Shown here: piece after piece, positions 1 through 64,000 of the stretch
Layout of the letters: the number at the start of each line of letters is the position of its first letter
Numbering within the stretch: position 1 is the first letter of the stretch
Assembly: GCF_000424005.1 (NCBI RefSeq)
Contig: NZ_AUJB01000017.1
Coordinates: 1 to 64,000, forward strand
From: Pseudobutyrivibrio ruminis CF1b
GTDB taxonomy: Bacteria > Bacillota > Clostridia > Lachnospirales > Lachnospiraceae
DNA length: 64,000 nucleotides
Reading direction: 5' to 3'
Notes under the pieces: generated by a model
Database searches by the model: none
What the model saw: the letters and a program-made list of their open reading frames with translations, nothing else
What the model was told of the DNA's origin: nothing
Translations under genes and position numbers: made by a program

Positions 1-251
<251 letters not shown>

Positions 252-434
252 AAAAGTTTAATTCCGAATCAGTATAAAACTGACTTGTTTACTAATAAAG
301 GTTTTTATTTCGTCTTAGAAACTAAATGAATTTCAAGGATACATGTTTTAAATAAAACTGTATTAATTCAAGGTTTGTTTCACTGTTCAGTTATCAATCT
401 TCGCTTTATTGTTGCTCTCAGCAGCAACTCGTTT

Positions 435-463
435 ATAGTATCACGATGTCGGCTGTTTGTCAA
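435..463 (-). promoter_or_regulatory. rRNA promoter P1 (proximal to 16S)
   Basis: Minus strand: TTGACA (458-463), a 17-nt spacer and TACTAT (435-440). A short inverted repeat (411-428, GTTGCT...AGCAAC) follows in the transcript, and about 180 nt of leader precede the 16S 5' end. It is one of three near-identical tandem promoters. Confidence 0.85.
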
Positions 464-537
464 CAACTTTTTTAATTAATTTTTCTTGACTTTCTCAGGA
501 AAACCAAGGGCTGATGCTCTCTCGAGTCAGCTTGTAT

Positions 538-566
538 ATAGTATCAAGTGGATGTCTTTTTGTCAA
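538..566 (-). promoter_or_regulatory. rRNA promoter P2
   Basis: Minus strand: TTGACA (561-566), exactly 17 nt, then TACTAT (538-543). The sequence after the -10 (ATACAAGCTGA) resembles that at P1 and P3, suggesting duplication of a unit of roughly 105-115 bp. Confidence 0.85.
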
Positions 567-652
567 GCACTTTTTACTAAATTTTTTCAGCTGATTTTGT
601 GAGTATTTACAAGCACTTTTTCAAGTGTTTTCGCTCACGCGACAGCTTGTTT

Positions 653-681
653 ATAATAGCACCCAGCCCCTTATGTGTCAA
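653..681 (-). promoter_or_regulatory. rRNA promoter P3 (distal)
   Basis: Minus strand: TTGACA (676-681), 17 nt, then TATTAT (653-658). The -35 element begins only about 30 bp downstream of the stop of the threonine aldolase gene, so there is no room for further promoters upstream. No convincing terminator separates the aldolase from this promoter. Confidence 0.83.
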
Positions 682-709
682 CAGCTTTTTAGATATTTTT
701 TCACTTTTT

Positions 710-1732
710 TCACAGAATCTTTTTCAGCTCATTTACAGCTTCATCTGAAGTGGACCAACTGGTGGCAATTCGGATTACTGTATGGCTGTCATCGTACTTC
801 TCCCAGAAGCCGTAAGCAACCTTTTCTCCAAATGCTTTCAAGGTCTCATTTTCCATTACAACAAAGATCTGGTTTGTAGGGTTCTCCATAAAGAGCTGAT
901 AACCCTTATGACGAAGATCCTCTCTTATTATAGAAGCCTGTTTAATTGCATGACGCCCCATTTCCATATAAAGGTCGTCTGTGAATAATGCACCGAACTG
1001 AACTCCAAGCAATCTGCCCTTAGCCAAAAGTGCACCGTGCTGTTTGATCTGTGTAATCATATGCTTTGGAGTATTTCCCCTTGTGAAGACTACAGCCTCA
1101 CCAAAGAGTGCGCCCACTTTTGTTCCTCCTATATAAAAGACGTCTGCAAAGGAAGCAATATCTGCCATGGTCAGATCATCCTGAGCAGCCAGTCCATATG
1201 CAAGACGAGCGCCGTCTATAAACAGAGGCATATCATATTCCTTACATATAGAAGAAACAGCTTCAAGCTCGCTACGGGAATAAAGTGTTCCATACTCTGT
1301 TGGATAAGAGATATAAACCATTCCAGGATTAACCATGTGCTCACAGCTGGCATCTGCATAATGAGTCTCTAACATATCTTTCAACTCAGCAGCATCAATC
1401 TTGCCTTCATGAGCTGGTAAAGTAATAACCTTATGACCGCTGTACTCAATAGCACCTGCTTCATGACAAGCCACATGACCAGTAGATGCCGCAACCACAC
1501 CATCATAATTAGAAAGCATTGAATCAATTACAGTCTGATTAGTCTGTGTGCCGCCTACAAGAAAATATATGTCAGCATCAGGACATTTAATATAATCACG
1601 AATCTTCTTTTTAGCTTCCTCGCAATATTGATCCTCACCATAGCCTGGTGTAGAAACCAAATTAGATTCTGTTAAAGCTTCAAGTACCTTTGGGTGACAG
1701 CCCTCGGCATAATCACATGAAAAATATAACAT
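710..1732 (-). CDS. Low-specificity threonine aldolase / beta-eliminating lyase family
   Basis: A PLP-dependent fold-type I enzyme of about 340 residues, expected to cleave L-threonine or L-allo-threonine to glycine and acetaldehyde in the cytoplasm. Visible features are the TGHVACHE segment near residues 84-91 (His stacking on PLP), FIDGAR around 171-176 (Asp binding the pyridine N), and the presumed Schiff-base Lys at about 205 in IGGTKVGALFG. A longer frame extends to 1801, but the ATG at 1732 is preceded by a strong AGGAGG at 1741-1746, so that start is used. It lies between tRNA-Ser and the rRNA promoters with no strong promoter of its own seen. Substrate stereospecificity cannot be read from sequence. 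Confidence 0.9.
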   Translation of the reverse strand: MLYFSCDYAEGCHPKVLEALTESNLVSTPGYGEDQYCEEAKKKIRDYIKCPDADIYFLVGGTQTNQTVIDSMLSNYDGVVAASTGHVACHEAGAIEYSGHKVITLPAHEGKIDAAELKDMLETHYADASCEHMVNPGMVYISYPTEYGTLYSRSELEAVSSICKEYDMPLFIDGARLAYGLAAQDDLTMADIASFADVFYIGGTKVGALFGEAVVFTRGNTPKHMITQIKQHGALLAKGRLLGVQFGALFTDDLYMEMGRHAIKQASIIREDLRHKGYQLFMENPTNQIFVVMENETLKAFGEKVAYGFWEKYDDSHTVIRIATSWSTSDEAVNELKKIL

Positions 1733-1887
1733 TATACTACCTCCTACATACATATAACCAACGCTTCTTACACTAACAATCCCATAGTACTCTTCCCTCA
1801 ACTAATATGTTTCGTTCAGAGTATATGGAGATTGTTAGCTAGAAGCTTACCTGCAATATTAATATACATTTTATATACGAATATACG

Positions 1888-1915
1888 AAAAAAGGCAACC
1901 GCTTTCGCGATTGCC
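1888..1915 (-). terminator. Rho-independent terminator of tRNA-Ser
   Basis: Minus strand stem GGCAATCGC, GAAA tetraloop, GCGGTTGCC (one U-G pair), followed by a run of about six T. It starts 9 nt past the tRNA 3' end. Confidence 0.9.
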
Positions 1916-1923
1916 TATCTTAA

Positions 1924-2009
1924 CGCAGAGGGTGGGATTCGAACCCACGCGCCCTTGCGGACAAACGGTTTTCAAGACCGCCTCGTTATGACCACTTCGA
2001 TACCTCTGC
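1924..2009 (-). tRNA. tRNA-Ser (anticodon UGA)
   Basis: An 86-nt class II tRNA. Acceptor stem GCAGAGG pairs with CCTCTGC, discriminator G. The anticodon loop CTTGAAA gives anticodon TGA, there is a long variable arm as expected for serine, and the T arm contains GGTTCGAATCC. CCA is not encoded. It is a monocistronic unit with its own consensus promoter and terminator. Confidence 0.95.
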
Positions 2010-2033
2010 ATGTATCTCTCGGACACGAATAGT

Positions 2034-2062
2034 ATAATAACATCCGTCTACCTATATGTCAA
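2034..2062 (-). promoter_or_regulatory. Promoter of tRNA-Ser
   Basis: Minus strand: TTGACA (2057-2062), 17-nt spacer, TATTAT (2034-2039). The -10 lies about 25 nt upstream of the mature tRNA 5' end. A palindrome with core TTGTGACAA lies upstream at about 2101-2117. Confidence 0.85.
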
Positions 2063-2165
2063 CAAAATATTAGAAGTTTTTTTGTAAATTTTTGAATTCG
2101 AAATATTGTGACAATATTAGGTTTTTCCCAACTTTTCTGGCACATTTATTTATGCCATTAAACCA

Positions 2166-2861
2166 CTAGATTTTACGTTGATTTCTAAGGATCGCTTCAC
2201 CAAAAGCAATGTCATCAGGTGTGGTTACTTTTATATTAGAATAAGACCCAGGAATCATATGTACATCATGATCAGTAGCTCTTTCCACAATCATGGCATC
2301 ATCAGTAATAGATGTATCAGCTGAAGCTATAATCTTATCGTATGCTCCACGGATAAGATTGTACTCGAAACACTGAGGTGTCTGAACTATCCAGACATTA
2401 CTTCTGTCTGGTGTATCAAGAACCTTTCTATGATCATCTGTAAGCTTTACTGTATCCTTTGTAGGCATGCCAACAACACAAGACTCGTAAAGAGTAACGG
2501 CTGACATACATCTATGAATAATATCTATAGAAACAAAAGCTCGTGCACAATCATGAATAAGCACATAGCCATCATCAATAGCCTTGAGTCCGGCGTAAAC
2601 GGAATTGTAGCGCTCTTCTCCACCTTCAACTATGGCAACGCACTTTGTGATGCGATATCTTTCGATAATCTCCTTCCGGCATTTTTCAACGTCACCTGGA
2701 GCCACTACAAGAACAATCTGGGTAACCTTGCTTTCCTGGAAAGTGCGCAGGCAATGAACCATCAAAGGGGCATCACCCATACGCATATATTGTTTTGGAA
2801 TTTCCTGTTCCATTCGCTTACCACTACCTGCTGCAAGAACTATTGCTGTAAACTTATTCAT
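2166..2861 (-). CDS. ispD: 2-C-methyl-D-erythritol 4-phosphate cytidylyltransferase
   Basis: Transfers CMP from CTP to MEP, the third step of the non-mevalonate (MEP) isoprenoid pathway, in the cytoplasm. The N-terminal nucleotide-binding motif VLAAGSGKRM is at residues 8-17 with Lys15 and a PKQY segment at 22-25. The signature VLIHDCARAFV (100-110) carries the metal-binding Asp and substrate Arg; the family norm is DAARPF, so Cys and Ala replacements are seen here. VQTPQ follows further on. 231 aa is normal length. Its ATG overlaps the tsaD stop by one base (TAATG), so it is the last gene of the tsaE-to-ispD operon by translational coupling. Confidence 0.95.
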   Translation of the reverse strand: MNKFTAIVLAAGSGKRMEQEIPKQYMRMGDAPLMVHCLRTFQESKVTQIVLVVAPGDVEKCRKEIIERYRITKCVAIVEGGEERYNSVYAGLKAIDDGYVLIHDCARAFVSIDIIHRCMSAVTLYESCVVGMPTKDTVKLTDDHRKVLDTPDRSNVWIVQTPQCFEYNLIRGAYDKIIASADTSITDDAMIVERATDHDVHMIPGSYSNIKVTTPDDIAFGEAILRNQRKI

Positions 2862-3886
2862 TATCTCTCACCTAATTTTAAATTTGGTATAGCATTAAGA
2901 TCCCAGCCATCGCGGCGGCCTGCAAGATACTCATAGTATGCTGCTGCACCTATCATGGCTGCATTATCTGTACAAAGAACAGGTGATGGATGATAGAATT
3001 CTACACCCTTCTCCTGACACATTTTTTCCATAGCGGTACGAAGAGTCTGGTTGGATGCAACACCTCCAGCGATTGCAAATTTGTCCATACCAAATTCGTC
3101 GATAGCCAGTGCCGCATGCTCGCAAAGAGTATCAATAACAGTCTGCTGGAATGACGCTGCAACATCAGCCTCATTTACTGCCTCACCCTTCATCTGGGCA
3201 CCATTAATATAATTTAATACCTGAGATTTTAATCCACTGAAAGAGAAGTCATAAACTCCGTCAGAAACCTTAGGTCTTGTAAACTGAATTTCAAAAGGAT
3301 CTCCCTCGTGGGCAGCCTTTTCAATCTTAGGTCCTCCTGGGTATCCTAATCCGATAGCGCGGGCAACCTTATCAAAGGCTTCGCCTGCTGCATCATCTCT
3401 GGTGCGACCAAGGATTTCGTATTTACCATAATCAGCCACGCGTACAAGATGTGTGTGACCGCCTGAAACTACCAGACAAAGGAATGGTGGCTTCAGTTCT
3501 TTATTCTCGATGTAATTGGCACTGATGTGACCTTCGATATGATGAACACCAATGAGAGGCAGCTGCTCCGCAAATGCGATAGCCTTTGCTTCTGCAACGC
3601 CTACAAGAAGAGCGCCAACAAGACCAGGACCATAGGTAACAGCAATGGCATCCATATCCTCGAGGCCCATATCAGCCTCTTCGAGAGCCTGCTCTATAAC
3701 CTGATTTATACGCTCTATATGTTTACGTGATGCAATCTCTGGAACGACACCACCGTAAAGTGTATGAAGTGGTATCTGTGTGGATATCACGTTACTTCTA
3801 ACATCTCTTCCGTTGATAACTACCGCTGCTGCAGTCTCATCACAGGAACTTTCAATTGCCAATATTTTTATTTCTTTAGTATCCAT
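2861..3886 (-). CDS. tsaD: tRNA N6-threonylcarbamoyladenosine transferase subunit TsaD
   Basis: Catalytic ASKHA-fold subunit that transfers threonylcarbamoyl from TC-AMP to A37 of ANN-decoding tRNAs. Seen: an IESSCDET phosphate-binding start near residues 11-18, YGPGLVGAL at 85-93, the metal-binding His pair of HHIEGH (116 and 120), and CTDNAAMIG near the C-terminus with the third metal-ligand Asp. 341 aa is typical. It works with TsaB and TsaE, both encoded upstream in the same operon; TsaC/Sua5, which makes TC-AMP, is not in this window. It overlaps the preceding membrane-protein gene by 11 bp and ispD by 1 bp. Confidence 0.97.
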
Positions 3887-4460
3887 TTACTTTATCCTCT
3901 GAAGACAGCCTCCATGTAAGGATCTTCCAATTGCCGTTTTTATCCTTTCTTAAACAGAAATCTTCGTAGGTACGATCATAGCTGCTTCCTTCCCTGATAA
4001 AGTAATAAGTAGAAACGAAAGCGCACTCGTATCCATTAACGGTTTTATATTGAACTTCTTTAGAATCACTAACCGTAGCAGAAACGATAGTTCTCGAACG
4101 ATTCTTGTAATCCTGTATTTCCAAATTTAGAGAAGCCAAATATGTATCTCTTGGATTGTATTGCAATAGCTCGTCATCCATAAGAAATCTGGCCTGATCT
4201 GCCATCTTTTCAAGCTGTGCCTGATCATACTCCTCTGCATAGTAAGCTGTGATTATTCGATTGTACCATTTTACTACTGCTCTAGGCGTCCCCGGATAAT
4301 CATCTCTAAAATTCTTCGAAATGATTGTCTGTACTTCGGATATTTCTACATTTTCATCCGCCTTAGCTGTGGCATTACGGCGTGATAAATAGGTATAGTA
4401 GCCCACAATAAGGCATGCCATACAGATAACCGCTATTCCTATTCGCAGTACCTTTTTCAT
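3876..4460 (-). CDS. Conserved hypothetical membrane-anchored protein
   Basis: Function not recognised. The product is about 194 aa with one N-terminal hydrophobic segment (about residues 4-22) lacking a lipobox or obvious cleavage site, so it is probably a signal anchor with the remaining ~170 residues outside the cell. The C-terminal half contains a motif-poor, Tyr/Arg-rich alpha+beta stretch that could be an NTF2-like or DUF fold, which is a guess. The frame is open to 4475, but GGAGG followed by 6 nt supports the ATG at 4460, just after the rnz stop. It sits between rnz and tsaD, overlapping tsaD by 11 bp, so it is co-translated with them. Confidence 0.75.
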
Positions 4461-4461
4461 A

Positions 4462-5373
4462 TTACTCCTCCGCAAAATCCAATTCTAAGAACTTGCCATC
4501 TTCCCCGAGCTTAGCCTGTGGAAAAATATCACAGACAGCTTTCATATACCTTTTGTGACCTGTCATGGATGGCGAGAAATGTGTGAGCCAGAGCTCATTT
4601 ACATTTGCATCCTTGGCAACCTGGGCTGCCTCATAGAAGGTCATGTGCTTATTCTGTTTTGCTTTTGCTAACTTATCTTCCTCTGCATACATGCCTTCGC
4701 AGATAAGAAGATCTGAGTCCTTTGCCGCCTCCACAAGTGATTTGGTAGGACGAGTATCTGTACAATAGGTAACCTTTATTCCCTTTCGGGCATCTCCCAT
4801 AACCATTTCAGGAGTGAAGGTCTTTCCTTCATGTTCCACGGTTTTTCCTTTTTGAAGTGGATTCCATAATGTAACTGGAAGTCCAAGTGCCTGGGCTGCC
4901 GCCACATCGAAGCGCCCCTTTCGTGGAATATCTATCGTATATCCGTAGCAGAGTACATTGTGATTAACTCTGAATGCATGGATATGATAACCTAATAATT
5001 CAAAGTGCTCATCCGCTTCTGTAATCTCGTGAAATTTAATCTCAAAGGGAAGCTCTGGAGCAATTACCCTGAGAGAATTTACCACCTTTTCAAGTCCCTT
5101 TGGACCAACGATGGTGATTGGTTCTACTCTGTCTGAATTGCCCATGGAAAGGAGCAATCCCGGCAGACCGCTGATGTGATCAGCATGATAATGAGTGATA
5201 CATATGATAGAGATTGGGTTTGGTGAGAAGCCTGCTTCTCTCAGAGCCACCTGGGTGCCCTCGCCACAATCTACTAACAAGCCCTCTCCATTGAATCTGA
5301 ATAAACATGAAGTGAGCCATCTATTAGGCAGCGGCATCATGCCGGCTGTGCCTAGTAAACAAACGTCTAACAT
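4462..5373 (-). CDS. rnz: Ribonuclease Z
   Basis: Metallo-beta-lactamase-fold endonuclease that trims tRNA 3' trailers. The zinc motif THYHADH (H61, H63, D65, H66) is followed by GLPGLLLSM. Downstream are CYGYTI, YCTDTRP and LTHFSP segments typical of the tRNase Z family, including the later metal ligands. 303 aa matches the short bacterial form. Both tRNA genes in this window lack an encoded CCA, so this type of 3' processing would be needed. The start overlaps the rimI stop by one base (TAATG). Confidence 0.95.
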   Translation of the reverse strand: MLDVCLLGTAGMMPLPNRWLTSCLFRFNGEGLLVDCGEGTQVALREAGFSPNPISIICITHYHADHISGLPGLLLSMGNSDRVEPITIVGPKGLEKVVNSLRVIAPELPFEIKFHEITEADEHFELLGYHIHAFRVNHNVLCYGYTIDIPRKGRFDVAAAQALGLPVTLWNPLQKGKTVEHEGKTFTPEMVMGDARKGIKVTYCTDTRPTKSLVEAAKDSDLLICEGMYAEEDKLAKAKQNKHMTFYEAAQVAKDANVNELWLTHFSPSMTGHKRYMKAVCDIFPQAKLGEDGKFLELDFAEE

Positions 5374-5819
5374 TAAATATTCCTTTCAAGTTTCATGCAA
5401 ATAGCATCCTCTACTGGATCGCTGTAGAAATATTTTCGCGTGCCAATTTCTTCGAAGCCTAAACCTTCGTATAAGTGGCGGGCTGGTGTGTTGCTGACAC
5501 GAACCTCAAGGAAGATGGTGTCAATGCCGCGACTTTCAAGTTCTTCCAAAGCTTTGGAAAGAAGCTGACGACCTAATCCCTGGCCGCGATATTTTTCGTC
5601 CACAACAATATCTGGAAGTTCTGCCTCTGGCGGAGTGAGATAGAAAACACTGAATGCTGCTATCTGCCCATCATCCTCTGCCACCATAATAAATGAGTGG
5701 TCGGAGGATATTGCTTCCTCGTAAGACTTTAAGGACCATGGACAGCTCATGGCTGCATTTTCGATTTCAACAATCGCAGGCAGGTCCTGTGCATTTGCAA
5801 ATCTATATGTAAAAGCCAT
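5373..5819 (-). CDS. rimI: Ribosomal protein S18 alanine N-acetyltransferase (RimI family)
   Basis: GNAT acetyltransferase of 148 aa. The acetyl-CoA pyrophosphate loop RGQGLGRQLL is at 78-87, followed by FLEVRVSNTPARHLYEGLGF, the classic RimI motif B. In bacteria this gene commonly sits between tsaB and tsaD, as here. The protein target (S18 N-terminus or other proteins) is family knowledge. It overlaps tsaB by one base and rnz by one base. Confidence 0.93.
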   Translation of the reverse strand: MAFTYRFANAQDLPAIVEIENAAMSCPWSLKSYEEAISSDHSFIMVAEDDGQIAAFSVFYLTPPEAELPDIVVDEKYRGQGLGRQLLSKALEELESRGIDTIFLEVRVSNTPARHLYEGLGFEEIGTRKYFYSDPVEDAICMKLERNI

Positions 5820-6529
5820 TAAGCTTTTCCTTCCTTTTCCATACGCTCTCTTTCAGCCTGAGACAGACGAAGATATTCTGGTCTGTGGTCTGCTGCAATC
5901 TCGCAATCTCCATTTGCATAGTAGATAGCACCAAGTGTAGCTACCGAAGATGCATGCTGGCGGTTGAGATGTGCTGGCGCAAATCTGTATGGAACCTTAA
6001 TGATTTCTGCAATCTTATCTTTGAAAACTGGAACGCCATCTCCAAGGAATGTAACTGGCTGTCCCATTTCATTTATCTTTTCTGCTATCTCAGCGAAATC
6101 AACTGCACACTGTGGATGTACTACAGTAAATTCACCTGACTGTTCGAACTTGTAAAGACCAGTGTAAACCTGTCCACGTCTTGCATCTAAGATAGGGCAG
6201 ATAATACCGTCATTTCCCCACATATTATATGCAATGGCATCTACTGTAGGCACTGACACGATTGGGCATCCAAGCGAAAGACCAAGTCCCTTTGCTGTGG
6301 CAGATGCGATTCTGAGGCCTGTGAAAGAACCAGGGCCTGCGGAAACTGCAATGGCATCTACTGAATTAAGATCAAGCTCTACCATCTTTGAAAGCTCATC
6401 AAGCATTGGAAGCAATGTCTGTGAATGAGTCTTCTTATAACCTGTGGTGTACTCGCCAATTAAATTGTCGTCTTCTACGATAGCTACTGAGGCTACAAGC
6501 CCTGAGCCATCTATTCCTAAAATCTTCAT
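5819..6529 (-). CDS. tsaB: tRNA threonylcarbamoyladenosine biosynthesis protein TsaB
   Basis: ASKHA-fold partner and activator of TsaD; forms the TsaB-TsaD-TsaE complex for t6A37 synthesis. Starts MKILGIDGSG, then HSQTLLPMLDELSK, and the family signature SAGPGSFTGLRIASATAKGL near 64-83. It lacks the metal His motif seen in TsaD, as expected for TsaB. 236 aa is normal. Three bases separate it from tsaE. Confidence 0.96.
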   Translation of the reverse strand: MKILGIDGSGLVASVAIVEDDNLIGEYTTGYKKTHSQTLLPMLDELSKMVELDLNSVDAIAVSAGPGSFTGLRIASATAKGLGLSLGCPIVSVPTVDAIAYNMWGNDGIICPILDARRGQVYTGLYKFEQSGEFTVVHPQCAVDFAEIAEKINEMGQPVTFLGDGVPVFKDKIAEIIKVPYRFAPAHLNRQHASSVATLGAIYYANGDCEIAADHRPEYLRLSQAERERMEKEGKA

Positions 6530-6532
6530 ATT

Positions 6533-6964
6533 CTATATCTGTTCTACCGTGATTTTGCGGTAGTCGAATCCCTTTTCTAAATCTTTTTCGATAGTAATCT
6601 GAGTGTAGTGCTCAGGAAGAATATCTTCGATGAGATTTGCCCACTCAATAAGTGAGACGCCATCACCGTAAACATAATCCTCGTAACCTATCTCATCCAT
6701 CTCTTCCACATCGCCTATACGATATACGTCGAAGTGGTAGAATGGCAATCTGCCTGTGTCGTATACCTGCACGATGGTGAAGGTAGGACTGCAGATAGCC
6801 TCATCAATCTGAAGACCTGTAGCAAAGCCCTGTGTGAACACGGTCTTGCCAACACCCAAATCTCCGATAAGTGTAAATACCTGCCCTGGTGTGGCTGCAG
6901 CGCCAAGCTTTCTGCCGAGAGCATCTGTTTCTTCTGGTGAATTAGTTTCGAATATTTCTATCAT
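6533..6964 (-). CDS. tsaE: tRNA threonylcarbamoyladenosine ATPase TsaE
   Basis: Small P-loop ATPase required for turnover of the t6A complex. Walker A GDLGVGKT at 34-41, then SPTFTIVQVY and the FYHFDVYRI segment typical of YjeE/TsaE. 143 aa is normal. Its ATG overlaps the stop of the upstream YcxB-like gene (ATGA), so the two are translationally coupled. Confidence 0.96.
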   Translation of the reverse strand: MIEIFETNSPEETDALGRKLGAAATPGQVFTLIGDLGVGKTVFTQGFATGLQIDEAICSPTFTIVQVYDTGRLPFYHFDVYRIGDVEEMDEIGYEDYVYGDGVSLIEWANLIEDILPEHYTQITIEKDLEKGFDYRKITVEQI

Positions 6965-7464
6965 TTTATTTGTAATTTGTAATCCTCTACGTGATTTTTA
7001 ATGTAGTCAATTGCCTGTGGATATACATCCTTAATTTCTTCTTTTGGTACGATATAAGCATTTACACGGTTGCTATATACAAGAAGATACTCCTTCCATG
7101 TGGCAATTTTGTAAATGTATTCCCAAGGAAGCTCTGCTGGCTCCTCCGATGCTGGGGAGCTAACCTTTATGCCAGTCTCAATAAGCTCATAAGTAAGTGG
7201 GTGCTGAAATACATCCTGCATCATCTGATTTTTGACTCTGAGCTTAAGACTCATTGGAATATATAAAAGGAAAATAACCGCAATGAGTGGGTAGAATAGG
7301 CGATAAATTGGAGAAAGCACTGGGAAGCGCATAATCCAAACTGCTATCAAAAGAACAAATAGCACCACCGAAAGTATACCCTGGCTGGATCTGTATGTGT
7401 GGAACAAATTAAATCTGTATAAATCTCTCTCGCTAATCTTTACACTAAACTTTATGTTGTTCAT
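6961..7464 (-). CDS. YcxB-like membrane protein
   Basis: A 167-residue protein with two hydrophobic segments near residues 30-48 and 55-72 and a cytoplasmic C-terminal half ending in a PH-like YcxB domain (WEYIYKIATWKEYLLVYSN). Molecular function is unknown for the family. The ATG at 7464 has an AGGGAG about 9 nt upstream. An in-frame TTG at 7548 with its own AGGAG would add 28 residues and read through the hairpin at 7512-7544, so the true start is uncertain. First gene of the tsaE-tsaB-rimI-rnz-tsaD-ispD operon. Confidence 0.75.
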   Translation of the reverse strand: MNNIKFSVKISERDLYRFNLFHTYRSSQGILSVVLFVLLIAVWIMRFPVLSPIYRLFYPLIAVIFLLYIPMSLKLRVKNQMMQDVFQHPLTYELIETGIKVSSPASEEPAELPWEYIYKIATWKEYLLVYSNRVNAYIVPKEEIKDVYPQAIDYIKNHVEDYKLQIK

Positions 7465-7511
7465 AATCAGACTCTCCCTATTTTTTATTAGTTTATCATA
7501 TATTTGTGCAT

Positions 7512-7544
7512 AAAAAAAGTGAGCCGAAACCCCTAACGACTCAC
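7512..7544 (-). terminator. Intrinsic terminator or attenuator in front of the t6A operon
   Basis: Minus strand stem GTGAGTCG / CGGCTCAC (one U-G pair) with a 10-nt loop, then seven T. It lies 50-80 nt downstream of a consensus promoter (7600-7628) and upstream of the YcxB gene, so it may attenuate the operon rather than end the distant tex gene. Confidence 0.7.
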
Positions 7545-7599
7545 TCAAACCTTATCTCCTAAAAAGCAAACTCACTGTTACTTTTCTCGACTAATGAAA

Positions 7600-7628
7600 A
7601 GTATAGAAGTCATGGTAAAAAATGTCAA
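7600..7628 (-). promoter_or_regulatory. Promoter of the YcxB-tsaE-ispD operon
   Basis: Minus strand: TTGACA (7623-7628), 17-nt spacer, TATACT (7600-7605), near-perfect sigma-A consensus. A palindrome AATTGTGACAATT lies upstream at 7661-7673. Confidence 0.85.
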
Positions 7629-7714
7629 CAGTTTGCCATTAGGAGAGTATTATTTTGTATAATTGTGACAATTTCCTGCATTAATATCTGTGTAGGATTA
7701 CAACACTTAAACCT

Positions 7715-9874
7715 TTAAGATTTCTTAGCTTTATTGAGCTTCATTGTGAGGGCGATTCTTCCCTTCTTCTCATCAACAGATAAAACTTCAACATCAACGA
7801 TATCACCAACAGAAACTACTTCAAGAGGATGCTTGATGTAGCGGTCTGTCATCTGAGAAATATGTACCAAACCATCCTGGTGAACGCCGATATCGATGAA
7901 GGCACCAAAATCGATTACGTTTCTTACTGTACCCTTAAGCTGCATGCCTGGCTTAAGGTCCTTCATCTCAAGAACGTCACTCTTAAGGATAGGCTTTGGC
8001 ATATCTTCACGTGGATCACGACCTGGCTTTTCAAGCTCTTTAACGATATCCTCCAAAGTCATCTCACCAACACCAAGTTCTGTGGATAAAGCCTTGATGT
8101 TAGAAATACTCTTGTGGATATCCTTTAGTGTACCTGCTGCAATATCCTTTGTATCGAAGCCAAGCTTCTCAAGAAGAGCCTTTGCTGCATCGTAGCTCTC
8201 TGGATGCACGGCCGTAGCATCAAGAGGATTCTTTCCACCAATGATACGCATGAAACCTGCACACTGCTCGAATGCTTTTGGTCCAAGCTTTGGAACCTTC
8301 TTGAGCTCAGTGCGGGAATTGAAGCGTCCATTTGCTTCGCGGTATTCAACGATGTTCTTTGCAAGAGTCTTGTTGATACCTGATACATATTCAAGAAGAG
8401 ATGCTGATGCAGTGTTAAGATCAACACCAACTGCGTTAACGCAGTCCTCTACAACGCCAGCAAGAGTCTCGTCTAATTTCTTCTGATTCATATCGTGCTG
8501 ATACTGACCAACACCAACTGATTTTGGATCAATTTTTACAAGCTCAGCAAGTGGATCCTGAAGACGACGAGCCATAGATGTGGCTGAACGCTGTCCTACA
8601 TCGAAGTTAGGGAACTCCTCTGTAGCAAGCTTGCTGGCAGAATAAACTGAAGCTCCTGCCTCGTTTACAATGATGTATTCAACCTTCTCTGGAATCTCCT
8701 TAAGCATATCAACGATAATCTGCTCAGACTCGCGGCTGGCAGTACCATTTCCAAGAGAGATAAGAGAAACATTGTATTTCTTAATAAGGCCTTTGATAAC
8801 CTTCTTTGTCTCCTCAACTTTGTTCTGAGGTGCTGTTGGATAAACAACAGTAGTATCGAGAACCTTTCCTGTTGCATCAACTACTGCAATCTTACAACCT
8901 GTACGGAAAGCTGGGTCCCAACCAAGGACATTGCGGCCTGCGATAGGTGGCTGCATAAGAAGCTGTGTAAGGTTCTTTCCGAATACCTTGATAGCTCCGT
9001 CTTCTGCCATTTCAGTAAGATTGTTTCTAATCTCATTTTCGATTGAAGGTGCAATAAGTCTTGTGTATGCATCCTCAATTGTATCGATGAGAGCCTGATT
9101 CGTATTTACGTTATCACGACTGATGATTTTCTTCTGAAGGTAGTTAAGAATATCCTCTACAGGAGCTTCAATGCTCACCTTGAGGATCTTCTCCTTTTCA
9201 CCACGATTGAGGGCAAGGATTCTGTGTCCTGGAAGCTTTGCAATAGCTTCATCATAATCATAGTAATTCTCGTAAACTGATTCTGCCTCAGCATCCTTTG
9301 CCTTTGAAACAATACGGCCATTCTTGAAAGTCTTTTCACGAATCCAGGTACGATAATCTGCATCGTCAGAAATGCTTTCAGCGATAATATCGCAGGCACC
9401 TGCAATAGCTTCCTCAGGTGTATTAACCTCTTTTTCTGGATTGAGGAAAGCTTTTGCCTCGTCTGTGAGGGACTTATCTGTCATCTGAAGGATGATGATG
9501 TTTGCAAGTGGTTCCAAGCCCTTTTCCTTAGCGATAGTTGCACGAGTGCGACGCTTTGGGCGGTAAGGACGATATAAGTCATCAACAGCTACCTGTGTCT
9601 CTGCTTCAAGAATTGCCTTTTTAAGCTCTTCTGTGAGAAGTCCCTGCTCTTCGATAGAAGCAAGGCATGTAGCTTTTTTATCTTCAAGGTTTCTTAAATA
9701 TGTGAGACGCTCTGAGAGAGCACGAAGCTGCTCGTCATTAAGACCGCCTGTAACTTCCTTTCTGTATCGTGAGATGAAAGGAACTGTGTTGCCCTCATCT
9801 AATAATTTTATTGCAGCATCAACCTGCTGTGGGCGAACCTGTAATTCAGTTGCTATTTTTTTAGTAATATCCAT
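7715..9874 (-). CDS. tex: Tex-like RNA-binding S1 domain protein
   Basis: Large (719 aa) cytoplasmic nucleic-acid-binding protein of the Tex/YhgF family, linked to transcription and RNA metabolism. Order: N-terminal Tex helical domain with the signature TVPFISRYRKEVTGGLNDEQ (30-49), YqgF RNase H-like domain in the middle (GWDPAFRTGCKIAVVD near 318-333), helix-hairpin-helix segments around 480-590, and a C-terminal S1 domain beginning KPGMQLKGTVRNVIDFGAF. Length is typical. The neighbouring acyltransferase gene is 10 bp upstream. Confidence 0.96.
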   Translation of the reverse strand: MDITKKIATELQVRPQQVDAAIKLLDEGNTVPFISRYRKEVTGGLNDEQLRALSERLTYLRNLEDKKATCLASIEEQGLLTEELKKAILEAETQVAVDDLYRPYRPKRRTRATIAKEKGLEPLANIIILQMTDKSLTDEAKAFLNPEKEVNTPEEAIAGACDIIAESISDDADYRTWIREKTFKNGRIVSKAKDAEAESVYENYYDYDEAIAKLPGHRILALNRGEKEKILKVSIEAPVEDILNYLQKKIISRDNVNTNQALIDTIEDAYTRLIAPSIENEIRNNLTEMAEDGAIKVFGKNLTQLLMQPPIAGRNVLGWDPAFRTGCKIAVVDATGKVLDTTVVYPTAPQNKVEETKKVIKGLIKKYNVSLISLGNGTASRESEQIIVDMLKEIPEKVEYIIVNEAGASVYSASKLATEEFPNFDVGQRSATSMARRLQDPLAELVKIDPKSVGVGQYQHDMNQKKLDETLAGVVEDCVNAVGVDLNTASASLLEYVSGINKTLAKNIVEYREANGRFNSRTELKKVPKLGPKAFEQCAGFMRIIGGKNPLDATAVHPESYDAAKALLEKLGFDTKDIAAGTLKDIHKSISNIKALSTELGVGEMTLEDIVKELEKPGRDPREDMPKPILKSDVLEMKDLKPGMQLKGTVRNVIDFGAFIDIGVHQDGLVHISQMTDRYIKHPLEVVSVGDIVDVEVLSVDEKKGRIALTMKLNKAKKS

Positions 9875-9883
9875 GATGTACTC

Positions 9884-10933
9884 CTATTTAAAAATTTTCT
9901 TCACACGTGATGAAAGATTACGAACGAGAATTGACGCCGACCAGGTGATGAATATGCACGCTAAGAGCAGCGCAAATATTTCTCGATGATTGTAAGCTTC
10001 TACTGATAAGTGTGAGTAGAATAGAATCATTATTCTATGATGTAATAAAATTACATACCAGCTAATGCCAGAGATGTAAGTTATTAACGTATATACGAAT
10101 TTATCTGATGAGATTTCCACATCACGAAGTGCAACAAGCATTGTCATGCTGATTGCAAAGTAAATAAGCTCATTCTGCTCCTGTGTTAGCTTCATCCACT
10201 CCAAAGATGGAACAAAACCAATGAGGCAGAAATATATAAATATCAGTGCTGAAAGGACTGCACATACTAATCTTAGCTTTGTGTTAATCTTTTCTTCTCC
10301 GGACTGCTGTTGAAGAAGCATTCCAATATAAAAATATACAATGATAAATAATGGATTCATCAGCTGTGTAAATGGGAATGGATTGTAAATCAAAAGCACC
10401 ACAATATACCATACAAGCAATACTCCAAGTGTGACGAATTTATACTTCTTAAGTAGCTTGGCAAGGATTGGGAACAATGCATAGCATATTACTATGCAGG
10501 ACATAAACCACTCACCAATAAGATAAAAATCTGCTGTAACAAGCTGAGCCACTCCATCTACACCAAGAATAGTAAAAATGAATCTGCTGATTGGAAGATC
10601 GTGACCTACCACCTGATTATTTACTAAAAAACAAACCACAAACATCAATGTGTATGCTACATAAAATGGAATGAACAGTCCCTTAAATCTTCTTAAATAA
10701 TATTTTCCAAGAGGAAGCTCATCCTCATGATTGTACATAAGGGCATAGCCTGAAATTACAAAAAGGAAAAGGCTGGCTGGACGAGCCAGAATATTAAAGA
10801 AATAGTTATAGCCAAACATAGCACTATCTGTGCCCTGGGCTGTAACAATGTACTCCACAAAGAAGTGGTAAAAGAATATGAAAATGACACCGATATCACG
10901 GAGGATATCAAGGCCTATGATTCGTTTTTTCAT
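9884..10933 (-). CDS. Acyltransferase 3 family integral membrane protein
   Basis: A 349-aa polytopic membrane protein with about ten predicted hydrophobic segments. It begins MKKRIIGLDILRDIGVIFIF, matching the acyltransferase 3 (OafA/YrhL-like) N-terminus, which in the family moves an O-acyl group (often acetyl or succinyl) onto surface sugars. The usual catalytic His sits in the first helix region (FFYHFFVEY, residues about 19-27). The acceptor is unknown and no polysaccharide genes are adjacent. Probably co-transcribed with tex, 10 bp downstream. Confidence 0.8.
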   Translation of the reverse strand: MKKRIIGLDILRDIGVIFIFFYHFFVEYIVTAQGTDSAMFGYNYFFNILARPASLFLFVISGYALMYNHEDELPLGKYYLRRFKGLFIPFYVAYTLMFVVCFLVNNQVVGHDLPISRFIFTILGVDGVAQLVTADFYLIGEWFMSCIVICYALFPILAKLLKKYKFVTLGVLLVWYIVVLLIYNPFPFTQLMNPLFIIVYFYIGMLLQQQSGEEKINTKLRLVCAVLSALIFIYFCLIGFVPSLEWMKLTQEQNELIYFAISMTMLVALRDVEISSDKFVYTLITYISGISWYVILLHHRIMILFYSHLSVEAYNHREIFALLLACIFITWSASILVRNLSSRVKKIFK

Positions 10934-11030
10934 GTATACTCTCCTAGAATTATTTTCTAGATAAGTATATTAAAAATGGATTGGGATAGCAACTTCATCA
11001 TACTAACTCCCACTTGTCAAAATACATATA

Positions 11031-11056
11031 AAAAGGAGCCTCCGAGCGGAGACTCC
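11031..11056 (-). terminator. Terminator after rplY
   Basis: Minus strand GGAGTCTCCG / CGGAGGCTCC hairpin followed by TTTTT, 15 nt past the L25 stop. Confidence 0.85.
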
Positions 11057-11070
11057 ATATTGATAACTCT

Positions 11071-11658
11071 CTATGATGCTGCCTGAGTAGAATCCTCTTC
11101 TTCCTCTGCATCTGCAACTTTATTCTTTGCTGCAATAACCTCAACAACTACCTGATCAGCTCTTGTGGTTACTTCAACCTTCTTGTTCTTTGCTATTGCT
11201 AAATCTGCAACCTTAATTGTATCACCCAATCTCAGTGAACTGCAGTCTATTTCAATCTTCTCGACTACATCCTCGGCCTTAGCTTTGTAGGCTACCTCTG
11301 ATACTAACTGCTCTAAAACACCTTCTGTAACAGCTTCCTTGTTTTCAAGAACAACCTCTGCTGTTGCATGGATAACCTCTCCTTTAACAAGCTCCTGGAA
11401 ATCCATCTCTAAAATCTGGTGCTTTGCTGCATCGAAATGCAGTTCCTTTAATAACACATTGTACTTCTTTCCTTCCAAATCAAGGGTCATCTGAGTGTGC
11501 TTACTCTTTCTAAGAGCCTCAGCCTCTTTAACCTCGAACTGGAGTGGGATTGATTGCTCGATATCTCTACCGAACAGGTTACCTGTAACGTAGCCCTCTC
11601 TTCTCAACCTCTTTGCTTTCTTTTCCATGTCACGTCTTTGTACCTTGTAAGTATCCAT
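11071..11658 (-). CDS. rplY: 50S ribosomal protein L25/general stress protein Ctc
   Basis: 195 aa, binds 5S rRNA in the large subunit. N-terminal L25 domain (DTYKVQRRDMEKKAKRLRRE, GYVTGNLFG) and a C-terminal TL5/Ctc beta domain (VEKIEIDCSSLRLGDTI), ending in an acidic tail EEEEDSTQ. A longer frame reaches 11844, but the ATG at 11658 follows TAGGAGG by 8-9 nt and matches the family start. It has its own promoter and terminator, i.e. it is monocistronic. Confidence 0.93.
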   Translation of the reverse strand: MDTYKVQRRDMEKKAKRLRREGYVTGNLFGRDIEQSIPLQFEVKEAEALRKSKHTQMTLDLEGKKYNVLLKELHFDAAKHQILEMDFQELVKGEVIHATAEVVLENKEAVTEGVLEQLVSEVAYKAKAEDVVEKIEIDCSSLRLGDTIKVADLAIAKNKKVEVTTRADQVVVEVIAAKNKVADAEEEEDSTQAAS

Positions 11659-11754
11659 TTGTCTCTTCCTCCTAAAATACAAATATTTGAGCAGGGAAAT
11701 TTGCGGAATGTCGATATTCAATTGGCGTTTCGTTTGTTTCTCGTGTTCGACTAT

Positions 11755-11783
11755 GTTATAGTCCTCTTTTTTCAAATAGTCAA
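11755..11783 (-). promoter_or_regulatory. Promoter of rplY
   Basis: Minus strand: TTGACT (11778-11783), 17-nt spacer, TATAAC (11755-11760), giving a 5' leader of about 90 nt before the L25 ATG. Confidence 0.7.
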
Positions 11784-11827
11784 GTCCCGAAACAGGAAGT
11801 CTTTTGATAATTCTTCTGAATAATACA

Positions 11828-11856
11828 AAAATGACTGACACCAAGTGTCAGTCATT
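11828..11856 (-). terminator. Terminator of the glycerol catabolic operon
   Basis: Minus strand perfect stem AAATGACTGACAC, short loop, GTGTCAGTCATTT, then T-rich sequence, directly after the stop of the DUF1667 gene. Confidence 0.88.
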
Positions 11857-11861
11857 TCATT

Positions 11862-12227
11862 TTATAATACCTCTACATTTCTTGTTGCTACCACATCTAC
11901 GCCGGTTCCGCAGACATCTTTCACAACAACATCTCCGATATGAACTGGAGCTTTCATGACTGCTGCATCAATCTCCTTCATAACGTCAGCGATCTTATCT
12001 TTTGGAATATTAGACTTCGTTTTAACAGATACACGTGGCTTGTCCCCGCCTAAGATAACAGCTGTAGATGTAACTGTTCTCTCTGGATGTGTAACTTCGT
12101 TTTTAGCGTAATTCTCGCCAATCTTACAGGTATTTCCTGTAACTGAGACAACTTCTCCTGCCTCAAGTTCTACTGTAATCTGGCAACCCATTGGGCAGCC
12201 GATACATGTTAATTCTCTCTTTTCCAT
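11862..12227 (-). CDS. DUF1667 protein, glycerol-3-phosphate dehydrogenase partner
   Basis: A 121-aa protein with an N-terminal CIGCPMGC motif (residues 8-15) and a further Cys at about residue 34 (NTCKIGENY), a pattern suited to an iron-sulfur or metal site. The biochemical role is not established to my knowledge, but DUF1667 genes regularly follow glpA/glpB-type oxidoreductases in Clostridia, as here (18 bp after the GlpB-like gene). Inference: an electron-transfer or maturation partner of the anaerobic glycerol-3-phosphate dehydrogenase complex. Confidence 0.85.
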   Translation of the reverse strand: MEKRELTCIGCPMGCQITVELEAGEVVSVTGNTCKIGENYAKNEVTHPERTVTSTAVILGGDKPRVSVKTKSNIPKDKIADVMKEIDAAVMKAPVHIGDVVVKDVCGTGVDVVATRNVEVL

Positions 12228-12245
12228 CTTATCTTCTGCCTCCTA

Positions 12246-13508
12246 TTACTCTGCTTCTATCTTTACTGTAATTTTCTTAAGACCTGGCTTTTCAGCAAGC
12301 TTATCTTTAAGAAGGATAACCTGCTCCATTTCACCTGGTGCCATAATTCGCTTCTTATTGTGCATTACTCTTTCATCATCGAAGTAAACACTTACATATG
12401 AATCCTTGTAAACAGCGCCAACTCTGAAACGAACTGTAAGCTTGTCATCCATTCTGTCTACGTTGATAGTAGATGGAACTGTATATCTTGCGCCCTCTGT
12501 TGCAACGATTTCGATATCAGCTGCACCATCAGAAAGCTCACCTTTAACAAACTTAGCTGCATTCTGTCCCGCTCTGTCTGCTTCCTCTGAAACATAATCA
12601 ACAAGATCATGTACGTGAAGAACGTTACCGCAGGCAAATACACCTGGGATATTTGTCTCAAGGGACTCATTTACAACTGGTCCGCTTGTGATTGGGCTCA
12701 TTTCAACGCCTGCTGTTCTCGAAAGCTCATTCTCTGGAATAAGTCCGCAAGAAAGAAGAAGAGTATCGCAAGTATATCTTTCCTCTGTGCCTGGAATTGG
12801 CTTGCCCTTGTTATCAACTGCTGCAATTGTAACAGCTGTAAGGTGCTCCTTGCCCTCGATATCAACAACTGTATGGCTGAGCTTAAGAGGAATACCAAAG
12901 TCATCAAGACACTGAACGATATTTCTCTTTAATCCGCCTGAGTAAGGCATAAGCTCTGCTACAACCTTTACCTTTGCGCCTTCAAGTGTCATACGACGTG
13001 CCATGATAAGTCCGATATCACCTGAACCTAAAATAACAACCTCGCGACCTGGCATATAGCCTTCGATGTTAACAAGACGCTGTGCTGTACCTGCTGAGAA
13101 AATACCAGCTGGTCTGTAACCTGGAATGTTTAAAGCTCCTCTTGGACGCTCACGACATCCCATTGCAAGGATAACTGCACCGGCTTTAATCTGGTACATA
13201 CCGTCCTCACGGCTCATGGCTGTAACAACTCTGTCACCTGAAATATCCATTACCATTGTGTTGAGCTTATACTCGATTTTTGCATCAAGAACCTTCTCGA
13301 TGAAACGGTAAGCATACTCAGGACCTGTAAGCTCCTCTTTAAATGTGTGGAGACCAAAACCATTGTGGATGCACTGATTAAGGATACCACCTAACTCTTT
13401 ATCTCTCTCTAAAATAAGAATCTTATCTACACCAGCGTTTCTTGCTGCAACTGCAGCTGCAAGACCTGCTGGGCCACCGCCAACAATAACAATATCATAA
13501 TTCAACAT
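12246..13508 (-). CDS. FAD-dependent pyridine nucleotide-disulfide oxidoreductase family, GlpB-like subunit
   Basis: A 420-aa two-dinucleotide-fold flavoprotein. FAD motif VGGGPAGLAAAVAARNAG at 9-26, NAD(P)-type motif ILGSGDIGLIMARRM in the middle, and GVFACGNVLHVHDLVD near the end, where FAD O3' is bound. It does not show the CxxC active site of thioredoxin reductases. Its position between the GlpA-like and DUF1667 genes suggests it accepts electrons from glycerol-3-phosphate oxidation and passes them to NAD(P) or a carrier, which is inference. Its ATG overlaps the preceding stop by one base. Confidence 0.85.
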   Translation of the reverse strand: MLNYDIVIVGGGPAGLAAAVAARNAGVDKILILERDKELGGILNQCIHNGFGLHTFKEELTGPEYAYRFIEKVLDAKIEYKLNTMVMDISGDRVVTAMSREDGMYQIKAGAVILAMGCRERPRGALNIPGYRPAGIFSAGTAQRLVNIEGYMPGREVVILGSGDIGLIMARRMTLEGAKVKVVAELMPYSGGLKRNIVQCLDDFGIPLKLSHTVVDIEGKEHLTAVTIAAVDNKGKPIPGTEERYTCDTLLLSCGLIPENELSRTAGVEMSPITSGPVVNESLETNIPGVFACGNVLHVHDLVDYVSEEADRAGQNAAKFVKGELSDGAADIEIVATEGARYTVPSTINVDRMDDKLTVRFRVGAVYKDSYVSVYFDDERVMHNKKRIMAPGEMEQVILLKDKLAEKPGLKKITVKIEAE

Positions 13509-14968
13509 TACTGCTCGCCTCCCTTCTGATTCTTGGTGCGCTCAATAACAATGTTTGAACGTCCACCGCTCTTTGTAATCTCTTCATACTTAAGGCCGAG
13601 CTCTCTATGAAGAATTTCCATTGTCTTAGGAGAACAGAAACCTGCCTGGCATCTTCCCATTCCAGCACGTGTTCTTCTCTTAACACCATCAAGAGAACGA
13701 GCACCAAGTGGTCTGTGAATTGCATCAAGAATTTCTCCCTCTGAAATGGATTCGCAGCGGCAAATGATGTTACCATATGCTGGATTTTTCTTAATCAACT
13801 CATTTCTTTCTTCTACTGAAAGGTCTGCTGGGTTCATAACATCCTTACGTGTGCTAATCCAGTTAGCCTTTGGAGTAAGTCCCATCATATCCTTTAACAT
13901 ATTTCCTACCATCTCACCAATAGCTGGGCTTGATGTAAGACCTGGTGACTCGATGGCTGCACAATCAATAAAGTGTGGAGCGCCATCAACTTCGCCGATA
14001 ATAAACTCGTGACGAGCCTCGTGCGCGCGAAGGCCTGCAAATGATGTGATAACCTTTCTCATTGGAAGGTTCTTTACGTGGTCATTTGCCTTTGCAATAA
14101 GGTCATTGATTCCGTCAGCTGTTGTGTTTGTACCTTCTTTATCTTCGATATCGATAGCTGTAGGACCAACGATAAGATTGCCGTGAACAGTAGGTGATAC
14201 AAGAACACCCTTACCAAGGTTAGTAGGCTGTGGGAAGATTGTGTGACTAACATGACCACCCACTTCCTTATCAAGGAGGCAATAGTCTCCGCGACGAGGA
14301 ATGATTTCAATCTTATCATCATCCTTGCTAACCATGTTATGGATAACACCAGAATAAACACCTGCTGCATTTACTACATATCTAGAAACATACTCACCAT
14401 TGTTGGTGCGAATGTGCCATAATCCATCTTTATCTTTTACAATATTCTCAACCTTAGTATTGAATCTAAAGTCGACTCCGTTTACATTTGCGTTTTCTGC
14501 CATTGCAATGCAAAGCTTGAATGGGCAGATGATACCGCCAGTTGGTGCATATAAAGCCCCCTCAACATTATCTGAAAGGTTTGGCTCCATCTTAAGAGCC
14601 TCCTCACGTGTAAGAATCTTTAATCCTTTTACACCATTTTTAACGCCTCTGTCATAAAGGTCCTGAAGTCCTGGGAGTGCCTCCTTATGGATGCAAACAA
14701 CCATAGAACCATTTCGTTTGAACGGAATGTCCAAATCACGGCAAAGGTCGTCCATCATCTCATTTCCACGTACATTTAATTTAGCCATTAACGAACCTGC
14801 TGCAGCATCAAAACCTGCATGAACAATTGCAGAATTTGCTTTTGATGTACCCTCACATACATCCTCACACTTTTCAAGAACACAGACGTTAGCTTCGAAA
14901 CGTGAGAGTTCCCTTGCAATTGCGCTTCCTGAAACGCCTGCGCCTATGATTATGACATCATACAACAT
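13508..14968 (-). CDS. Anaerobic glycerol-3-phosphate dehydrogenase-type FAD oxidoreductase (GlpA-like)
   Basis: 486 aa. DAO-type FAD domain starting YDVIIIGAGVSGSAIARELS (3-22), then HAGFDAAAGS (His-containing, near the flavin), and a C-terminal BFD-like [2Fe-2S] domain with Cys residues in IICRCESISEGEI and GRCQAGFC. Expected to oxidise sn-glycerol-3-phosphate to dihydroxyacetone phosphate. It is upstream of the GlpB-like and DUF1667 genes and downstream of glpF, matching a complete glycerol catabolic set. The FAD/BFD architecture resembles E. coli GlpA. Confidence 0.88.
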   Translation of the reverse strand: MLYDVIIIGAGVSGSAIARELSRFEANVCVLEKCEDVCEGTSKANSAIVHAGFDAAAGSLMAKLNVRGNEMMDDLCRDLDIPFKRNGSMVVCIHKEALPGLQDLYDRGVKNGVKGLKILTREEALKMEPNLSDNVEGALYAPTGGIICPFKLCIAMAENANVNGVDFRFNTKVENIVKDKDGLWHIRTNNGEYVSRYVVNAAGVYSGVIHNMVSKDDDKIEIIPRRGDYCLLDKEVGGHVSHTIFPQPTNLGKGVLVSPTVHGNLIVGPTAIDIEDKEGTNTTADGINDLIAKANDHVKNLPMRKVITSFAGLRAHEARHEFIIGEVDGAPHFIDCAAIESPGLTSSPAIGEMVGNMLKDMMGLTPKANWISTRKDVMNPADLSVEERNELIKKNPAYGNIICRCESISEGEILDAIHRPLGARSLDGVKRRTRAGMGRCQAGFCSPKTMEILHRELGLKYEEITKSGGRSNIVIERTKNQKGGEQ

Positions 14969-15001
14969 ATTTTTTCTCCTTCTAATAAAACTTATTAAAT
15001 A

Positions 15002-15051
15002 AGGCGAGAGAAATAAACTACGTCCCCCGTAGTCTCATTATTCTCTCGCCT
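15002..15051 (-). other. Strong intergenic hairpin between glpF and the GlpA-like gene
   Basis: Arms AGGCGAGAGAA / TTCTCTCGCCT (11 bp) enclose a second inverted repeat ACTACG...CGTAGT. On the minus strand it is followed by TTATTTAATAAG, a poor U-tract, so it may be a partial terminator, an mRNA stabiliser or a second GlpP target. It divides the operon into uptake and oxidation halves. Confidence 0.65.
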
Positions 15052-15082
15052 CAATGAATCGCTATTTAATTATATTTATATT

Positions 15083-15805
15083 TTAGCCAAACATCTGAGC
15101 AGCTGCAAGTGCATTATAAAGAAGTGATGCAACAACACCGCCGCAGATAGGTGCTACAGCTGGAATCCATCCATAGCTCCAGTTACCATTCTTCTTGCCG
15201 AAGTTTGGTGCAAGGCAAAGGTAAGCAATACGAGGAGCTGTGTCTCTTGCTGCGTTCATTGCGTATCCTGTAAGACCACCAAATGAAGCACCGCAAGCAA
15301 CGATTACGCCGTAAACGAGTACCCAAACTGTACGATCTGAACCTGCTGGAATAAGAGCAAGTGTAAATACAAGTACAAATGTAGCTACGAACTCTGAAAG
15401 GAAGTTCAAGCACTGGTTTGGAATTGAAGGTGCTGTACAGAAGCATCCTCTAACAACATCATCTTCAGCAGTAGCTTTGATGTGATCGCTGTATAGAAGG
15501 ATAAGGATAGCTGCTCCAACGAAACCACCGAGCATCTGAGCTACAATCTGTCCAGGAACTGTGCTCCAGTCACCTGTTCTGATTGCAAGACCAATTGTAA
15601 CTGCAGGGTTGAATGCTGAAGGACATCCTGTGAAGTTGCTCATTGCAAATGCAGGAACCATAACTGCCATTCCCCAACCGATAAGGATGTGAACAGCTCC
15701 GCCGCCCTTGAATCCTGACTTGTTCAATGAAACATTACAGCAAACACCATCTCCGAGTAATACCAGTAAAATAGTACCTATAAACTCGCCTACATAAACT
15801 GACAT
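15083..15805 (-). CDS. glpF: Glycerol uptake facilitator (MIP family)
   Basis: 240 aa aquaglyceroporin with six hydrophobic helices. First half-helix motif FNPAVTIG is canonical. The second is MNAARDTAPR, i.e. NAA replacing the textbook NPA while retaining the selectivity-filter Arg. A longer frame overlaps glpK to 15913; the ATG at 15805 is preceded by AAGGGGG and matches the family N-terminus (VYVGEFIGTILLVLLGDG). It follows glpK by 34 bp. Transports glycerol for GlpK. Confidence 0.92.
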   Translation of the reverse strand: MSVYVGEFIGTILLVLLGDGVCCNVSLNKSGFKGGGAVHILIGWGMAVMVPAFAMSNFTGCPSAFNPAVTIGLAIRTGDWSTVPGQIVAQMLGGFVGAAILILLYSDHIKATAEDDVVRGCFCTAPSIPNQCLNFLSEFVATFVLVFTLALIPAGSDRTVWVLVYGVIVACGASFGGLTGYAMNAARDTAPRIAYLCLAPNFGKKNGNWSYGWIPAVAPICGGVVASLLYNALAAAQMFG

Positions 15806-15839
15806 AAATATTAACCCCCTTTTATTTAATTTTAATTGT

Positions 15840-17390
<1,551 letters not shown>

Positions 17391-17406
17391 TCAAAATATG
17401 AATCAC

Positions 17407-17985
17407 TTAAAGCTTCCATACCTCTTCGTTCGTTGTAGATACGGCAAGCACCCCATTATTAAGTGCATTCATTACATCATCTCTGTCGCCGATAAGACCT
17501 CCTGCCAAAACAGGAACCTTACTGGCTTTGTTAACTCTCTTGATAATCTTTGGTAAGACTATACCAGGGAGAATCTCGATGACATCTGGCTGAGATACCC
17601 CGTGCCGGTCCTGTTTCTCAATGTTAACAAGCGCCATGCTGTCGATTACGAAATATCTGAGCACTGTATATAAGCCCAACTCCTTTGCCCTTCCGATGAG
17701 ATTTCCCTTTGTAGTGATAATTCCATCAGCGTGGGTGTTATTCTTGATAAAGTCTACTGAGATTTCTTTGGTATTGTTGAGACCTGCAATCAGGTCAAGG
17801 TGAACCATGGCGATTTTTCCTGAAGATTTGATTCGTTCCACGATACCTGGAATCGTGCAAACATCTCCATACAGTATGAAGATTATCTCGCAATCAGTTT
17901 TTATTGCCTTCTCAAGCCCTTTATCATCTTTTATGGCTGCGATTACTGGATTTGCCTCCAGCTTTTCAATGAAGTCTCTGTGCAT
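17407..17985 (-). CDS. glpP: Glycerol-3-phosphate responsive antiterminator GlpP
   Basis: 192 aa, alpha/beta-barrel RNA-binding antiterminator. In Bacillus it binds glycerol-3-phosphate and prevents leader termination in glp mRNAs. Family motifs seen: MVHLDLIAGL, GIITTKGNLI, LRYFVIDSMAL, VEILPGI and PVLAGGLI. The ATG at 17985 follows AGGGAG, and the longer frame to 18027 runs into the leader. First gene of the glpP-glpK-glpF-glpA-glpB-DUF1667 set, preceded by a terminator-like leader that is its likely own target. Confidence 0.93.
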   Translation of the reverse strand: MHRDFIEKLEANPVIAAIKDDKGLEKAIKTDCEIIFILYGDVCTIPGIVERIKSSGKIAMVHLDLIAGLNNTKEISVDFIKNNTHADGIITTKGNLIGRAKELGLYTVLRYFVIDSMALVNIEKQDRHGVSQPDVIEILPGIVLPKIIKRVNKASKVPVLAGGLIGDRDDVMNALNNGVLAVSTTNEEVWKL

Positions 17986-18023
17986 TATGTTTACTCCCTC
18001 TAATACCCCTATTGTTTTTAGGC

Positions 18024-18098
18024 ACAAAAAAAGAACATGCCTAAAGATACAAGAGCTCCAACTCTCGACACAGCCACATTCTCATCTCTCACGGGCAT
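18024..18098 (-). promoter_or_regulatory. Leader attenuator of glpP operon (putative GlpP target)
   Basis: On the minus strand arms ATGCC (18094-18098) and GGCAT (18037-18041) enclose GAGAT/ATCTT pairing and an AGAG...CTCT hairpin; the structure is followed by TTCTTTTTTT (18025-18034). It sits 20-50 nt downstream of the promoter at 18119-18147 and upstream of glpP, the layout of GlpP-controlled terminator leaders in Firmicutes. The assignment to GlpP is inference. Confidence 0.7.
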
Positions 18099-18118
18099 TT
18101 ATTAACTTTTATATGTAA

Positions 18119-18147
18119 ATGATACACGACACTTGGGTAAAATTCAA
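18119..18147 (-). promoter_or_regulatory. Promoter of glpP operon
   Basis: Minus strand TTGAAT (18142-18147), 17-nt spacer, TATCAT (18119-18124). The region from 18148 up to the terminator at 18313 is AT-rich with no gene recognised. Confidence 0.65.
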
Positions 18148-18312
18148 CATAAAATTTTCACATATTTACCATTAGTTGTTCATAATTGCTCAAAATTGTC
18201 ATTGTTAGTATATTAACAAACTGTCAATTATGTATATTTTCGTAAGTTTAAGGGATTCTAGCTTTAGGTAAAATAGACAAGTGTTCGACAGGGAAAGAAT
18301 TTTGGTAAAATT

Positions 18313-18349
18313 AAAGCAAGTTTTGATAATAGATACCAAAACTTGCTTT
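18313..18349 (-). terminator. Terminator of the hom-thrH operon
   Basis: Inverted repeat AAAGCAAGTTTTG / CAAAACTTGCTTT, 13 bp, directly after the thrH stop. The minus-strand tail is TTTAATTTT; the plus-strand tail (six T, then GTTATTTTT) is richer, so it may work in both directions. Confidence 0.8.
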
Positions 18350-18353
18350 TTTG

Positions 18354-18956
18354 TTATTTTTGAACTTCAATTATTGCGTTGTATAAATCGTCGTATTCTT
18401 CAAAGGCTGGATACTGTGGGTAATCCCTCTTGATTGCATCAGTAGTTCTGAATAAGAAGCCTGCCTTTGATGCTTCAATCATTGCTAGGTCATTGAAGCT
18501 GTCGCCGCTGGCAATAGTTTCAAATCCACATGACTGTAACGCTCTTACAGTAGTAAGCTTGCTCTTGTCACAGCGCATCTTGTAACCTGTGATTTCTCCA
18601 TTGTCTCCAACGATTAACTCGTTACAGAAAATAGTAGGCATTCCAAGTTTCTCCATAAGAGGACCTGCGAACTGTGAAAATGTATCACTAATGATGATAA
18701 CCTGGCCAAAGGCTCTAAGCTTATCTAAGAACTCCTTTGCCCCTGGAAGTGGGTCGATAGTTGCAATAGTGTTCTGGATTTCCTTTAATCCCAAACCATG
18801 CTCCTTTAAGATACCGATTCTGTAATTCATGAGCTTATCATAATCTGGCTCATCTCTTGTTGTCTTTTTAAGCTCAGGGATGCCTGTAGCTTCTGCAAAT
18901 GCAATCCAAATCTCTGGAACCAAAACACCTTCTAAATCTAAGCAAGTAACGTACAT
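18354..18956 (-). CDS. thrH: Phosphoserine phosphatase/homoserine phosphotransferase ThrH-like
   Basis: 200 aa HAD-superfamily enzyme. Motif I CLDLEGVLVPE (Asp7 as nucleophile, Glu9 instead of the usual second Asp, as in ThrH), motif II ISDTF, and motif III/IV with Lys and GDSFNDLAM. Pseudomonas ThrH dephosphorylates phosphoserine and can move phosphate to homoserine. Placement directly after hom suggests a role at the homoserine branch of threonine synthesis. No thrB or thrC is in the window. It starts 11 bp after the hom stop. Confidence 0.88.
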   Translation of the reverse strand: MYVTCLDLEGVLVPEIWIAFAEATGIPELKKTTRDEPDYDKLMNYRIGILKEHGLGLKEIQNTIATIDPLPGAKEFLDKLRAFGQVIIISDTFSQFAGPLMEKLGMPTIFCNELIVGDNGEITGYKMRCDKSKLTTVRALQSCGFETIASGDSFNDLAMIEASKAGFLFRTTDAIKRDYPQYPAFEEYDDLYNAIIEVQK

Positions 18957-18967
18957 GTCTATTCTCC

Positions 18968-20164
18968 TTATGCCAATCTAATAACTGAAATTATTCCACC
19001 AAGTGCAGCTTTTCTTTCGTTGAACTCGTGCTCTGTCATCTCTGAAGTAATGAAACCTACTTCCTCGTCTAAATCGAGGCTTGCGTATTCGACAGATTCG
19101 AATTCATTTTCAATATTAGACTGAAGGGCTGAGGTTCTTACGAAGTATCTGAACTTCTCCTCAGAAGGATCTGCAAGCTGGTACTTATCTTCTGTCCAGC
19201 CAATCTTCACGTATTTATCAATATTCTTAGCAAGGAAAACCATATCTCCTACAACGGCTGATGCTGTAGGAAGGGCTCCGGCGCCTGCACCGTAGTACAT
19301 AGACTCGCCAAGCATATTTCCCTTAACAGAAACTGCATTCATAACACCTGAAACATGGTAAAGCATGTTCTCTGGCTTAACTAAATATGGAGCTACGCGG
19401 CATGCATATTTATCTCCAACCTTTACGCTGCGGGCAATAAGCTTAATGCTTCTTCCCATTGCCTTTGCATATTTGAAATCAGTAGCGGAAATCTTGCTGA
19501 TTCCTTCTGTAGGAATATCATTGAAATCAACATTCTTTCCTGTAATAAGAGATGTGAGGATGGCGATTTTACGGCAGCTGTCGAATCCTTCAACATCAGC
19601 TGTTGGGTCCTTCTCAGCATAACCTAATGACTGAGCCTCTGCTAAAATCTCTGCATAATCACTTCCAAACTGTTCCATGTTTGTAAGCATGTAGTTTGTA
19701 GTTCCGTTGCAGATAGCATCGATTTTCTCTATAACATCACCAGTTAAGCAGGCAGTCAGGGTTCTAATAATAGGAATACCGCCGCCTACGGCTGCTTCAA
19801 ACACAAAGTTAACTTTGTGCTTTTCTGCAATCTGCATCAGCTCCGCACCTTTATCAGCTACAAGCGCCTTATTAGATGTGGTGACTGATTTACCAGCTTC
19901 CAACATTGCCTTCACAAAGGTAAATGCAGGCTCAACTCCGCCCATTGTCTCGACAACGATTTTGACATCTTTATCTTTAACAATTTCCTTGTAATCCTTA
20001 ACAAATAACTTTTCGTTAGGGTCACCAGGAAAGTCTCTAAGATCAAGAATATATTTAAGCTCAAGTGGCTCACCTATTCTCTCGGCCAAGATGTCCTTGT
20101 TTGTCTCAAGAACCTTTGCTACACCGGAACCGATAGTTCCATATCCCATAATTGCTGCTTTCAT
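18968..20164 (-). CDS. hom: Homoserine dehydrogenase
   Basis: 398 aa. Reduces aspartate semialdehyde to homoserine for threonine and methionine synthesis. N-terminal Rossmann motif GYGTIGSGVAKVL (7-19), then ETMGG, the TSNKALVAD segment, and the family signature DPTADVEGFDSCRKIAIL with the substrate-binding Asp/Lys residues. The C-terminal region from about 315 is shorter than in ACT-domain-bearing forms of about 430 aa and no clear ACT domain is seen. The separate ACT protein encoded 7 bp upstream could supply regulation, which is inference. Confidence 0.95.
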   Translation of the reverse strand: MKAAIMGYGTIGSGVAKVLETNKDILAERIGEPLELKYILDLRDFPGDPNEKLFVKDYKEIVKDKDVKIVVETMGGVEPAFTFVKAMLEAGKSVTTSNKALVADKGAELMQIAEKHKVNFVFEAAVGGGIPIIRTLTACLTGDVIEKIDAICNGTTNYMLTNMEQFGSDYAEILAEAQSLGYAEKDPTADVEGFDSCRKIAILTSLITGKNVDFNDIPTEGISKISATDFKYAKAMGRSIKLIARSVKVGDKYACRVAPYLVKPENMLYHVSGVMNAVSVKGNMLGESMYYGAGAGALPTASAVVGDMVFLAKNIDKYVKIGWTEDKYQLADPSEEKFRYFVRTSALQSNIENEFESVEYASLDLDEEVGFITSEMTEHEFNERKAALGGIISVIRLA

Positions 20165-20171
20165 CCTGTTG

Positions 20172-20615
20172 TCACTCCCTTGCTAAAATTTTTACATAAT
20201 GAACACCATCAACGGCCTCGATAGCACTAACCAGATCAGAAAAATCTCCTGAATCCTCAAGTACATCCACCGATATAGTAAGGGTGGCAAAACCATTGAC
20301 CGGAATACTTTGATGTATAGTCAAAATATTCACATGGAAGTGGGCCATCTCCTCCAAAACTCTGGATAGAATTCCCGGCTCATCCTCCAGCTGGATAACC
20401 ATATTAATAGTCTTTCCCTTTATATCCTCATGGAATGGGAAAATGTCATCCTTATACTTATAAAATGAGCTACGGCTTATGCCAACTTTTTCAGTAGCCT
20501 CCTGAACTGAATCGCATTTACCAGTATCAATAAGCTTTTTAGCGGCAACAACCTTTAGCAATACTTCTGGTACAGCTTTTTCTTTTAAAACAAAATAGGT
20601 AGTCTTCTCTGCCAT
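20172..20615 (-). CDS. ACT domain-containing protein, PheB/UPF0735 family
   Basis: 147 aa. The N-terminal third has a helix-turn-helix-like segment (VQEATEKVGISRSSFYKYKD, about 41-60) and the C-terminal half is an ACT domain (VIQLEDEPGILSRVLEEMA). Called PheB in B. subtilis from its place by pheA, but its biochemical role is unclear. Here it leads the hom-thrH operon, so amino-acid-responsive regulation is plausible. Start at 20615 follows TGGAGGAG with good spacing; the frame remains open to 20657 across the upstream palindrome. Confidence 0.9.
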   Translation of the reverse strand: MAEKTTYFVLKEKAVPEVLLKVVAAKKLIDTGKCDSVQEATEKVGISRSSFYKYKDDIFPFHEDIKGKTINMVIQLEDEPGILSRVLEEMAHFHVNILTIHQSIPVNGFATLTISVDVLEDSGDFSDLVSAIEAVDGVHYVKILARE

Positions 20616-20636
20616 ATCTCCTCCACAAGTGTCTTT

Positions 20637-20656
20637 TGTACAAATACATTTGTACA
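20637..20656. promoter_or_regulatory. Perfect palindromic operator candidate upstream of the ACT-hom-thrH operon
   Basis: TGTACAAA, 4-nt spacer, TTTGTACA: an 8+8 perfect inverted repeat between the -10 (20667-20672) and the start codon (20615), a normal site for a dimeric repressor. No regulator is known; the HTH/ACT protein just downstream is a candidate. Confidence 0.6.
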
Positions 20657-20666
20657 CGCTTCAAAG

Positions 20667-20696
20667 ATAATAACATTAAACACTACCTAAATTCAA
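20667..20696 (-). promoter_or_regulatory. Promoter of the ACT-hom-thrH operon
   Basis: Minus strand TTGAAT (20691-20696), 18-nt spacer, TATTAT (20667-20672). Confidence 0.6.
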
Positions 20697-20750
20697 GTAC
20701 TTTATCATATTAAATTGTGAAAGTATTCTAAACCTTACGCAAGTTACACT

Positions 20751-21888
20751 CTATTCATCATCTGATGCATTACGCTCTGGGCATCCTAAAGAAAGCCACT
20801 TTAAGTACGCGTTCATAAACGGGGTTAGCTTACCATCAAGGACTGCATCGGCGTTTCCTGACTCTTCTCCAGTACGGAGATCTTTGACCATAGTGTAAGG
20901 CTGAAGGACGTAAGAGCGAATCTGATTGCCCCATCCAATTTCTGATACCTCGCCTCGAATACCGCTGGCTTTGGCTGCATTTTCCTCCTGTTTCAAAAGA
21001 AGAAGCTTAGTCTTCAGCATCTGCATAGCCTTATCTTTATTCTGGAACTGGCTTCGCTCGTTCTGACAGGTAACCACGATTCCTGTAGGGAAATGAGTGA
21101 TTCGAATAGCCGAGCTGGTCTTATTGATATGCTGACCACCGGCACCTGATGAACGATATGTATCGATTCGGATATCCTCATCCTTAATCTCTACATCAAC
21201 ATCCTCTTCTATGTCTGGCATAACATCGCAGCTGGCAAAGGATGTCTGGCGCTTTCCCTGTGCATTAAATGGAGAAATGCGTACCAAACGGTGGATACCT
21301 TTTTCAGACTTAAGATATCCATAGGCATTTTCCCCATTTACCTGGAATGTAACTGATTTGATTCCGGCTTCATCGCCTTCCTGATAATCAAGCTCATCCA
21401 AGGCAAAGCCCATATCACCAGCCCAACGGCTGTACATTCTATAAAGCATCTGTACCCAGTCACAGGCTTCTACTCCACCTGCACCTGAATGCAATGTAAC
21501 GATGGCACTATCTCCATCATATTCCCCAGAAAGAAGAGTCTTCATTCTGAGAGTCTCTAAATCTGTCTCGAACTCTTCAATAAGAAGAGCCACAGTATCT
21601 ACTATCTCCTGATCCTCTTCTTCATTTCCAAGCTCTATGTAATCTTCTATTTCCTTATATAAATCCTCAAGCTTATCTATGACCGCAACGTCATCTTTCA
21701 TGGATTTGAGCTCTTTCATCTTGGCTGTAGATGTGGTAGCATCTGTCCAAAAATCTGGAGCTTCCATTTCGCGCTCAAGCTCTTCTATGCGAGCTTTCTT
21801 GGCTGCGACGTCAAAGTGAATCCCTCACTTCCGTCATAGAATTCTTTTGCGACGTAAGTCGCTGCTTGAACTGATCAAGTTCTATCAC
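20751..21888 (-). CDS. prfB: Peptide chain release factor 2 (programmed +1 frameshift)
   Basis: RF2 releases peptides at UGA and UAA. The main frame has the codon-recognition SPF motif (RISPFNAQGK) and the catalytic GGQ (SSGAGGQHINKTS). The gene starts at a GTG (21886-21888) preceded by AGAGGTGATT. After 25 codons ending in CTT an in-frame TGA (21811-21813) appears; a +1 slip continues with GAC in the long frame, giving about 378 aa. This is the classic autoregulation, in which low RF2 favours slippage. Without the 5' segment the protein would wrongly appear to start at the ATG at 21767. Confidence 0.95.
21810..21830 (-). promoter_or_regulatory. prfB +1 ribosomal frameshift site
   Basis: Minus strand slippery CTT TGA C at 21816-21810, with the purine-rich Shine-Dalgarno-like GTGAGGGA just upstream (about 21823-21830). 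The element is of the E. coli type, but the SD-to-CTT spacing is a little longer (about 5-6 versus 3 nt). Confidence 0.93.
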
Positions 21889-21914
21889 GAAATCACCTCT
21901 TTCCAAAATCACAC

Positions 21915-22003
21915 GCCTGTCACGCTCTCAAGCCTGAGATATTACTCCGCTCAGCTGAAGAAAGCTTCGCGTGAGTAACACTCAGAGCTTGATAGCTACA
22001 GGC
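21915..22003. repeat. 89-bp imperfect palindrome between ctpA and prfB
   Basis: Arms of about 31-33 nt run from GCCTGT (21915-21920) to ACAGGC (21998-22003) with blocks TCAAGC/GCTTGA, CTGAG/CTCAG and TATTACTC/GAGTAACA pairing, closed by a CGC...GCG loop containing two AGCT copies. It is not explained by the coding genes. Downstream on the minus strand there is no U-run; on the plus strand TTACTTTTT follows. Could be a dispersed palindromic element or an mRNA-processing structure. Confidence 0.75.
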
Positions 22004-22041
22004 TTACTTTTTCTAAAAATGCTATTAGATAATTTCTTTGA

Positions 22042-23337
22042 TTACTTACGTAATACCTCTAACGCTTTTTGGATTTGATTATCTAAGTCTACACTATAAG
22101 CGTCGTCTTCGCCACCCTGGAATTCGTACTCGAGCTCGATGTCTGGAGCGATTCCTTTGCCGTGGATGCACTCGCCACTTGGAGTGTAGTAAGTCTGAGT
22201 GGTGAGCTTTAATGCCGAACCATCGCTAAGAGGAATTGTAGACTGAACAATTCCCTTTCCAAATGTGTTTGTTCCTATGATTGTTCCATATTCAAAATCT
22301 CTGATGGCACCCGTGAAAATCTCTGCCGCTGATGCAGTATTTCCATTTACAAGTACTACCATAGGAATATCCTTTGATGAGCCTTCATCTGAAAGGAAAT
22401 CTTCACGATTGCCTTCCTTATCCATTGTGTAAACAACAGTGCCCTTTGGAAGAAGATAATCAAGCATCTCTACAACAGAATCAAGCAATCCGCCTCCATT
22501 ATTTCTCATGTCAAAAACAACTGCTGTCATGCCCTGCTTCTCAAGGTCTTTATATGCCTCTACAAAATCTTTGTAAGTGTGATCTGTAAACTGAGAAACT
22601 GCAATGTAACCAACATTTCCCTCAAGCATCTGATGCTCAACTGTAGGAGTGGCAATAGAAGCTCTTGTACATACTATTGTCTGCTCTTCTCCATCTCGAG
22701 AAATAACAAGCTCAACGTCTGTACCTTCCTCGCCACGAATGTGCTGAACAAAAGTATCAAGGCCTTCATCAGTAGCAAGATATCCATCTGCAGAAATAAT
22801 GTAGTCCCCTTCCTTGAGGCCAGCTTTTTCAGCAGGTGTATCCTTGTAAATCTTTGTAATAGAAACTGCACCTGTTTCAGCATTTTTCTGAAGAAGGGCA
22901 CCTATGCCGGCATAATTTCCTGTGAGGGTAGCCATCAAATCCTGATACTCCTCAGCTGTGTAATATTCAGAATATGGGTCGTCCAAACTTTCAACTACAC
23001 CCTTGTATACACCATTTACCAGCTTGTCATTATCAACATCCTGATAATAATATGTCTCTATTATAGAAAGAATAGTGCTGAATTTTGAATCTCCAGACTC
23101 TCCTCCCTGAAGGGATTCAAGTACTTCCTTAGAAGACTCATCTTTAAATGAAATCCTTGAACCAACCATTCCAAGGCCAACAATTACTGTCGCGATACAT
23201 CCAAGTAAAATGCCTAAAAATCCCACAAGAAACAATGGCCACTTCTTTGGCTTTGGCTGTACCTTTTCCTCAAAATAATAATTAACTGACTCTGGATCTA
23301 CTACCTTCCCAACTCGTTCATTCTGATCTTCAAACAT
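22042..23337 (-). CDS. ctpA: S41 family carboxyl-terminal processing protease
   Basis: 431 aa. N-terminal transmembrane segment around residues 34-55 (LFLVGFLGILLGC), extracytoplasmic PDZ domain (GIGALLQKNAET to about 230), and a tail-specific protease core with the Ser in NGNTASAAEIF and the Lys in NTFGKGIVQS forming the Ser-Lys dyad. Processes exported or cell-wall proteins at their C-termini. It follows ftsE-ftsX, an arrangement known from Firmicutes, where FtsEX and CtpA-like proteases are linked to peptidoglycan hydrolase control. The gap to ftsX is about 70 bp with a hairpin. Confidence 0.93.
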   Translation of the reverse strand: MFEDQNERVGKVVDPESVNYYFEEKVQPKPKKWPLFLVGFLGILLGCIATVIVGLGMVGSRISFKDESSKEVLESLQGGESGDSKFSTILSIIETYYYQDVDNDKLVNGVYKGVVESLDDPYSEYYTAEEYQDLMATLTGNYAGIGALLQKNAETGAVSITKIYKDTPAEKAGLKEGDYIISADGYLATDEGLDTFVQHIRGEEGTDVELVISRDGEEQTIVCTRASIATPTVEHQMLEGNVGYIAVSQFTDHTYKDFVEAYKDLEKQGMTAVVFDMRNNGGGLLDSVVEMLDYLLPKGTVVYTMDKEGNREDFLSDEGSSKDIPMVVLVNGNTASAAEIFTGAIRDFEYGTIIGTNTFGKGIVQSTIPLSDGSALKLTTQTYYTPSGECIHGKGIAPDIELEYEFQGGEDDAYSVDLDNQIQKALEVLRK

Positions 23338-23362
23338 TACATACCTCCATTATATATATAGA

Positions 23363-23388
23363 AGTGCCTCAGCATCCGCCAAGGCACT
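23363..23388 (-). other. Hairpin between ftsX and ctpA
   Basis: AGTGCCT / AGGCACT with a 12-nt loop and no U-tract; a possible weak or partial terminator or RNA-processing structure. Confidence 0.4.
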
Positions 23389-23409
23389 CCCTGTATAAAA
23401 CATTTTTAA

Positions 23410-24318
23410 CTATACTCTTAAATGTTTGTGCAGTGTTACACGAGAACCAAACCAGCCGATTCCGATACCAAGAATAAGAGAAATTGGAACCAAGGTTCTA
23501 AAAATCTCCTCCACTGGGATGAATGTAACCATATTGCTCAAGAAATTGAATTCTGAACTAGCGTATTCAATTACCTTTTCATAAATGAAGAAAAGAAGGA
23601 CAAGGGGAATGATTGAACCAATCAAACCAATGAAAACACCTTCTACTATGAAAGGTGCTCTGACGAAAGCGTCCTTTGCACCGATAAGTTTCATAATAGC
23701 GATTTCTTCTCTTCTAACTGAAATACCAACCATAACAGTGTTGCTGATAAGGAAAACAGATACAGCAAGAAGTATGATGACAATTGCCATCGATACAATT
23801 GTAATGGCTCTATTGATATCAGTAAGTGTCTTAGCTGCCACCTCTGACTGGTTTACCTGACGTACTCCATCGAGACCATTAAGGAACGAAACCAATGTAG
23901 GCTGCATTGATACATCGTTAAGATATATCTCGTAGTTTGCTGAATTAGCAAGAGGATTGTCATCTGCAAAACCAGCTGCAAGCTCCTCATTTCCGCCAAA
24001 GTATTCTTCCTGGTAATCAGCCCATGCCTGCTCGGCAGATATATAATTGTAACTCTTAACCTCTACACGTTTTTTAATCTCATTACCAATCTCATCTATA
24101 CGCTGCTGAGTAATTCCCTCATCGAAGAAAACTGTAACTGCAACGCCTTCCTCAGCAGATTTAACCATTGCCTGGAAGTTAGTTCCTAAGGCAAAGAAAA
24201 TACCAAAAAGGAAAATACATGCTGTCATTGTAGCAATGGAAGCAAGTGAGAACATCTTGTTTCTCCAGATGTTCTTTAAGCCCTGTCCCAGGTTGTAAAT
24301 GTGGGTACTAATCTTCAT
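23410..24318 (-). CDS. ftsX: Cell division protein FtsX (ABC-type permease)
   Basis: 302 aa. N-terminal transmembrane helix (about 25-45), extracellular domain of about 120 residues, then three more helices in the C-terminal half, with the MacB/FtsX-like region ISVRREEIAIMKLIGAKD. Works with FtsE to control peptidoglycan hydrolases across the membrane. The ATG at 24318 follows GGGAGGTGAC; ftsE ends at 24308, so the genes overlap by 11 bp. Confidence 0.95.
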   Translation of the reverse strand: MKISTHIYNLGQGLKNIWRNKMFSLASIATMTACIFLFGIFFALGTNFQAMVKSAEEGVAVTVFFDEGITQQRIDEIGNEIKKRVEVKSYNYISAEQAWADYQEEYFGGNEELAAGFADDNPLANSANYEIYLNDVSMQPTLVSFLNGLDGVRQVNQSEVAAKTLTDINRAITIVSMAIVIILLAVSVFLISNTVMVGISVRREEIAIMKLIGAKDAFVRAPFIVEGVFIGLIGSIIPLVLLFFIYEKVIEYASSEFNFLSNMVTFIPVEEIFRTLVPISLILGIGIGWFGSRVTLHKHLRV

Positions 24319-24988
24319 AGCTGTCACCTCCCACATCACTTACTACAACACCTTTTTTAATAGTGATGACTCTCTTTTTCATGGCTCTGACGATTTCCAT
24401 ATTATGTGTAACTACAACAACTGTAGTGCCACGCTGGTTAATCTCGTCAAGAAGTCGCATGATTTCCCATGTATTATCACTATCAAGGTTTCCGGTAGGC
24501 TCATCTGCCAAAATAATCTTTGGCTCATTAACAAGAGCTCTTGCTATAGCAACACGCTGCTGCTCTCCTCCGGAAAGCTGACTAGGCTTTGATTTATATT
24601 TAGCTGCAAGACCAACAAGTGAAAGCATTGTTGGAACTGTCTTTTTTATTTCTCTGTTTGAACGCTCTACAACCTTCATAGCAAATGCTACATTCTCGTA
24701 GACATTTCTATCTGGCAAAAGTCGGAAGTTCTGGAATACTACTCCAACATTCCTACGATACATAGGAACCTTTTTATGAGTAACCTTTTTTAAGTCCTGA
24801 CCATTAATATAAATTTTGCCTTTGGTAGGCTCCAATTCTTTCAACAATAATCTGATAAGGGTAGACTTACCAGAACCACTATCTCCAACAACAAAAACGA
24901 ATTCGCCTGGATCAATGTGAATAGTGACGTCCTCAAGGGCAGGCTTGCCAGCCTCATAGGACTTACTAACATGATCTAATCGTATCAA
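24308..24988 (-). CDS. ftsE: Cell division ATP-binding protein FtsE
   Basis: 226 aa ABC ATPase. Walker A GDSGSGKST (35-43), Q-loop in VVFQNFRLLPDRNVYENV, signature LSGGEQQRVAIARAL, Walker B ILADEPTGNLD, and His switch VVVTHNMEIV. The DRNVYENVAFAM segment is characteristic of FtsE. Partner of FtsX, with translational coupling. Confidence 0.96.
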   Translation of the reverse strand: MIRLDHVSKSYEAGKPALEDVTIHIDPGEFVFVVGDSGSGKSTLIRLLLKELEPTKGKIYINGQDLKKVTHKKVPMYRRNVGVVFQNFRLLPDRNVYENVAFAMKVVERSNREIKKTVPTMLSLVGLAAKYKSKPSQLSGGEQQRVAIARALVNEPKIILADEPTGNLDSDNTWEIMRLLDEINQRGTTVVVVTHNMEIVRAMKKRVITIKKGVVVSDVGGDSYED

Positions 24989-25021
24989 TTCTATACCTCA
25001 TTTCCAAACTAACTAATATAT

Positions 25022-26110
25022 CTAGAACTTTTCACTTTCCATATACTTCATGTATTTTACTACCATTAAAGCAATCTTGAAAGTAATGGCATCCTCGAAT
25101 ACACGTAAATCAAGACCTGTACTCTTCTCCAATTTATCAAGTCTGTACACAAGAGTATTTCTATGAATGTAAAGCTGGCGTGATGTCTCTGAAACGTTCA
25201 GACTGTTCTCGAAGAACTTGCTGATAGTAGTAAGTGTCTCTTCATCGAAATCATCTGGAGATTTGTTCTCGAAAATCTCAGAGATAAACATCTTGCAAAG
25301 TGGAATAGGAAGCTGATAAATAAGACGTCCAATTCCAAGCTGAGAATATGCAATAACATTCTGATCGTTAAAGAAGATTTTGCCTACATCCATAGCCATA
25401 GAAGCTTCCTTGTATGAACGAGAAACTTCCTTAATCTCTCCTACTACTGTACCGTAAGAGACTCTAACCTTCTTTGTATCTTTATCATGGAAAGCATCGA
25501 TAATAACCGCTGCAATCTTATCAATCTCTGTGTTTGAATCGTTCTCTCCAAGCTCTTTGACAACGATAATATTTCTCTCATCAACTGCAGTAACGAAATC
25601 CTTATTCTTGCCGCCGAATACAGAGCGCACTCTGTCGAGCTCATCGCCGTCCTTCTCAGGACCCACTTCGACAATCATAACTACTCTGCGGGCATTAATA
25701 TCCACATGCAGTTTCTTTGAGCGATTATAGATATCAACAAGAAGTAAATTATCCAATAATAAATTCTTGATGAAATTATCTTTATCAAAACGCTCCTTAT
25801 AGGCAATCATCAGCTCCTGAATCTGAAAAGCTGCTATCTTACCAATAGTAGAAGACTCCTCGTTGTCACCTATAGCTAAGACAACGAACTCTAACTGCTG
25901 GTCGTCAAATACCTTAAAAAAGTGACAGCCTAAAGCGACCTGGCTTTCAGCCTCTGATGCCGCAAAAACAGCCACTGCGTCTGAGTATTGAGCAGTGTCC
26001 CCAAATGTAGCTGCACACATGACACCATCAGAATCCATAACTGCTAAGTCTATCTTAGTCAGCTGATGAAGCCCTTCTAGCGTATTTTGCATAATTTGAT
26101 TCGAAATCAT
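25022..26110 (-). CDS. PucR/CdaR-family transcriptional regulator
   Basis: 362 aa. N-terminal putative sensor region, a middle region reminiscent of the CdaR GGDEF-like domain (VRVSYGTVVGEIKEVSRSYK), and a C-terminal PucR helix-turn-helix (TSRQLYIHRNTLVYRLDKLE, about 314-333). Family members respond to small molecules such as sugar diacids or purines; the ligand is unknown here. Start at 26110 follows AGGAGG with 8 nt spacing. It lies 33 bp upstream of ftsE and may be co-transcribed, but a functional link is not shown. Confidence 0.85.
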   Translation of the reverse strand: MISNQIMQNTLEGLHQLTKIDLAVMDSDGVMCAATFGDTAQYSDAVAVFAASEAESQVALGCHFFKVFDDQQLEFVVLAIGDNEESSTIGKIAAFQIQELMIAYKERFDKDNFIKNLLLDNLLLVDIYNRSKKLHVDINARRVVMIVEVGPEKDGDELDRVRSVFGGKNKDFVTAVDERNIIVVKELGENDSNTEIDKIAAVIIDAFHDKDTKKVRVSYGTVVGEIKEVSRSYKEASMAMDVGKIFFNDQNVIAYSQLGIGRLIYQLPIPLCKMFISEIFENKSPDDFDEETLTTISKFFENSLNVSETSRQLYIHRNTLVYRLDKLEKSTGLDLRVFEDAITFKIALMVVKYMKYMESEKF

Positions 26111-26664
26111 ATCGAATACCTCCTGTGTATATATGCAATATAAACAATGTAAAACTCCCATTTTGCATACAAATTCACATAACCTATGCCTATTCTAATA
26201 TAAATAACCAAAAATGGGAATACTTATATTGTGTTTTTTTATGCAAATTTACAATTATACTCCAAAAAGTTTTTTGTGCGGTTTCACATAATTACCAAAT
26301 CGATGAATAATTGTCAGATAATACTCAGATATTTCAGATAGAATTCCTTCAGTTCTAAAGTCAAGACTTTTTAGCAATTTCACAAGTTTTGTAGATTTGA
26401 GACAAAACAGATGTTTCGGTAAATTGTGGATAACTTTTCTTATTAGTTCACAATTATTGTGGATAAAGTGGATAAGCCGTGCACAAGTCCGATTTTTCGC
26501 GTTGATTGTATGATTTTTTGTTGATAAAATATTGTGTTTCCACACAATAGATTATTATATGTATTTTTAACATTCAATTCTTTTGTGCAATATTATCTAA
26601 AAAAACATCTCAAAGTGTAAATATCATTTTCTGACAATTGTAAAAATAGTATGACGATATAGCC
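26111..26664. other. AT-rich intergenic region with DnaA-box-like cluster
   Basis: No convincing gene in this 550-bp stretch. It holds an inverted repeat TCCCATTTT / AAAATGGGA (26156-26164 and 26211-26219), a candidate operator for the regulator gene, and further up a cluster of TGTGGATAA sites: perfect at 26425-26433 and 26458-26466, one mismatch at 26467-26475 and 26519-26527. These match the reverse complement of the DnaA box TTATCCACA. A 96-codon frame here looks non-coding. Confidence 0.6.
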
Positions 26665-26695
26665 AAAATAAAAGGCATCACACTGGGTGATGCCT
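26665..26695 (-). terminator. Terminator of the SH3/NlpC gene
   Basis: Minus strand stem AGGCATCAC / GTGATGCCT followed by TTTTATTTT, downstream of the stop at 26719. Confidence 0.88.
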
Positions 26696-26718
26696 AAGTA
26701 TTTAAATTATCTTATCAA

Positions 26719-27945
26719 TTAGAAGATTCTTCTGATAGCTAAAATCTTCTTGTAGTTTACATTTGAGTATGTAATACCTGTTCTCTTGTTTGATGCATGA
26801 AGAAGAGTACCGTTACCAGCATAAATACCAACGTGACCTGAGTAACATACGATATCTCCAGGCTGCATCTCATCATAAGAAACGCCATATCCAACGCTAC
26901 GCATTGAACTAGAAGAATGTGGAAGGCTAACACCAAATGCTGAATAACAGCTCATAACGAAACCTGAACAATCAGTACCGCCTGTAAGTGATGAACCTCC
27001 ATATACATATGGATTACCAACGAACTGTGATCCATAGTTTACGACTGAACCACCGCCTGAACCTGATGGTGCAGCGTAGCTCTTCTTACCTGATGATGAA
27101 GAAGAACCAGATGATTCTTTTGTAGAGCTCTTTGCTGCTGCAGATGCTGTAGCCTTTCTAGCTGCTTCCTCTGCTGCCTTTCGCTCTGCCTCTTCCTTAG
27201 CTAAACGAGCCTGCTCTGCTTCCTTTGACTCTGCAACTGTGAAGTCTGTAGAGATATCAACATAATCTGTGCTGACATATCCTTCGCCCTCGTTACATGT
27301 AACCTTTACCCAACCACTATCGATATCTGATTCATCGATAACAACAAGGTCATCTCCGATAGGAAGTAAATCGATAACTGCTGAATCAGTAGAAGCTGAC
27401 TCTCTTACATGAAGAGTAGTAGTAGTAACTGTAGCAAGACGCTTTGAAACCTGCTTAGCAAGCTCCTCGTCGTTCTGTACAACGTATTCGCTCTTAACAT
27501 AACCTGTTACATCACCAGAAGTGATAAGTAACCATGTACCGTCTTCTGCCTCTACAGTATCTGAAACTGTAGCTGCTGAATTATTATAAAGCTTTCCAAC
27601 GTACTCGCTCTCAGCTGAAGCTGTCTCGCGAATGTATACGTAATTATCAACCTGTGCGATAGCTATATTAGCGTATGGATTCTCTGCTGCAGCTACTGCA
27701 TCAGCCCCATTGTCTGCCAACTGTGAATCTGCTGCTATAACTGTTGCATTAGCAAGCATATCGTTAACTGTAAGCTGCGCTCCTGCAAAAGCAGTGTAAT
27801 TAGTAGTCTCTAAAACGCCTGTAGCACTTGAAAGTGCGCTAACACCTGATGTAGCAACGGCTGCATCTGAGGTGAGTGATATACTAGAAACAACGACGCA
27901 AGCAGCGATGGTATAGCTAACGGCTCTTGTCAATTTATTATTCAT
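26719..27945 (-). CDS. Secreted SH3-domain NlpC/P60 cell-wall hydrolase
   Basis: 408 aa. N-terminal signal peptide (basic start then hydrophobic AVSYTIAACVVVSSISLT), two bacterial SH3 domains (about 105-155 and 170-235), an Ala/Lys/Glu-rich helical linker (AEQARLAKEEAERKAAEEAA), a Ser/Gly-rich spacer, and a C-terminal NlpC/P60 domain. Catalytic Cys in TDCSGFVMSCY, His in SGHVGIYAGN, and a further polar residue in LLHASN. Likely a gamma-D-glutamyl-diamino acid endopeptidase acting on peptidoglycan. Start at 27945 follows GGAGG with a rather long 12-nt spacer; the frame is open upstream without support. Its terminator is at 26665-26695. Confidence 0.93.
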   Translation of the reverse strand: MNNKLTRAVSYTIAACVVVSSISLTSDAAVATSGVSALSSATGVLETTNYTAFAGAQLTVNDMLANATVIAADSQLADNGADAVAAAENPYANIAIAQVDNYVYIRETASAESEYVGKLYNNSAATVSDTVEAEDGTWLLITSGDVTGYVKSEYVVQNDEELAKQVSKRLATVTTTTLHVRESASTDSAVIDLLPIGDDLVVIDESDIDSGWVKVTCNEGEGYVSTDYVDISTDFTVAESKEAEQARLAKEEAERKAAEEAARKATASAAAKSSTKESSGSSSSSGKKSYAAPSGSGGGSVVNYGSQFVGNPYVYGGSSLTGGTDCSGFVMSCYSAFGVSLPHSSSSMRSVGYGVSYDEMQPGDIVCYSGHVGIYAGNGTLLHASNKRTGITYSNVNYKKILAIRRIF

Positions 27946-28098
27946 TATGTAAGAAATCCTCCAATTTGTTACAACTTTATTACAACTTTTTACATTATAT
28001 AGTCTAAATTCAATCCTGTCAAGTCCGGATATATCCCTACCCTTACAATGATTAATTCTCATGTGTGTCATTGTAATATTTCGACATTATATACGCTT

Positions 28099-29013
28099 CT
28101 ATGATAATTGTAAATACCTTTCTATAGAAGCAATAGCATTTGCTCCATCTGCAGTAGCAGTGATAACCTGTCTGAGCTGCTTTGTTCTAACATCTCCGGC
28201 AGCATAAATACCGTCTATAGATGTGCCGCAAGTCTCATCCGCAATAATGTATCCTGCTTTATCCTGTGCTGGCAACCCCTCAATCGCCCCAGTATTTGGA
28301 ACATTGCCAACTGCAATGAACACACCGTCAAGATTAATCTGCTGAATAGCATCTGTGTTTTTGTTTTTAACACTGATGGCTTCAACTTTATCCTGCCCTA
28401 ATATTTCCTCAACTGTAGAGTCGAGAATAATCTGTATCTTATCTGTGGCCTTTACCTGCTCCTGAAGCACTGCTGCTCCACGGAACTCATCGCGACGATG
28501 AATCAGATAAACCTTCTGACAAAATCTCGCAAGATAAATAGCATCCTCCAATGCAACATCACCACCGCCTACAACAGCGACTACCTTATCTTTGAAAAAG
28601 GCACCGTCACATGTGGCACAGTAAGAAACTCCCATTCCTGAAAGTTCTTCCTCGCCAGGACAACCAAGCTTCTTATTAGAAGCTCCTGTAGCGATGACAA
28701 CTGCTTTGGTCTCAAATGTAGCTTTCTTTGTGATAAGCTCCTTTGTATCGCCCTTATCTATAATAGAAGTAACTCTTCCTCTGGCAAACTCAACATCAAG
28801 CTTTTCACAGTGTGCCTTCATGGCCTCTGCCAATCCTTCACCTGAGACACCTGGCATTCCAGGATAATTGTCAATCTCGTAAGTGTTAAGAATTTGTCCA
28901 CCGCTGATGGAACTGGTATCTAAGACAAGAATGTTTCTTCCCGCTCTCTTGCCATAGATAGCCGCCGCAAGCCCTGCAGGACCTGCGCCTATAACAACTA
29001 TGTCATAAATCAT
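28099..29013 (-). CDS. trxB: Thioredoxin-disulfide reductase
   Basis: 304 aa. FAD motif VIGAGPAGLAAAIYGKRAG (6-24), active-site CATCD within VSYCATCDGAFF, NADPH motif VVGGGDVALEDAIYLAR, and YAAGDVRTKQLRQVITA near the C-terminus. Reduces thioredoxin with NADPH in the cytoplasm. Preceded on the same strand by ridA (18 bp). Confidence 0.96.
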   Translation of the reverse strand: MIYDIVVIGAGPAGLAAAIYGKRAGRNILVLDTSSISGGQILNTYEIDNYPGMPGVSGEGLAEAMKAHCEKLDVEFARGRVTSIIDKGDTKELITKKATFETKAVVIATGASNKKLGCPGEEELSGMGVSYCATCDGAFFKDKVVAVVGGGDVALEDAIYLARFCQKVYLIHRRDEFRGAAVLQEQVKATDKIQIILDSTVEEILGQDKVEAISVKNKNTDAIQQINLDGVFIAVGNVPNTGAIEGLPAQDKAGYIIADETCGTSIDGIYAAGDVRTKQLRQVITATADGANAIASIERYLQLS

Positions 29014-29031
29014 AACTTATTCTCCAAAATC

Positions 29032-29409
29032 CTAGTTTTTAGTGGCAATAGCCTCTGCCTCTAAAAGAACATCCTTTGGGATTCTGGCAACTTCGATGCA
29101 CGAACGTGCTGGGAATGGCTCTGGGAAGTACTTAGCGTACACCTCATTAATAGCTGCAAAATCTTCCATGTTCTTGATAAACACAGTAGTCTTTACAACA
29201 TTAGCCATAGATGTGCCTGCTGACTCTAAAAGAGCAGACATACTTTTGAATACTCTGTCGGCCTGAGCAGCTGCACCTTCAGGGATAACACCTGTAGCTG
29301 GATCCACAGGGATAATTCCCGATGTGTAAACCATACCATTCACTTCAATAGCCTGTGAATATGGGCCAATTGCTGCCGGAGCCAATTCGGTAGAAATTAC
29401 ATTTTTCAT
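29032..29409 (-). CDS. ridA: RidA family reactive intermediate/imine deaminase
   Basis: 125 aa, typical for RidA trimers that hydrolyse 2-aminoacrylate and related enamines. Starts MKNVISTELAPAAIGPYSQA, with VYTSGIIPVDPATG and the Arg-containing PARSCIEVARIP near residue 100. Adjacent to trxB, possibly as one transcript. PLP enzymes that form 2-aminoacrylate are the usual source of its substrate. Confidence 0.95.
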   Translation of the reverse strand: MKNVISTELAPAAIGPYSQAIEVNGMVYTSGIIPVDPATGVIPEGAAAQADRVFKSMSALLESAGTSMANVVKTTVFIKNMEDFAAINEVYAKYFPEPFPARSCIEVARIPKDVLLEAEAIATKN

Positions 29410-29490
29410 ACCAATATCCTCCTTTTTCTCCCAGAAATACGCTTGTCACGATATCTACAAGCTCATCTATTGTATATTATACATTAATTT

Positions 29491-30321
29491 TTACGATTCG
29501 GCACGACGAATTTTGCCATCATTCAAAGTAATTTTTCTTTCCTTATAAAGACGGCCTACGGCACGCTTAAATGCAGCCTTTGAAAGACCAGTCTCTCGTT
29601 TGATAACCTCAGGCGATGCCTTCTCAGAAAATGGAAGTACACCTGCATAGCTGTCAATAAGCTCAAGAAGTGCCTCTGCATCGTCCTCCATCTGAACATA
29701 TGCCTTGTCTCTGATGGTGACATCACATTTGCCATCTTCCTTGATGCCAGTGATGCGAACCATAATGACATCACCGATGCGGTATTTAGAAACGTCCTCG
29801 TGACGAGGAATCATAGATGAATATTTGTCTTCAAGGGCTACGAATGTACCGAAGTCATGACCGAACTCATAAATACGAGCCTCAACCTCATCGCCAACCT
29901 GATATGGTGGCTTCTTTGAAAGGAGCTCATATATTCCCTTCATGCTGGCACAAAGTCTCTCACTCTTATCAATGTAAACTCTGACAAGTATCTCATCACC
30001 TTCAGATGGCTGGCGTGTCATCTCCTTAAATGGAAGGAATAAATCTTTTTCAAGTCCCCAATCTAAGAATGCTCCAACCTTATTTACCTGGCTAACTGAA
30101 AGGACGCCATACTGACCTAATGTCAACTTTGGCATGTTTGTAGTAGCGATAAGTCTGTCCTTTGAATCCTTGTAAACAAAGGCCGATATCTCATCACCAA
30201 TACCTGCTCCCTCTGGAACCTGCTTCTTAGGAAGGAGAACTCTGTCCTGTCCGTCGGAAAGATATACTCCAAACTCTACCTTTTTTTCTATTTTAAGCTT
30301 CTGTATTTCTCCTAGCTTCAT
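29491..30321 (-). CDS. CvfB family S1-like RNA-binding protein
   Basis: 276 aa. Three S1-like RNA-binding repeats with KEMTRQPSEGDEILVRVYID in the second, and a C-terminal winged-helix segment (SKAAFKRAVGRLYKERKIT). In Staphylococcus, CvfB (conserved virulence factor B) binds RNA and affects gene expression. Its ATG overlaps the stop of the acyl-ACP thioesterase by one base. Confidence 0.9.
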   Translation of the reverse strand: MKLGEIQKLKIEKKVEFGVYLSDGQDRVLLPKKQVPEGAGIGDEISAFVYKDSKDRLIATTNMPKLTLGQYGVLSVSQVNKVGAFLDWGLEKDLFLPFKEMTRQPSEGDEILVRVYIDKSERLCASMKGIYELLSKKPPYQVGDEVEARIYEFGHDFGTFVALEDKYSSMIPRHEDVSKYRIGDVIMVRITGIKEDGKCDVTIRDKAYVQMEDDAEALLELIDSYAGVLPFSEKASPEVIKRETGLSKAAFKRAVGRLYKERKITLNDGKIRRAES

Positions 30322-31019
30322 TATTTGTACTCCACAATTGTATAAATCTCATCGTCCTTCATAAGAACGACCTGGTAACCATGTTCTAATTCTACCAAAT
30401 AAACCTGTAACTCATCAAATAGCAATGCTGCCTTCTTATAATTAACCATTATGGTAGAGAAATCTTCTGTTGGAAGAAAACGTCTTGTCACATCAATATA
30501 GTAGGAATTGTTCATGTGACTATTTGTATCAAGATGGAACTCACCGACCTCGAAAGTACCTACCTGTTTGCCCTGCCCATTGTATCTGAGCTTTTCGCGA
30601 CTAAATTCAACCTCGGGTCTGTCAGGATCTTCCGGATATGCTTCGATAATCTTTTTTGTAAGACGTGCTGGTCGTGAATTTAACAAGTCCATCAATACCC
30701 AGAGTGAATCAGCATACACAAGCAGCTCACCTTCCTCTGAATAGATAAGGTACATACGTCTGGCAAGCATGCCTCTCACCTGATATGGATATGTTTTTAC
30801 AACAATTCTTTCCATATACTTAGGCATTCTGTTTATATGGATTTCGTATGAAGTAACAAACCAGCCCATGTTCTGTGGTGCAAGGTAATGTACTCCTACC
30901 CCTGCATCGTCAGAATGAAAGCAACTGCAATCCTGCATATAATTAACCAAATCAAAATAAGTAAGATTAAGATTGGAATCAACTTCGCTGTAGCTTACTC
31001 TACCGTTGTACTGATACAT
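30321..31019 (-). CDS. Acyl-ACP thioesterase
   Basis: 232 aa hotdog-fold FatA/FatB-like enzyme that hydrolyses acyl-ACP. Starts YNGRVSYSEVDSNLNLTYF, then GWFVTSYEIHINRMPKYMER and the second hotdog with DTNSHMNNSYYID (Asn-His, catalytic region). Sequence cannot give chain-length specificity. Head of a transcript with cvfB, downstream of tRNA-Gln and separated from it by a terminator. Confidence 0.9.
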   Translation of the reverse strand: MYQYNGRVSYSEVDSNLNLTYFDLVNYMQDCSCFHSDDAGVGVHYLAPQNMGWFVTSYEIHINRMPKYMERIVVKTYPYQVRGMLARRMYLIYSEEGELLVYADSLWVLMDLLNSRPARLTKKIIEAYPEDPDRPEVEFSREKLRYNGQGKQVGTFEVGEFHLDTNSHMNNSYYIDVTRRFLPTEDFSTIMVNYKKAALLFDELQVYLVELEHGYQVVLMKDDEIYTIVEYK

Positions 31020-31035
31020 GATTTCTCCTTAAGAA

Positions 31036-31069
31036 TAAAAAAAGACCTAAGCACTTTCGCTTAGGTCTT
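31036..31069 (-). terminator. Terminator of tRNA-Gln
   Basis: Minus strand AAGACCTAAGC / GCTTAGGTCTT with a loop of about 6 nt and a run of seven T, 5 nt beyond the tRNA 3' end. Confidence 0.92.
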
Positions 31070-31073
31070 GAAG

Positions 31074-31145
31074 CTGGCCCACAAGGATTCGAACCTTGAA
31101 ATGACGGAGTCAGAGTCCGTTGCCTTACCATTTGGCGATGGGCCA
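31074..31145 (-). tRNA. tRNA-Gln (anticodon CUG)
   Basis: 72 nt. Acceptor TGGCCCA pairs with TGGGCCA, discriminator G. Anticodon stem ACGGA/TCCGT and loop CTCTGAC give CTG. CCA is not encoded. Strong consensus promoter and terminator flank it. Confidence 0.95.
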
Positions 31146-31196
31146 TTACTATTCGTTGCGCTGTGTTTTTGTTTCTTTACCGCGTCAACGAATGCT

Positions 31197-31225
31197 ATTA
31201 TAAGACATAGATTTTAAAAGTGCAA
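31197..31225 (-). promoter_or_regulatory. Promoter of tRNA-Gln
   Basis: Minus strand TTGCAC (31220-31225), 17-nt spacer, TATAAT (31197-31202). The transcript starts about 45 nt upstream of the mature tRNA. Confidence 0.8.
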
Positions 31226-31244
31226 GTACTTTTTTCAACTTTTT

Positions 31245-31898
31245 TTAAAATTTTAAAAGTTGGTCGTTTAAGATGTCGTATTTAATCTCGTCACCCCACG
31301 TAATTACAGCATTTCCCGCAGTTTTGTCTGCGATAATTTTATTTATATTTTCTATCATTTCTGATGGTGCAACAGAAAAAATATTTACATCGGCACCAAA
31401 ATCCGTATTTAAAATTGGAAGATTATTTTCACGAAGGACATATTCTATTTTTCCATATCCATTATAATCCGTAGCGATGGAACATTCTCTTCCTGTTTTA
31501 GGTGAAAGAAGCTGGCAATTAGCCAGGCCTTCCTGAACTGCTGCCTGATATGCTCGCACGAGACCACCTGTGCCAAGGAGAACTCCTCCAAAATAGCGAG
31601 TGACGACCACAACACAGTTGTGAATGTTCTCCCTAAGCAATACATCCAGCATTGGACGTCCTGCAGTCTGAGCTGGCTCGCCATCATCGTTGCATCTTGT
31701 TATTTCATTATTTTGGCCAATTACAAAAGCGGAACAGTTATGTCTGGCATCCCAGAATTCTTTTTTCTTTCCATTAATAAACTGCACAGCCTCTTCCTCG
31801 GAAGTAACTGGAGCTATGTGGGCAATAAAGCGAGATTTCTTCTCTTCTATCTCACCAATACCACCTTTGTATACGATTCTAAATTCTTTATCAGCCAT
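31245..31898 (-). CDS. YigZ/IMPACT family protein
   Basis: 217 aa. N-terminal IMPACT (UPF0029) domain with RNCSAFVIGQNNEITRCNDDGEPAQTAG, and a C-terminal DUF1949-like part. The exact activity is uncertain; the eukaryotic homologue IMPACT regulates Gcn2, and YigZ may bind RNA or ribosomes. It is read divergently from the class A PBP gene, with about 80 bp between the starts. Confidence 0.88.
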   Translation of the reverse strand: MADKEFRIVYKGGIGEIEEKKSRFIAHIAPVTSEEEAVQFINGKKKEFWDARHNCSAFVIGQNNEITRCNDDGEPAQTAGRPMLDVLLRENIHNCVVVVTRYFGGVLLGTGGLVRAYQAAVQEGLANCQLLSPKTGRECSIATDYNGYGKIEYVLRENNLPILNTDFGADVNIFSVAPSEMIENINKIIADKTAGNAVITWGDEIKYDILNDQLLKF

Positions 31899-31946
31899 AC
31901 CGCTTCCTTCCCGATATTAGTTCACTTTATTATATAGAATTTTTTT

Positions 31947-31954
31947 GCTATAAT
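31947..31954 (+). promoter_or_regulatory. Extended -10 promoter of the class A PBP gene
   Basis: TGCTATAAT with a weak -35 region, about 24 nt upstream of the start codon at 31978 and just before GGAGG. Confidence 0.55.
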
Positions 31955-31977
31955 GAAGTCTAAATTTGGAGGTTATT

Positions 31978-34566
31978 ATGAATTACGGAAAAGAAAATGC
32001 AGCTAAGCAATCAGCAAAGCTTGCAGGACGAAGCAAACGTAAGCGCCACAGTGCCGGTCTTGCTATAATTCGTATCACATTGATATGTATAGTCTCTGTC
32101 ATAGTAGCAAGCGGTGTTTTTGCTTACCTCTATGCTAAAAATCTCATCGATCAATTACCAGATGTTTCTACTATAGACATCTCACCTACAGGGTATATGA
32201 GTAAGGTATATGATTCAGATGGCAACGAAATTGAAACTTTAGCATCCACAGGTGCCAACAGAACTTACGTCACGCTGGATCAAATCCCAGAAGATTTACA
32301 ACATGCATTTGTTGCAATAGAAGACTCCCGTTTCTATGAACATAACGGAATCGATCCTCAGGGTATCATAAGAGCTGCCGTTGATGGTGTTTTAAATGGT
32401 TTTCATTTTTCACAGGGTGCCAGTACTCTTACCCAACAGTTACTAAAAAACAACTATTTCACAACCTGGACATCTGAGCGCACCAAGCTGGACAGTATTA
32501 ATCGAAAGATTCAGGAACAGTATTTAGCTGTTCAGCTTGAAAAAATAGTTAAAAAATCAGTAATTCTTGAGAATTACCTTAACAGTATCAACTTAGGCCA
32601 GAACACATTAGGTGTACAATCTGCCGCTGAAAGATATTTTAACAAGCCAGTTTCAGAGCTTACCCTTTCAGAAAGTGCTGTTATAGCTAGTATTACACAA
32701 AATCCATCAAAGTATAATCCAATTACTCATCCTGAAGAGAACGCGAAGCGTCGTAAAAAATGTCTTAATCATATGCTTGATCAAGGCTACATTACAGAAA
32801 ATGAGTACGAAACAGCCCTTTCAGATGATGTTTACGACAGAATCCAGGTTCTCAACACTGAGCTTTCAACTTCATCTACGTCTTATTTTGTAGATGCGCT
32901 TACAGATGAAATCGTTGAGGATTTACAGGATAAACTTGGATACAGCGAGACGGAAGCATATTCATTATTATATTCAGGCGGTCTTTCAATCTACTCTACT
33001 CAGGATTCAAACATCCAGTCTATTGTAGAAGAGGAAATTAACAACACTGATAACTACAACAAGCTTGAAAAGGTTTCTTTCTCATACAGACTTACTATTA
33101 ATAAAGCAGATGGTTCTACAAAAAACTATTCTGATATCACAATGCTTTCTTATTATCAAGCAGCTAAGAATAACAGCAATTACAACTTGGAATTTGATTC
33201 TGAGGAAGCAGCTGCAGAAGCTATCGAAGCTTACAAGGCAGCTGTTATGGAAGAAGGCGATGAAATTGCCGGCGAGTCAATCACTTACACACTTCAGCCT
33301 CAGGCAGCAATGACCATCATCAATCACTCTACTGGAGAAGTTGTTGCTATGGTCGGTGGACGTGGAGACAAGACAGCAGCCAAAACATTGAACCGTGCTA
33401 CTGGTATTAAACGTCAGCCAGGTTCTACTTTTAAGGTAATCGCCTGCTACGCAGCAGCACTTGACGCCGGCGGTATGACACTTGCATCTGTTGAGAACGA
33501 TATGCCTACCACTTATAGAAATGGTAAACCAGTTAAGAATTATAATAATGCTTACCTTGGATGGACTAATATTCGTACAGCGATTACTCATTCTATCAAT
33601 GTTGTTACAATCGAAGTAATGGCTGATATTGGCACAAGTCTTGGTTTCCAATACGCTAAAGATTTAGGAATCACAACTCTTGTTGACGGTGATAACAATC
33701 AGGCTCTTGCTTTAGGTGGTATCACAGATGGTGTTACAAACGTTGATTTGACATCAGCATATGCCACAATCGCCAATGGTGGCGAATACAACAAGCCAAT
33801 CTTCTACACAACAGTAGTTGATCATCAGGGAAATATAATTCTTGATAACAGAGAAAACGCTCCTAAGAGAGTTTTAAAAGAAACAACAGCATGGCTTCTT
33901 ACAAGTGCTATGCAGGATGTTATGACTGCCGGAACCGGTAAAGTTGCAAACTTCGAAGGAATGGCAGTTGCTGGTAAATCTGGTACAACAACAAAGAATA
34001 AAGATACTGTATTTGCTGGTTTTACACCATACTATACAGGTGTTATCTGGGGTGGATTTGATGACAATACACCACAGAGCTACACCACTTATTCAAAGGT
34101 TATTTGGAAAGCAGTTATGAGCAGAATCCATCAGGGATTGCCATACAAGAACTTCACTCAGCCTTCTGGAATCGTACAGGCTACTGTATGTAAGAAATCA
34201 GGTAAGATTGCCGTTCCTGGCGTTTGTGACTGCGACCCTAGAGGTTCTCAGGTATACACAGAATACTTCGAGCAGGGTACAGAACCAACAGAGTATTGCG
34301 ACAAGCACTACCTTGGCAATGTATGTACTCAGTCTCACATGTTTGCAACATCAGGTTGCCCATCTTACTCAGGTGTATTCATAATCGGTGCAGGTGCAGG
34401 CTCTCAGGATGAGCCATATGGCGTTGATCCAGCCACATTCGGACAGTATTGCCCATTCCATGGAGGTGAGCCACTACCTAACTCAGGCTCCTTCGGAGGA
34501 AGCGCTGGAGGCGCCACAGAAACCACCTCAGACGGTGTAAAGATCCAAGTAATTGGTGGCGAATAA
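31978..34566 (+). CDS. Class A penicillin-binding protein 1A-like (transglycosylase/transpeptidase)
   Basis: 862 aa; the only plus-strand gene. Basic cytoplasmic N-terminus, one transmembrane segment (about 27-50), glycosyltransferase 51 domain with EDSRFYEHNGID and GASTLTQQLLKN, then the transpeptidase with SxxK (PGSTFKVIA), SIN (HSINVVTIEV) and KSGT (AGKSGTTTKN). The C-terminal tail (about 740-860) is Cys-, Gly- and Ser-rich with seven Cys and no named domain. It polymerises and cross-links peptidoglycan. Start: ATG at 31978 behind TTTGGAGG; an upstream TTG in frame at 31966 is less likely. Confidence 0.94.
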   Translation: MNYGKENAAKQSAKLAGRSKRKRHSAGLAIIRITLICIVSVIVASGVFAYLYAKNLIDQLPDVSTIDISPTGYMSKVYDSDGNEIETLASTGANRTYVTLDQIPEDLQHAFVAIEDSRFYEHNGIDPQGIIRAAVDGVLNGFHFSQGASTLTQQLLKNNYFTTWTSERTKLDSINRKIQEQYLAVQLEKIVKKSVILENYLNSINLGQNTLGVQSAAERYFNKPVSELTLSESAVIASITQNPSKYNPITHPEENAKRRKKCLNHMLDQGYITENEYETALSDDVYDRIQVLNTELSTSSTSYFVDALTDEIVEDLQDKLGYSETEAYSLLYSGGLSIYSTQDSNIQSIVEEEINNTDNYNKLEKVSFSYRLTINKADGSTKNYSDITMLSYYQAAKNNSNYNLEFDSEEAAAEAIEAYKAAVMEEGDEIAGESITYTLQPQAAMTIINHSTGEVVAMVGGRGDKTAAKTLNRATGIKRQPGSTFKVIACYAAALDAGGMTLASVENDMPTTYRNGKPVKNYNNAYLGWTNIRTAITHSINVVTIEVMADIGTSLGFQYAKDLGITTLVDGDNNQALALGGITDGVTNVDLTSAYATIANGGEYNKPIFYTTVVDHQGNIILDNRENAPKRVLKETTAWLLTSAMQDVMTAGTGKVANFEGMAVAGKSGTTTKNKDTVFAGFTPYYTGVIWGGFDDNTPQSYTTYSKVIWKAVMSRIHQGLPYKNFTQPSGIVQATVCKKSGKIAVPGVCDCDPRGSQVYTEYFEQGTEPTEYCDKHYLGNVCTQSHMFATSGCPSYSGVFIIGAGAGSQDEPYGVDPATFGQYCPFHGGEPLPNSGSFGGSAGGATETTSDGVKIQVIGGE

Positions 34567-34587
34567 ATACCCGAATTTAATACAAAC

Positions 34588-34622
34588 AAAAAAGGACTAG
34601 TCAAAAATGACTAGTCCTTTTA
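34588..34622. terminator. Bidirectional terminator between PBP gene and glnN
   Basis: Perfect stem AAAAGGACTAGTCA / TGACTAGTCCTTTT with a short A-loop and U-tracts in both directions, between two convergent genes. Confidence 0.9.
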
Positions 34623-34631
34623 TATTACATA

Positions 34632-36752
34632 TTAAACTTCAAAGATCATGTCGCCGTAGCTTGGCATTGGCCATGAATCCTTGTCTACAATCATCTCAAG
34701 GGCGTCTACAGGCTTGCGGAGGTTCTCCATAGCCTTTACAACCTCATTGTGATAGTAGTTGGCCTTCTCGCAGCTAGATGCCTTCATAGTGTATGCCTTC
34801 TCATTAGTTTCCTTGAGGGCAATAAGAGCATCCTTTGCTTCACGAAGGTAATTAGATACCTTTACAAGAAGCTCTTTCTGTGTGCTTACATCAGCCTCAG
34901 GACATGCATCAGCGATAGTACCGATAGAAAGTCCAAGCTCTGTAGCGTAGCTGATTACAGCTGGAATAATCTGCTTAGAAGCCATATCAATCATTGTACG
35001 GGCCTCAATGTTAATTGACTTGATATACTGCTCGTATTCGATTTCTGCACGAGATTCAAGCTCTACCTTAGAGAATACGCCGAACTTCTCGAACATTGAA
35101 ACTGTAGCATCTGTTGTAAGAGCTGGAATGGCTTCTACAAGAGAATTGATGCTTGGAAGACCTCTCTTCTCAGCCTCTGCAATCCATTCCTCACCGTATC
35201 CATTACCATTGAATACGATACGCTGATGCTCTGTAGCAAGCTTCTTAATCATATCATGAACAGCAGAATCGAAATCCTTTGCCTTCTCAAGAACGTCACA
35301 AGCCTCACAAAGTGCTTCTGCCATAATTGTATTTAATACAACGTTTGGCTCTCCAACTGAATCCTGAGAACCTGGCATTCTGAACTCGAACTTGTTTCCA
35401 GTAAATGCAAATGGTGATGTACGGTTTCTGTCTGTAGCATCTTTTCTAAAATCAGGAAGAGTCTTAACACCTGTAGCAAGCTTCTCACCCTTCTTTGACT
35501 TTGTAGCTGTACCTGTAGAAATAAGCTGAGTAAGAACATCCTCAAGCTGCTCTCCAAGATATACAGAAATGATAACTGGAGGTGCCTCATTTCCGCCGAG
35601 ACGCTGGTCGTTACCAACATCTGATGCAGATTCACGAAGAAGGTCTGCGTGACGGTCTACAGCCTTTAATACGAGGCAAAGAACAAGTAAGAACTGGATA
35701 TTCTCGTGTGGTGACTTTCCTGGCTCAAAAAGATTGATACCATCGTCTGTAACAAGTGACCAGTTGTTGTGCTTACCTGAACCGTTAACGCCGCTAAATG
35801 GCTTTTCATGAAGAAGACACTGAAGACCGTGACGGTTAGCCACCTTTCTAAGTGTCTCCATAATAATCTGGTTGTGATCTACAGCAACATTACATTGTGC
35901 ATAGATAGGTGCAAGCTCGTGCTGAGCTGGTGCAACCTCGTTGTGCTGTGTCTTAGATGATACACCAAGCTTCCAAAGCTCAATGTTTACATCGCGCATA
36001 TATGCCTCAATTCGCTCTGGAATAGAACCAAAGTAATGGTCGTCCATCTCCTGTCCTTTAGGAGGCATAGCGCCGAATAATGTACGTCCTGTGTACATTA
36101 AATCTTTACGTGCAAGATACATTTCACGATCTATAAGGAAATATTCCTGCTCTGCACCAACTGATGGTGTGACACGCTGTGATGTAGTGTTACCAAATAA
36201 TCTAAGAAGACGAACTGCCTGCTCAGAAAGAATCTCCATTGAACGAAGAAGTGGAGTCTTCTGATCAAGTGCTTCGCCAGTGTATGAGCAGAAAGCTGTA
36301 GGAATACAAAGTGTAGCTCCAGCTGCGTCCTGTCTAACGAAGGCAGGAGAAGTTGGATCCCAGGCTGTATATCCTCTAGCCTCAAATGTGGCACGTAATC
36401 CACCTGAAGGGAATGATGATGCATCTGGCTCACCCTTAATTAATTCCTTACCAGAAAAGCTCATAAGAACCTTTCCTGATGGTAATGGAGCTGAAATGAA
36501 GGAATCATGTTTTTCTGCTGTGATACCAGTAAGTGGTTGGAACCAATGTGTGTAGTGAGTAGCACCCTTCTCGATTGCCCATTCTTTCATCTCATGAGCA
36601 ATAACATCTGCTGTCTCTAAATCAAGTTCTTTCCCCTCTGAGATAGTCTGCTTAAGCTTCTGATATGTCTTCTTTGGAAGGCGTTCCTGCATAACTGTAT
36701 CATTAAATACGTTCTCTCCAAAGATGTCAGCCACATTAAAATATCGTTCCAT
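34632..36752 (-). CDS. glnN: Glutamine synthetase, type III
   Basis: 706 aa, the large GSIII form typical of Bacteroides, Butyrivibrio and some clostridia. ATP-dependent formation of glutamine from glutamate and ammonia. Catalytic features: [40 protein letters not shown] (key NGSGxHxN), and [16 protein letters not shown]. The C-terminal region (about 560-706) is the long GSIII extension. The gene follows a hairpin-bearing leader downstream of fba, so it may be transcribed separately. No GlnR or TnrA box was recognised. Confidence 0.96.
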
Positions 36753-36781
36753 TATATATGTATCCTTTCACTGATAATATA

Positions 36782-36832
36782 GAAATAGACAATCAGGAAG
36801 AGGTCCAAAAGGCCTCGCCGATTGTCTATTTC
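36782..36832 (-). other. Intergenic hairpin between fba and glnN
   Basis: Stem GAAATAGACAATC / GATTGTCTATTTC (13 bp) with an inner GAGG...CCTC hairpin. On the minus strand only TATATTATC follows, so it is a weak terminator of fba or part of the glnN leader. Confidence 0.6.
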
Positions 36833-36866
36833 AAAAGCTCATGTAGGAGCTGAAATTCTAGAAATA

Positions 36867-37730
36867 TTAAGCCTTACCTACTGAACCGAAAAGTTCCATT
36901 TTCTCTTTAACTGTAGCCTTGATAGCCTCTGTACCAGGAGCAAGAAGCTTACGTGGGTCAAATCCCTTACCCTCAAGGTCCTTACCAGCCTCTACATACT
37001 TACGTGTAGCATCAGCGAATGAAAGCTGGCACTCTGTGTTAACGTTGATCTTAGAAACGCCAAGCTCGATTGCCTTCTTAATCATATCAGCTGGGATACC
37101 TGTACCACCGTGAAGAACGAGTGGCATAGCACCTGTCTTCTGCTGGATAGCATCAAGTGTCTCGAATGAAAGACCAGCCCAGTTCTCTGGGTACTTGCCG
37201 TGGATGTTACCAATACCAGCTGCAAGCATATCAACGCCAAGGTCAGCGATTGTCTTGCACTCTTCTGGATCAGCACACTCACCCATACCTACAACGCCGT
37301 CTTCCTCACCACCGATTGAACCAACTTCGCACTCGATAGAAAGGCCAAGACCATGAGCTACATTAACGAGCTCCTGAGACTTTGCAAGGTTCTCCTCGAA
37401 TGGATAGTGTGAACCATCGAACATGATAGATGTGAAACCAGCCTTAATGCACTTGTAGCATCCTTCGTATGTACCGTGATCAAGGTGAAGAGCAACAGGA
37501 ACTGTAATACCAAGCTCCTCATCCATAGCCTTAACCATAGCTGCAACTGTTTTGAAACCAGTCATGTACTTACCAGCTCCCTCAGAAACACCAAGAATTA
37601 CAGGTGAGTTGAGCTCCTGTGCTGTAAGAAGAATGGCCTTTGTCCACTCAAGATTGTTAATGTTGAACTGACCAACTGCATAGTGGCCTGCTTTTGCCTT
37701 ATCAAGCATTTCTTTTGCAGAAACTAACAT
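36867..37730 (-). CDS. fba: Class II fructose-1,6-bisphosphate aldolase
   Basis: 287 aa zinc-dependent aldolase of glycolysis and gluconeogenesis. Signature ALHLDHGTYEGCYKCIKAGF (His82, Asp84, His85), then FDGSHYPFEEN, and C-terminal VLHGGTGIPADMI and KINVNTECQL with the second zinc His. Normal length. Single-gene unit with an SD (GGAGG) in front of the ATG. Confidence 0.96.
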   Translation of the reverse strand: MLVSAKEMLDKAKAGHYAVGQFNINNLEWTKAILLTAQELNSPVILGVSEGAGKYMTGFKTVAAMVKAMDEELGITVPVALHLDHGTYEGCYKCIKAGFTSIMFDGSHYPFEENLAKSQELVNVAHGLGLSIECEVGSIGGEEDGVVGMGECADPEECKTIADLGVDMLAAGIGNIHGKYPENWAGLSFETLDAIQQKTGAMPLVLHGGTGIPADMIKKAIELGVSKINVNTECQLSFADATRKYVEAGKDLEGKGFDPRKLLAPGTEAIKATVKEKMELFGSVGKA

Positions 37731-37803
37731 AAAATTATTCCTCCATATTTTCGTTTTAGGCTTTTTACCCTATCTAAACGAAATTTTAGCATAAGCTAAA
37801 TTT

Positions 37804-38697
37804 CTATTCAATAGCTATTTCCACAGCGTGGCTCTCATCCTTGATAACAACCACGTCATGCTTTCCTCCAAATTCTCCATCTAAAGTCCATGGAACAACA
37901 TCTGTACTGAGGAATTTAACCTCCTCTGTCTGGAATGAATATACCATGTCGGAATCTGGAATAATACCAGTCATGAAGCCAAGAATCTCATTAAGCTCGA
38001 TAGGATTACGTGGCATTTTAATAAGAGTAACCTCAAATACACCATCATTTAATCCAATATCGCCACGAATGATGCCCTGGAATCCTCCAACTGATTTAGA
38101 ATTGGTAATCATTCCATAGATAAACTCGTCGTATACCACATTTCCATCGTATTCAACCTGCATTCTGAATGATGGAATGTCTCTGAGCTGCTTGGCTCCT
38201 TCTATAATATATGCTGCATGTCCTAGAATATTCTTCATGTCCTGTGGTGTAGCATAAGAAACTTCTGTAAATAAACCAAATGCAGCCACATAAACGAATG
38301 AATCTGAATTGAAACGACCTATGTCACATGGGAATAGGTTGTCAGAAACACTCATACGCGCTGCATTTAACATGTTCTTATCTATACCGAGAGAGTTTCC
38401 GAAGTCATTAGTAGAGCCTGCCGGAATATATCCGATAGGCTTTCTCTGAGATGGTTCCAATTTCATCATGCCGGTAACCACTTCATCAAGTGTACCGTCA
38501 CCACCTGAACACACGATTCTGTCGAAATTCTCTGCCTGTGCAATTGTCTGATCTGTAGCATCACCACCAGCCTGAGTAATATGAACACTCACCTGATAGC
38601 CTGCCTTGATCATAATATCTAAGATGTCAGCCAGATGTTCTTTTATCTGCCCCTTGCCTGAGCGAGGGTTTACTATAAATAATAATCTTTTTGACAT
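37804..38697 (-). CDS. YegS/diacylglycerol kinase family lipid kinase
   Basis: 297 aa cytoplasmic or peripheral kinase. Phosphate-binding CSGGDGTLDEVVTG (68-81) and IPAGSTNDFGNSL are diagnostic of the DAGK catalytic domain. Substrate probably a lipid such as diacylglycerol. It follows the Crh-like gene by 22 bp and may be co-transcribed. An imperfect inverted repeat (TTTAGC / GCTAAA) follows the stop. Confidence 0.88.
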   Translation of the reverse strand: MSKRLLFIVNPRSGKGQIKEHLADILDIMIKAGYQVSVHITQAGGDATDQTIAQAENFDRIVCSGGDGTLDEVVTGMMKLEPSQRKPIGYIPAGSTNDFGNSLGIDKNMLNAARMSVSDNLFPCDIGRFNSDSFVYVAAFGLFTEVSYATPQDMKNILGHAAYIIEGAKQLRDIPSFRMQVEYDGNVVYDEFIYGMITNSKSVGGFQGIIRGDIGLNDGVFEVTLIKMPRNPIELNEILGFMTGIIPDSDMVYSFQTEEVKFLSTDVVPWTLDGEFGGKHDVVVIKDESHAVEIAIE

Positions 38698-38719
38698 ATA
38701 TCCCTCTAATTTAATTTAC

Positions 38720-38968
38720 TTATTTTGTAAGGAAATCAGAAAGCTCAGCTACTGCTTTTTCTTCATCATCACCTGCTGCATCAATAACAACGCGTGAACC
38801 TGAAGACAATACCAAACTCATCATTCCCATAATGCTCTTTGCGTTAACCTTTTTCTCATCCATTTCAAAATAAATGGAACTAGAAAATCTATTTGCCAAC
38901 TGAACTAAATGGGCTATAGGTGTAGCTTCCATTGAATTTGACATCTGAATAGTAACTTCTTTTTGCAT
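38720..38968 (-). CDS. HPr-like protein, Crh type (catalytic His replaced)
   Basis: 82 aa, full length for the HPr fold. HPr normally has the phosphoacceptor His15 in GLHARPA; here the aligned stretch is SMEATPIA with Glu14 at the His position and Thr16 at the neighbouring Arg. The regulatory Ser is kept in NAKSIMGMM (Ser45, equivalent to HPr Ser46), and the following segment resembles B. subtilis Crh. Therefore it cannot carry PTS phosphate but could be a substrate of HprK (encoded at 43134-44072) and a CcpA corepressor. It lies directly after whiA, the position of crh in B. subtilis. The classification is inference from sequence and neighbourhood. Confidence 0.88.
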   Translation of the reverse strand: MQKEVTIQMSNSMEATPIAHLVQLANRFSSSIYFEMDEKKVNAKSIMGMMSLVLSSGSRVVIDAAGDDEEKAVAELSDFLTK

Positions 38969-39009
38969 GACGTCCTCCTGAATTTCTAATAAAACCTAAT
39001 GCCGGCTGA

Positions 39010-39852
39010 TTATAATTCCTTTGCTATTGCAGCCAGCTTTTTAAACCGATGGTTAACTCCTGATTTTCCGATAGGTGGCTCCAGCAACTGCCCTAAGTCA
39101 GCCAGTGGCGTGTCTGGATAAGCCAATCTCAAATTGGCGATCTCCTGCAGCTGCTCCGGAAGATTTTCCAATCCTATCTTTTCATTGATAAGATTGATTT
39201 CTTCAATTTGACGAACTGCCGCACTAACCGTCTTTCCTATATTAGCTGTTTCGCAGTTTACCTTTCGGTTTATTGTGCCCCTGACTTCCTTAACCACACG
39301 GATGTTTTCCAAATCCATAACAGAATGAGCTGCTTCCATAACACGAAGTATCTCAACTATCTGCGCACCATCTTTGATGTAAAGCACATGTTTACCTGTG
39401 CGCTCTACAATCTTGGCCTCAACATCAAATGCCTTCATCGCCTTCTGAAGCAACTTGGCCTGCTGAGGAATGTTACACACTATTTCATAATGATAACCTT
39501 TGTTTGGATCTGATATAGAACCCGCTGCCAGAAATGCTCCTCTAATGAATGCTCTCTTACAACATGGCTGCTGAATGATAATTTCATCAACCAACTGTCC
39601 ATCCTTAGAAAGCTTCAACATTTTTTGCGTGTCAAAAAAAACATCGTCGGAAATCACGATGGCATCTTTCCCTATATTACATGCATTATTTAATAAAGTA
39701 AAGACTTTTCTATTTAAATGGTCCTCAGATTTTTCTCTGAAGCTGTCGAGCCCTTGTAACATAAGGACTCCGGCAAGCTCAGCAACCACACAATGTCGGC
39801 TCTTCGGAACAACCAAAATAAGCTCTTCTTTTACACTCTTCGAAAATGACAA
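39010..39852 (-). CDS. whiA: DNA-binding protein WhiA
   Basis: 280 aa. Degenerate LAGLIDADG homing endonuclease fold N-terminally (VVAELAGVLMLQG, then RAFIRGAFLAAGSISDP) and a C-terminal HTH (ADLGQLLEPPIGKSGVNHRFKKLAAIA). Family proteins of about 310 aa influence cell division and chromosome segregation; this one is slightly short, with no clear gap. Adjacent to rapZ (1 bp apart) and the crh-like gene. Confidence 0.95.
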   Translation of the reverse strand: MSFSKSVKEELILVVPKSRHCVVAELAGVLMLQGLDSFREKSEDHLNRKVFTLLNNACNIGKDAIVISDDVFFDTQKMLKLSKDGQLVDEIIIQQPCCKRAFIRGAFLAAGSISDPNKGYHYEIVCNIPQQAKLLQKAMKAFDVEAKIVERTGKHVLYIKDGAQIVEILRVMEAAHSVMDLENIRVVKEVRGTINRKVNCETANIGKTVSAAVRQIEEINLINEKIGLENLPEQLQEIANLRLAYPDTPLADLGQLLEPPIGKSGVNHRFKKLAAIAKEL

Positions 39853-40725
39853 TTATTTCCCTCTCAAAGCATCTTTTCCAATATCACGATGCTCAATTTT
39901 AAGTCCGTAAGACTCATCTCCATTTAATGCTTCAAATATCTCATCTGCAAGACATACTGAACGATGCTTTCCGCCTGTACATCCCACAGCAATAACCAAC
40001 TGATTCTTTCCTTCATTAATGTAGTTTGGAATCAAAAACTTAATAAGGTCAGTAGTCTTTTCCAGGAAGATTTGAGCCTCATCATATTTTAATACAAAAT
40101 CTTTGATAGGCTGATCGTTTCCCGTAAATGGGCGAAGCTCAGTATCATAATAAGGATTAGGAAGAAATCTTACATCAAAGACGAGATCCGCATCCTCTGG
40201 AATACCATACTTGAAACCGAATGAGATAATTGTAACGAAAAGACTCTTGTAATCCACGTCATCGACAAAAATCTTTTCAAGCTCCAGCTTCAACTCTCTT
40301 GTAAGCAGGTGAGTGGTGTCAATAACATAGTCAGCCTCTTCTCTAAGGAAACCGATGGATTTTCTCTCTTCTTTGATACCTGCTGCAATTCTCTCTCGAC
40401 CTGATAATGGATGATTTCTTCTAGTCTCCTTATATCTTTTTATAAGGACATCATCCTCAGCATCGAGAAATAGTATATTAAATGGCTTCTGATCGTTGTC
40501 TAATTCCTGCAGGATGTCAGGCAAAAGCTTCATGGCATTGCCATTACGTACATCAATTCCTACTACAATTTTTTTATCAAAGGAACCATTGTCAGCCAAT
40601 TCCACTACGCTCTTAAGTAATTGTACAGGCAAATTATCCACACAATAATAGCCCATATCCTCAAGCATTTTAAATGCTGTATTTTTACCTGACCCGGACA
40701 TTCCGGTAAGAATTAGTAGCTTCAA
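39853..40725 (-). CDS. rapZ: RNase adapter protein RapZ/YvcJ
   Basis: 290 aa nucleotide-binding protein of the UPF0042 family. The Walker A is GMSGSGKNTAF (8-18): Asn15 takes the place where Ser or Thr usually binds Mg2+, with Thr16 next. Other signatures are YYCVDNLPVQLL, FLDAEDDVLIKRYKETRRNHPL, and C-terminal IAVGCTGGKHRSV (250s), which contains the RNA-binding/tyrosine-phosphatase-like loop. In B. subtilis the gene neighbours yvcK, whiA and crh; yvcK is absent here. It overlaps murB by 4 bp. Confidence 0.92.
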   Translation of the reverse strand: MKLLILTGMSGSGKNTAFKMLEDMGYYCVDNLPVQLLKSVVELADNGSFDKKIVVGIDVRNGNAMKLLPDILQELDNDQKPFNILFLDAEDDVLIKRYKETRRNHPLSGRERIAAGIKEERKSIGFLREEADYVIDTTHLLTRELKLELEKIFVDDVDYKSLFVTIISFGFKYGIPEDADLVFDVRFLPNPYYDTELRPFTGNDQPIKDFVLKYDEAQIFLEKTTDLIKFLIPNYINEGKNQLVIAVGCTGGKHRSVCLADEIFEALNGDESYGLKIEHRDIGKDALRGK

Positions 40726-41657
40726 TTGACGTTCCTCCCGATAATTCTAACCTCTGGAGTAAGGTGTACTCCAAACTTTTCATATACTTTCTCGTCCACA
40801 TCCTTCATGAGCTTTAATACATCTGAAGCTGTGGCATCTGATTTATTAATGACGAAGCCACAATGTTTCTCTGAAACCTGTGCGCCTCCTACAGTATAGC
40901 CTCTAAGGCCCGTATCATCAATAAGTTTCCCTGCAAAATATCCCTCAGGGCGCTTAAATGTAGAACCTGCACTTGGGAAATTAAGTGGCTGCTTGTCGAT
41001 GCGTTTCTGTCTGATATCATCGATTGTAGCTTTAATTTCCTCAACATTGCCTGCTGCAAGCTGGATTTTTGCACTGAGGACAAATCCTGTATTTTCCATA
41101 AGAGCAGAATGTCTGTAGGATAAATCAAGTTTATCAACAGAAACCTCTTCAACCGCTCCATCAGCCTTTAAAATCTGAACAGATGTGATAACATCCTTCA
41201 TCTCTCCGCCGTAGGCACCAGCATTCATATAAACTGCACCACCGATGGTTCCAGGGATTCCTGAAGCAAACTCAAGACCTGTAAGGCCTGCATCTGCTGC
41301 TCTGTTGGCTACAGATGAAAGCATTGCACCTGCATCTGCTGTAACGGTTTGGTTAGCCTCATCAATGATTATTTCTGACATAGCCTTTCCGATAGCTACA
41401 ACCACCCCTTCTATTCCATCATCTGAAACCAGAAGATTGCTTCCATTTCCGATTACCATAAATGGTACATCTGCTTCTTTCAGGAAAGCAATAAGAGGAA
41501 CCACCTGAGAAACAGATGGCTCCACATAAATGTCTGCAGGGCCGCCAATCCTGAAGGTGGTGTGCTTCTTCATTGGCTCATCAAGAATGAAGTCCACCTC
41601 AGGAAAACGCTTCTGCAGCTCATTATAAAAATCTTTTTTAGAAAAACTGTTATGCAT
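40722..41657 (-). CDS. murB: UDP-N-acetylenolpyruvoylglucosamine reductase
   Basis: 311 aa flavoprotein of peptidoglycan precursor synthesis. FAD-binding VIGNGSNLLVSDDG, SGIPGTIGGAVYMNAGAYGGE, and active-site regions including YRHSAL and PSAGSTFKRP. Length fits the short type II MurB. It sits where yvcK lies in Bacillus, between the aminopeptidase and rapZ. Confidence 0.96.
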   Translation of the reverse strand: MHNSFSKKDFYNELQKRFPEVDFILDEPMKKHTTFRIGGPADIYVEPSVSQVVPLIAFLKEADVPFMVIGNGSNLLVSDDGIEGVVVAIGKAMSEIIIDEANQTVTADAGAMLSSVANRAADAGLTGLEFASGIPGTIGGAVYMNAGAYGGEMKDVITSVQILKADGAVEEVSVDKLDLSYRHSALMENTGFVLSAKIQLAAGNVEEIKATIDDIRQKRIDKQPLNFPSAGSTFKRPEGYFAGKLIDDTGLRGYTVGGAQVSEKHCGFVINKSDATASDVLKLMKDVDEKVYEKFGVHLTPEVRIIGRNVN

Positions 41658-43047
41658 ACTTAATAAATGCCTCGTATCCTAATAAAGCTTCGTATAAATC
41701 AACCTTTGAGATAATCTCACATGGTGCATGCATTGAAAGTACTGCAACACCTGAATCGATTACCTGCATGTTGTAGTTACCCATGATGTAAGCGATTGTT
41801 CCGCCGCCACCCTGGTCTACCTTACCAAGCTCTGCTGTCTGCCAGCAAACCTTATCCTTATCCATGATTGCTCTAACCTCTCCAACATACTCTGCCGAAG
41901 CATCGTTTGAACCGCTCTTTCCTCTGGCGCCTGTGTACTTGTTGAATACAAGACCGCGTCCAAGGTAAGCTGCATTGTTCTTCTCAAATGCTGAAGCATA
42001 GTTTGGATCAAATGCTGCAGATACATCAGATGAAAGTACCTTGCAGTTTGTAAGAGCTCTTCTAAGCTTAAGCTCTGAGTAGTCTCCCATAAGGTTAAAT
42101 ACCTCTGCAAGTGTGTTCTCAAAGAACTTAGACTGCATACCTGTTGCACCTACTGAACCAATCTCTTCCTTATCAACAAGAAGTGCGCAGGCTGTCTTCT
42201 TAAGCTTCTTTGTAGTATTAAGAAGTGCCATGAATGATGGGTAAGCACATACTCTGTCGTCATGACCATAGCCTAAAATCATTGAACGGTCAAAACCGAA
42301 ATCTCTTGCCTCACCAGCTGGAACAACTTCGATTTCTGCTGAAATGAAATCTTCCTCTTCAATATCGTACTTTTCCTTGAGAAGCTTAAGTACATTCTTC
42401 TTAACAGATTCCTTTTCCTTCTCACCCTTCTTGTCGAAGCCTGGGATGCTGCCGATGATTACGTTAAGATCTTCACCCTCAACTACCTTGGCACCCTTCT
42501 TGTCCATCTGGTCTGCTGCAAGGTGAATAAGAAGATCTGATATACCAAATACAGGATCTGTAGGGTCCTCACCTACATTTACCTTTACAACCTCACCATT
42601 CTTCTTAACAAGAACACCGTGAAGAGCAAGTGGAATAGTAACCCACTGGTATTTCTTGATACCACCATAGTAGTGTGTATCTAAGATCGCCATATCTGAA
42701 TCTTCGTATAATGGATTCTGCTTTAAGTCCATACGAGGGCTATCAATATGTGCTCCAAGGATATTAAGACCGTTCTCAAGAGACTCTGAGCCGATGTTGA
42801 ATACTGCCATCATCTTGCCCTTGTTTACAGCGTAAACCTTGTCTCCAGCCTTAAGCTTTGTATTCTTTGCAATGGCATCCTCAAGATTAATATATCCAGC
42901 TGCCTCTGCCTTTTCTACAAAGAAATCAATACATTCTCTCTCTGTCTTGCACTGTGAAAGGAACTTTCTGTAGTCCTCACCAAATGCCATAACCTTCTTT
43001 AAATCTTTTTCTGAAGTATACTTACTCCATGCGTTAATGCGTTCCAT
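41650..43047 (-). CDS. apeB: M18 family zinc aminopeptidase
   Basis: 465 aa. Typical motifs of M18 (aspartyl/aminopeptidase I): NILGAHIDSPRMDL with the first zinc-binding His and Asp, LGYGHDDRVCAYPS, and DKEEIGSVGATGMQS with catalytic Glu-Glu. Cytoplasmic peptide turnover. It overlaps murB by 8 bp. Confidence 0.93.
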   Translation of the reverse strand: MERINAWSKYTSEKDLKKVMAFGEDYRKFLSQCKTERECIDFFVEKAEAAGYINLEDAIAKNTKLKAGDKVYAVNKGKMMAVFNIGSESLENGLNILGAHIDSPRMDLKQNPLYEDSDMAILDTHYYGGIKKYQWVTIPLALHGVLVKKNGEVVKVNVGEDPTDPVFGISDLLIHLAADQMDKKGAKVVEGEDLNVIIGSIPGFDKKGEKEKESVKKNVLKLLKEKYDIEEEDFISAEIEVVPAGEARDFGFDRSMILGYGHDDRVCAYPSFMALLNTTKKLKKTACALLVDKEEIGSVGATGMQSKFFENTLAEVFNLMGDYSELKLRRALTNCKVLSSDVSAAFDPNYASAFEKNNAAYLGRGLVFNKYTGARGKSGSNDASAEYVGEVRAIMDKDKVCWQTAELGKVDQGGGGTIAYIMGNYNMQVIDSGVAVLSMHAPCEIISKVDLYEALLGYEAFIKYA

Positions 43048-43133
43048 TTTTTTTAATAACTCCTACTTCTAAATAAATATTACTTATATATACTCAATCA
43101 CCCTAATTTAATATTTAGGCAATTGTAATTATC

Positions 43134-44072
43134 TTACTGCTGCTCTCCTGCAATATTGTTCTGAACTCTGCGGTAAAGCTCTTCTGCTGCGTTGTAACCC
43201 ATCTTTTTCTGACGATGGTTAACAGCTGCTGCCTCACAGATAATTGCAAGATTTCGACCTGGTCTGATTGGAAGTGAATGACATGTAACATCAATACCAA
43301 GAATGTTCATGTACTCATCTGTCATACCAAGACGGTCATATTCCTTTTCCTTGCTCCAATCTTCAAGCTTAATAACAAGGTCGATTCTCTGCTCATCCTT
43401 AACAGCCTCAACACCGTAAAGAGATTTAACATCGATGATACCGATGCCTCTAAGCTCGATTAAGTACTGAGTGATAGATGGAGCGCGACCATATAATCTC
43501 TCGTTGTTAGGGCGACGAATCTCAACCACATCATCAGATACAAGTCTGTGACCACGTCTGATAAGCTCAAGCGCTGCCTCTGACTTACCAATACCAGACT
43601 CGCCTGTTATAAGAAGACCTTCGCCATATACATCAACCAATACACCATGAATAGTAGTGTATGGAGCAAAGTCCTTATTTAATGAGAAGATAAGTGCCGA
43701 CATAAATTCTGATGTAGCACGGTCTGTTCCAAGGATTGGAACATTTGCCTTAACAGCTGCCTTTAAAAGAACATCTGCCGGCTTTTCTCCTCTACAGAAA
43801 ATGATACAAGGAATATCATATGAGAAAAGCTTGGCAAAGCTCTCTGCCTTTTCCTCATCAGTCTTCTTTGCTATATATGCAGCCTCAACATTACCAATAA
43901 CCTGAATACGGCTTGGCTCAAAATGCTCATAGAATCCATGAAGCTGAAGAGCTGGTCTGTTGACATCGGAACAAGTAACCTTTACCTCCCCCAAGTTCAA
44001 TTCAGGTGTGTAATTTGTAAGATTAAATCTTTCCTGGACAGTAGCCACTGTAACAAATTTGTTTGCTGCCAT
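43134..44072 (-). CDS. hprK: HPr kinase/phosphorylase
   Basis: 312 aa bifunctional regulator of carbon catabolite repression. Walker A GESGIGKS (157-164) followed by EAALELIRRGHRLVSDDVVEI, the HprK signature LEIRGIGI-like segment (LIELRGIGIIDV), and C-terminal RPGRNLAIICEAAAVNHR. It phosphorylates the regulatory Ser of HPr. The only HPr-like protein in the window is Crh-type, so the PTS HPr must be elsewhere. It stands about 85 bp upstream of the aminopeptidase. Confidence 0.96.
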   Translation of the reverse strand: MAANKFVTVATVQERFNLTNYTPELNLGEVKVTCSDVNRPALQLHGFYEHFEPSRIQVIGNVEAAYIAKKTDEEKAESFAKLFSYDIPCIIFCRGEKPADVLLKAAVKANVPILGTDRATSEFMSALIFSLNKDFAPYTTIHGVLVDVYGEGLLITGESGIGKSEAALELIRRGHRLVSDDVVEIRRPNNERLYGRAPSITQYLIELRGIGIIDVKSLYGVEAVKDEQRIDLVIKLEDWSKEKEYDRLGMTDEYMNILGIDVTCHSLPIRPGRNLAIICEAAAVNHRQKKMGYNAAEELYRRVQNNIAGEQQ

Positions 44073-44127
44073 AAAATTCCCTCCATTATAAAAGATATCG
44101 CTTTATATATGATATATCATTTTTTAA

Positions 44128-45978
44128 TTAATTCATAGGGTGAAAGTAATTGAAAACGTTGGTTGCAGCCTCCTGATTCATTCCATCTGTAGCTACCAGT
44201 TCTTCAATTGTAGCCTCCGCCATTTTCTCTGCTGACACAAATCTCTTCATGAGAGCTTTTCTTCGTTTTGGTCCAATTCCAGGAATGTCATCTAAGAAAC
44301 TGTGAACCTGCCCCTTGCTACGAAGACTTCGGTGATATTCAATGGCAAATCTATGGGCCTCATCCTGTAATCTTGTGATAAGCTTAAAGCCCTCAGAGTG
44401 GGTGTCGATAGGAAGTTCCTGGTCTCTGAAATAAAGACCTCTGGTCCTATGGTGATCATCCTTTACCATTCCGGCTATAGGAATGTGGAGCCCTAGTTCG
44501 GCAAGCACCTGCTCTGCAATATGCACCTGTCCTTTACCACCATCCATCATGATTATATCAGGGAATTTTGTAAAACTGTCCTCTATGACTCCACCGTTTT
44601 CTTCCAACTCCTCTAATCCGTGCGAAAAACGGCGTTTAAGAACTTCATACATGGATGCGTAATCATTCGGACCCTCAACAGTTTTTATTTTGAATTTGCG
44701 GTAATCTGAGCGTTTTGGCTTACCTTTTTCAAAGACTACCATGGAACCTACTGACTGGAATCCAGAAATATTGGAAATATCGAAGGCTTCCATTCGGCTG
44801 GCATTTTCCAAACCAAGAAGTGAAGATATCTCCTTCATGGCTCCAATGGTACGGCCCTCTTCTTTCTTAATCTTTTCTCTATCCTGATCAAGCACCATCT
44901 GGGCATTCTTGGCTGCCAGCTCCACCAGCTTTTCCTTTGCTCCTCGCTTAGGAGTTCTAAGGTACACTCGCGCGCCCTTTTTATTTGTAAGCCATGTCTC
45001 TATCAGCTCAGCTTCCTCTAAATCATACTGAACAAAAATTTCCCTTGGCACAAATGGAGTGCCAGTATAATAATCTTCCAGGAAATACTGTAATAATTCC
45101 TCGTCAGTATCGTCCACCCGAACATTTATAAAGAAATGCTCGCGGCCAATCATCTTGCCACCGCGGATAAAGAATACCTGCACAACAGCATCCTCGGTAG
45201 CTTTTGCCATGGCAATAATGTCTCTGTCTTCACCATCAAGCTGTGTAGCCTTCTGTCTGCCGGCGCAGGCTTTTACTGATTCGATTAAATCACGATAAAG
45301 TGCAGCCTTTTCAAAATCCATCTCCTCTGAAGCGGCAAACATTTTTGCTTCCAAATCTTTAAGTGTATCGAAGTAATCTCCATTTAAAAACTCGATTACC
45401 TTATCAACATTTTTCCGATATTCATCCTTATCAACATTTCCCTGACATGGACCAAGACACTGCCCAATATGGTAATTCAGGCATGGTCTGTTCTTGCCAA
45501 AGTTCTCTGGCAACTTCTGATTGCAGGTACGAATCTTATATAATTTCTGTACTAAATCAATTGTGTCGTGAACTGCTCCCGCTGAAGTGAAAGGGCCAAA
45601 GAATTTGCTTCCATTCTTTTTAAGTCTACGGGAAAAAAGAACCCTCGGATAAGCTTCAGTGAGGGTAACTTCGATGTAAGGATAGGTCTTATCGTCTCGA
45701 AGCATTGTGTTGTACTTTGGACGATATTCCTTTATTAGATTGCACTCTAAAATGAGGGCTTCCATTTCGGAATCAGTAACAATGAATTCAAAATAATCGA
45801 TATTCTGAACCATTTGCTTTTTCTTTAGGCCCTCATCGTGACTAGGCTGAAAGTATTGACGGACTCTGTTACGAAGCGACAAAGCTTTGCCCACGTAAAT
45901 AATCTCATCATTTTTTCCGTGCATTAGATAAACTCCCGGTTGGTCCGGGAGTTTACTTAAGTCTTGTTCTGTTACCAT
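44128..45978 (-). CDS. uvrC: Excinuclease ABC subunit C
   Basis: 616 aa. N-terminal GIY-YIG domain ([19 protein letters not shown]), Cys-rich segment near 170 ([19 protein letters not shown]), UVR/UvrB-interaction motif near 200-235, RNase H-like endonuclease domain with FDISNISG and MDGGKGQV, and C-terminal helix-hairpin-helix [17 protein letters not shown]. Makes both incisions in nucleotide excision repair. Four bases separate it from ftsH upstream, so the two are likely co-transcribed. Confidence 0.97.
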
Positions 45979-45981
45979 AAA

Positions 45982-47991
45982 TTACTCATCAAAAATACTA
46001 TCTGTAACTACGTTGTTAGGATCATCTTCAAAGAGGCTCTTAAACTGTGATGCAGGATTTTTCTCCTTATCTGCATCTGGGTCTGGGATGCCCTTGCTCT
46101 CTCTGAAAATCTTCATGAACTCTTTACCAGTAATGGTCTCGTTTTCGAAAAGATACTCAGAAATCTTATCAAGACTTTCCATATTCTCTGAGAGAAGTTC
46201 CTTAGCCTTAGCATAGGCCTCAGTAATCATCTTGAGAACTTCGTCATCAATCTGGGCAGCTGTATTCTCGCCGCAGATAAGAGATGCCCTTCCATCAAGG
46301 TACTGGCTCTCAACAGTGGCAAGTCCCATCATTCCAAATTTCTCTGACATACCAAAGCGAGTAACCATAGCTCTGGCAATCTTTGTAGCCTGCTCAATAT
46401 CATTTGCAGCACCTGATGTAAATGAACCAAATTTGATATCCTCGGCTGCTCTACCACCCATGTATGTAACAATCTTTGCAATGAGCTCATCCTTAGTCTC
46501 AAGGAACTTCTCCTCCTCTGGAGTCTGAAGTGTGTAACCAAGTGCGCCCATAGTACGTGGTACGATTGTAATCTTCTGAACTGGCTCAGCATCCTTTTGA
46601 AGTGCTGAAACAAGTGCGTGACCAACTTCGTGATAAGAAACGATTCGGCGCTCCTTCTCACTCATTGCTCTATCCTTCTTCTCCTTACCGCCTACGGCAA
46701 CAAGTTCGAAGGCTTCAAATAAGTCTTTCTGGTTAACGAACTTTCTCTTGTCCTTTACTGCAAGGATAGCAGCCTCGTTGATAATGTTGGCCAAATCAGA
46801 ACCAACAAGACCAACAGATGCAAGAGCAAGTGCATCCAAATCAACTGACTCATCCATCTTAACATCCTTGGCATGAACCTTAAGGATTTCAAGACGTCCC
46901 TTCTGATCTGGACGGTCTACAATAATACGTCTGTCGAAACGTCCTGGACGAAGCAAAGCTTTATCAAGAACTTCTGGACGGTTAGTTGCTGCAAGAATAA
47001 GAAGACCCTTGTTTGAATCAAATCCATCCATCTCTGAAAGGAGCTGATTAAGTGTCTGCTCACGCTCGTCATTGCCACCGCCATAGTGAGCGTCACGGCT
47101 CTTACCGATGGCATCAATCTCGTCGATGAATACGATACAAGGTGCTACCTTCTGTGCCTCCTTGAAAAGATCACGTACACGTGATGCACCTACACCAACG
47201 AACATTTCTACGAAATCAGAACCTGCAAGTGAGAAGAATGGAACTCCAGCTTCTCCGGCGACTGCCTTTGCAAGAAGTGTCTTACCTGTTCCAGGAGGGC
47301 CTACTAAAAGTGCACCCTTTGGAAGCTTGGCACCGATTTCTGTGTATTTCTTAGGATTGTGGAGGAAATCAACCATTTCCTGAACTGATTCCTTCGCCTC
47401 ATCCTGGCCAGCCACATCCTTGAATGTGATGCCTGTAGCCTTTTCCATGTTGTAGAGCTTGGCATTTGATTTGCCAACGCCCATTGGGCCTGCGCCCATC
47501 TTCTTCATAAGGTAGCCAAGGATTACCCAAAGCAATACCAATGGAAGAACAAAGGATAAGATGTTGTAAATGATAGCTGCTGTAGAATCAGCAATTGTAC
47601 CTTCGATTTCAACATCATGCTTTTTTAATGTAGGAATAAGATCCTCATCATCAACATAGGCTGTGTAAAGAGTGGCCTTTGCTTTCTGACCTGTTGCCTC
47701 GTAAAGCTGCTGAAGCTTGGCTGCCTCTTCCTCTGAAACGCCATATGTCTCGCCTTCTTTGAGTTCAATGTTAATAACGTCATCCTTGAAAGTGACGCTA
47801 TCTACCTTGTCGTCCTCAACTAATGTCAGGAACTCAGTATATGTGATTTCCTGATTACTGCTGGAACTTGAGCCCTTATACATCATACTTGTAAAGAAAA
47901 GTGCAATAAGCACAAGGATTCCTAATGTATAAAAAGGCTGACGATTATTCTTTTTATCCCCACCATTCTGGTTGTTATTATTTTCGTTCAC
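45982..47991 (-). CDS. ftsH: ATP-dependent zinc metalloprotease FtsH
   Basis: 669 aa membrane-bound AAA+ protease. First TM near residues 20-40, extracytoplasmic domain, second TM around 135-160, Walker A GPPGTGKT, Walker [16 protein letters not shown], and zinc HEVGH (HExxH with Val). The start codon is GTG, 5 nt after GGAGG. Degrades misfolded membrane proteins and regulators. Acidic C-terminal tail [12 protein letters not shown]. Confidence 0.97.
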
Positions 47992-48077
47992 ATCTGCCTC
48001 CGTGTATTTAGTTTTTTCTCATTCTAATTTAACACAATTAATAGCAAATGTAATGATTTTAATAAAAGTTTAATACT

Positions 48078-48875
48078 TTATTTAGAAAGGATTTCAGTAT
48101 CGTTTGTGAACTCTGTACCTGAAACTTCCTCAAATTTATGGAGAAGATCTTCGATTGTAAGATTCTTCTTTTCCTCTCCACTGATGTTAAGGATTACACG
48201 ACCCTCATTCATCATGATAAGGCGGTTTCCGTAATTGATAGCGTCACGCATATTGTGTGTAACCATCATGGCTGTAAGATTGTGTTCCTTGATAAGCATA
48301 TCTGTAATCTCAAGAACCTTTGATGCTGTCTTTGGATCAAGAGCAGCTGTATGCTCATCTAAAAGTAATACCTTTGGCTTCTGGAGTGTAGCCATAAGAA
48401 GTGTAAGAGCCTGTCTCTGACCACCTGAAAGAAGTCCTACTTTTGCAGTAAGTCTGTCCTCAAGGCCAAGATCAAGTTCCTTAAGCATCTCATGATATCG
48501 GGCACGCTCTGCACGTGTAACACCCCATCCAAGGCCTCTGCCCTTTCCACGGCGTGCTGCAAGTGCCATATTTTCATCAATCTGCATATTTGCAGCTGTT
48601 CCTGTCATTGGATCCTGGAATACTCTTCCAAGATACTTTGCACGCTTGTGCTCAGGAAGCCCTGTTACATCAATTCCATCGATTGTAATGCTTCCACCAT
48701 CTACAGGCCAAACGCCTGCAACAGCGTTAAGGAATGTGGATTTTCCTGCACCGTTTCCACCGATTACTGTGCAGAACTCTCCCTCCTCAAGATTAAGTGT
48801 GGCACCAGCCAATGCTATTTTTTCGTTTATAGTGCCAGGATTGAAGGTCTTTTGTAAATTAAAAGCATTAAGCAT
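48078..48875 (-). CDS. ABC transporter ATP-binding protein (TrpX-type importer)
   Basis: 265 aa ABC ATPase. Walker A GGNGAGKST, Q-loop VFQDPMTGT, signature LLSGGQRQALTLLM, Walker B LLLDEHTAALDP, and H-loop VTHNMR. It lies in one transcript with a permease (8-bp overlap) and a lipoprotein. The substrate is not known from sequence; it may be an aromatic amino acid by family comparison. Confidence 0.9.
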   Translation of the reverse strand: MLNAFNLQKTFNPGTINEKIALAGATLNLEEGEFCTVIGGNGAGKSTFLNAVAGVWPVDGGSITIDGIDVTGLPEHKRAKYLGRVFQDPMTGTAANMQIDENMALAARRGKGRGLGWGVTRAERARYHEMLKELDLGLEDRLTAKVGLLSGGQRQALTLLMATLQKPKVLLLDEHTAALDPKTASKVLEITDMLIKEHNLTAMMVTHNMRDAINYGNRLIMMNEGRVILNISGEEKKNLTIEDLLHKFEEVSGTEFTNDTEILSK

Positions 48876-49797
48876 TTCCCTTTCCTCCTCTTCTGGCAGC
48901 CTTTCTAAATGAGCTGTTTGCCTTATTTTTCAAGTATGGTACTGCAAGGAATACTGCAACGATAATTGCTGTGAAAAGCTTCATGTCGTTTGCAGGCATC
49001 TTGAGCCAAAGTACGATTGCGATAAATAAATAGTAAAGAATTCCACCGATGATGACAAAAGCCAATGAAAGGGCAAAATTTGATTTCTTTCTGAATAATG
49101 CTGTGCACAAAACATCGCCTATGATGATAGACGCCAAACCGATAACGATTGCACCACGTCCCATATTTACATCTGCATTTCCGTTGAACTGAGCAAATAA
49201 GGCACCAGCAAATGCAACTAATGCATTAGAGATAATAAGGCCGAGTGCCTTCATTACATTTACATTGATACCCTGAGCCTTTGCCATTGCAGGATTTGTT
49301 CCTGTGGCACGGAGAGCAGAACCCATCTCTGTACCGAAGAACCAGTACATAAGAGCTATAATAAATGCTGCCATAACAATAACTGTAAGAAGTGCATCTG
49401 TCTTATATCTAAGTGATACTGCCAAATTATATTTATCTACAGAAATAGGAGTGTTAGGCTGATTGTTAGCTATTCTAAGATTGATAGAATACAATGCGAG
49501 CTGTGTTAAAATTCCTGCCAGAATATCTGGTATTCCCAGTACTGTATGAAGCACACCTGTGATAAGACCAGCTGCTGCTCCTGCAATAAACGCAAGTACA
49601 AGGGCAAGTACCCATGAACGGCCTGAAAGGATAACCATTGCTGCTACAGCGCCGCCTGTTGCGAAAGATCCGTCTACTGACAAATCTGCGAAATTTAATA
49701 ATTTAAATGTAATAAATATACCGAGAGCCATAATTCCATAGATAATACCCTGAGCTACGGTGCCCGGCATTCCTGCTATTAATGTTTCAATTCCCAT
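48868..49797 (-). CDS. ABC transporter permease (branched-chain/TrpY-like family)
   Basis: 309 aa with about eight hydrophobic segments, in the BPD_transp_2 family, e.g. GALFAQFNGNADVNMGRGAIVIGLASIIIG near 218-247. ATG at 49797 follows GGAG; an in-frame TTG at 49809 is less supported. Forms the importer with the ATPase and the lipoprotein. Confidence 0.88.
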   Translation of the reverse strand: MGIETLIAGMPGTVAQGIIYGIMALGIFITFKLLNFADLSVDGSFATGGAVAAMVILSGRSWVLALVLAFIAGAAAGLITGVLHTVLGIPDILAGILTQLALYSINLRIANNQPNTPISVDKYNLAVSLRYKTDALLTVIVMAAFIIALMYWFFGTEMGSALRATGTNPAMAKAQGINVNVMKALGLIISNALVAFAGALFAQFNGNADVNMGRGAIVIGLASIIIGDVLCTALFRKKSNFALSLAFVIIGGILYYLFIAIVLWLKMPANDMKLFTAIIVAVFLAVPYLKNKANSSFRKAARRGGKGNA

Positions 49798-49873
49798 TTT
49801 AAACTCCAAAGAGCAAGGTCAAAATATCTGACCTTGCCCGTATTAATTATTTTTTAGTTAATAATACTTTTCC

Positions 49874-50902
49874 TTATTCCATTTCAATTTCTACGTAGTC
49901 TTCTGGAATCTTGATGCCAAGTGTATCTGCGATAGACTTGTTGTATTCCTTTGTGAACTCTGTAGCGTACTCGATGTCGTATGTTGCTGGGTCTTTTCCG
50001 TTTACTAAAATCTCGTAAGCCATGAGACCAGCGTTGTAACCGATGTCATAGTATGAGATTGAAAGAGTAGCGATACCACATCCCTTGCAGATTCCTTCCT
50101 CGCCTGCAACGATAGGAATACCCGCTGTTAATGCTACGTTGTTGATTGTCTCTGCTGCGTTAGCTGCTACATTATCTGTAGGAACATATAAAACGTCGCT
50201 AGAGCCACATGCAGACTGTACAACTGTTGCAACATCTGCAGAATCAGCAAATGTGTAATCTGTTACGTTGTAACCATACTTCTCTAAGTACTTTGTGATT
50301 TCCTTTGCCTGGTATAATGAGTTCTTCTCACCTGAGCAATAGATAAGTCCAACTTCCTTTGCATCTGGGAAAAGTGTGTTTAACATCTCTGCCTGACCAT
50401 CAAGTGGTGCAAGATCAGATGTACCAGTAACGTTTACGCCTGTAGCGCCGCTCCAATCCTCAATATCAAGTGCAGATGCATAATCTGTAATTGATGTAGC
50501 AACGATTGGAATAGAATTTGTAGCTGTAGCTGCAGCCTGTAATGCAGGTGTAGCGTTTGCCATGATTAAGTCTACGTTATCAGATACAAATGTATTGGCA
50601 ATTGTAGCGCATGTAGCATTATCGCCTGAAGCGTTCTCAATTGTAACTGTTACATTATCACCTAACTTTTCAACTAAAGCATCCTGGAATCCCTTAGTAG
50701 CAGCGTCCAAAGCTGGATGCTGAACAAGCTGAATAACTCCCACATTATAAGTCTTTGAAGAGTCTGTAGAATCAGCTGCTGCTTCTGTAGCAGCTTCTGC
50801 TGGTGCGCTCTCAGCTTCTTTCTGAGCAGCGGAATCAGTTCCACAGGCCACCAATGAAAGTGTTATTGTCATTGCTGCGATCAGACTAACAATTTTCTTC
50901 AT
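49874..50902 (-). CDS. ABC transporter substrate-binding lipoprotein (TrpX family)
   Basis: 342 aa. Type II signal peptide with lipobox LSLVACGT around residues 16-23 (Cys of the ACG triplet), then an Ala-rich linker and a periplasmic-binding fold of the ABC_sub_bind family (YNVGVIQLVQHPALDAATKG). TrpX homologues in streptococci bind tryptophan, but the ligand here is not demonstrated. Start 50902 follows TAAGGAGGAG. No T-box leader is seen; instead a promoter with an overlapping inverted repeat precedes it. Confidence 0.9.
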   Translation of the reverse strand: MKKIVSLIAAMTITLSLVACGTDSAAQKEAESAPAEAATEAAADSTDSSKTYNVGVIQLVQHPALDAATKGFQDALVEKLGDNVTVTIENASGDNATCATIANTFVSDNVDLIMANATPALQAAATATNSIPIVATSITDYASALDIEDWSGATGVNVTGTSDLAPLDGQAEMLNTLFPDAKEVGLIYCSGEKNSLYQAKEITKYLEKYGYNVTDYTFADSADVATVVQSACGSSDVLYVPTDNVAANAAETINNVALTAGIPIVAGEEGICKGCGIATLSISYYDIGYNAGLMAYEILVNGKDPATYDIEYATEFTKEYNKSIADTLGIKIPEDYVEIEME

Positions 50903-50933
50903 AATTTTCTCCTCCTTAATATTCAATGTGTAC

Positions 50934-50962
50934 ACTTTAGCACTTTTAATGGCTAAAGTCAA
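50934..50962 (-). promoter_or_regulatory. Promoter overlapped by an inverted repeat, ABC importer operon
   Basis: Minus strand TTGACT (50957-50962), 17-nt spacer, TAAAGT (50934-50939). The perfect inverted repeat ACTTTAGC / GCTAAAGT (50934-50941 and 50952-50959, 10-nt gap) covers the -10 and reaches the -35, a classic repressor-site arrangement. The regulator is unknown. Confidence 0.7.
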
Positions 50963-51055
50963 TTAGTCAAAATAAGGTTTTGGAGGGAAATTATTTCTGT
51001 ATTTAATTGATTTTTCTGTTTGATTTAATTTCTAGGGATTGCATTATTGGGATTA

Positions 51056-52420
51056 TTAGAAATGGTGAAACCCATCTTCGCCAAATTTCTTATCCAGCTT
51101 TTTGCAGCAATAATAGAATCCTGGAATAAGGAAGAAAACAGCAAACAGCCATGCAATTGGGCTAGCCCAGATTGCACCTGCATAACCTATCATTGGCACA
51201 AATGTAAAAGCCACGAGAATTCTTGCTATCATCTCCATTACACCTGAATATATTGCGAAGGTAGAGAATCCCATACCCTGAATTGCAAATCTGAATATAT
51301 TCACTGCCGCAAGCAATGTATATGTAATTGCATTTGCAAGCAGGAACATCATTGCCTGCTCTATAACTATATCAGTAGCTGTAAACAATCTAAGTATATA
51401 TCTTCCTGAGAAGAACAGTATTATAAATATAATAACTGCGTATATTGTTCCCAAAAGCTGTGCTGTCCAAACGCCCTTCTTAACTCGTGGGATATTCTTT
51501 GCTCCCACGTTCTGGCCTGCGTATGTGGCCATTGTGCCGCCTAAGGCATCAAATGGGCATACTACAAACATGGATACTTTTACACCCGCTGTCATGGATG
51601 CTACGGCAATTGTACCTAGTCCATTAACCGCAGTCTGGAGAATTACTGAACCTATGGCTGTAATAGAGTACTGTAATCCAAAAGGAATACCCATGGCAAT
51701 CAACACCTGAGTATGGTGTTTACCGAGAACCATATCTGTTTTCTCCATTTTTAAAATTGGGAATTTCTTTCTCATGTAAATAAGACAGCTTAAACCTGCG
51801 ATAAGCTGTGATATTACTGTAGCAAGGGCTGGTCCTTCTACATTCATTTTAAGGCCGACAATGAATACTATATCAAGTACGATATTTATTCCTGCCGCCA
51901 TTATAAGGAAGTATGTAGGTGTCTTGCTATCGCCTAAGGAACGCATAATACCTGCTGTTAAGTTATAAAGGAAAGTAACTGGAATTCCAAAGAAAATAAT
52001 TGATATATAAGCATAAGCTAAATCGATAATGTCATCTGGTGTTTGCATTATCGATAAAATATTATAACAAAAAATAGATATAACTGTAGTAAGCACTACA
52101 GAAAAAATAACAGATAAGATAATAGAATTACCTACGAATTTTCTCATTGAGTCATAAGATTCTGCTCCAAAACGCTGTGCCACTGGAATTGCAAATCCCG
52201 AACATACGCCTATACAGAATCCGTTAATAAGGAAATTTATTGAACCAGTAGAACCTACAGCTGCAAGAGCGCTATCTCCAAGAGTCTGCCCTACAATGAT
52301 AGTATCCACCAAACTATACATCTGTTGAAATAACAAGCCTGCTAACATAGGAATTGAAAAACCAAGTATAAGAGTAAGTGGATTTCCTTCGGTTAACTTC
52401 TTTGTTGAATCTGCAGCCAT
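51056..52420 (-). CDS. MATE family efflux transporter
   Basis: 454 aa, about twelve transmembrane segments. N-terminal NPLTLILGFSIPMLAGLLFQ, matching the NorM/DinF-like group; exports cations or drugs by Na+ or H+ antiport. Substrate unknown. It is a monocistronic gene between the L17 terminator and the ABC importer, with no clear promoter. Confidence 0.92.
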   Translation of the reverse strand: MAADSTKKLTEGNPLTLILGFSIPMLAGLLFQQMYSLVDTIIVGQTLGDSALAAVGSTGSINFLINGFCIGVCSGFAIPVAQRFGAESYDSMRKFVGNSIILSVIFSVVLTTVISIFCYNILSIMQTPDDIIDLAYAYISIIFFGIPVTFLYNLTAGIMRSLGDSKTPTYFLIMAAGINIVLDIVFIVGLKMNVEGPALATVISQLIAGLSCLIYMRKKFPILKMEKTDMVLGKHHTQVLIAMGIPFGLQYSITAIGSVILQTAVNGLGTIAVASMTAGVKVSMFVVCPFDALGGTMATYAGQNVGAKNIPRVKKGVWTAQLLGTIYAVIIFIILFFSGRYILRLFTATDIVIEQAMMFLLANAITYTLLAAVNIFRFAIQGMGFSTFAIYSGVMEMIARILVAFTFVPMIGYAGAIWASPIAWLFAVFFLIPGFYYCCKKLDKKFGEDGFHHF

Positions 52421-52527
52421 GAAATACTCCTTTGTATTTTAGTATAAATTTTGCTCCATTAAATTGTCGTTGTCTTCATAATACAATATATGACTTTTAT
52501 ATGATATGAATTTTTTTCAAAAAATGT

Positions 52528-52564
52528 GCAAAAAAATCCCAGAACAATTTCTGTTCTGGGATTT
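52528..52564 (-). terminator. Terminator of the spc/alpha ribosomal operon
   Basis: Minus strand AAATCCCAGAACA / TGTTCTGGGATTT (13 bp) with a short GAAAT loop, then a T-run, 15 nt after the rplQ stop. Confidence 0.92.
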
Positions 52565-52578
52565 ATGAAAGTCTTAAA

Positions 52579-53103
52579 TTATACTAACTCAAGAACAACT
52601 TCCATAGCTGCATCGCCCTTACGTGGTCCGATCTTAACGATACGTGTGTAACCACCCTTACGATCAACGTACTTTGGAGCGATCTCATCGAATACGAAGT
52701 TAGCCATGTCAACCTTGTGAGTCTCAGACTTCTTTGTACCCTTAGCTGTTGGTGTGTAAAGAACCTGCATCATCTGACGACGAGCGTGAAGTCTTGAAGC
52801 TGAATCCTTCTTGATCTTCTTGTCTACTGTATCGTATACAGTAACCTTCTTGCCATCAACAACTTCCTTTACTCTCTTACCATCTTTATCCTTGCGAGCT
52901 ACCTTAGCCTGAACTGTAACCTCTTCGAAGTTATCCTTTTCCTTGATACCAAGTGTAATGATGTGCTCTGCAATCTTCTTTACTTCCTTAGCCTTAGCTT
53001 CAGTTGTAACGATCTTTCCGTGATAAAGAAGCTCAGTTACCTGATTTCTTAAAAGTGCTTTTCTCTGTGAAGATGTTCTGCTTAACTTTCTGTACTTTGC
53101 CAT
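52579..53103 (-). CDS. rplQ: 50S ribosomal protein L17
   Basis: 174 aa; the conserved N-terminus YRKLSRTSSQRKALLRN is followed by a charged insertion (about 70-110) that makes it longer than the usual 120-130, and the conserved C-terminal NFVFDEIAPKYVDRKGGYTRI. The ATG at 53103 matches the family start; an in-frame start at 53130 is less likely. Last gene of the ribosomal cluster. Confidence 0.95.
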   Translation of the reverse strand: MAKYRKLSRTSSQRKALLRNQVTELLYHGKIVTTEAKAKEVKKIAEHIITLGIKEKDNFEEVTVQAKVARKDKDGKRVKEVVDGKKVTVYDTVDKKIKKDSASRLHARRQMMQVLYTPTAKGTKKSETHKVDMANFVFDEIAPKYVDRKGGYTRIVKIGPRKGDAAMEVVLELV

Positions 53104-53133
53104 TTCTTTTCTCCTTATTACTGGCGTCACAGG

Positions 53134-53200
53134 TGCTCATCGGTCTTACCCCGTAACTTGATTAATGGAAAGGCATGCGCGAAAATGCTCATCGGTCTTA
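53134..53200 (-). repeat. Duplicated 15-mer in rplQ leader
   Basis: TGCTCATCGGTCTTA occurs at 53134-53148 and again at 53186-53200 in the spacer between rpoA and rplQ. The minus-strand form is TAAGACCGATGAGCA. Nothing in the coding genes explains it. Confidence 0.8.
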
Positions 53201-53239
53201 TATTTCACGTATTATTTCCTGTAACTTTATGTAGGCGAT

Positions 53240-54199
53240 TTAGTCCTCAATTAATCTAAGTGAAAGACCAAGCTCGCTAAGCTTCTGCTCTACTTCTTCC
53301 ATAGACTTGCGACCAAGGTTACGTACCTTCATCATATCATCAGGTGACTTGTCGCAAAGCTCTGCTACTGTGTTGATACCAGCTCTCTTTAAGCAGTTGT
53401 ATGAACGAACTGAAAGCTCAAGCTCATCAATGCTCATCTCAAGAGTCTTACCTGTTGTATCATCAGGCTTGTCAGCGATAACGCTGAGATCCTGAGCAGC
53501 CTCTGAAAGATTAACGAATAAGTTGAGGTGCTCACTGAGTACCTTTGCAGCCATTGAAACGGCCTCATCAGGACCCATAGTACCATTTGTATATACATCA
53601 AGTGTAAGCTTGTCATAATCTGTAACCTGGCCTACACGAGTGTCTTCTACTGTCATATTTACACGCTCTACTGGTGTGTAAATTGAGTCAACTGCAATCT
53701 TGCCGATTGGAGTATCTGGAGTCTTGTTCTTATCTGCTGAAACATAACCACGATTCTTTGTGATTGTAAGCTCCATGTAAAGCTTGCAATCATTACCACC
53801 GTTAAGGTGTGCAATTACAAGATCAGGGTTAATAATCTCGATATCAGAGTCAACCTGGATATCAGCAGCTGTTACTACTCCTTCTCCCTCGAACTCGATA
53901 TATGCTGTCTTTGGCTCATCTGAACTACTATTATTTCTAATAGCAAGCTCCTTGATATTCATAACGATTTCTGTAACGTCTTCCTTAACGCCTGGGATGG
54001 CACTAAACTCATGAAGAACGCCTTCAATCTTAATCTGGCTAACTGCAGCTCCTGGCAGAGATGAAAGCATAATTCTACGAAGAGAATTGCCAAGTGTTAT
54101 ACCATAACCTCTCTCAAGAGGCTCTACAACGAATCTGCCGTATTTTTTGTCCTCAGAAATCTCAGCGATTTCAATATTTGGGTTTTCAAAATTTAACAC
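53240..54199 (-). CDS. rpoA: DNA-directed RNA polymerase subunit alpha
   Basis: 319 aa. N-terminal domain with [23 protein letters not shown] (assembly) and C-terminal domain with [19 protein letters not shown] and [11 protein letters not shown] (UP-element and regulator contacts). Normal length. Confidence 0.97.
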
Positions 54200-54240
54200 T
54201 ACATTGCCTCCTTAATATAGTTTGCTAGACTCTAAAAAAC

Positions 54241-54261
54241 AGAATATTTTAAAAATATTCT
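54241..54261. repeat. Perfect palindrome in rpsD-rpoA spacer
   Basis: AGAATATTTT / AAAATATTCT around a single A; a 10-bp stem in the rpoA leader. AT-rich, so pairing is weak in RNA. Confidence 0.6.
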
Positions 54262-54299
54262 GAATCTGCTTATGCCGTATAGAAAAATTTTAACAAATC

Positions 54300-54329
54300 G
54301 CACTTATACAAGCAAGCTTGTATAAGTGC
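54300..54329. other. 14-bp perfect hairpin downstream of rpsD
   Basis: GCACTTATACAAGC / GCTTGTATAAGTGC with an AA loop. On the minus strand GATTTGTTAAAATTTTTC follows (poor U-run); on the plus strand CTTTTTG. Probably a partial terminator or RNase site between rpsD and rpoA. Confidence 0.7.
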
Positions 54330-54355
54330 TTTTTGTAATAATTTACTAAAATTTA

Positions 54356-54949
54356 TTATTTTGAATATAACTCGACGATAAGCATCTCGTCTACAGGAAC
54401 ATCGATCTGTTCTCTGTTAGGAAGCTCCTTAACTGTACCCTTAAGGTTCTCAGCGTCAACGTCAACCCACTCAGGAACTGTTCTACCAGCTGTTACCTCA
54501 GTGATATCCTTGAATCTCTGAATGCTCTTTGACTTCTCGCGAACTTCGATAACATCTCCAGCCTTTACAAGGTATGAAGGGATGTTAACTGGCTTTCCGT
54601 TTACAAGGAACATCTTGTGATCTACTACCTGACGAGCTTCCTTTCTTGTACGTGCGAATCCCATACGGAATACGACGTTATCAAGACGGCTCTCAAGCAT
54701 AGTCATGAGGTTCTCACCTGTCATGCCCTTCTGACGGTCTGCCTTCTCATAATAATTACGGAAAGGCTTCTCAAGTACGCCATAGATGAACTTAGCCTTC
54801 TGCTTCTCCTGAAGCTGAAGAGCGTACTCAGACTTCTTACCTCTTCCTCTATTCTTCTGTCTACGTGACTTTTTATCATATCCTAAAAATGTAGGATCTA
54901 AATCAAGAGATCTACATCTTTTAAGAACTGGTGTCTTATTAACTGCCAT
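54356..54949 (-). CDS. rpsD: 30S ribosomal protein S4
   Basis: 197 aa. Primary 16S rRNA binder. S4 RNA-binding domain from about residue 87, [23 protein letters not shown], and C-terminal [17 protein letters not shown]. The N-terminus lacks the Cys cluster of some S4 proteins. Between rpsK and rpoA. Confidence 0.96.
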
Positions 54950-54965
54950 TAGATTTTCCTCCTAA

Positions 54966-55358
54966 TTAGACTCTTCTACGCTTTGGTGGACGACATCCGT
55001 TATGTGGAACTGGAGTAACATCCTTGATTGTAAGAACCTGAACGCCGTTTGCATCGATTGCTCTGATTGCAGCTTCACGTCCTGAACCTGGTCCCTTAAC
55101 GAATACATCTACACTCTTTAAACCGTGAACTAATGCAGCCTTAACTGCTGTCTCTGCTGCCATCTGTGCAGCATATGGAGTAGATTTTCTTGAACCTCTA
55201 AATCCTAGACCACCAGCACTTGCCCATGAAAGAGCATTACCCTGAGCATCTGTAATAGTAACGATAGTGTTATTGAAAGATGCCTGAACATGTACCTGTC
55301 CGTGTTCAACGTTTTTCTTTACACGCTTTTTTGTTGTCTTCTTTGCAACTTTAGCCAT
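54966..55358 (-). CDS. rpsK: 30S ribosomal protein S11
   Basis: 130 aa. Contains [21 protein letters not shown] (platform region) and [17 protein letters not shown] at the C-terminus, characteristic of bacterial S11. Confidence 0.97.
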
Positions 55359-55393
55359 AATTAAACTAACCTACTTTCTTTCTATTAAAATAA

Positions 55394-55762
55394 TTACTTC
55401 TTCTTATTTGCTACTGTACGCTTTGGACCCTTACGAGTACGAGCGTTTGTCTTAGTCTTCTGTCCACGAACAGGAAGACCCTTTCTATGACGGATTCCTC
55501 TATAGCATCCGATTTCCTGAAGTCTCTTGATATCAAGGGCAACTTCTCTTCTAAGATCACCTTCTACAGTTAATGTCTCATCGATAACTGTGCTGATCTT
55601 CTTAACTTCTTCATCAGTTAAATCCTTAACACGTGTGTTAGGATCTACGCCAGCTGCCTCAAGAACCTTGTTTGAGCTTACTCTACCAATTCCGTAAATG
55701 TAAGTTAAACCAATTTCAATTCTCTTGTCTCTTGGTAAATCTACACCTGCAATACGAGCCAT
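55394..55762 (-). CDS. rpsM: 30S ribosomal protein S13
   Basis: 122 aa. [14 protein letters not shown] and the C-terminal [15 protein letters not shown]. Head contacts to 50S and tRNA. A 210-bp spacer with hairpins precedes it after rpmJ. Confidence 0.97.
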
Positions 55763-55872
55763 GTGTGTTTACACCTCCATAAATATTTCTACAATTAATA
55801 AGCGATATAAAATAATGCAGCTCCGAATAGTCGGCCTGAAATGTGTGCATATCCTATATCTTGTCCAAAGTG

Positions 55873-55931
55873 GCCCCGGTATGATGGGCCGTTTTATTAT
55901 GAACAGCCTAAATTAGATACTCTTTAGGCTG
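55873..55931 (-). other. Two hairpins in rpmJ-rpsM spacer
   Basis: CAGCCTAAA / TTTAGGCTG (55904-55931) and, downstream on the minus strand, GGCCC / GGGCC (55873-55890). Possible leader structure for rpsM; no U-tract follows on the minus strand. Confidence 0.5.
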
Positions 55932-55972
55932 CAGCCGCACATAATAAATGCATTACATAAACTAATCAGAAA

Positions 55973-56086
55973 TTAACCCTGACGCTGCTTATGCTTTGGG
56001 TTTTCACAAATGATGCGAATGCTACCCTTTCTTTTGATGACCTTGCACTTCTCGCACATAGGCTTTACAGAAGATCTTACTTTCAC
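55973..56086 (-). CDS. rpmJ: 50S ribosomal protein L36
   Basis: 37 aa. A GTG start at 56084-56086 is preceded by AGGAGG with 6 nt spacing. Translation begins (M)[20 protein letters not shown] and ends [11 protein letters not shown], with zinc-binding Cys-Cys-Cys-His. It is in the standard place between infA and rpsM, and has its own promoter just upstream. Confidence 0.96.
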
Positions 56087-56165
56087 GATTTTCCTCCTTT
56101 CCATGCCCTTTTTTCAAAGGTTGTGGTCAACTTTTATTTGAACATTCTAAAAACGTCCGCTTAAT

Positions 56166-56194
56166 AGTATAGCGACCGTTTGTCAGTATGTCAA
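56166..56194 (-). promoter_or_regulatory. Internal promoter before rpmJ
   Basis: Minus strand TTGACA (56189-56194), 17-nt spacer, TATACT (56166-56171): near-perfect consensus between infA and rpmJ. It would supply rpmJ-rpsM-rpsK-rpsD-rpoA-rplQ independently of the upstream operon. Confidence 0.82.
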
Positions 56195-56217
56195 TAACTT
56201 TTTTCAATAACTATTTG

Positions 56218-56436
56218 TTACTTATCTCTCCAAATAATTCTTCCCTTAGAAAGATCATATGGACTCATTTCGATTGTAACTTTATCACCTGGTAAGATAC
56301 GAATGTAATTCTGTCTTAACTTACCACTAATGTGAGCAAGAATCTGGTGACCATTCTCAAGCTCTACTTTAAACATAGCGTTTGGAAGTTTTTCAACAAC
56401 AACTCCCTCTACTTCAATAACATCTGCCTTAGACAT
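56218..56436 (-). CDS. infA: Translation initiation factor IF-1
   Basis: 72 aa OB-fold protein: [20 protein letters not shown] and [19 protein letters not shown], both conserved. Overlaps the KOW gene by 8 bp. Confidence 0.97.
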
Positions 56437-56695
56437 CCTGGTTCCTCCTATTATAAACCTTAAGAATTCTTTTAATAGTTATATCATCCAGCGCTTCTTT
56501 ATCCTGGATTTCATCCAACACTTCTGATGGAATATTTTTTATAAGTTGTAAATGAATCTTTTTCTTTTTCTTAGGCTTGGCAACTGGCTTTGTTGTACCA
56601 TTTGCTATCATATAGAAATCATTGTTTTCTTCTATAATAACGTATACCTGATTTCTATCATGACCTGCCTTTGATATTGCAAGCATTAAATCCAT
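56429..56695 (-). CDS. KOW-domain RNA-binding protein
   Basis: 88 aa, basic. N-terminal KOW/L14e-like segment ([19 protein letters not shown]) and a lysine run (KPKKKKK). Function unknown. It regularly sits between map and infA in Firmicutes and overlaps both here (10 and 8 bp), suggesting coordinated translation. Confidence 0.88.
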
Positions 56696-57486
56696 TTATT
56701 TCCCTCCGGATTTGAAAGCTCTGTTGGAGTAAGTGTAAGAATCTCTGGAGCTCCATCTGTTATAACAATTGTATTTTCGTAATGAGCTGATAAAGACTCA
56801 TCCATTGTAACAACTGTCCACTCATCATCCATCCAAGCTACATCAGGACCACCTGCATTAATCATTGGCTCAACTGCAAGAGTCATGCCTTTTACAAGCT
56901 TAGGTCCTTTTCTAAATTTACGACGGAAGTTTGGAATCTCTGGAGCTTCATGTAATGAACGGCCGATACCGTGACCAACCAAATCTCTGACAACTCCATA
57001 ACCAAAGCTTTCAGCATAATCGCCAATCGCTCCTGAAATATCATAAAGATGATTTCCAGCTGTTGCAAATTTCATTCCCTGAAAGAAAGACTGTCGTGTT
57101 CTTTCTATAAGAAGTCTTGCCTCTTCACTAATCTCTCCAACGCCAACTGTACGAGCTGCGTCTGAATGATAGCCTTTGTACAAAACTCCTGTGTCCAAAC
57201 TAACAATATCACCATTTACTAAAATGTGATCTGCTGTTGGTATGCCATGAACCACTTCATCATTAACAGAAACACAAACGCTTCCTGGATAGCCATATAA
57301 GCCTTTGAAGTTTGGCTCGCAGCCATAACTTCTAATGACTTCCTCACCCAGTCTGTCCACATCTAAAGTAGACATACCTTCATGAATCTCTTTTGCAAGA
57401 GTCTCATGTACCTGAGCAAGAATCTTTCCAGCTTCTCTCATTAATTGAATTTCTTCTTCAGTTTTAATAGTTATAACTTCCGACAT
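56686..57486 (-). CDS. map: Methionine aminopeptidase
   Basis: 266 aa type I enzyme. Metal ligands lie in GDIVSLDTGVLYKGYHSDAAR (both Asp), GHGIGRSLHEAPEIPN (His), and the Glu of AVEPMIN. Removes initiator Met. Slightly longer than E. coli Map at the C-terminus. 1 bp from adk. Confidence 0.96.
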   Translation of the reverse strand: MSEVITIKTEEEIQLMREAGKILAQVHETLAKEIHEGMSTLDVDRLGEEVIRSYGCEPNFKGLYGYPGSVCVSVNDEVVHGIPTADHILVNGDIVSLDTGVLYKGYHSDAARTVGVGEISEEARLLIERTRQSFFQGMKFATAGNHLYDISGAIGDYAESFGYGVVRDLVGHGIGRSLHEAPEIPNFRRKFRKGPKLVKGMTLAVEPMINAGGPDVAWMDDEWTVVTMDESLSAHYENTIVITDGAPEILTLTPTELSNPEGNKWI

Positions 57487-57487
57487 C

Positions 57488-58132
57488 TTAAGCTCCTAAT
57501 ATAGCTGTGATATCCTCAAAAACTTTTTCCATTGGCTGTGTACCATCAACAGACTTAAGAATACCCTTACCATTATAGTAATCAATAAGTGGCTGTGTCT
57601 GATCATGATATACATCAAGTCTCTTCTTAACTGTCTCTGGCTTGTCATCTTCTCTTAAAACAAGCTCGTTGCCACATGTATCGCAAATTCCTTCCTTCTT
57701 AGGTGGAATAGAAACGATGTGATATGTAGCACCGCAGTTAAGGCAAGCTCTACGTCCTGACATTCTGTTGATGATATTCTCATCTGGAACATCTACATCG
57801 ATTGCATAATCCATAGCCTGGCCAATCTTTGTAAGAGCTGCATCAAGTGCCTCTGCCTGTGGAATTGTTCTTGGGAATCCATCTAATACAAATCCATTTT
57901 TTGCATCATCCTGTGCAATACGGTCCATAACAAGATCACATGTAAGTTCATCTGGAACAAGCAAACCCTGATCCATGTATTCCTTTGCCTTCTTGCCAAG
58001 TTCAGTACCGTTTTTAATGTTAGCACGGAATATATCACCTGTCGAAATGTGAGGAATAGAATACTTAGCGGCAATCTGCTTTGCCTGTGTTCCTTTGCCT
58101 GCACCAGGTGCACCTAACATAATAATCTTCAT
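57488..58132 (-). CDS. adk: Adenylate kinase
   Basis: 214 aa. P-loop [10 protein letters not shown] (7-16), the DGFPRT motif, and the zinc-finger-bearing LID (CLNCGATYH and CDTCG) of Gram-positive enzymes. Start at 58132 behind GGAGG. Confidence 0.97.
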
Positions 58133-58194
58133 TTTTATAAAAACCTCCTGCATGGTAGATTGTCGATAAAATTTTTTCTCTAAAAACACCTTAA

Positions 58195-58219
58195 GAGATA
58201 CGTGAAATTCACGTATCTC
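58195..58219 (-). other. Hairpin between secY and adk
   Basis: GAGATACGTGA / TCACGTATCTC, 11 bp perfect with a 3-nt loop. On the minus strand TTAAGGTGTTTTTAG follows, so it may be a partial terminator. Confidence 0.5.
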
Positions 58220-58239
58220 CCTCGGTATCTTAATGACGC

Positions 58240-59553
58240 TTAGTCATTTAAAAATCCTTTGTAATTACGAACCATCATCTGTGATTCAACCTGCTTAAGT
58301 GTCTCAACGATAACACCAACAATAATGATGATTGATGTTCCACCGAATGAAACGCTTGCGCCAAGTAAACCATTAAAGATGAGTGGAAGTATAGCTACGA
58401 TTGAAAGACCAATTGCACCAATGAAAATGATGTGCTTCAGAATGCTTGTTAAGTAATCTGAAGTTGGCTTTCCTGGTCTAATACCAGGGATAAATCCGCC
58501 TGAACGCTTAAGATTCTCAGCAATCTCAAGTGGATTGAATGTAATCTCTGTGTAGAAATAAGCAAATCCAATGATGAGAAGTACGTATACAACTGCACCA
58601 ATTGTATTTACCCAATTTCCTGGGTTAAACCAGTTAGACTGATTCATAGCATTTAAAACTTTACCCCAGAATCCCTGAACGCCATCCTTATCGAATAGCT
58701 GAACAAGCATTATTGGAGTCTGTAACAGGGACTGTGCGAAGATAACTGGGATAACACCTGCTGTATTAACCTTCATAGGAATTACAGATGAGTTACCGCC
58801 AACCTGTCTTCTACCCTGAATTTTATTGGAATACTGTACTGGGATACGTCTTTCAGCGCTCTGTAAGATAACAACAAATACAACAAGAGCAACGATAATT
58901 GCTGCAATAATAACTCCAGCAAGAACTGCCTTTGGTACTGTTTTACCTTTCATGAACTGCTCATAAAGCTTTGTTAAATCAGATGGGATTCGGCTGATAA
59001 TGTTAATAGTAAGAACTATTGAAATACCATTTCCGATTCCTCTTTCTGTAATTCTCTCACCAATCCACATAAGGACTGCAGAACCTGCTGTAAGAGAAGC
59101 TACAACTAAAATAACATATAAAGGATTATAAGCTACAAGGTATCCGCTTCTTCCAAAACCAATTGCCATAGCAATAGATTCCCCCAGTGCTAAGCCGATT
59201 GTAAGATAACGTGTAATCTGAGTCATCTTCTTTCGACCAGCTTCACCATCTCGCTGCATCTCTTCTAATTTAGGAAATGCAATTGTAAGCAACTGCATAA
59301 TAATTGAAGAGGTAATGTATGGTGTAATGTTCAGTGCAAATACTGACATTGCTGAAAAAGAACCACCAGTGATTGAATCGAAGAAATTCAACGCACTGTC
59401 ACTATCCGCGAAGAGACTGCTAAAGGCACTGCCATTGATGCCAGGCACTGGAAGCAAGCTTCCAAGTCTGACAACAATAAGCATTAAAAATGTAAAACCA
59501 ATTCGTCTTCTTAAATCTTTAATTTTAAAAGCATCGCGTAGTGTTTGAAGCAT
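58240..59553 (-). CDS. secY: Preprotein translocase subunit SecY
   Basis: 437 aa, ten transmembrane segments; forms the Sec channel. [11 protein letters not shown] and [14 protein letters not shown] near the N-terminus (plug region), and [21 protein letters not shown]. Standard place between rplO and adk. Confidence 0.97.
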
Positions 59554-59554
59554 A

Positions 59555-59998
59555 TTAGATCACCTCTACAGTTCCGCCTAAAGCTTCAATCTTTTCCTTT
59601 GCGCTAGCGCTGAATGCATTAGCCTGAACGTTGAGCTTCTTTGTAAGCTCGCCGCCGCCAAGAATCTTAACGCCATCACGAGGGTTCTTAATGATACCGC
59701 TCTCGATGAGTGTATCAACAGTTACAGTAGCACCATTATCAAATCTTTCTAAATAAGAAACATTGATACCAACGATTTCCTTTGTGTTTCTATTCTTGAA
59801 ACCACGCTTAGGAAGACGTCTGTATAAAGGCATCTGTCCACCTTCGAATCCAAGTCTAATGCTTCCGCCAGAACGAGCCTTCTGTCCCTTATGACCCTTA
59901 CCAGCAGTCTTGCCATTTCCTGAACCGTGTCCACGGCCTCTTCTGAAATTATCGCTATGCTTTGAGCCTTCTGCTGGCTGTAAGTTAGATAAATCCAT
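59555..59998 (-). CDS. rplO: 50S ribosomal protein L15
   Basis: 147 aa; basic Gly-rich N-terminus [20 protein letters not shown] and the [18 protein letters not shown] motif. Confidence 0.97.
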
Positions 59999-60015
59999 TA
60001 TGGCACCTCCTTCTA

Positions 60016-60201
60016 TTAAATTTCTTCAACTTTTACTAAGTGATTGACCATTCTAAGCATTCCGCGAACGCTGTCGTTGTCAGGAAGCTCAACAGTCTTA
60101 TTGACCTTTCTAAGGCCAAGTGCTTCTACAGTCTTCTTGTTCTTAGGAACAGCACCGATTGTAGACTTTACGAGTGTTACTCTTAACTTCTTCTCTGCCA
60201 T
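60016..60201 (-). CDS. rpmD: 50S ribosomal protein L30
   Basis: 61 aa; [20 protein letters not shown] is characteristic. Confidence 0.95.
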
Positions 60202-60215
60202 TTTAACTTTCCTCC

Positions 60216-60725
60216 TTAAGCAAGAATGTCTTCAACCTTCTTGCCACGAGCCTTAGCTACTTCTTCAGGTGACTTAAGAAGCTTAAGTCCCTCGATAGTA
60301 GCAAGAACAACGTTCTGCTTATTTGATGATCCAAGTGACTTTGTACGGATGTTTCCGATACCTGCAAGCTCACATACGGCACGTGCTGGACCACCAGCGA
60401 TGATACCAGTACCTTCTGGAGCCTTCTTAAGAAGGACAGAAGCACCTGTGTGCTTACCCTGAATGTCATGTGTAATACTGTGGTTGTCATCAAGCTTAAC
60501 TGTGATGAGCTTCTTCATTGCATCTTCCTTACCCTTGCGGATAGCTTCAGGAATTTCAGCTGCCTTGCCAAGTCCAGCGCCAACGTGTCCGTTCTTATCG
60601 CCTACTACAACAAGAGCTGTGAAACGCATGTTACGTCCACCCTTAACAACCTTTGTTACACGCTTAATTTCTACAACCTGCTCAGTTAACTCTAACTGGC
60701 TAGCGTCAATGATTTCACGTTTCAT
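60216..60725 (-). CDS. rpsE: 30S ribosomal protein S5
   Basis: 169 aa; S5 dsRNA-binding and C-terminal domains; [19 protein letters not shown] and [20 protein letters not shown]. Confidence 0.97.
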
Positions 60726-60736
60726 GTGTTCTCCTC

Positions 60737-61105
60737 CTAGAATTCTAATCCAGCTTCTCTAGCTGCGTCTGCAAGAGCTGCAACCTTGCCGGCATAAATG
60801 TAACCACCTCTGTCGAATACGACTTCCTTGATTCCCTTTTCCTGTGCCTTCTTTGCAATAACTGTACCAAGCTTTGAAGCAGCTTCTACGTTATTTGTCT
60901 TTGCAAGATCTGCCTTAACGTCTGCGTCAAGAGTAGATGCTGAAACGAGTGTATTTCCACATGTATCATCAATAACCTGAACATACATGTGATTGTTGCT
61001 TCTGAACACTGCTAAACGTGGTCTTTCTGCAGTACCGGCTAGAGTGTTACGAAGTCTTCTATGCTTTGTCTGGCGAACTACTGATCTAGATTTCTTACTT
61101 ACCAT
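60737..61105 (-). CDS. rplR: 50S ribosomal protein L18
   Basis: 122 aa; 5S rRNA binder. [20 protein letters not shown] and a C-terminal [20 protein letters not shown]. Confidence 0.97.
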
Positions 61106-61123
61106 TTTACATTCACTCCTTTA

Positions 61124-61663
61124 CTATTTCTTACCGGTCTTACCGACTTTACGTCTAATAACTTCATCAGAGTACTTAATACCCTTACCCTTGTATGGCT
61201 CAGGTCTTCTCTTATCTCTGATGTTGGCAGCGTACTGACCAACCTTTTCCTTGTCGATACCCTTGATGATAATTTTATTTCCGTCAACAGTTGACTCGAT
61301 ACCCTCTGGATCTTCCATCTCTACTGGGTGTGAGTAACCAAGGTTAAGAGTAAGCTTCTTACCAGCCTTTGATGCTCTGTAACCTACACCGTTAACCTCA
61401 AGAGTCTTCTCATAGCCATCAGTAACACCAACAACCATGTTGTTGATAAGTGTTCTTGTAAGACCATGTAAAGACTTCATCTTCTTTAAATCATTAGGTC
61501 TAGTAACAACAACTTCTGCACCCTCAAGCTTAATATCCATCTCTGATGGAAGTGTTCTCTCAAGAGTACCCTTAGGACCTTTTACAGTCACATGATTATT
61601 TTCTGCAATCTCAACTGTAACACCAGCTGGAACTGCGATTGGCATTCTTCCTATACGTGACAT
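61124..61663 (-). CDS. rplF: 50S ribosomal protein L6
   Basis: 179 aa; [15 protein letters not shown] and a C-terminal [17 protein letters not shown] loop near the peptidyl transferase region. Confidence 0.97.
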
Positions 61664-61752
61664 GCCCGTACCTCCTTAAATAAGATAGTATGTCCGGCTT
61701 CTGTAACCGGGTTATACTTTTTGGTAATTAGTTACTTATTGTTTGGAAATGA

Positions 61753-62154
61753 TTACCAAACGTATGCAAGAACTTCGCCACCAACCTGAAGCTTACGAGC
61801 TTCCTTATCTGTGATGATGCCCTTGTTTGTTGAAAGGATAGCGATACCAAGACCACCTAAAACGTATGGGATATCGTCCTTACCAGCGTAAATACGAAGA
61901 CCTGGCTTAGAGATTCTCTTAATACCAGAAATGATCTTCTCGTTCTTGTTTGCACCGTACTTTAATGTAACACGGATATCCTTGAAGTTACCATTATCAA
62001 CGATGTCGTACTTTGTGATAAATCCTTCATCAACAAGAATGTCTGCAATTGCAAGCTTCATCTTTGATGCAGGAATATCTACTGTATCATGTTTTGCAGT
62101 GTTTGCATTACGGATTCTTGTAAGCATATCTGCTATTGGATCACTCATATTCAT
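61753..62154 (-). CDS. rpsH: 30S ribosomal protein S8
   Basis: 133 aa; [20 protein letters not shown] and C-terminal [10 protein letters not shown]. The first ATG (62154) has AGGAGG with 11 nt spacing; the second (codon 3) is an alternative. Confidence 0.96.
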
Positions 62155-62195
62155 GATGCAAATTTCCTCCTAATTTTCAATCTGTGCTCGTTATC

Positions 62196-62381
62196 TTACC
62201 ATGAAGCTTTCTTAACGCCTGGGATCTGACCCTTGTAAGCTAACTCACGGAAACATACTCTACAAATACCATACTTTCTAAGGTATGCATGTGGACGACC
62301 GCAGATTTTGCAGCGGCTATATTCCTGTGTAGAGAACTTAGCTGCGCGCTGCTGCTTAACTTTCATTGACTTCTTTGCCAT
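62196..62381 (-). CDS. rpsN: 30S ribosomal protein S14 type Z
   Basis: 61 aa with the zinc ribbon CKIC...CRVC (residues 24-43) that defines the Zn-dependent form. ATG at 62381 behind AGGAGG; the frame is open upstream without support. Confidence 0.96.
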
Positions 62382-62391
62382 AACTTTCCTC

Positions 62392-62937
62392 CTATGCTTC
62401 CTTAGCGAAAGGCATATTGAATAAACGAAGTAATTCTCTTGCCTCTTCATCTGTCTTAGCTGTAGTTACGAAGATGATATCCATACCACGAGTCTTGTCG
62501 ATCTTATCGTACTCGATCTCAGGGAAGATAATCTGCTCCTTGATACCAAGTGCATAGTTACCTCTACCATCGAAGGAATTAGGATTTACACCTCTAAAGT
62601 CACGTACACGTGGGAGTGCAAGATTGATGAGACGATCTGCGAACTCGTACATCTTCTCTCCACGAAGTGTAGTCTTACATCCGATTGCCATACCTTCACG
62701 AATCTTGAAGTTAGCAACAGAATTCTTAGCCTTTGTTGTAACAGCTTTCTGGCCTGTAATCTTTTCCATATCATTAACTGCAGACTCAAGAAGCTTTGCG
62801 TTGTCCTTTGCCTCGCCAACACCCATGTTGACAACGATCTTTTCGATCTTAGGAACTTCCATAATATTCTTGTATCCAAACTTCTCTACCATTGCTGGTA
62901 CGATCTCATTAAGATACTGATCTTTTAATCTACTCAA
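62392..62937 (-). CDS. rplE: 50S ribosomal protein L5
   Basis: 181 aa; [29 protein letters not shown] and [16 protein letters not shown]. Binds 5S rRNA with L18. Confidence 0.97.
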
Positions 62938-62959
62938 CGAACTGTTCTCCTTTCTTCAA

Positions 62960-63271
62960 TTAGTCAATCACTTCGCCAGTCTTCTTAGCGAAACGGACTT
63001 TCTTATCTCCGTCCATCTTGAAGCCAACGCGTGTAGGCTGACCGTTATGAAGTAACATAACATTTGAAGCATCGATAGGAGCTTCCTGCTCGATGATACC
63101 GCCTGCCTGGTTAGCCATGCTAGGCTTAACATGACGCTTAACCATGTTAACACCTTCAACTGTAACGGTGTTATTCTTCTTATCTACTGCGATAACCTTA
63201 CCTTCGTTGTTAACATCGCCACCAGCAATGACACGAACTGTATCGCCCTTTTTAATTTTCATAGTTGCCAT
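62960..63271 (-). CDS. rplX: 50S ribosomal protein L24
   Basis: 103 aa; KOW motif KIKKGDTVRVIAGGD and RHVKPSMANQAGGIIEQEAP. Start 63271 (GGAGG upstream); an ATG at codon 4 is possible. Confidence 0.95.
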   Translation of the reverse strand: MATMKIKKGDTVRVIAGGDVNNEGKVIAVDKKNNTVTVEGVNMVKRHVKPSMANQAGGIIEQEAPIDASNVMLLHNGQPTRVGFKMDGDKKVRFAKKTGEVID

Positions 63272-63284
63272 TCTACTCTTCCTC

Positions 63285-63653
63285 CTACAATACTTCTGGA
63301 GCGAGAGAAACAATCTTCATGAACTGCTTCTCACGAAGCTCTCTAGCTACAGGTCCAAAAATACGAGTTCCTCTTGGAGTCTTGTCATCTTTGATGATGA
63401 CTGCAGCATTTTCATCAAACTTGATATAAGAACCATCTTTACGACGGGCACCTTTAACTGAACGAACAACTACTGCCTTAACAACGTCACCCTTCTTTAC
63501 AACGCCACCTGGTGTTGCATCTTTAACGGTAGCAGTAATTACGTCGCCGATATTGGCATATCTTCTTGTAGATCCACCCATAACACGGATAACAAGGATT
63601 TCCTTTGCTCCTGTATTATCGGCTACCTTTAATCTACTTTCCTGTTGTACCAT
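63285..63653 (-). CDS. rplN: 50S ribosomal protein L14
   Basis: 122 aa; [20 protein letters not shown] and [20 protein letters not shown]. Confidence 0.97.
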
Positions 63654-63671
63654 TATAGTAGCCTCCTTTAA

Positions 63672-63926
63672 TTATTTTGCTCTTTCGATTACTTCTACAA
63701 GTCTCCATCTCTTATCCTTAGAGAGTGGTCTTGTCTCCATAACCTTTACAGTATCTCCGATGTGAGCATCGCCGTTCTCATCGTGAGCCTTAAGCTTATA
63801 TGTCTTCTTAACGATCTTGTTGTAAAGTGGATGCTTTACATTGTCACGGATTGCAACAACGATTGTCTTATCCATCTTGTCGCTTACAACAACACCTGTA
63901 CGTGTTTTTCTTAAGTTTCTTTCCAC
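63672..63926 (-). CDS. rpsQ: 30S ribosomal protein S17
   Basis: 84 aa; [20 protein letters not shown] and a C-terminal [20 protein letters not shown]. The start codon is GTG. Confidence 0.96.
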
Positions 63927-63966
63927 GTCTTTGTTCTCCTTTCAAATAGTTAAGATCCAAAACTAA

Positions 63967-64000
63967 TTATGCGTTCTTCTCAGCTTCTGTGATAACAGTC
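63967..64000 (-). CDS. rpmC: 50S ribosomal protein L29, C-terminal end (partial)
   Basis: Only the last 10 or so codons are present, reading ...TVITEAEKNA then TAA at 63967-63969. The position before rpsQ in the S10 order and the TVITE ending identify it as L29. Confidence 0.85.
   Translation of the reverse strand, partial: TVITEAEKNA

Follow-up and report, generated by a model that had tools for sequence, protein, structure and literature searches.

A serine-only HPr homologue encoded beside whiA in Pseudobutyrivibrio and the distribution of phosphorylation sites among HPr proteins of Lachnospiraceae

HPr is the textbook junction of sugar transport and catabolite repression, through two mutually antagonising sites: Ser46, where HprK phosphorylates both HPr and Crh, and His15, where Enzyme I phosphorylates HPr. 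In the 64,000-nucleotide stretch of Pseudobutyrivibrio ruminis CF1b DNA analysed here (the window), a gene lying next to whiA encodes an HPr homologue that carries the serine and has glutamate at the position of the histidine. Is this a damaged HPr, a counterpart of Bacillus subtilis Crh, or one member of a different arrangement of HPr proteins?

The whiA-linked gene and its product

The gene (38720..38968, minus strand) is an ORF of 82 amino acids with an ATG start, 5 nt ahead of which stands a ribosome-binding site, AGGAGG (38974..38979, minus strand). It lies directly downstream of whiA (39010..39852, minus strand; TIGR00647, 235.5 bits; PF02650/PF14527), 41 bp 3' of the whiA stop codon; the whiA coordinates rest on a TTG start, and the real start may be elsewhere. 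Upstream are found rapZ (39853..40725, minus strand; NF003828, 354.7 bits), two ORFs that, from reading their translations, we take to be murB (UDP-N-acetylenolpyruvoylglucosamine reductase; 40722..41657, minus strand) and an M18-type aminopeptidase gene (41650..43047, minus strand), and hprK, for HPr(Ser) kinase/phosphatase (43134..44072, minus strand), with 368.8 bits against TIGR00679 (cut-off 240) and matches to PF07475 and PF02603. The hprK gene is 4.2 kb upstream of the HPr gene on the same strand, and its product is likely to be the enzyme that modifies the whiA-linked protein. A first-pass annotation of this DNA had both the coordinates and the neighbourhood right (hprK, rapZ, whiA, then the HPr gene); all of these genes are on the minus strand.

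That annotation also described the HPr fold as intact and the regulatory serine as kept, and both statements hold. PF00381 covers residues 2-81 with 88.2 bits (cut-off 23), and the AlphaFold model is an HPr fold with a mean pLDDT of 91.8. A Foldseek comparison of this model with the PDB gave 39 matches at E<=0.001, to HPr or Crh chains, with a TM score of 0.94 to 1zvv_J, the Crh of a CcpA-Crh-DNA complex; Crh of 1zvv is also the best PDB match by sequence. The best-scoring NCBIfam model, PRK13782 (NF010354), which we take to be the Crh model, fell short of its cut-off of 123 with 94.5 bits, and the general HPr model TIGR01003 reached 71.7 bits, above its cut-off of 47.9. Ser45 (codon AGC, 38834..38836, minus strand) aligns with Ser46 of HPr and Crh, in an unchanged NAKSIMGMMSL motif. 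Codon 14 (GAA, Glu; 38927..38929, minus strand) aligns with His15 of HPr and Gln15 of Crh, and codon 16 (ACA, Thr; 38921..38923, minus strand) with Arg17 of HPr. The changes of His to Glu and of Arg to Thr had been read correctly in the first pass; the arginine position, given there as adjacent, is two residues after the glutamate.

The only histidine of the protein, His19 (IAHL), lies inside helix 1 of the AlphaFold model. It is common to the 11 congeners with an unmasked N-terminus and to Pseudobutyrivibrio sp. MD2005; in relatives a different residue mostly occupies that position, as in ALFVQ or ALLVQ. A true phospho-histidine displaced to another position, which the first pass had named as one of the findings that would overturn its reading, was rejected on these grounds.

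A pseudogene or a sequencing error was likewise ruled out. The window protein has a match in each of 12 congeneric genomes searched, and the motif SMEATP is present in all 11 that are free of N masking at the N-terminus, with 90-100% identity among these unmasked congeners. The copy of strain MD2005 is 94% identical and has the same motif, and the WhiA tree described below joins the window, this strain and one congener on a starred branch (support 99). Glu14 is not a sequencing error, since the same motif recurs in the 11 unmasked congeners; by the evidence of these sequences, a Ser-only HPr beside whiA is a real, conserved feature.

Like Crh of B. subtilis (PRK13782/NF010354; PDB 1k1c, 1mo1, 1zvv), the window protein combines an HPr fold lacking His15 with Ser46 in NAKSIMG and a gene directly 3' of whiA, and the two are about 44-46% identical over structure alignments. 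The parallel had been drawn in the first pass from the replaced catalytic histidine and the position after whiA, and Glu14 and the 41-bp gap bear it out. A whiA-crh operon appears in the consulted part of PMC10714963.

HPr proteins in the P. ruminis genome and in Lachnospiraceae

Searching the window's genome with PF00381 gave four matches over the cut-off and two below it. One is a His-HPr (L001; MHMRPAT and GKSVMM) whose gene has a fructose EIIC gene, identified by reading, on one side and on the other the gene for Enzyme I, the only Enzyme I match in this genome (C3:118401). A second His-HPr (L002; LHLRPAG and AKSVLS) lies 3' of glmM, also named by reading, and both keep a serine. The presence of a separate His15 HPr had been raised as a check in the first pass; with two such proteins and an Enzyme I in the genome, the argument does not fail for want of a second HPr. 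A 76-aa protein (L004; 1456-1683(+), G000:C5:115341-115568) has DAKSIMGIFSL and is without the His/Arg loop, as is a short HPr-like ORF (L005; 1444-1668(-), G000:C12) with DGKSLLG, which at 21.5 bits falls below the PF00381 cut-off. Thus the genome holds a His-HPr with an Enzyme I of its own (L001), together with three proteins, namely the window protein, L004 and L005, that have a serine motif but no His site. The window protein resembles the PTS HPr (PtsH; TIGR01003) in its fold, its Ser46 motif and its passing of the TIGR01003 cut-off. It lacks the other traits of PtsH: it has neither His15 nor Arg17, and it is neither the sole HPr nor linked to Enzyme I, its gene not being beside ptsI and Enzyme I adjoining another HPr.

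The survey was extended to 50 Lachnospiraceae genera, one genome each, and 151 full-length HPr domains among the matches listed were aligned; the weakest matches lie outside the list, so that paralogue numbers are to be read as "at least". L262 and L283 were included as whiA-linked after reading their loci, and G120 C37:317623 (L164 = L284) was counted once. Among the matches listed, a whiA-linked copy is present in 42 of the 50 genomes and absent from 8. Not one of the 42 has the histidine (Glu in 33, Asp in 6, Gln, Ala and Val in one each), and all 42 have KS(I/L/M)(M/I)G; K-S-I-M-G is invariant in a 49-row alignment of whiA-linked proteins. Since every whiA-linked copy is without His, and 33 have Glu, Glu14 is no quirk of the window's genus. 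Arg17 is kept in 36 of the 42 and replaced by Thr in three (the window's genus and two other genera).

The prevalence of acidic residues invites the idea that Glu14 is a permanent mimic of phospho-histidine, through which the protein would act like P-His-HPr on a regulatory target. An acidic residue occupies this position in 39 of the 42 copies, Asp accounts for 6 of the 9 replacements of Glu (p ~0.02 against a single-base expectation, ignoring shared descent), and most copies have the arginine. We nevertheless hold this to be improbable: Thr replaces Arg17, which would clamp a phosphate, in the three genera just mentioned, neutral residues occur (Q, A and V in the survey; A, Q and G in the WhiA tree set), and an HPr His15Asp change in Thermoanaerobacterium saccharolyticum relieved repression, according to the excerpts consulted of PMC3526391.

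A reverse pattern was seen in the 98 HPrs among the matches listed that have His-x-Arg/Lys. KSIMG occurs in none of them and KSLLG in two (L214, L248); in a further 49 the Ser stands in a different context, and in 47 there is no Ser (R in 20, K in 19, A in 4, and G, T, N and D in one each). The 51 with Ser include 36 with KSV(L/I)(S/N), 25 of these being exactly AKSVLSVLGA. A second His-HPr type, the relatives of L002 with LHLRPAG and AKSVLSVLGAC, is common in Lachnospiraceae, the exact AKSVLSVLGA string being found in 25 of the 98 listed. All 40 HPrs whose genes lie no more than ~2 kb from ptsI and in its orientation have His, and 32 of the 40 are without Ser46 (K in 14, R in 12, A in 4, T and G in one each); this count leaves out L160, where the pair is in opposite orientation and Ser is kept.

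The remaining 11 of the 151 domains comprise six that lack His and have no linkage to whiA, and five with KH.NP and KS(I/L)MG. The latter (L267, L274, L275, L277, L279) come from five genera for which no whiA-linked copy is listed; KH.NP (or KHKNA) and KS(I/L)MG are combined there in an HPr-like protein encoded elsewhere; their His stands in the column of position 15, and they are without Arg17. Four of them (L267, L274, L277, L279) lie near a small ORF with (L/V)KPE....YYV(A/V)N close to its end.

Outside Lachnospiraceae, KS(I/L)(M/I/L)G was found in 23 of 28 His-HPrs examined, 8 of them with exact KSIMG; these controls were whiA-linked or better-scoring HPrs of a class-wide sample and had not been drawn at random. 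Fisher's exact test for 2/98 against 23/28 gives 3e-18, ignoring shared descent. In Lachnospiraceae, to judge from these alignments, the two phosphorylation sites of HPr seem to be split between separate proteins. No description of such a His/Ser split among Lachnospiraceae HPrs was found in the titles and abstract starts of the open-licence PMC literature, and it may be published elsewhere. The split is not reported in the portions consulted of PMC6384274, PMC4706839, PMC4374699, PMC10714963, PMC9631020 and PMC9918460, nor mentioned in those of an HPr phylogeny built on genomes of 2004 (PMC2405797).

HprK, Enzyme I and candidate targets

The hprK gene was found in all 50 Lachnospiraceae genomes. 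In 28 of the 42 genomes that have a whiA-linked HPr gene, hprK lies on the same strand within 10 kb upstream of it; in the other 14 it is not within 10 kb, and in 12 of these it is on another contig. Enzyme I (PF05524) was not found in four of the 50 genomes (G119, G141, G144, G148), whose completeness of 95-100% is to be borne in mind, because an incomplete genome may hide an Enzyme I gene. At least three of them retain the whiA-linked protein: in G141 and G144 it is the only PF00381 match at E<=1e-5, and in G148 it is accompanied by an HPr whose His is replaced by Asp (L259). In G119 an HPr in which Gln replaces the His (L250) was found among the matches listed. L250 and L259 are L002-type proteins without His, in two genomes without detectable Enzyme I. 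In the class-wide sample (16 of 97 whiA-adjacent HPrs, selected by eye), Enzyme I was unmatched in 8 of 11 genomes with a His-less whiA-linked copy and in 3 of 5 with a His copy. No clear link between loss of His and absence of Enzyme I emerges outside Lachnospiraceae, because three of the five His-keeping genomes are also without an Enzyme I match. Enzyme I is detectable in 37 of 98 class genomes, and an HPr-like match in 77 of 98.

We consider it probable, on the strength of sequence comparisons, that the whiA-linked protein acts in the manner of Crh, as a Ser-only regulator under the control of HprK, and forms one half of a division of labour among Lachnospiraceae HPrs. The residue pattern, with no His and the Ser motif kept, predicts a substrate of HprK only. 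HprK would phosphorylate and dephosphorylate Ser45 according to the glycolytic state, and Enzyme I would give the protein no phosphate, because the His and, in this genus, the Arg of the transfer site are absent. The other half would consist of HPrs that keep His15 and have lost or altered the HprK site, the whiA-linked protein offering an HprK site without His15; the altered serine contexts of the His-HPrs (51 of the 98 listed keep Ser) would then not be HprK targets. As its output, the whiA-linked protein would probably bind a target protein in a manner dependent on Ser phosphorylation.

A rival candidate substrate of HprK is the 76-aa protein. Proteins of the L004 type are found in 49 of the 50 genera, with 62-80% identity to the copy of the window's genome in the other 48. 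They are better conserved than the whiA-linked protein, and AKSIMG is present in 29 of 30 fetched sequences, with AKSMMG in the other. From its occurrence in 49 of 50 genera and its better conservation, HprK may serve mainly this type. We strongly doubt the fuller form of this proposal, in which L004 would be the real substrate and the whiA-linked protein minor or decaying; it draws on the breadth and motif of L004 and on the 8 of 50 genomes with no whiA-linked protein among the matches listed. Against it, the whiA-linked protein appears to be under selection, given the invariant K-S-I-M-G of the 49-row alignment, the 90-100% identity among unmasked congeners, the proximity of hprK in 28 of 42 genomes and its persistence where Enzyme I is not detectable.

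The Ser-only regulator that we favour calls for a partner. If it were a plain Crh, it would act after Ser phosphorylation as a CcpA co-repressor, as in B. subtilis, and back up a dual-site HPr. The whiA position, the intact NAKSIMG and the best PDB match (Crh of 1zvv) are all consistent with this, and LacI-type proteins exist, the window's genome having 10 at E<=1e-10. Yet none of the 50 Lachnospiraceae genomes passed the cut-off of the ccpA model (best score, 249.6 of the 442 bits needed), a cut-off that is tuned to Bacilli and was passed in 2 of 14 control genomes. Tyr295, Arg303 and Lys307, which we take to be the residues of CcpA that bind P-Ser-HPr, are all present in B. subtilis CcpA, and they do not occur together in any of 36 CcpA-like proteins examined (8 of the 10 of the window's genome and the best match of 28 other genomes; L294 is gapped at two of the positions, and L304 yielded no usable frame). 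The nearest to the CcpA residue set is L305, with Y, D, R and Q. Clostridial CcpA could use other residues, and a plain Crh is in our judgment unlikely; CcpA is weakened as the obvious partner, contrary to what the first pass had implied.

MgsA (methylglyoxal synthase), or some other partner, would fit better than canonical CcpA as the target. Unphosphorylated B. subtilis Crh inhibits MgsA, according to the parts consulted of PMC9631020 and PMC9918460, which cite Landmann 2011 and present this as an established role. The same gating could be the main job of the whiA-linked protein, the unphosphorylated form inhibiting MgsA and Ser phosphorylation releasing it. MgsA was matched in all 50 Lachnospiraceae genomes, in 41 of them over the cut-off; its presence discriminates nothing, because it is also found in genomes without a listed whiA-linked copy, and we regard MgsA gating as possible but rather unlikely to be the main function.

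A broader form of the division of labour can be put forward tentatively, at somewhat less than an even chance. The HprK pathway would have been cut loose from the PTS in Lachnospiraceae, Ser-only receivers (the whiA-linked and 76-aa proteins) reporting the glycolytic state to a non-CcpA target, and the PTS HPrs, in which Lys or Arg often replaces Ser46, being no longer switchable by HprK. If the sites really are on separate proteins and no recognisable CcpA is present, catabolite control in Lachnospiraceae, a large family of gut bacteria, cannot be copied from Bacillus, and the "HPr" annotations in these genomes would hide at least three kinds of protein. The family would also provide a natural test of the effect of Ser phosphorylation without a His site.

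Origin of the histidine loss

The history of the His position was followed on a tree of WhiA (102 rows, short search, SH-aLRT only, unrooted), whose set was assembled by similarity to the Crh-like query, with relatives and the class sample, and is thus not random. An HPr gene lies directly 3' of whiA in all 102 relatives tested, adjacency having been checked with phmmer; they include 79 of 80 loci fetched by HPr sequence alone, the others being partly chosen for whiA linkage, and L060 was left out for its short WhiA. The rows are divided by a branch with support 97. On one side are 57, none with His (49 E, 3 D, 2 Q, 1 A, 1 G, 1 masked); the 45 on the other side are made up of the 28 with His, 13 with Gln and single rows with K, Y, T and N. 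The 9 rows of Bacillaceae and a relative, with Gln, have as their sister group the 19 rows of Paenibacillaceae and a relative, with His, and the two groups are joined with support 98. At least six changes of His state have to be assumed on this tree; counting starred branches alone brings the minimum to three.

The whiA-linked copy keeps His in Paenibacillaceae and some Clostridia. A single loss shared with Bacillus Crh was rejected for this reason, and the losses look independent; the simplest reading of the tree is that Bacillus Crh and the Lachnospiraceae protein lost His separately. The whiA-linked HPrs of Paenibacillaceae and some Clostridia resemble the window protein in gene position, sequence and KSIMG, and differ from it in having kept HARP, so that they look able to do both jobs. 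A dual-site whiA-linked HPr is possibly the ancestral state, with the tree unrooted. A dual-site HPr in Tepidanaerobacter is described in the part consulted of PMC4374699.

The whiA-linked protein would work like Crh as far as sequence tells, and it would not be Crh by descent of the lost site. Unlike Bacillus Crh, it has Glu for Gln, has lost Arg17 in its genus and His independently, has hprK nearby and falls below the curated NF010354 cut-off; no CcpA orthologue was found in the 50 genomes, and the other HPrs of Lachnospiraceae are rarely or never dual-site. Of the Crh function proposed in the first pass, what survives is the whiA position, the lost His, the Ser motif, PRK13782 as the best model, a Lachnospiraceae host and the separate His-HPrs; descent from the same event as in Bacillus does not, and CcpA as partner is weakened.

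Clostridial proteins already named Crh-like from similarity share the proposed HprK/CcpA role: Ccel_0806 of Clostridium cellulolyticum (PMC3656788) and a BLAST match to Crh in T. saccharolyticum (PMC3526391). The portions consulted of these two papers hold no discussion of residue 15 or of an HPr split. One clostridial family has the reverse arrangement, with Glu15 (LESKP) in the HPr on the ptsI side (L327 and L328, in G117 and G095) and LHARP in the whiA-linked copy (L120, L126).
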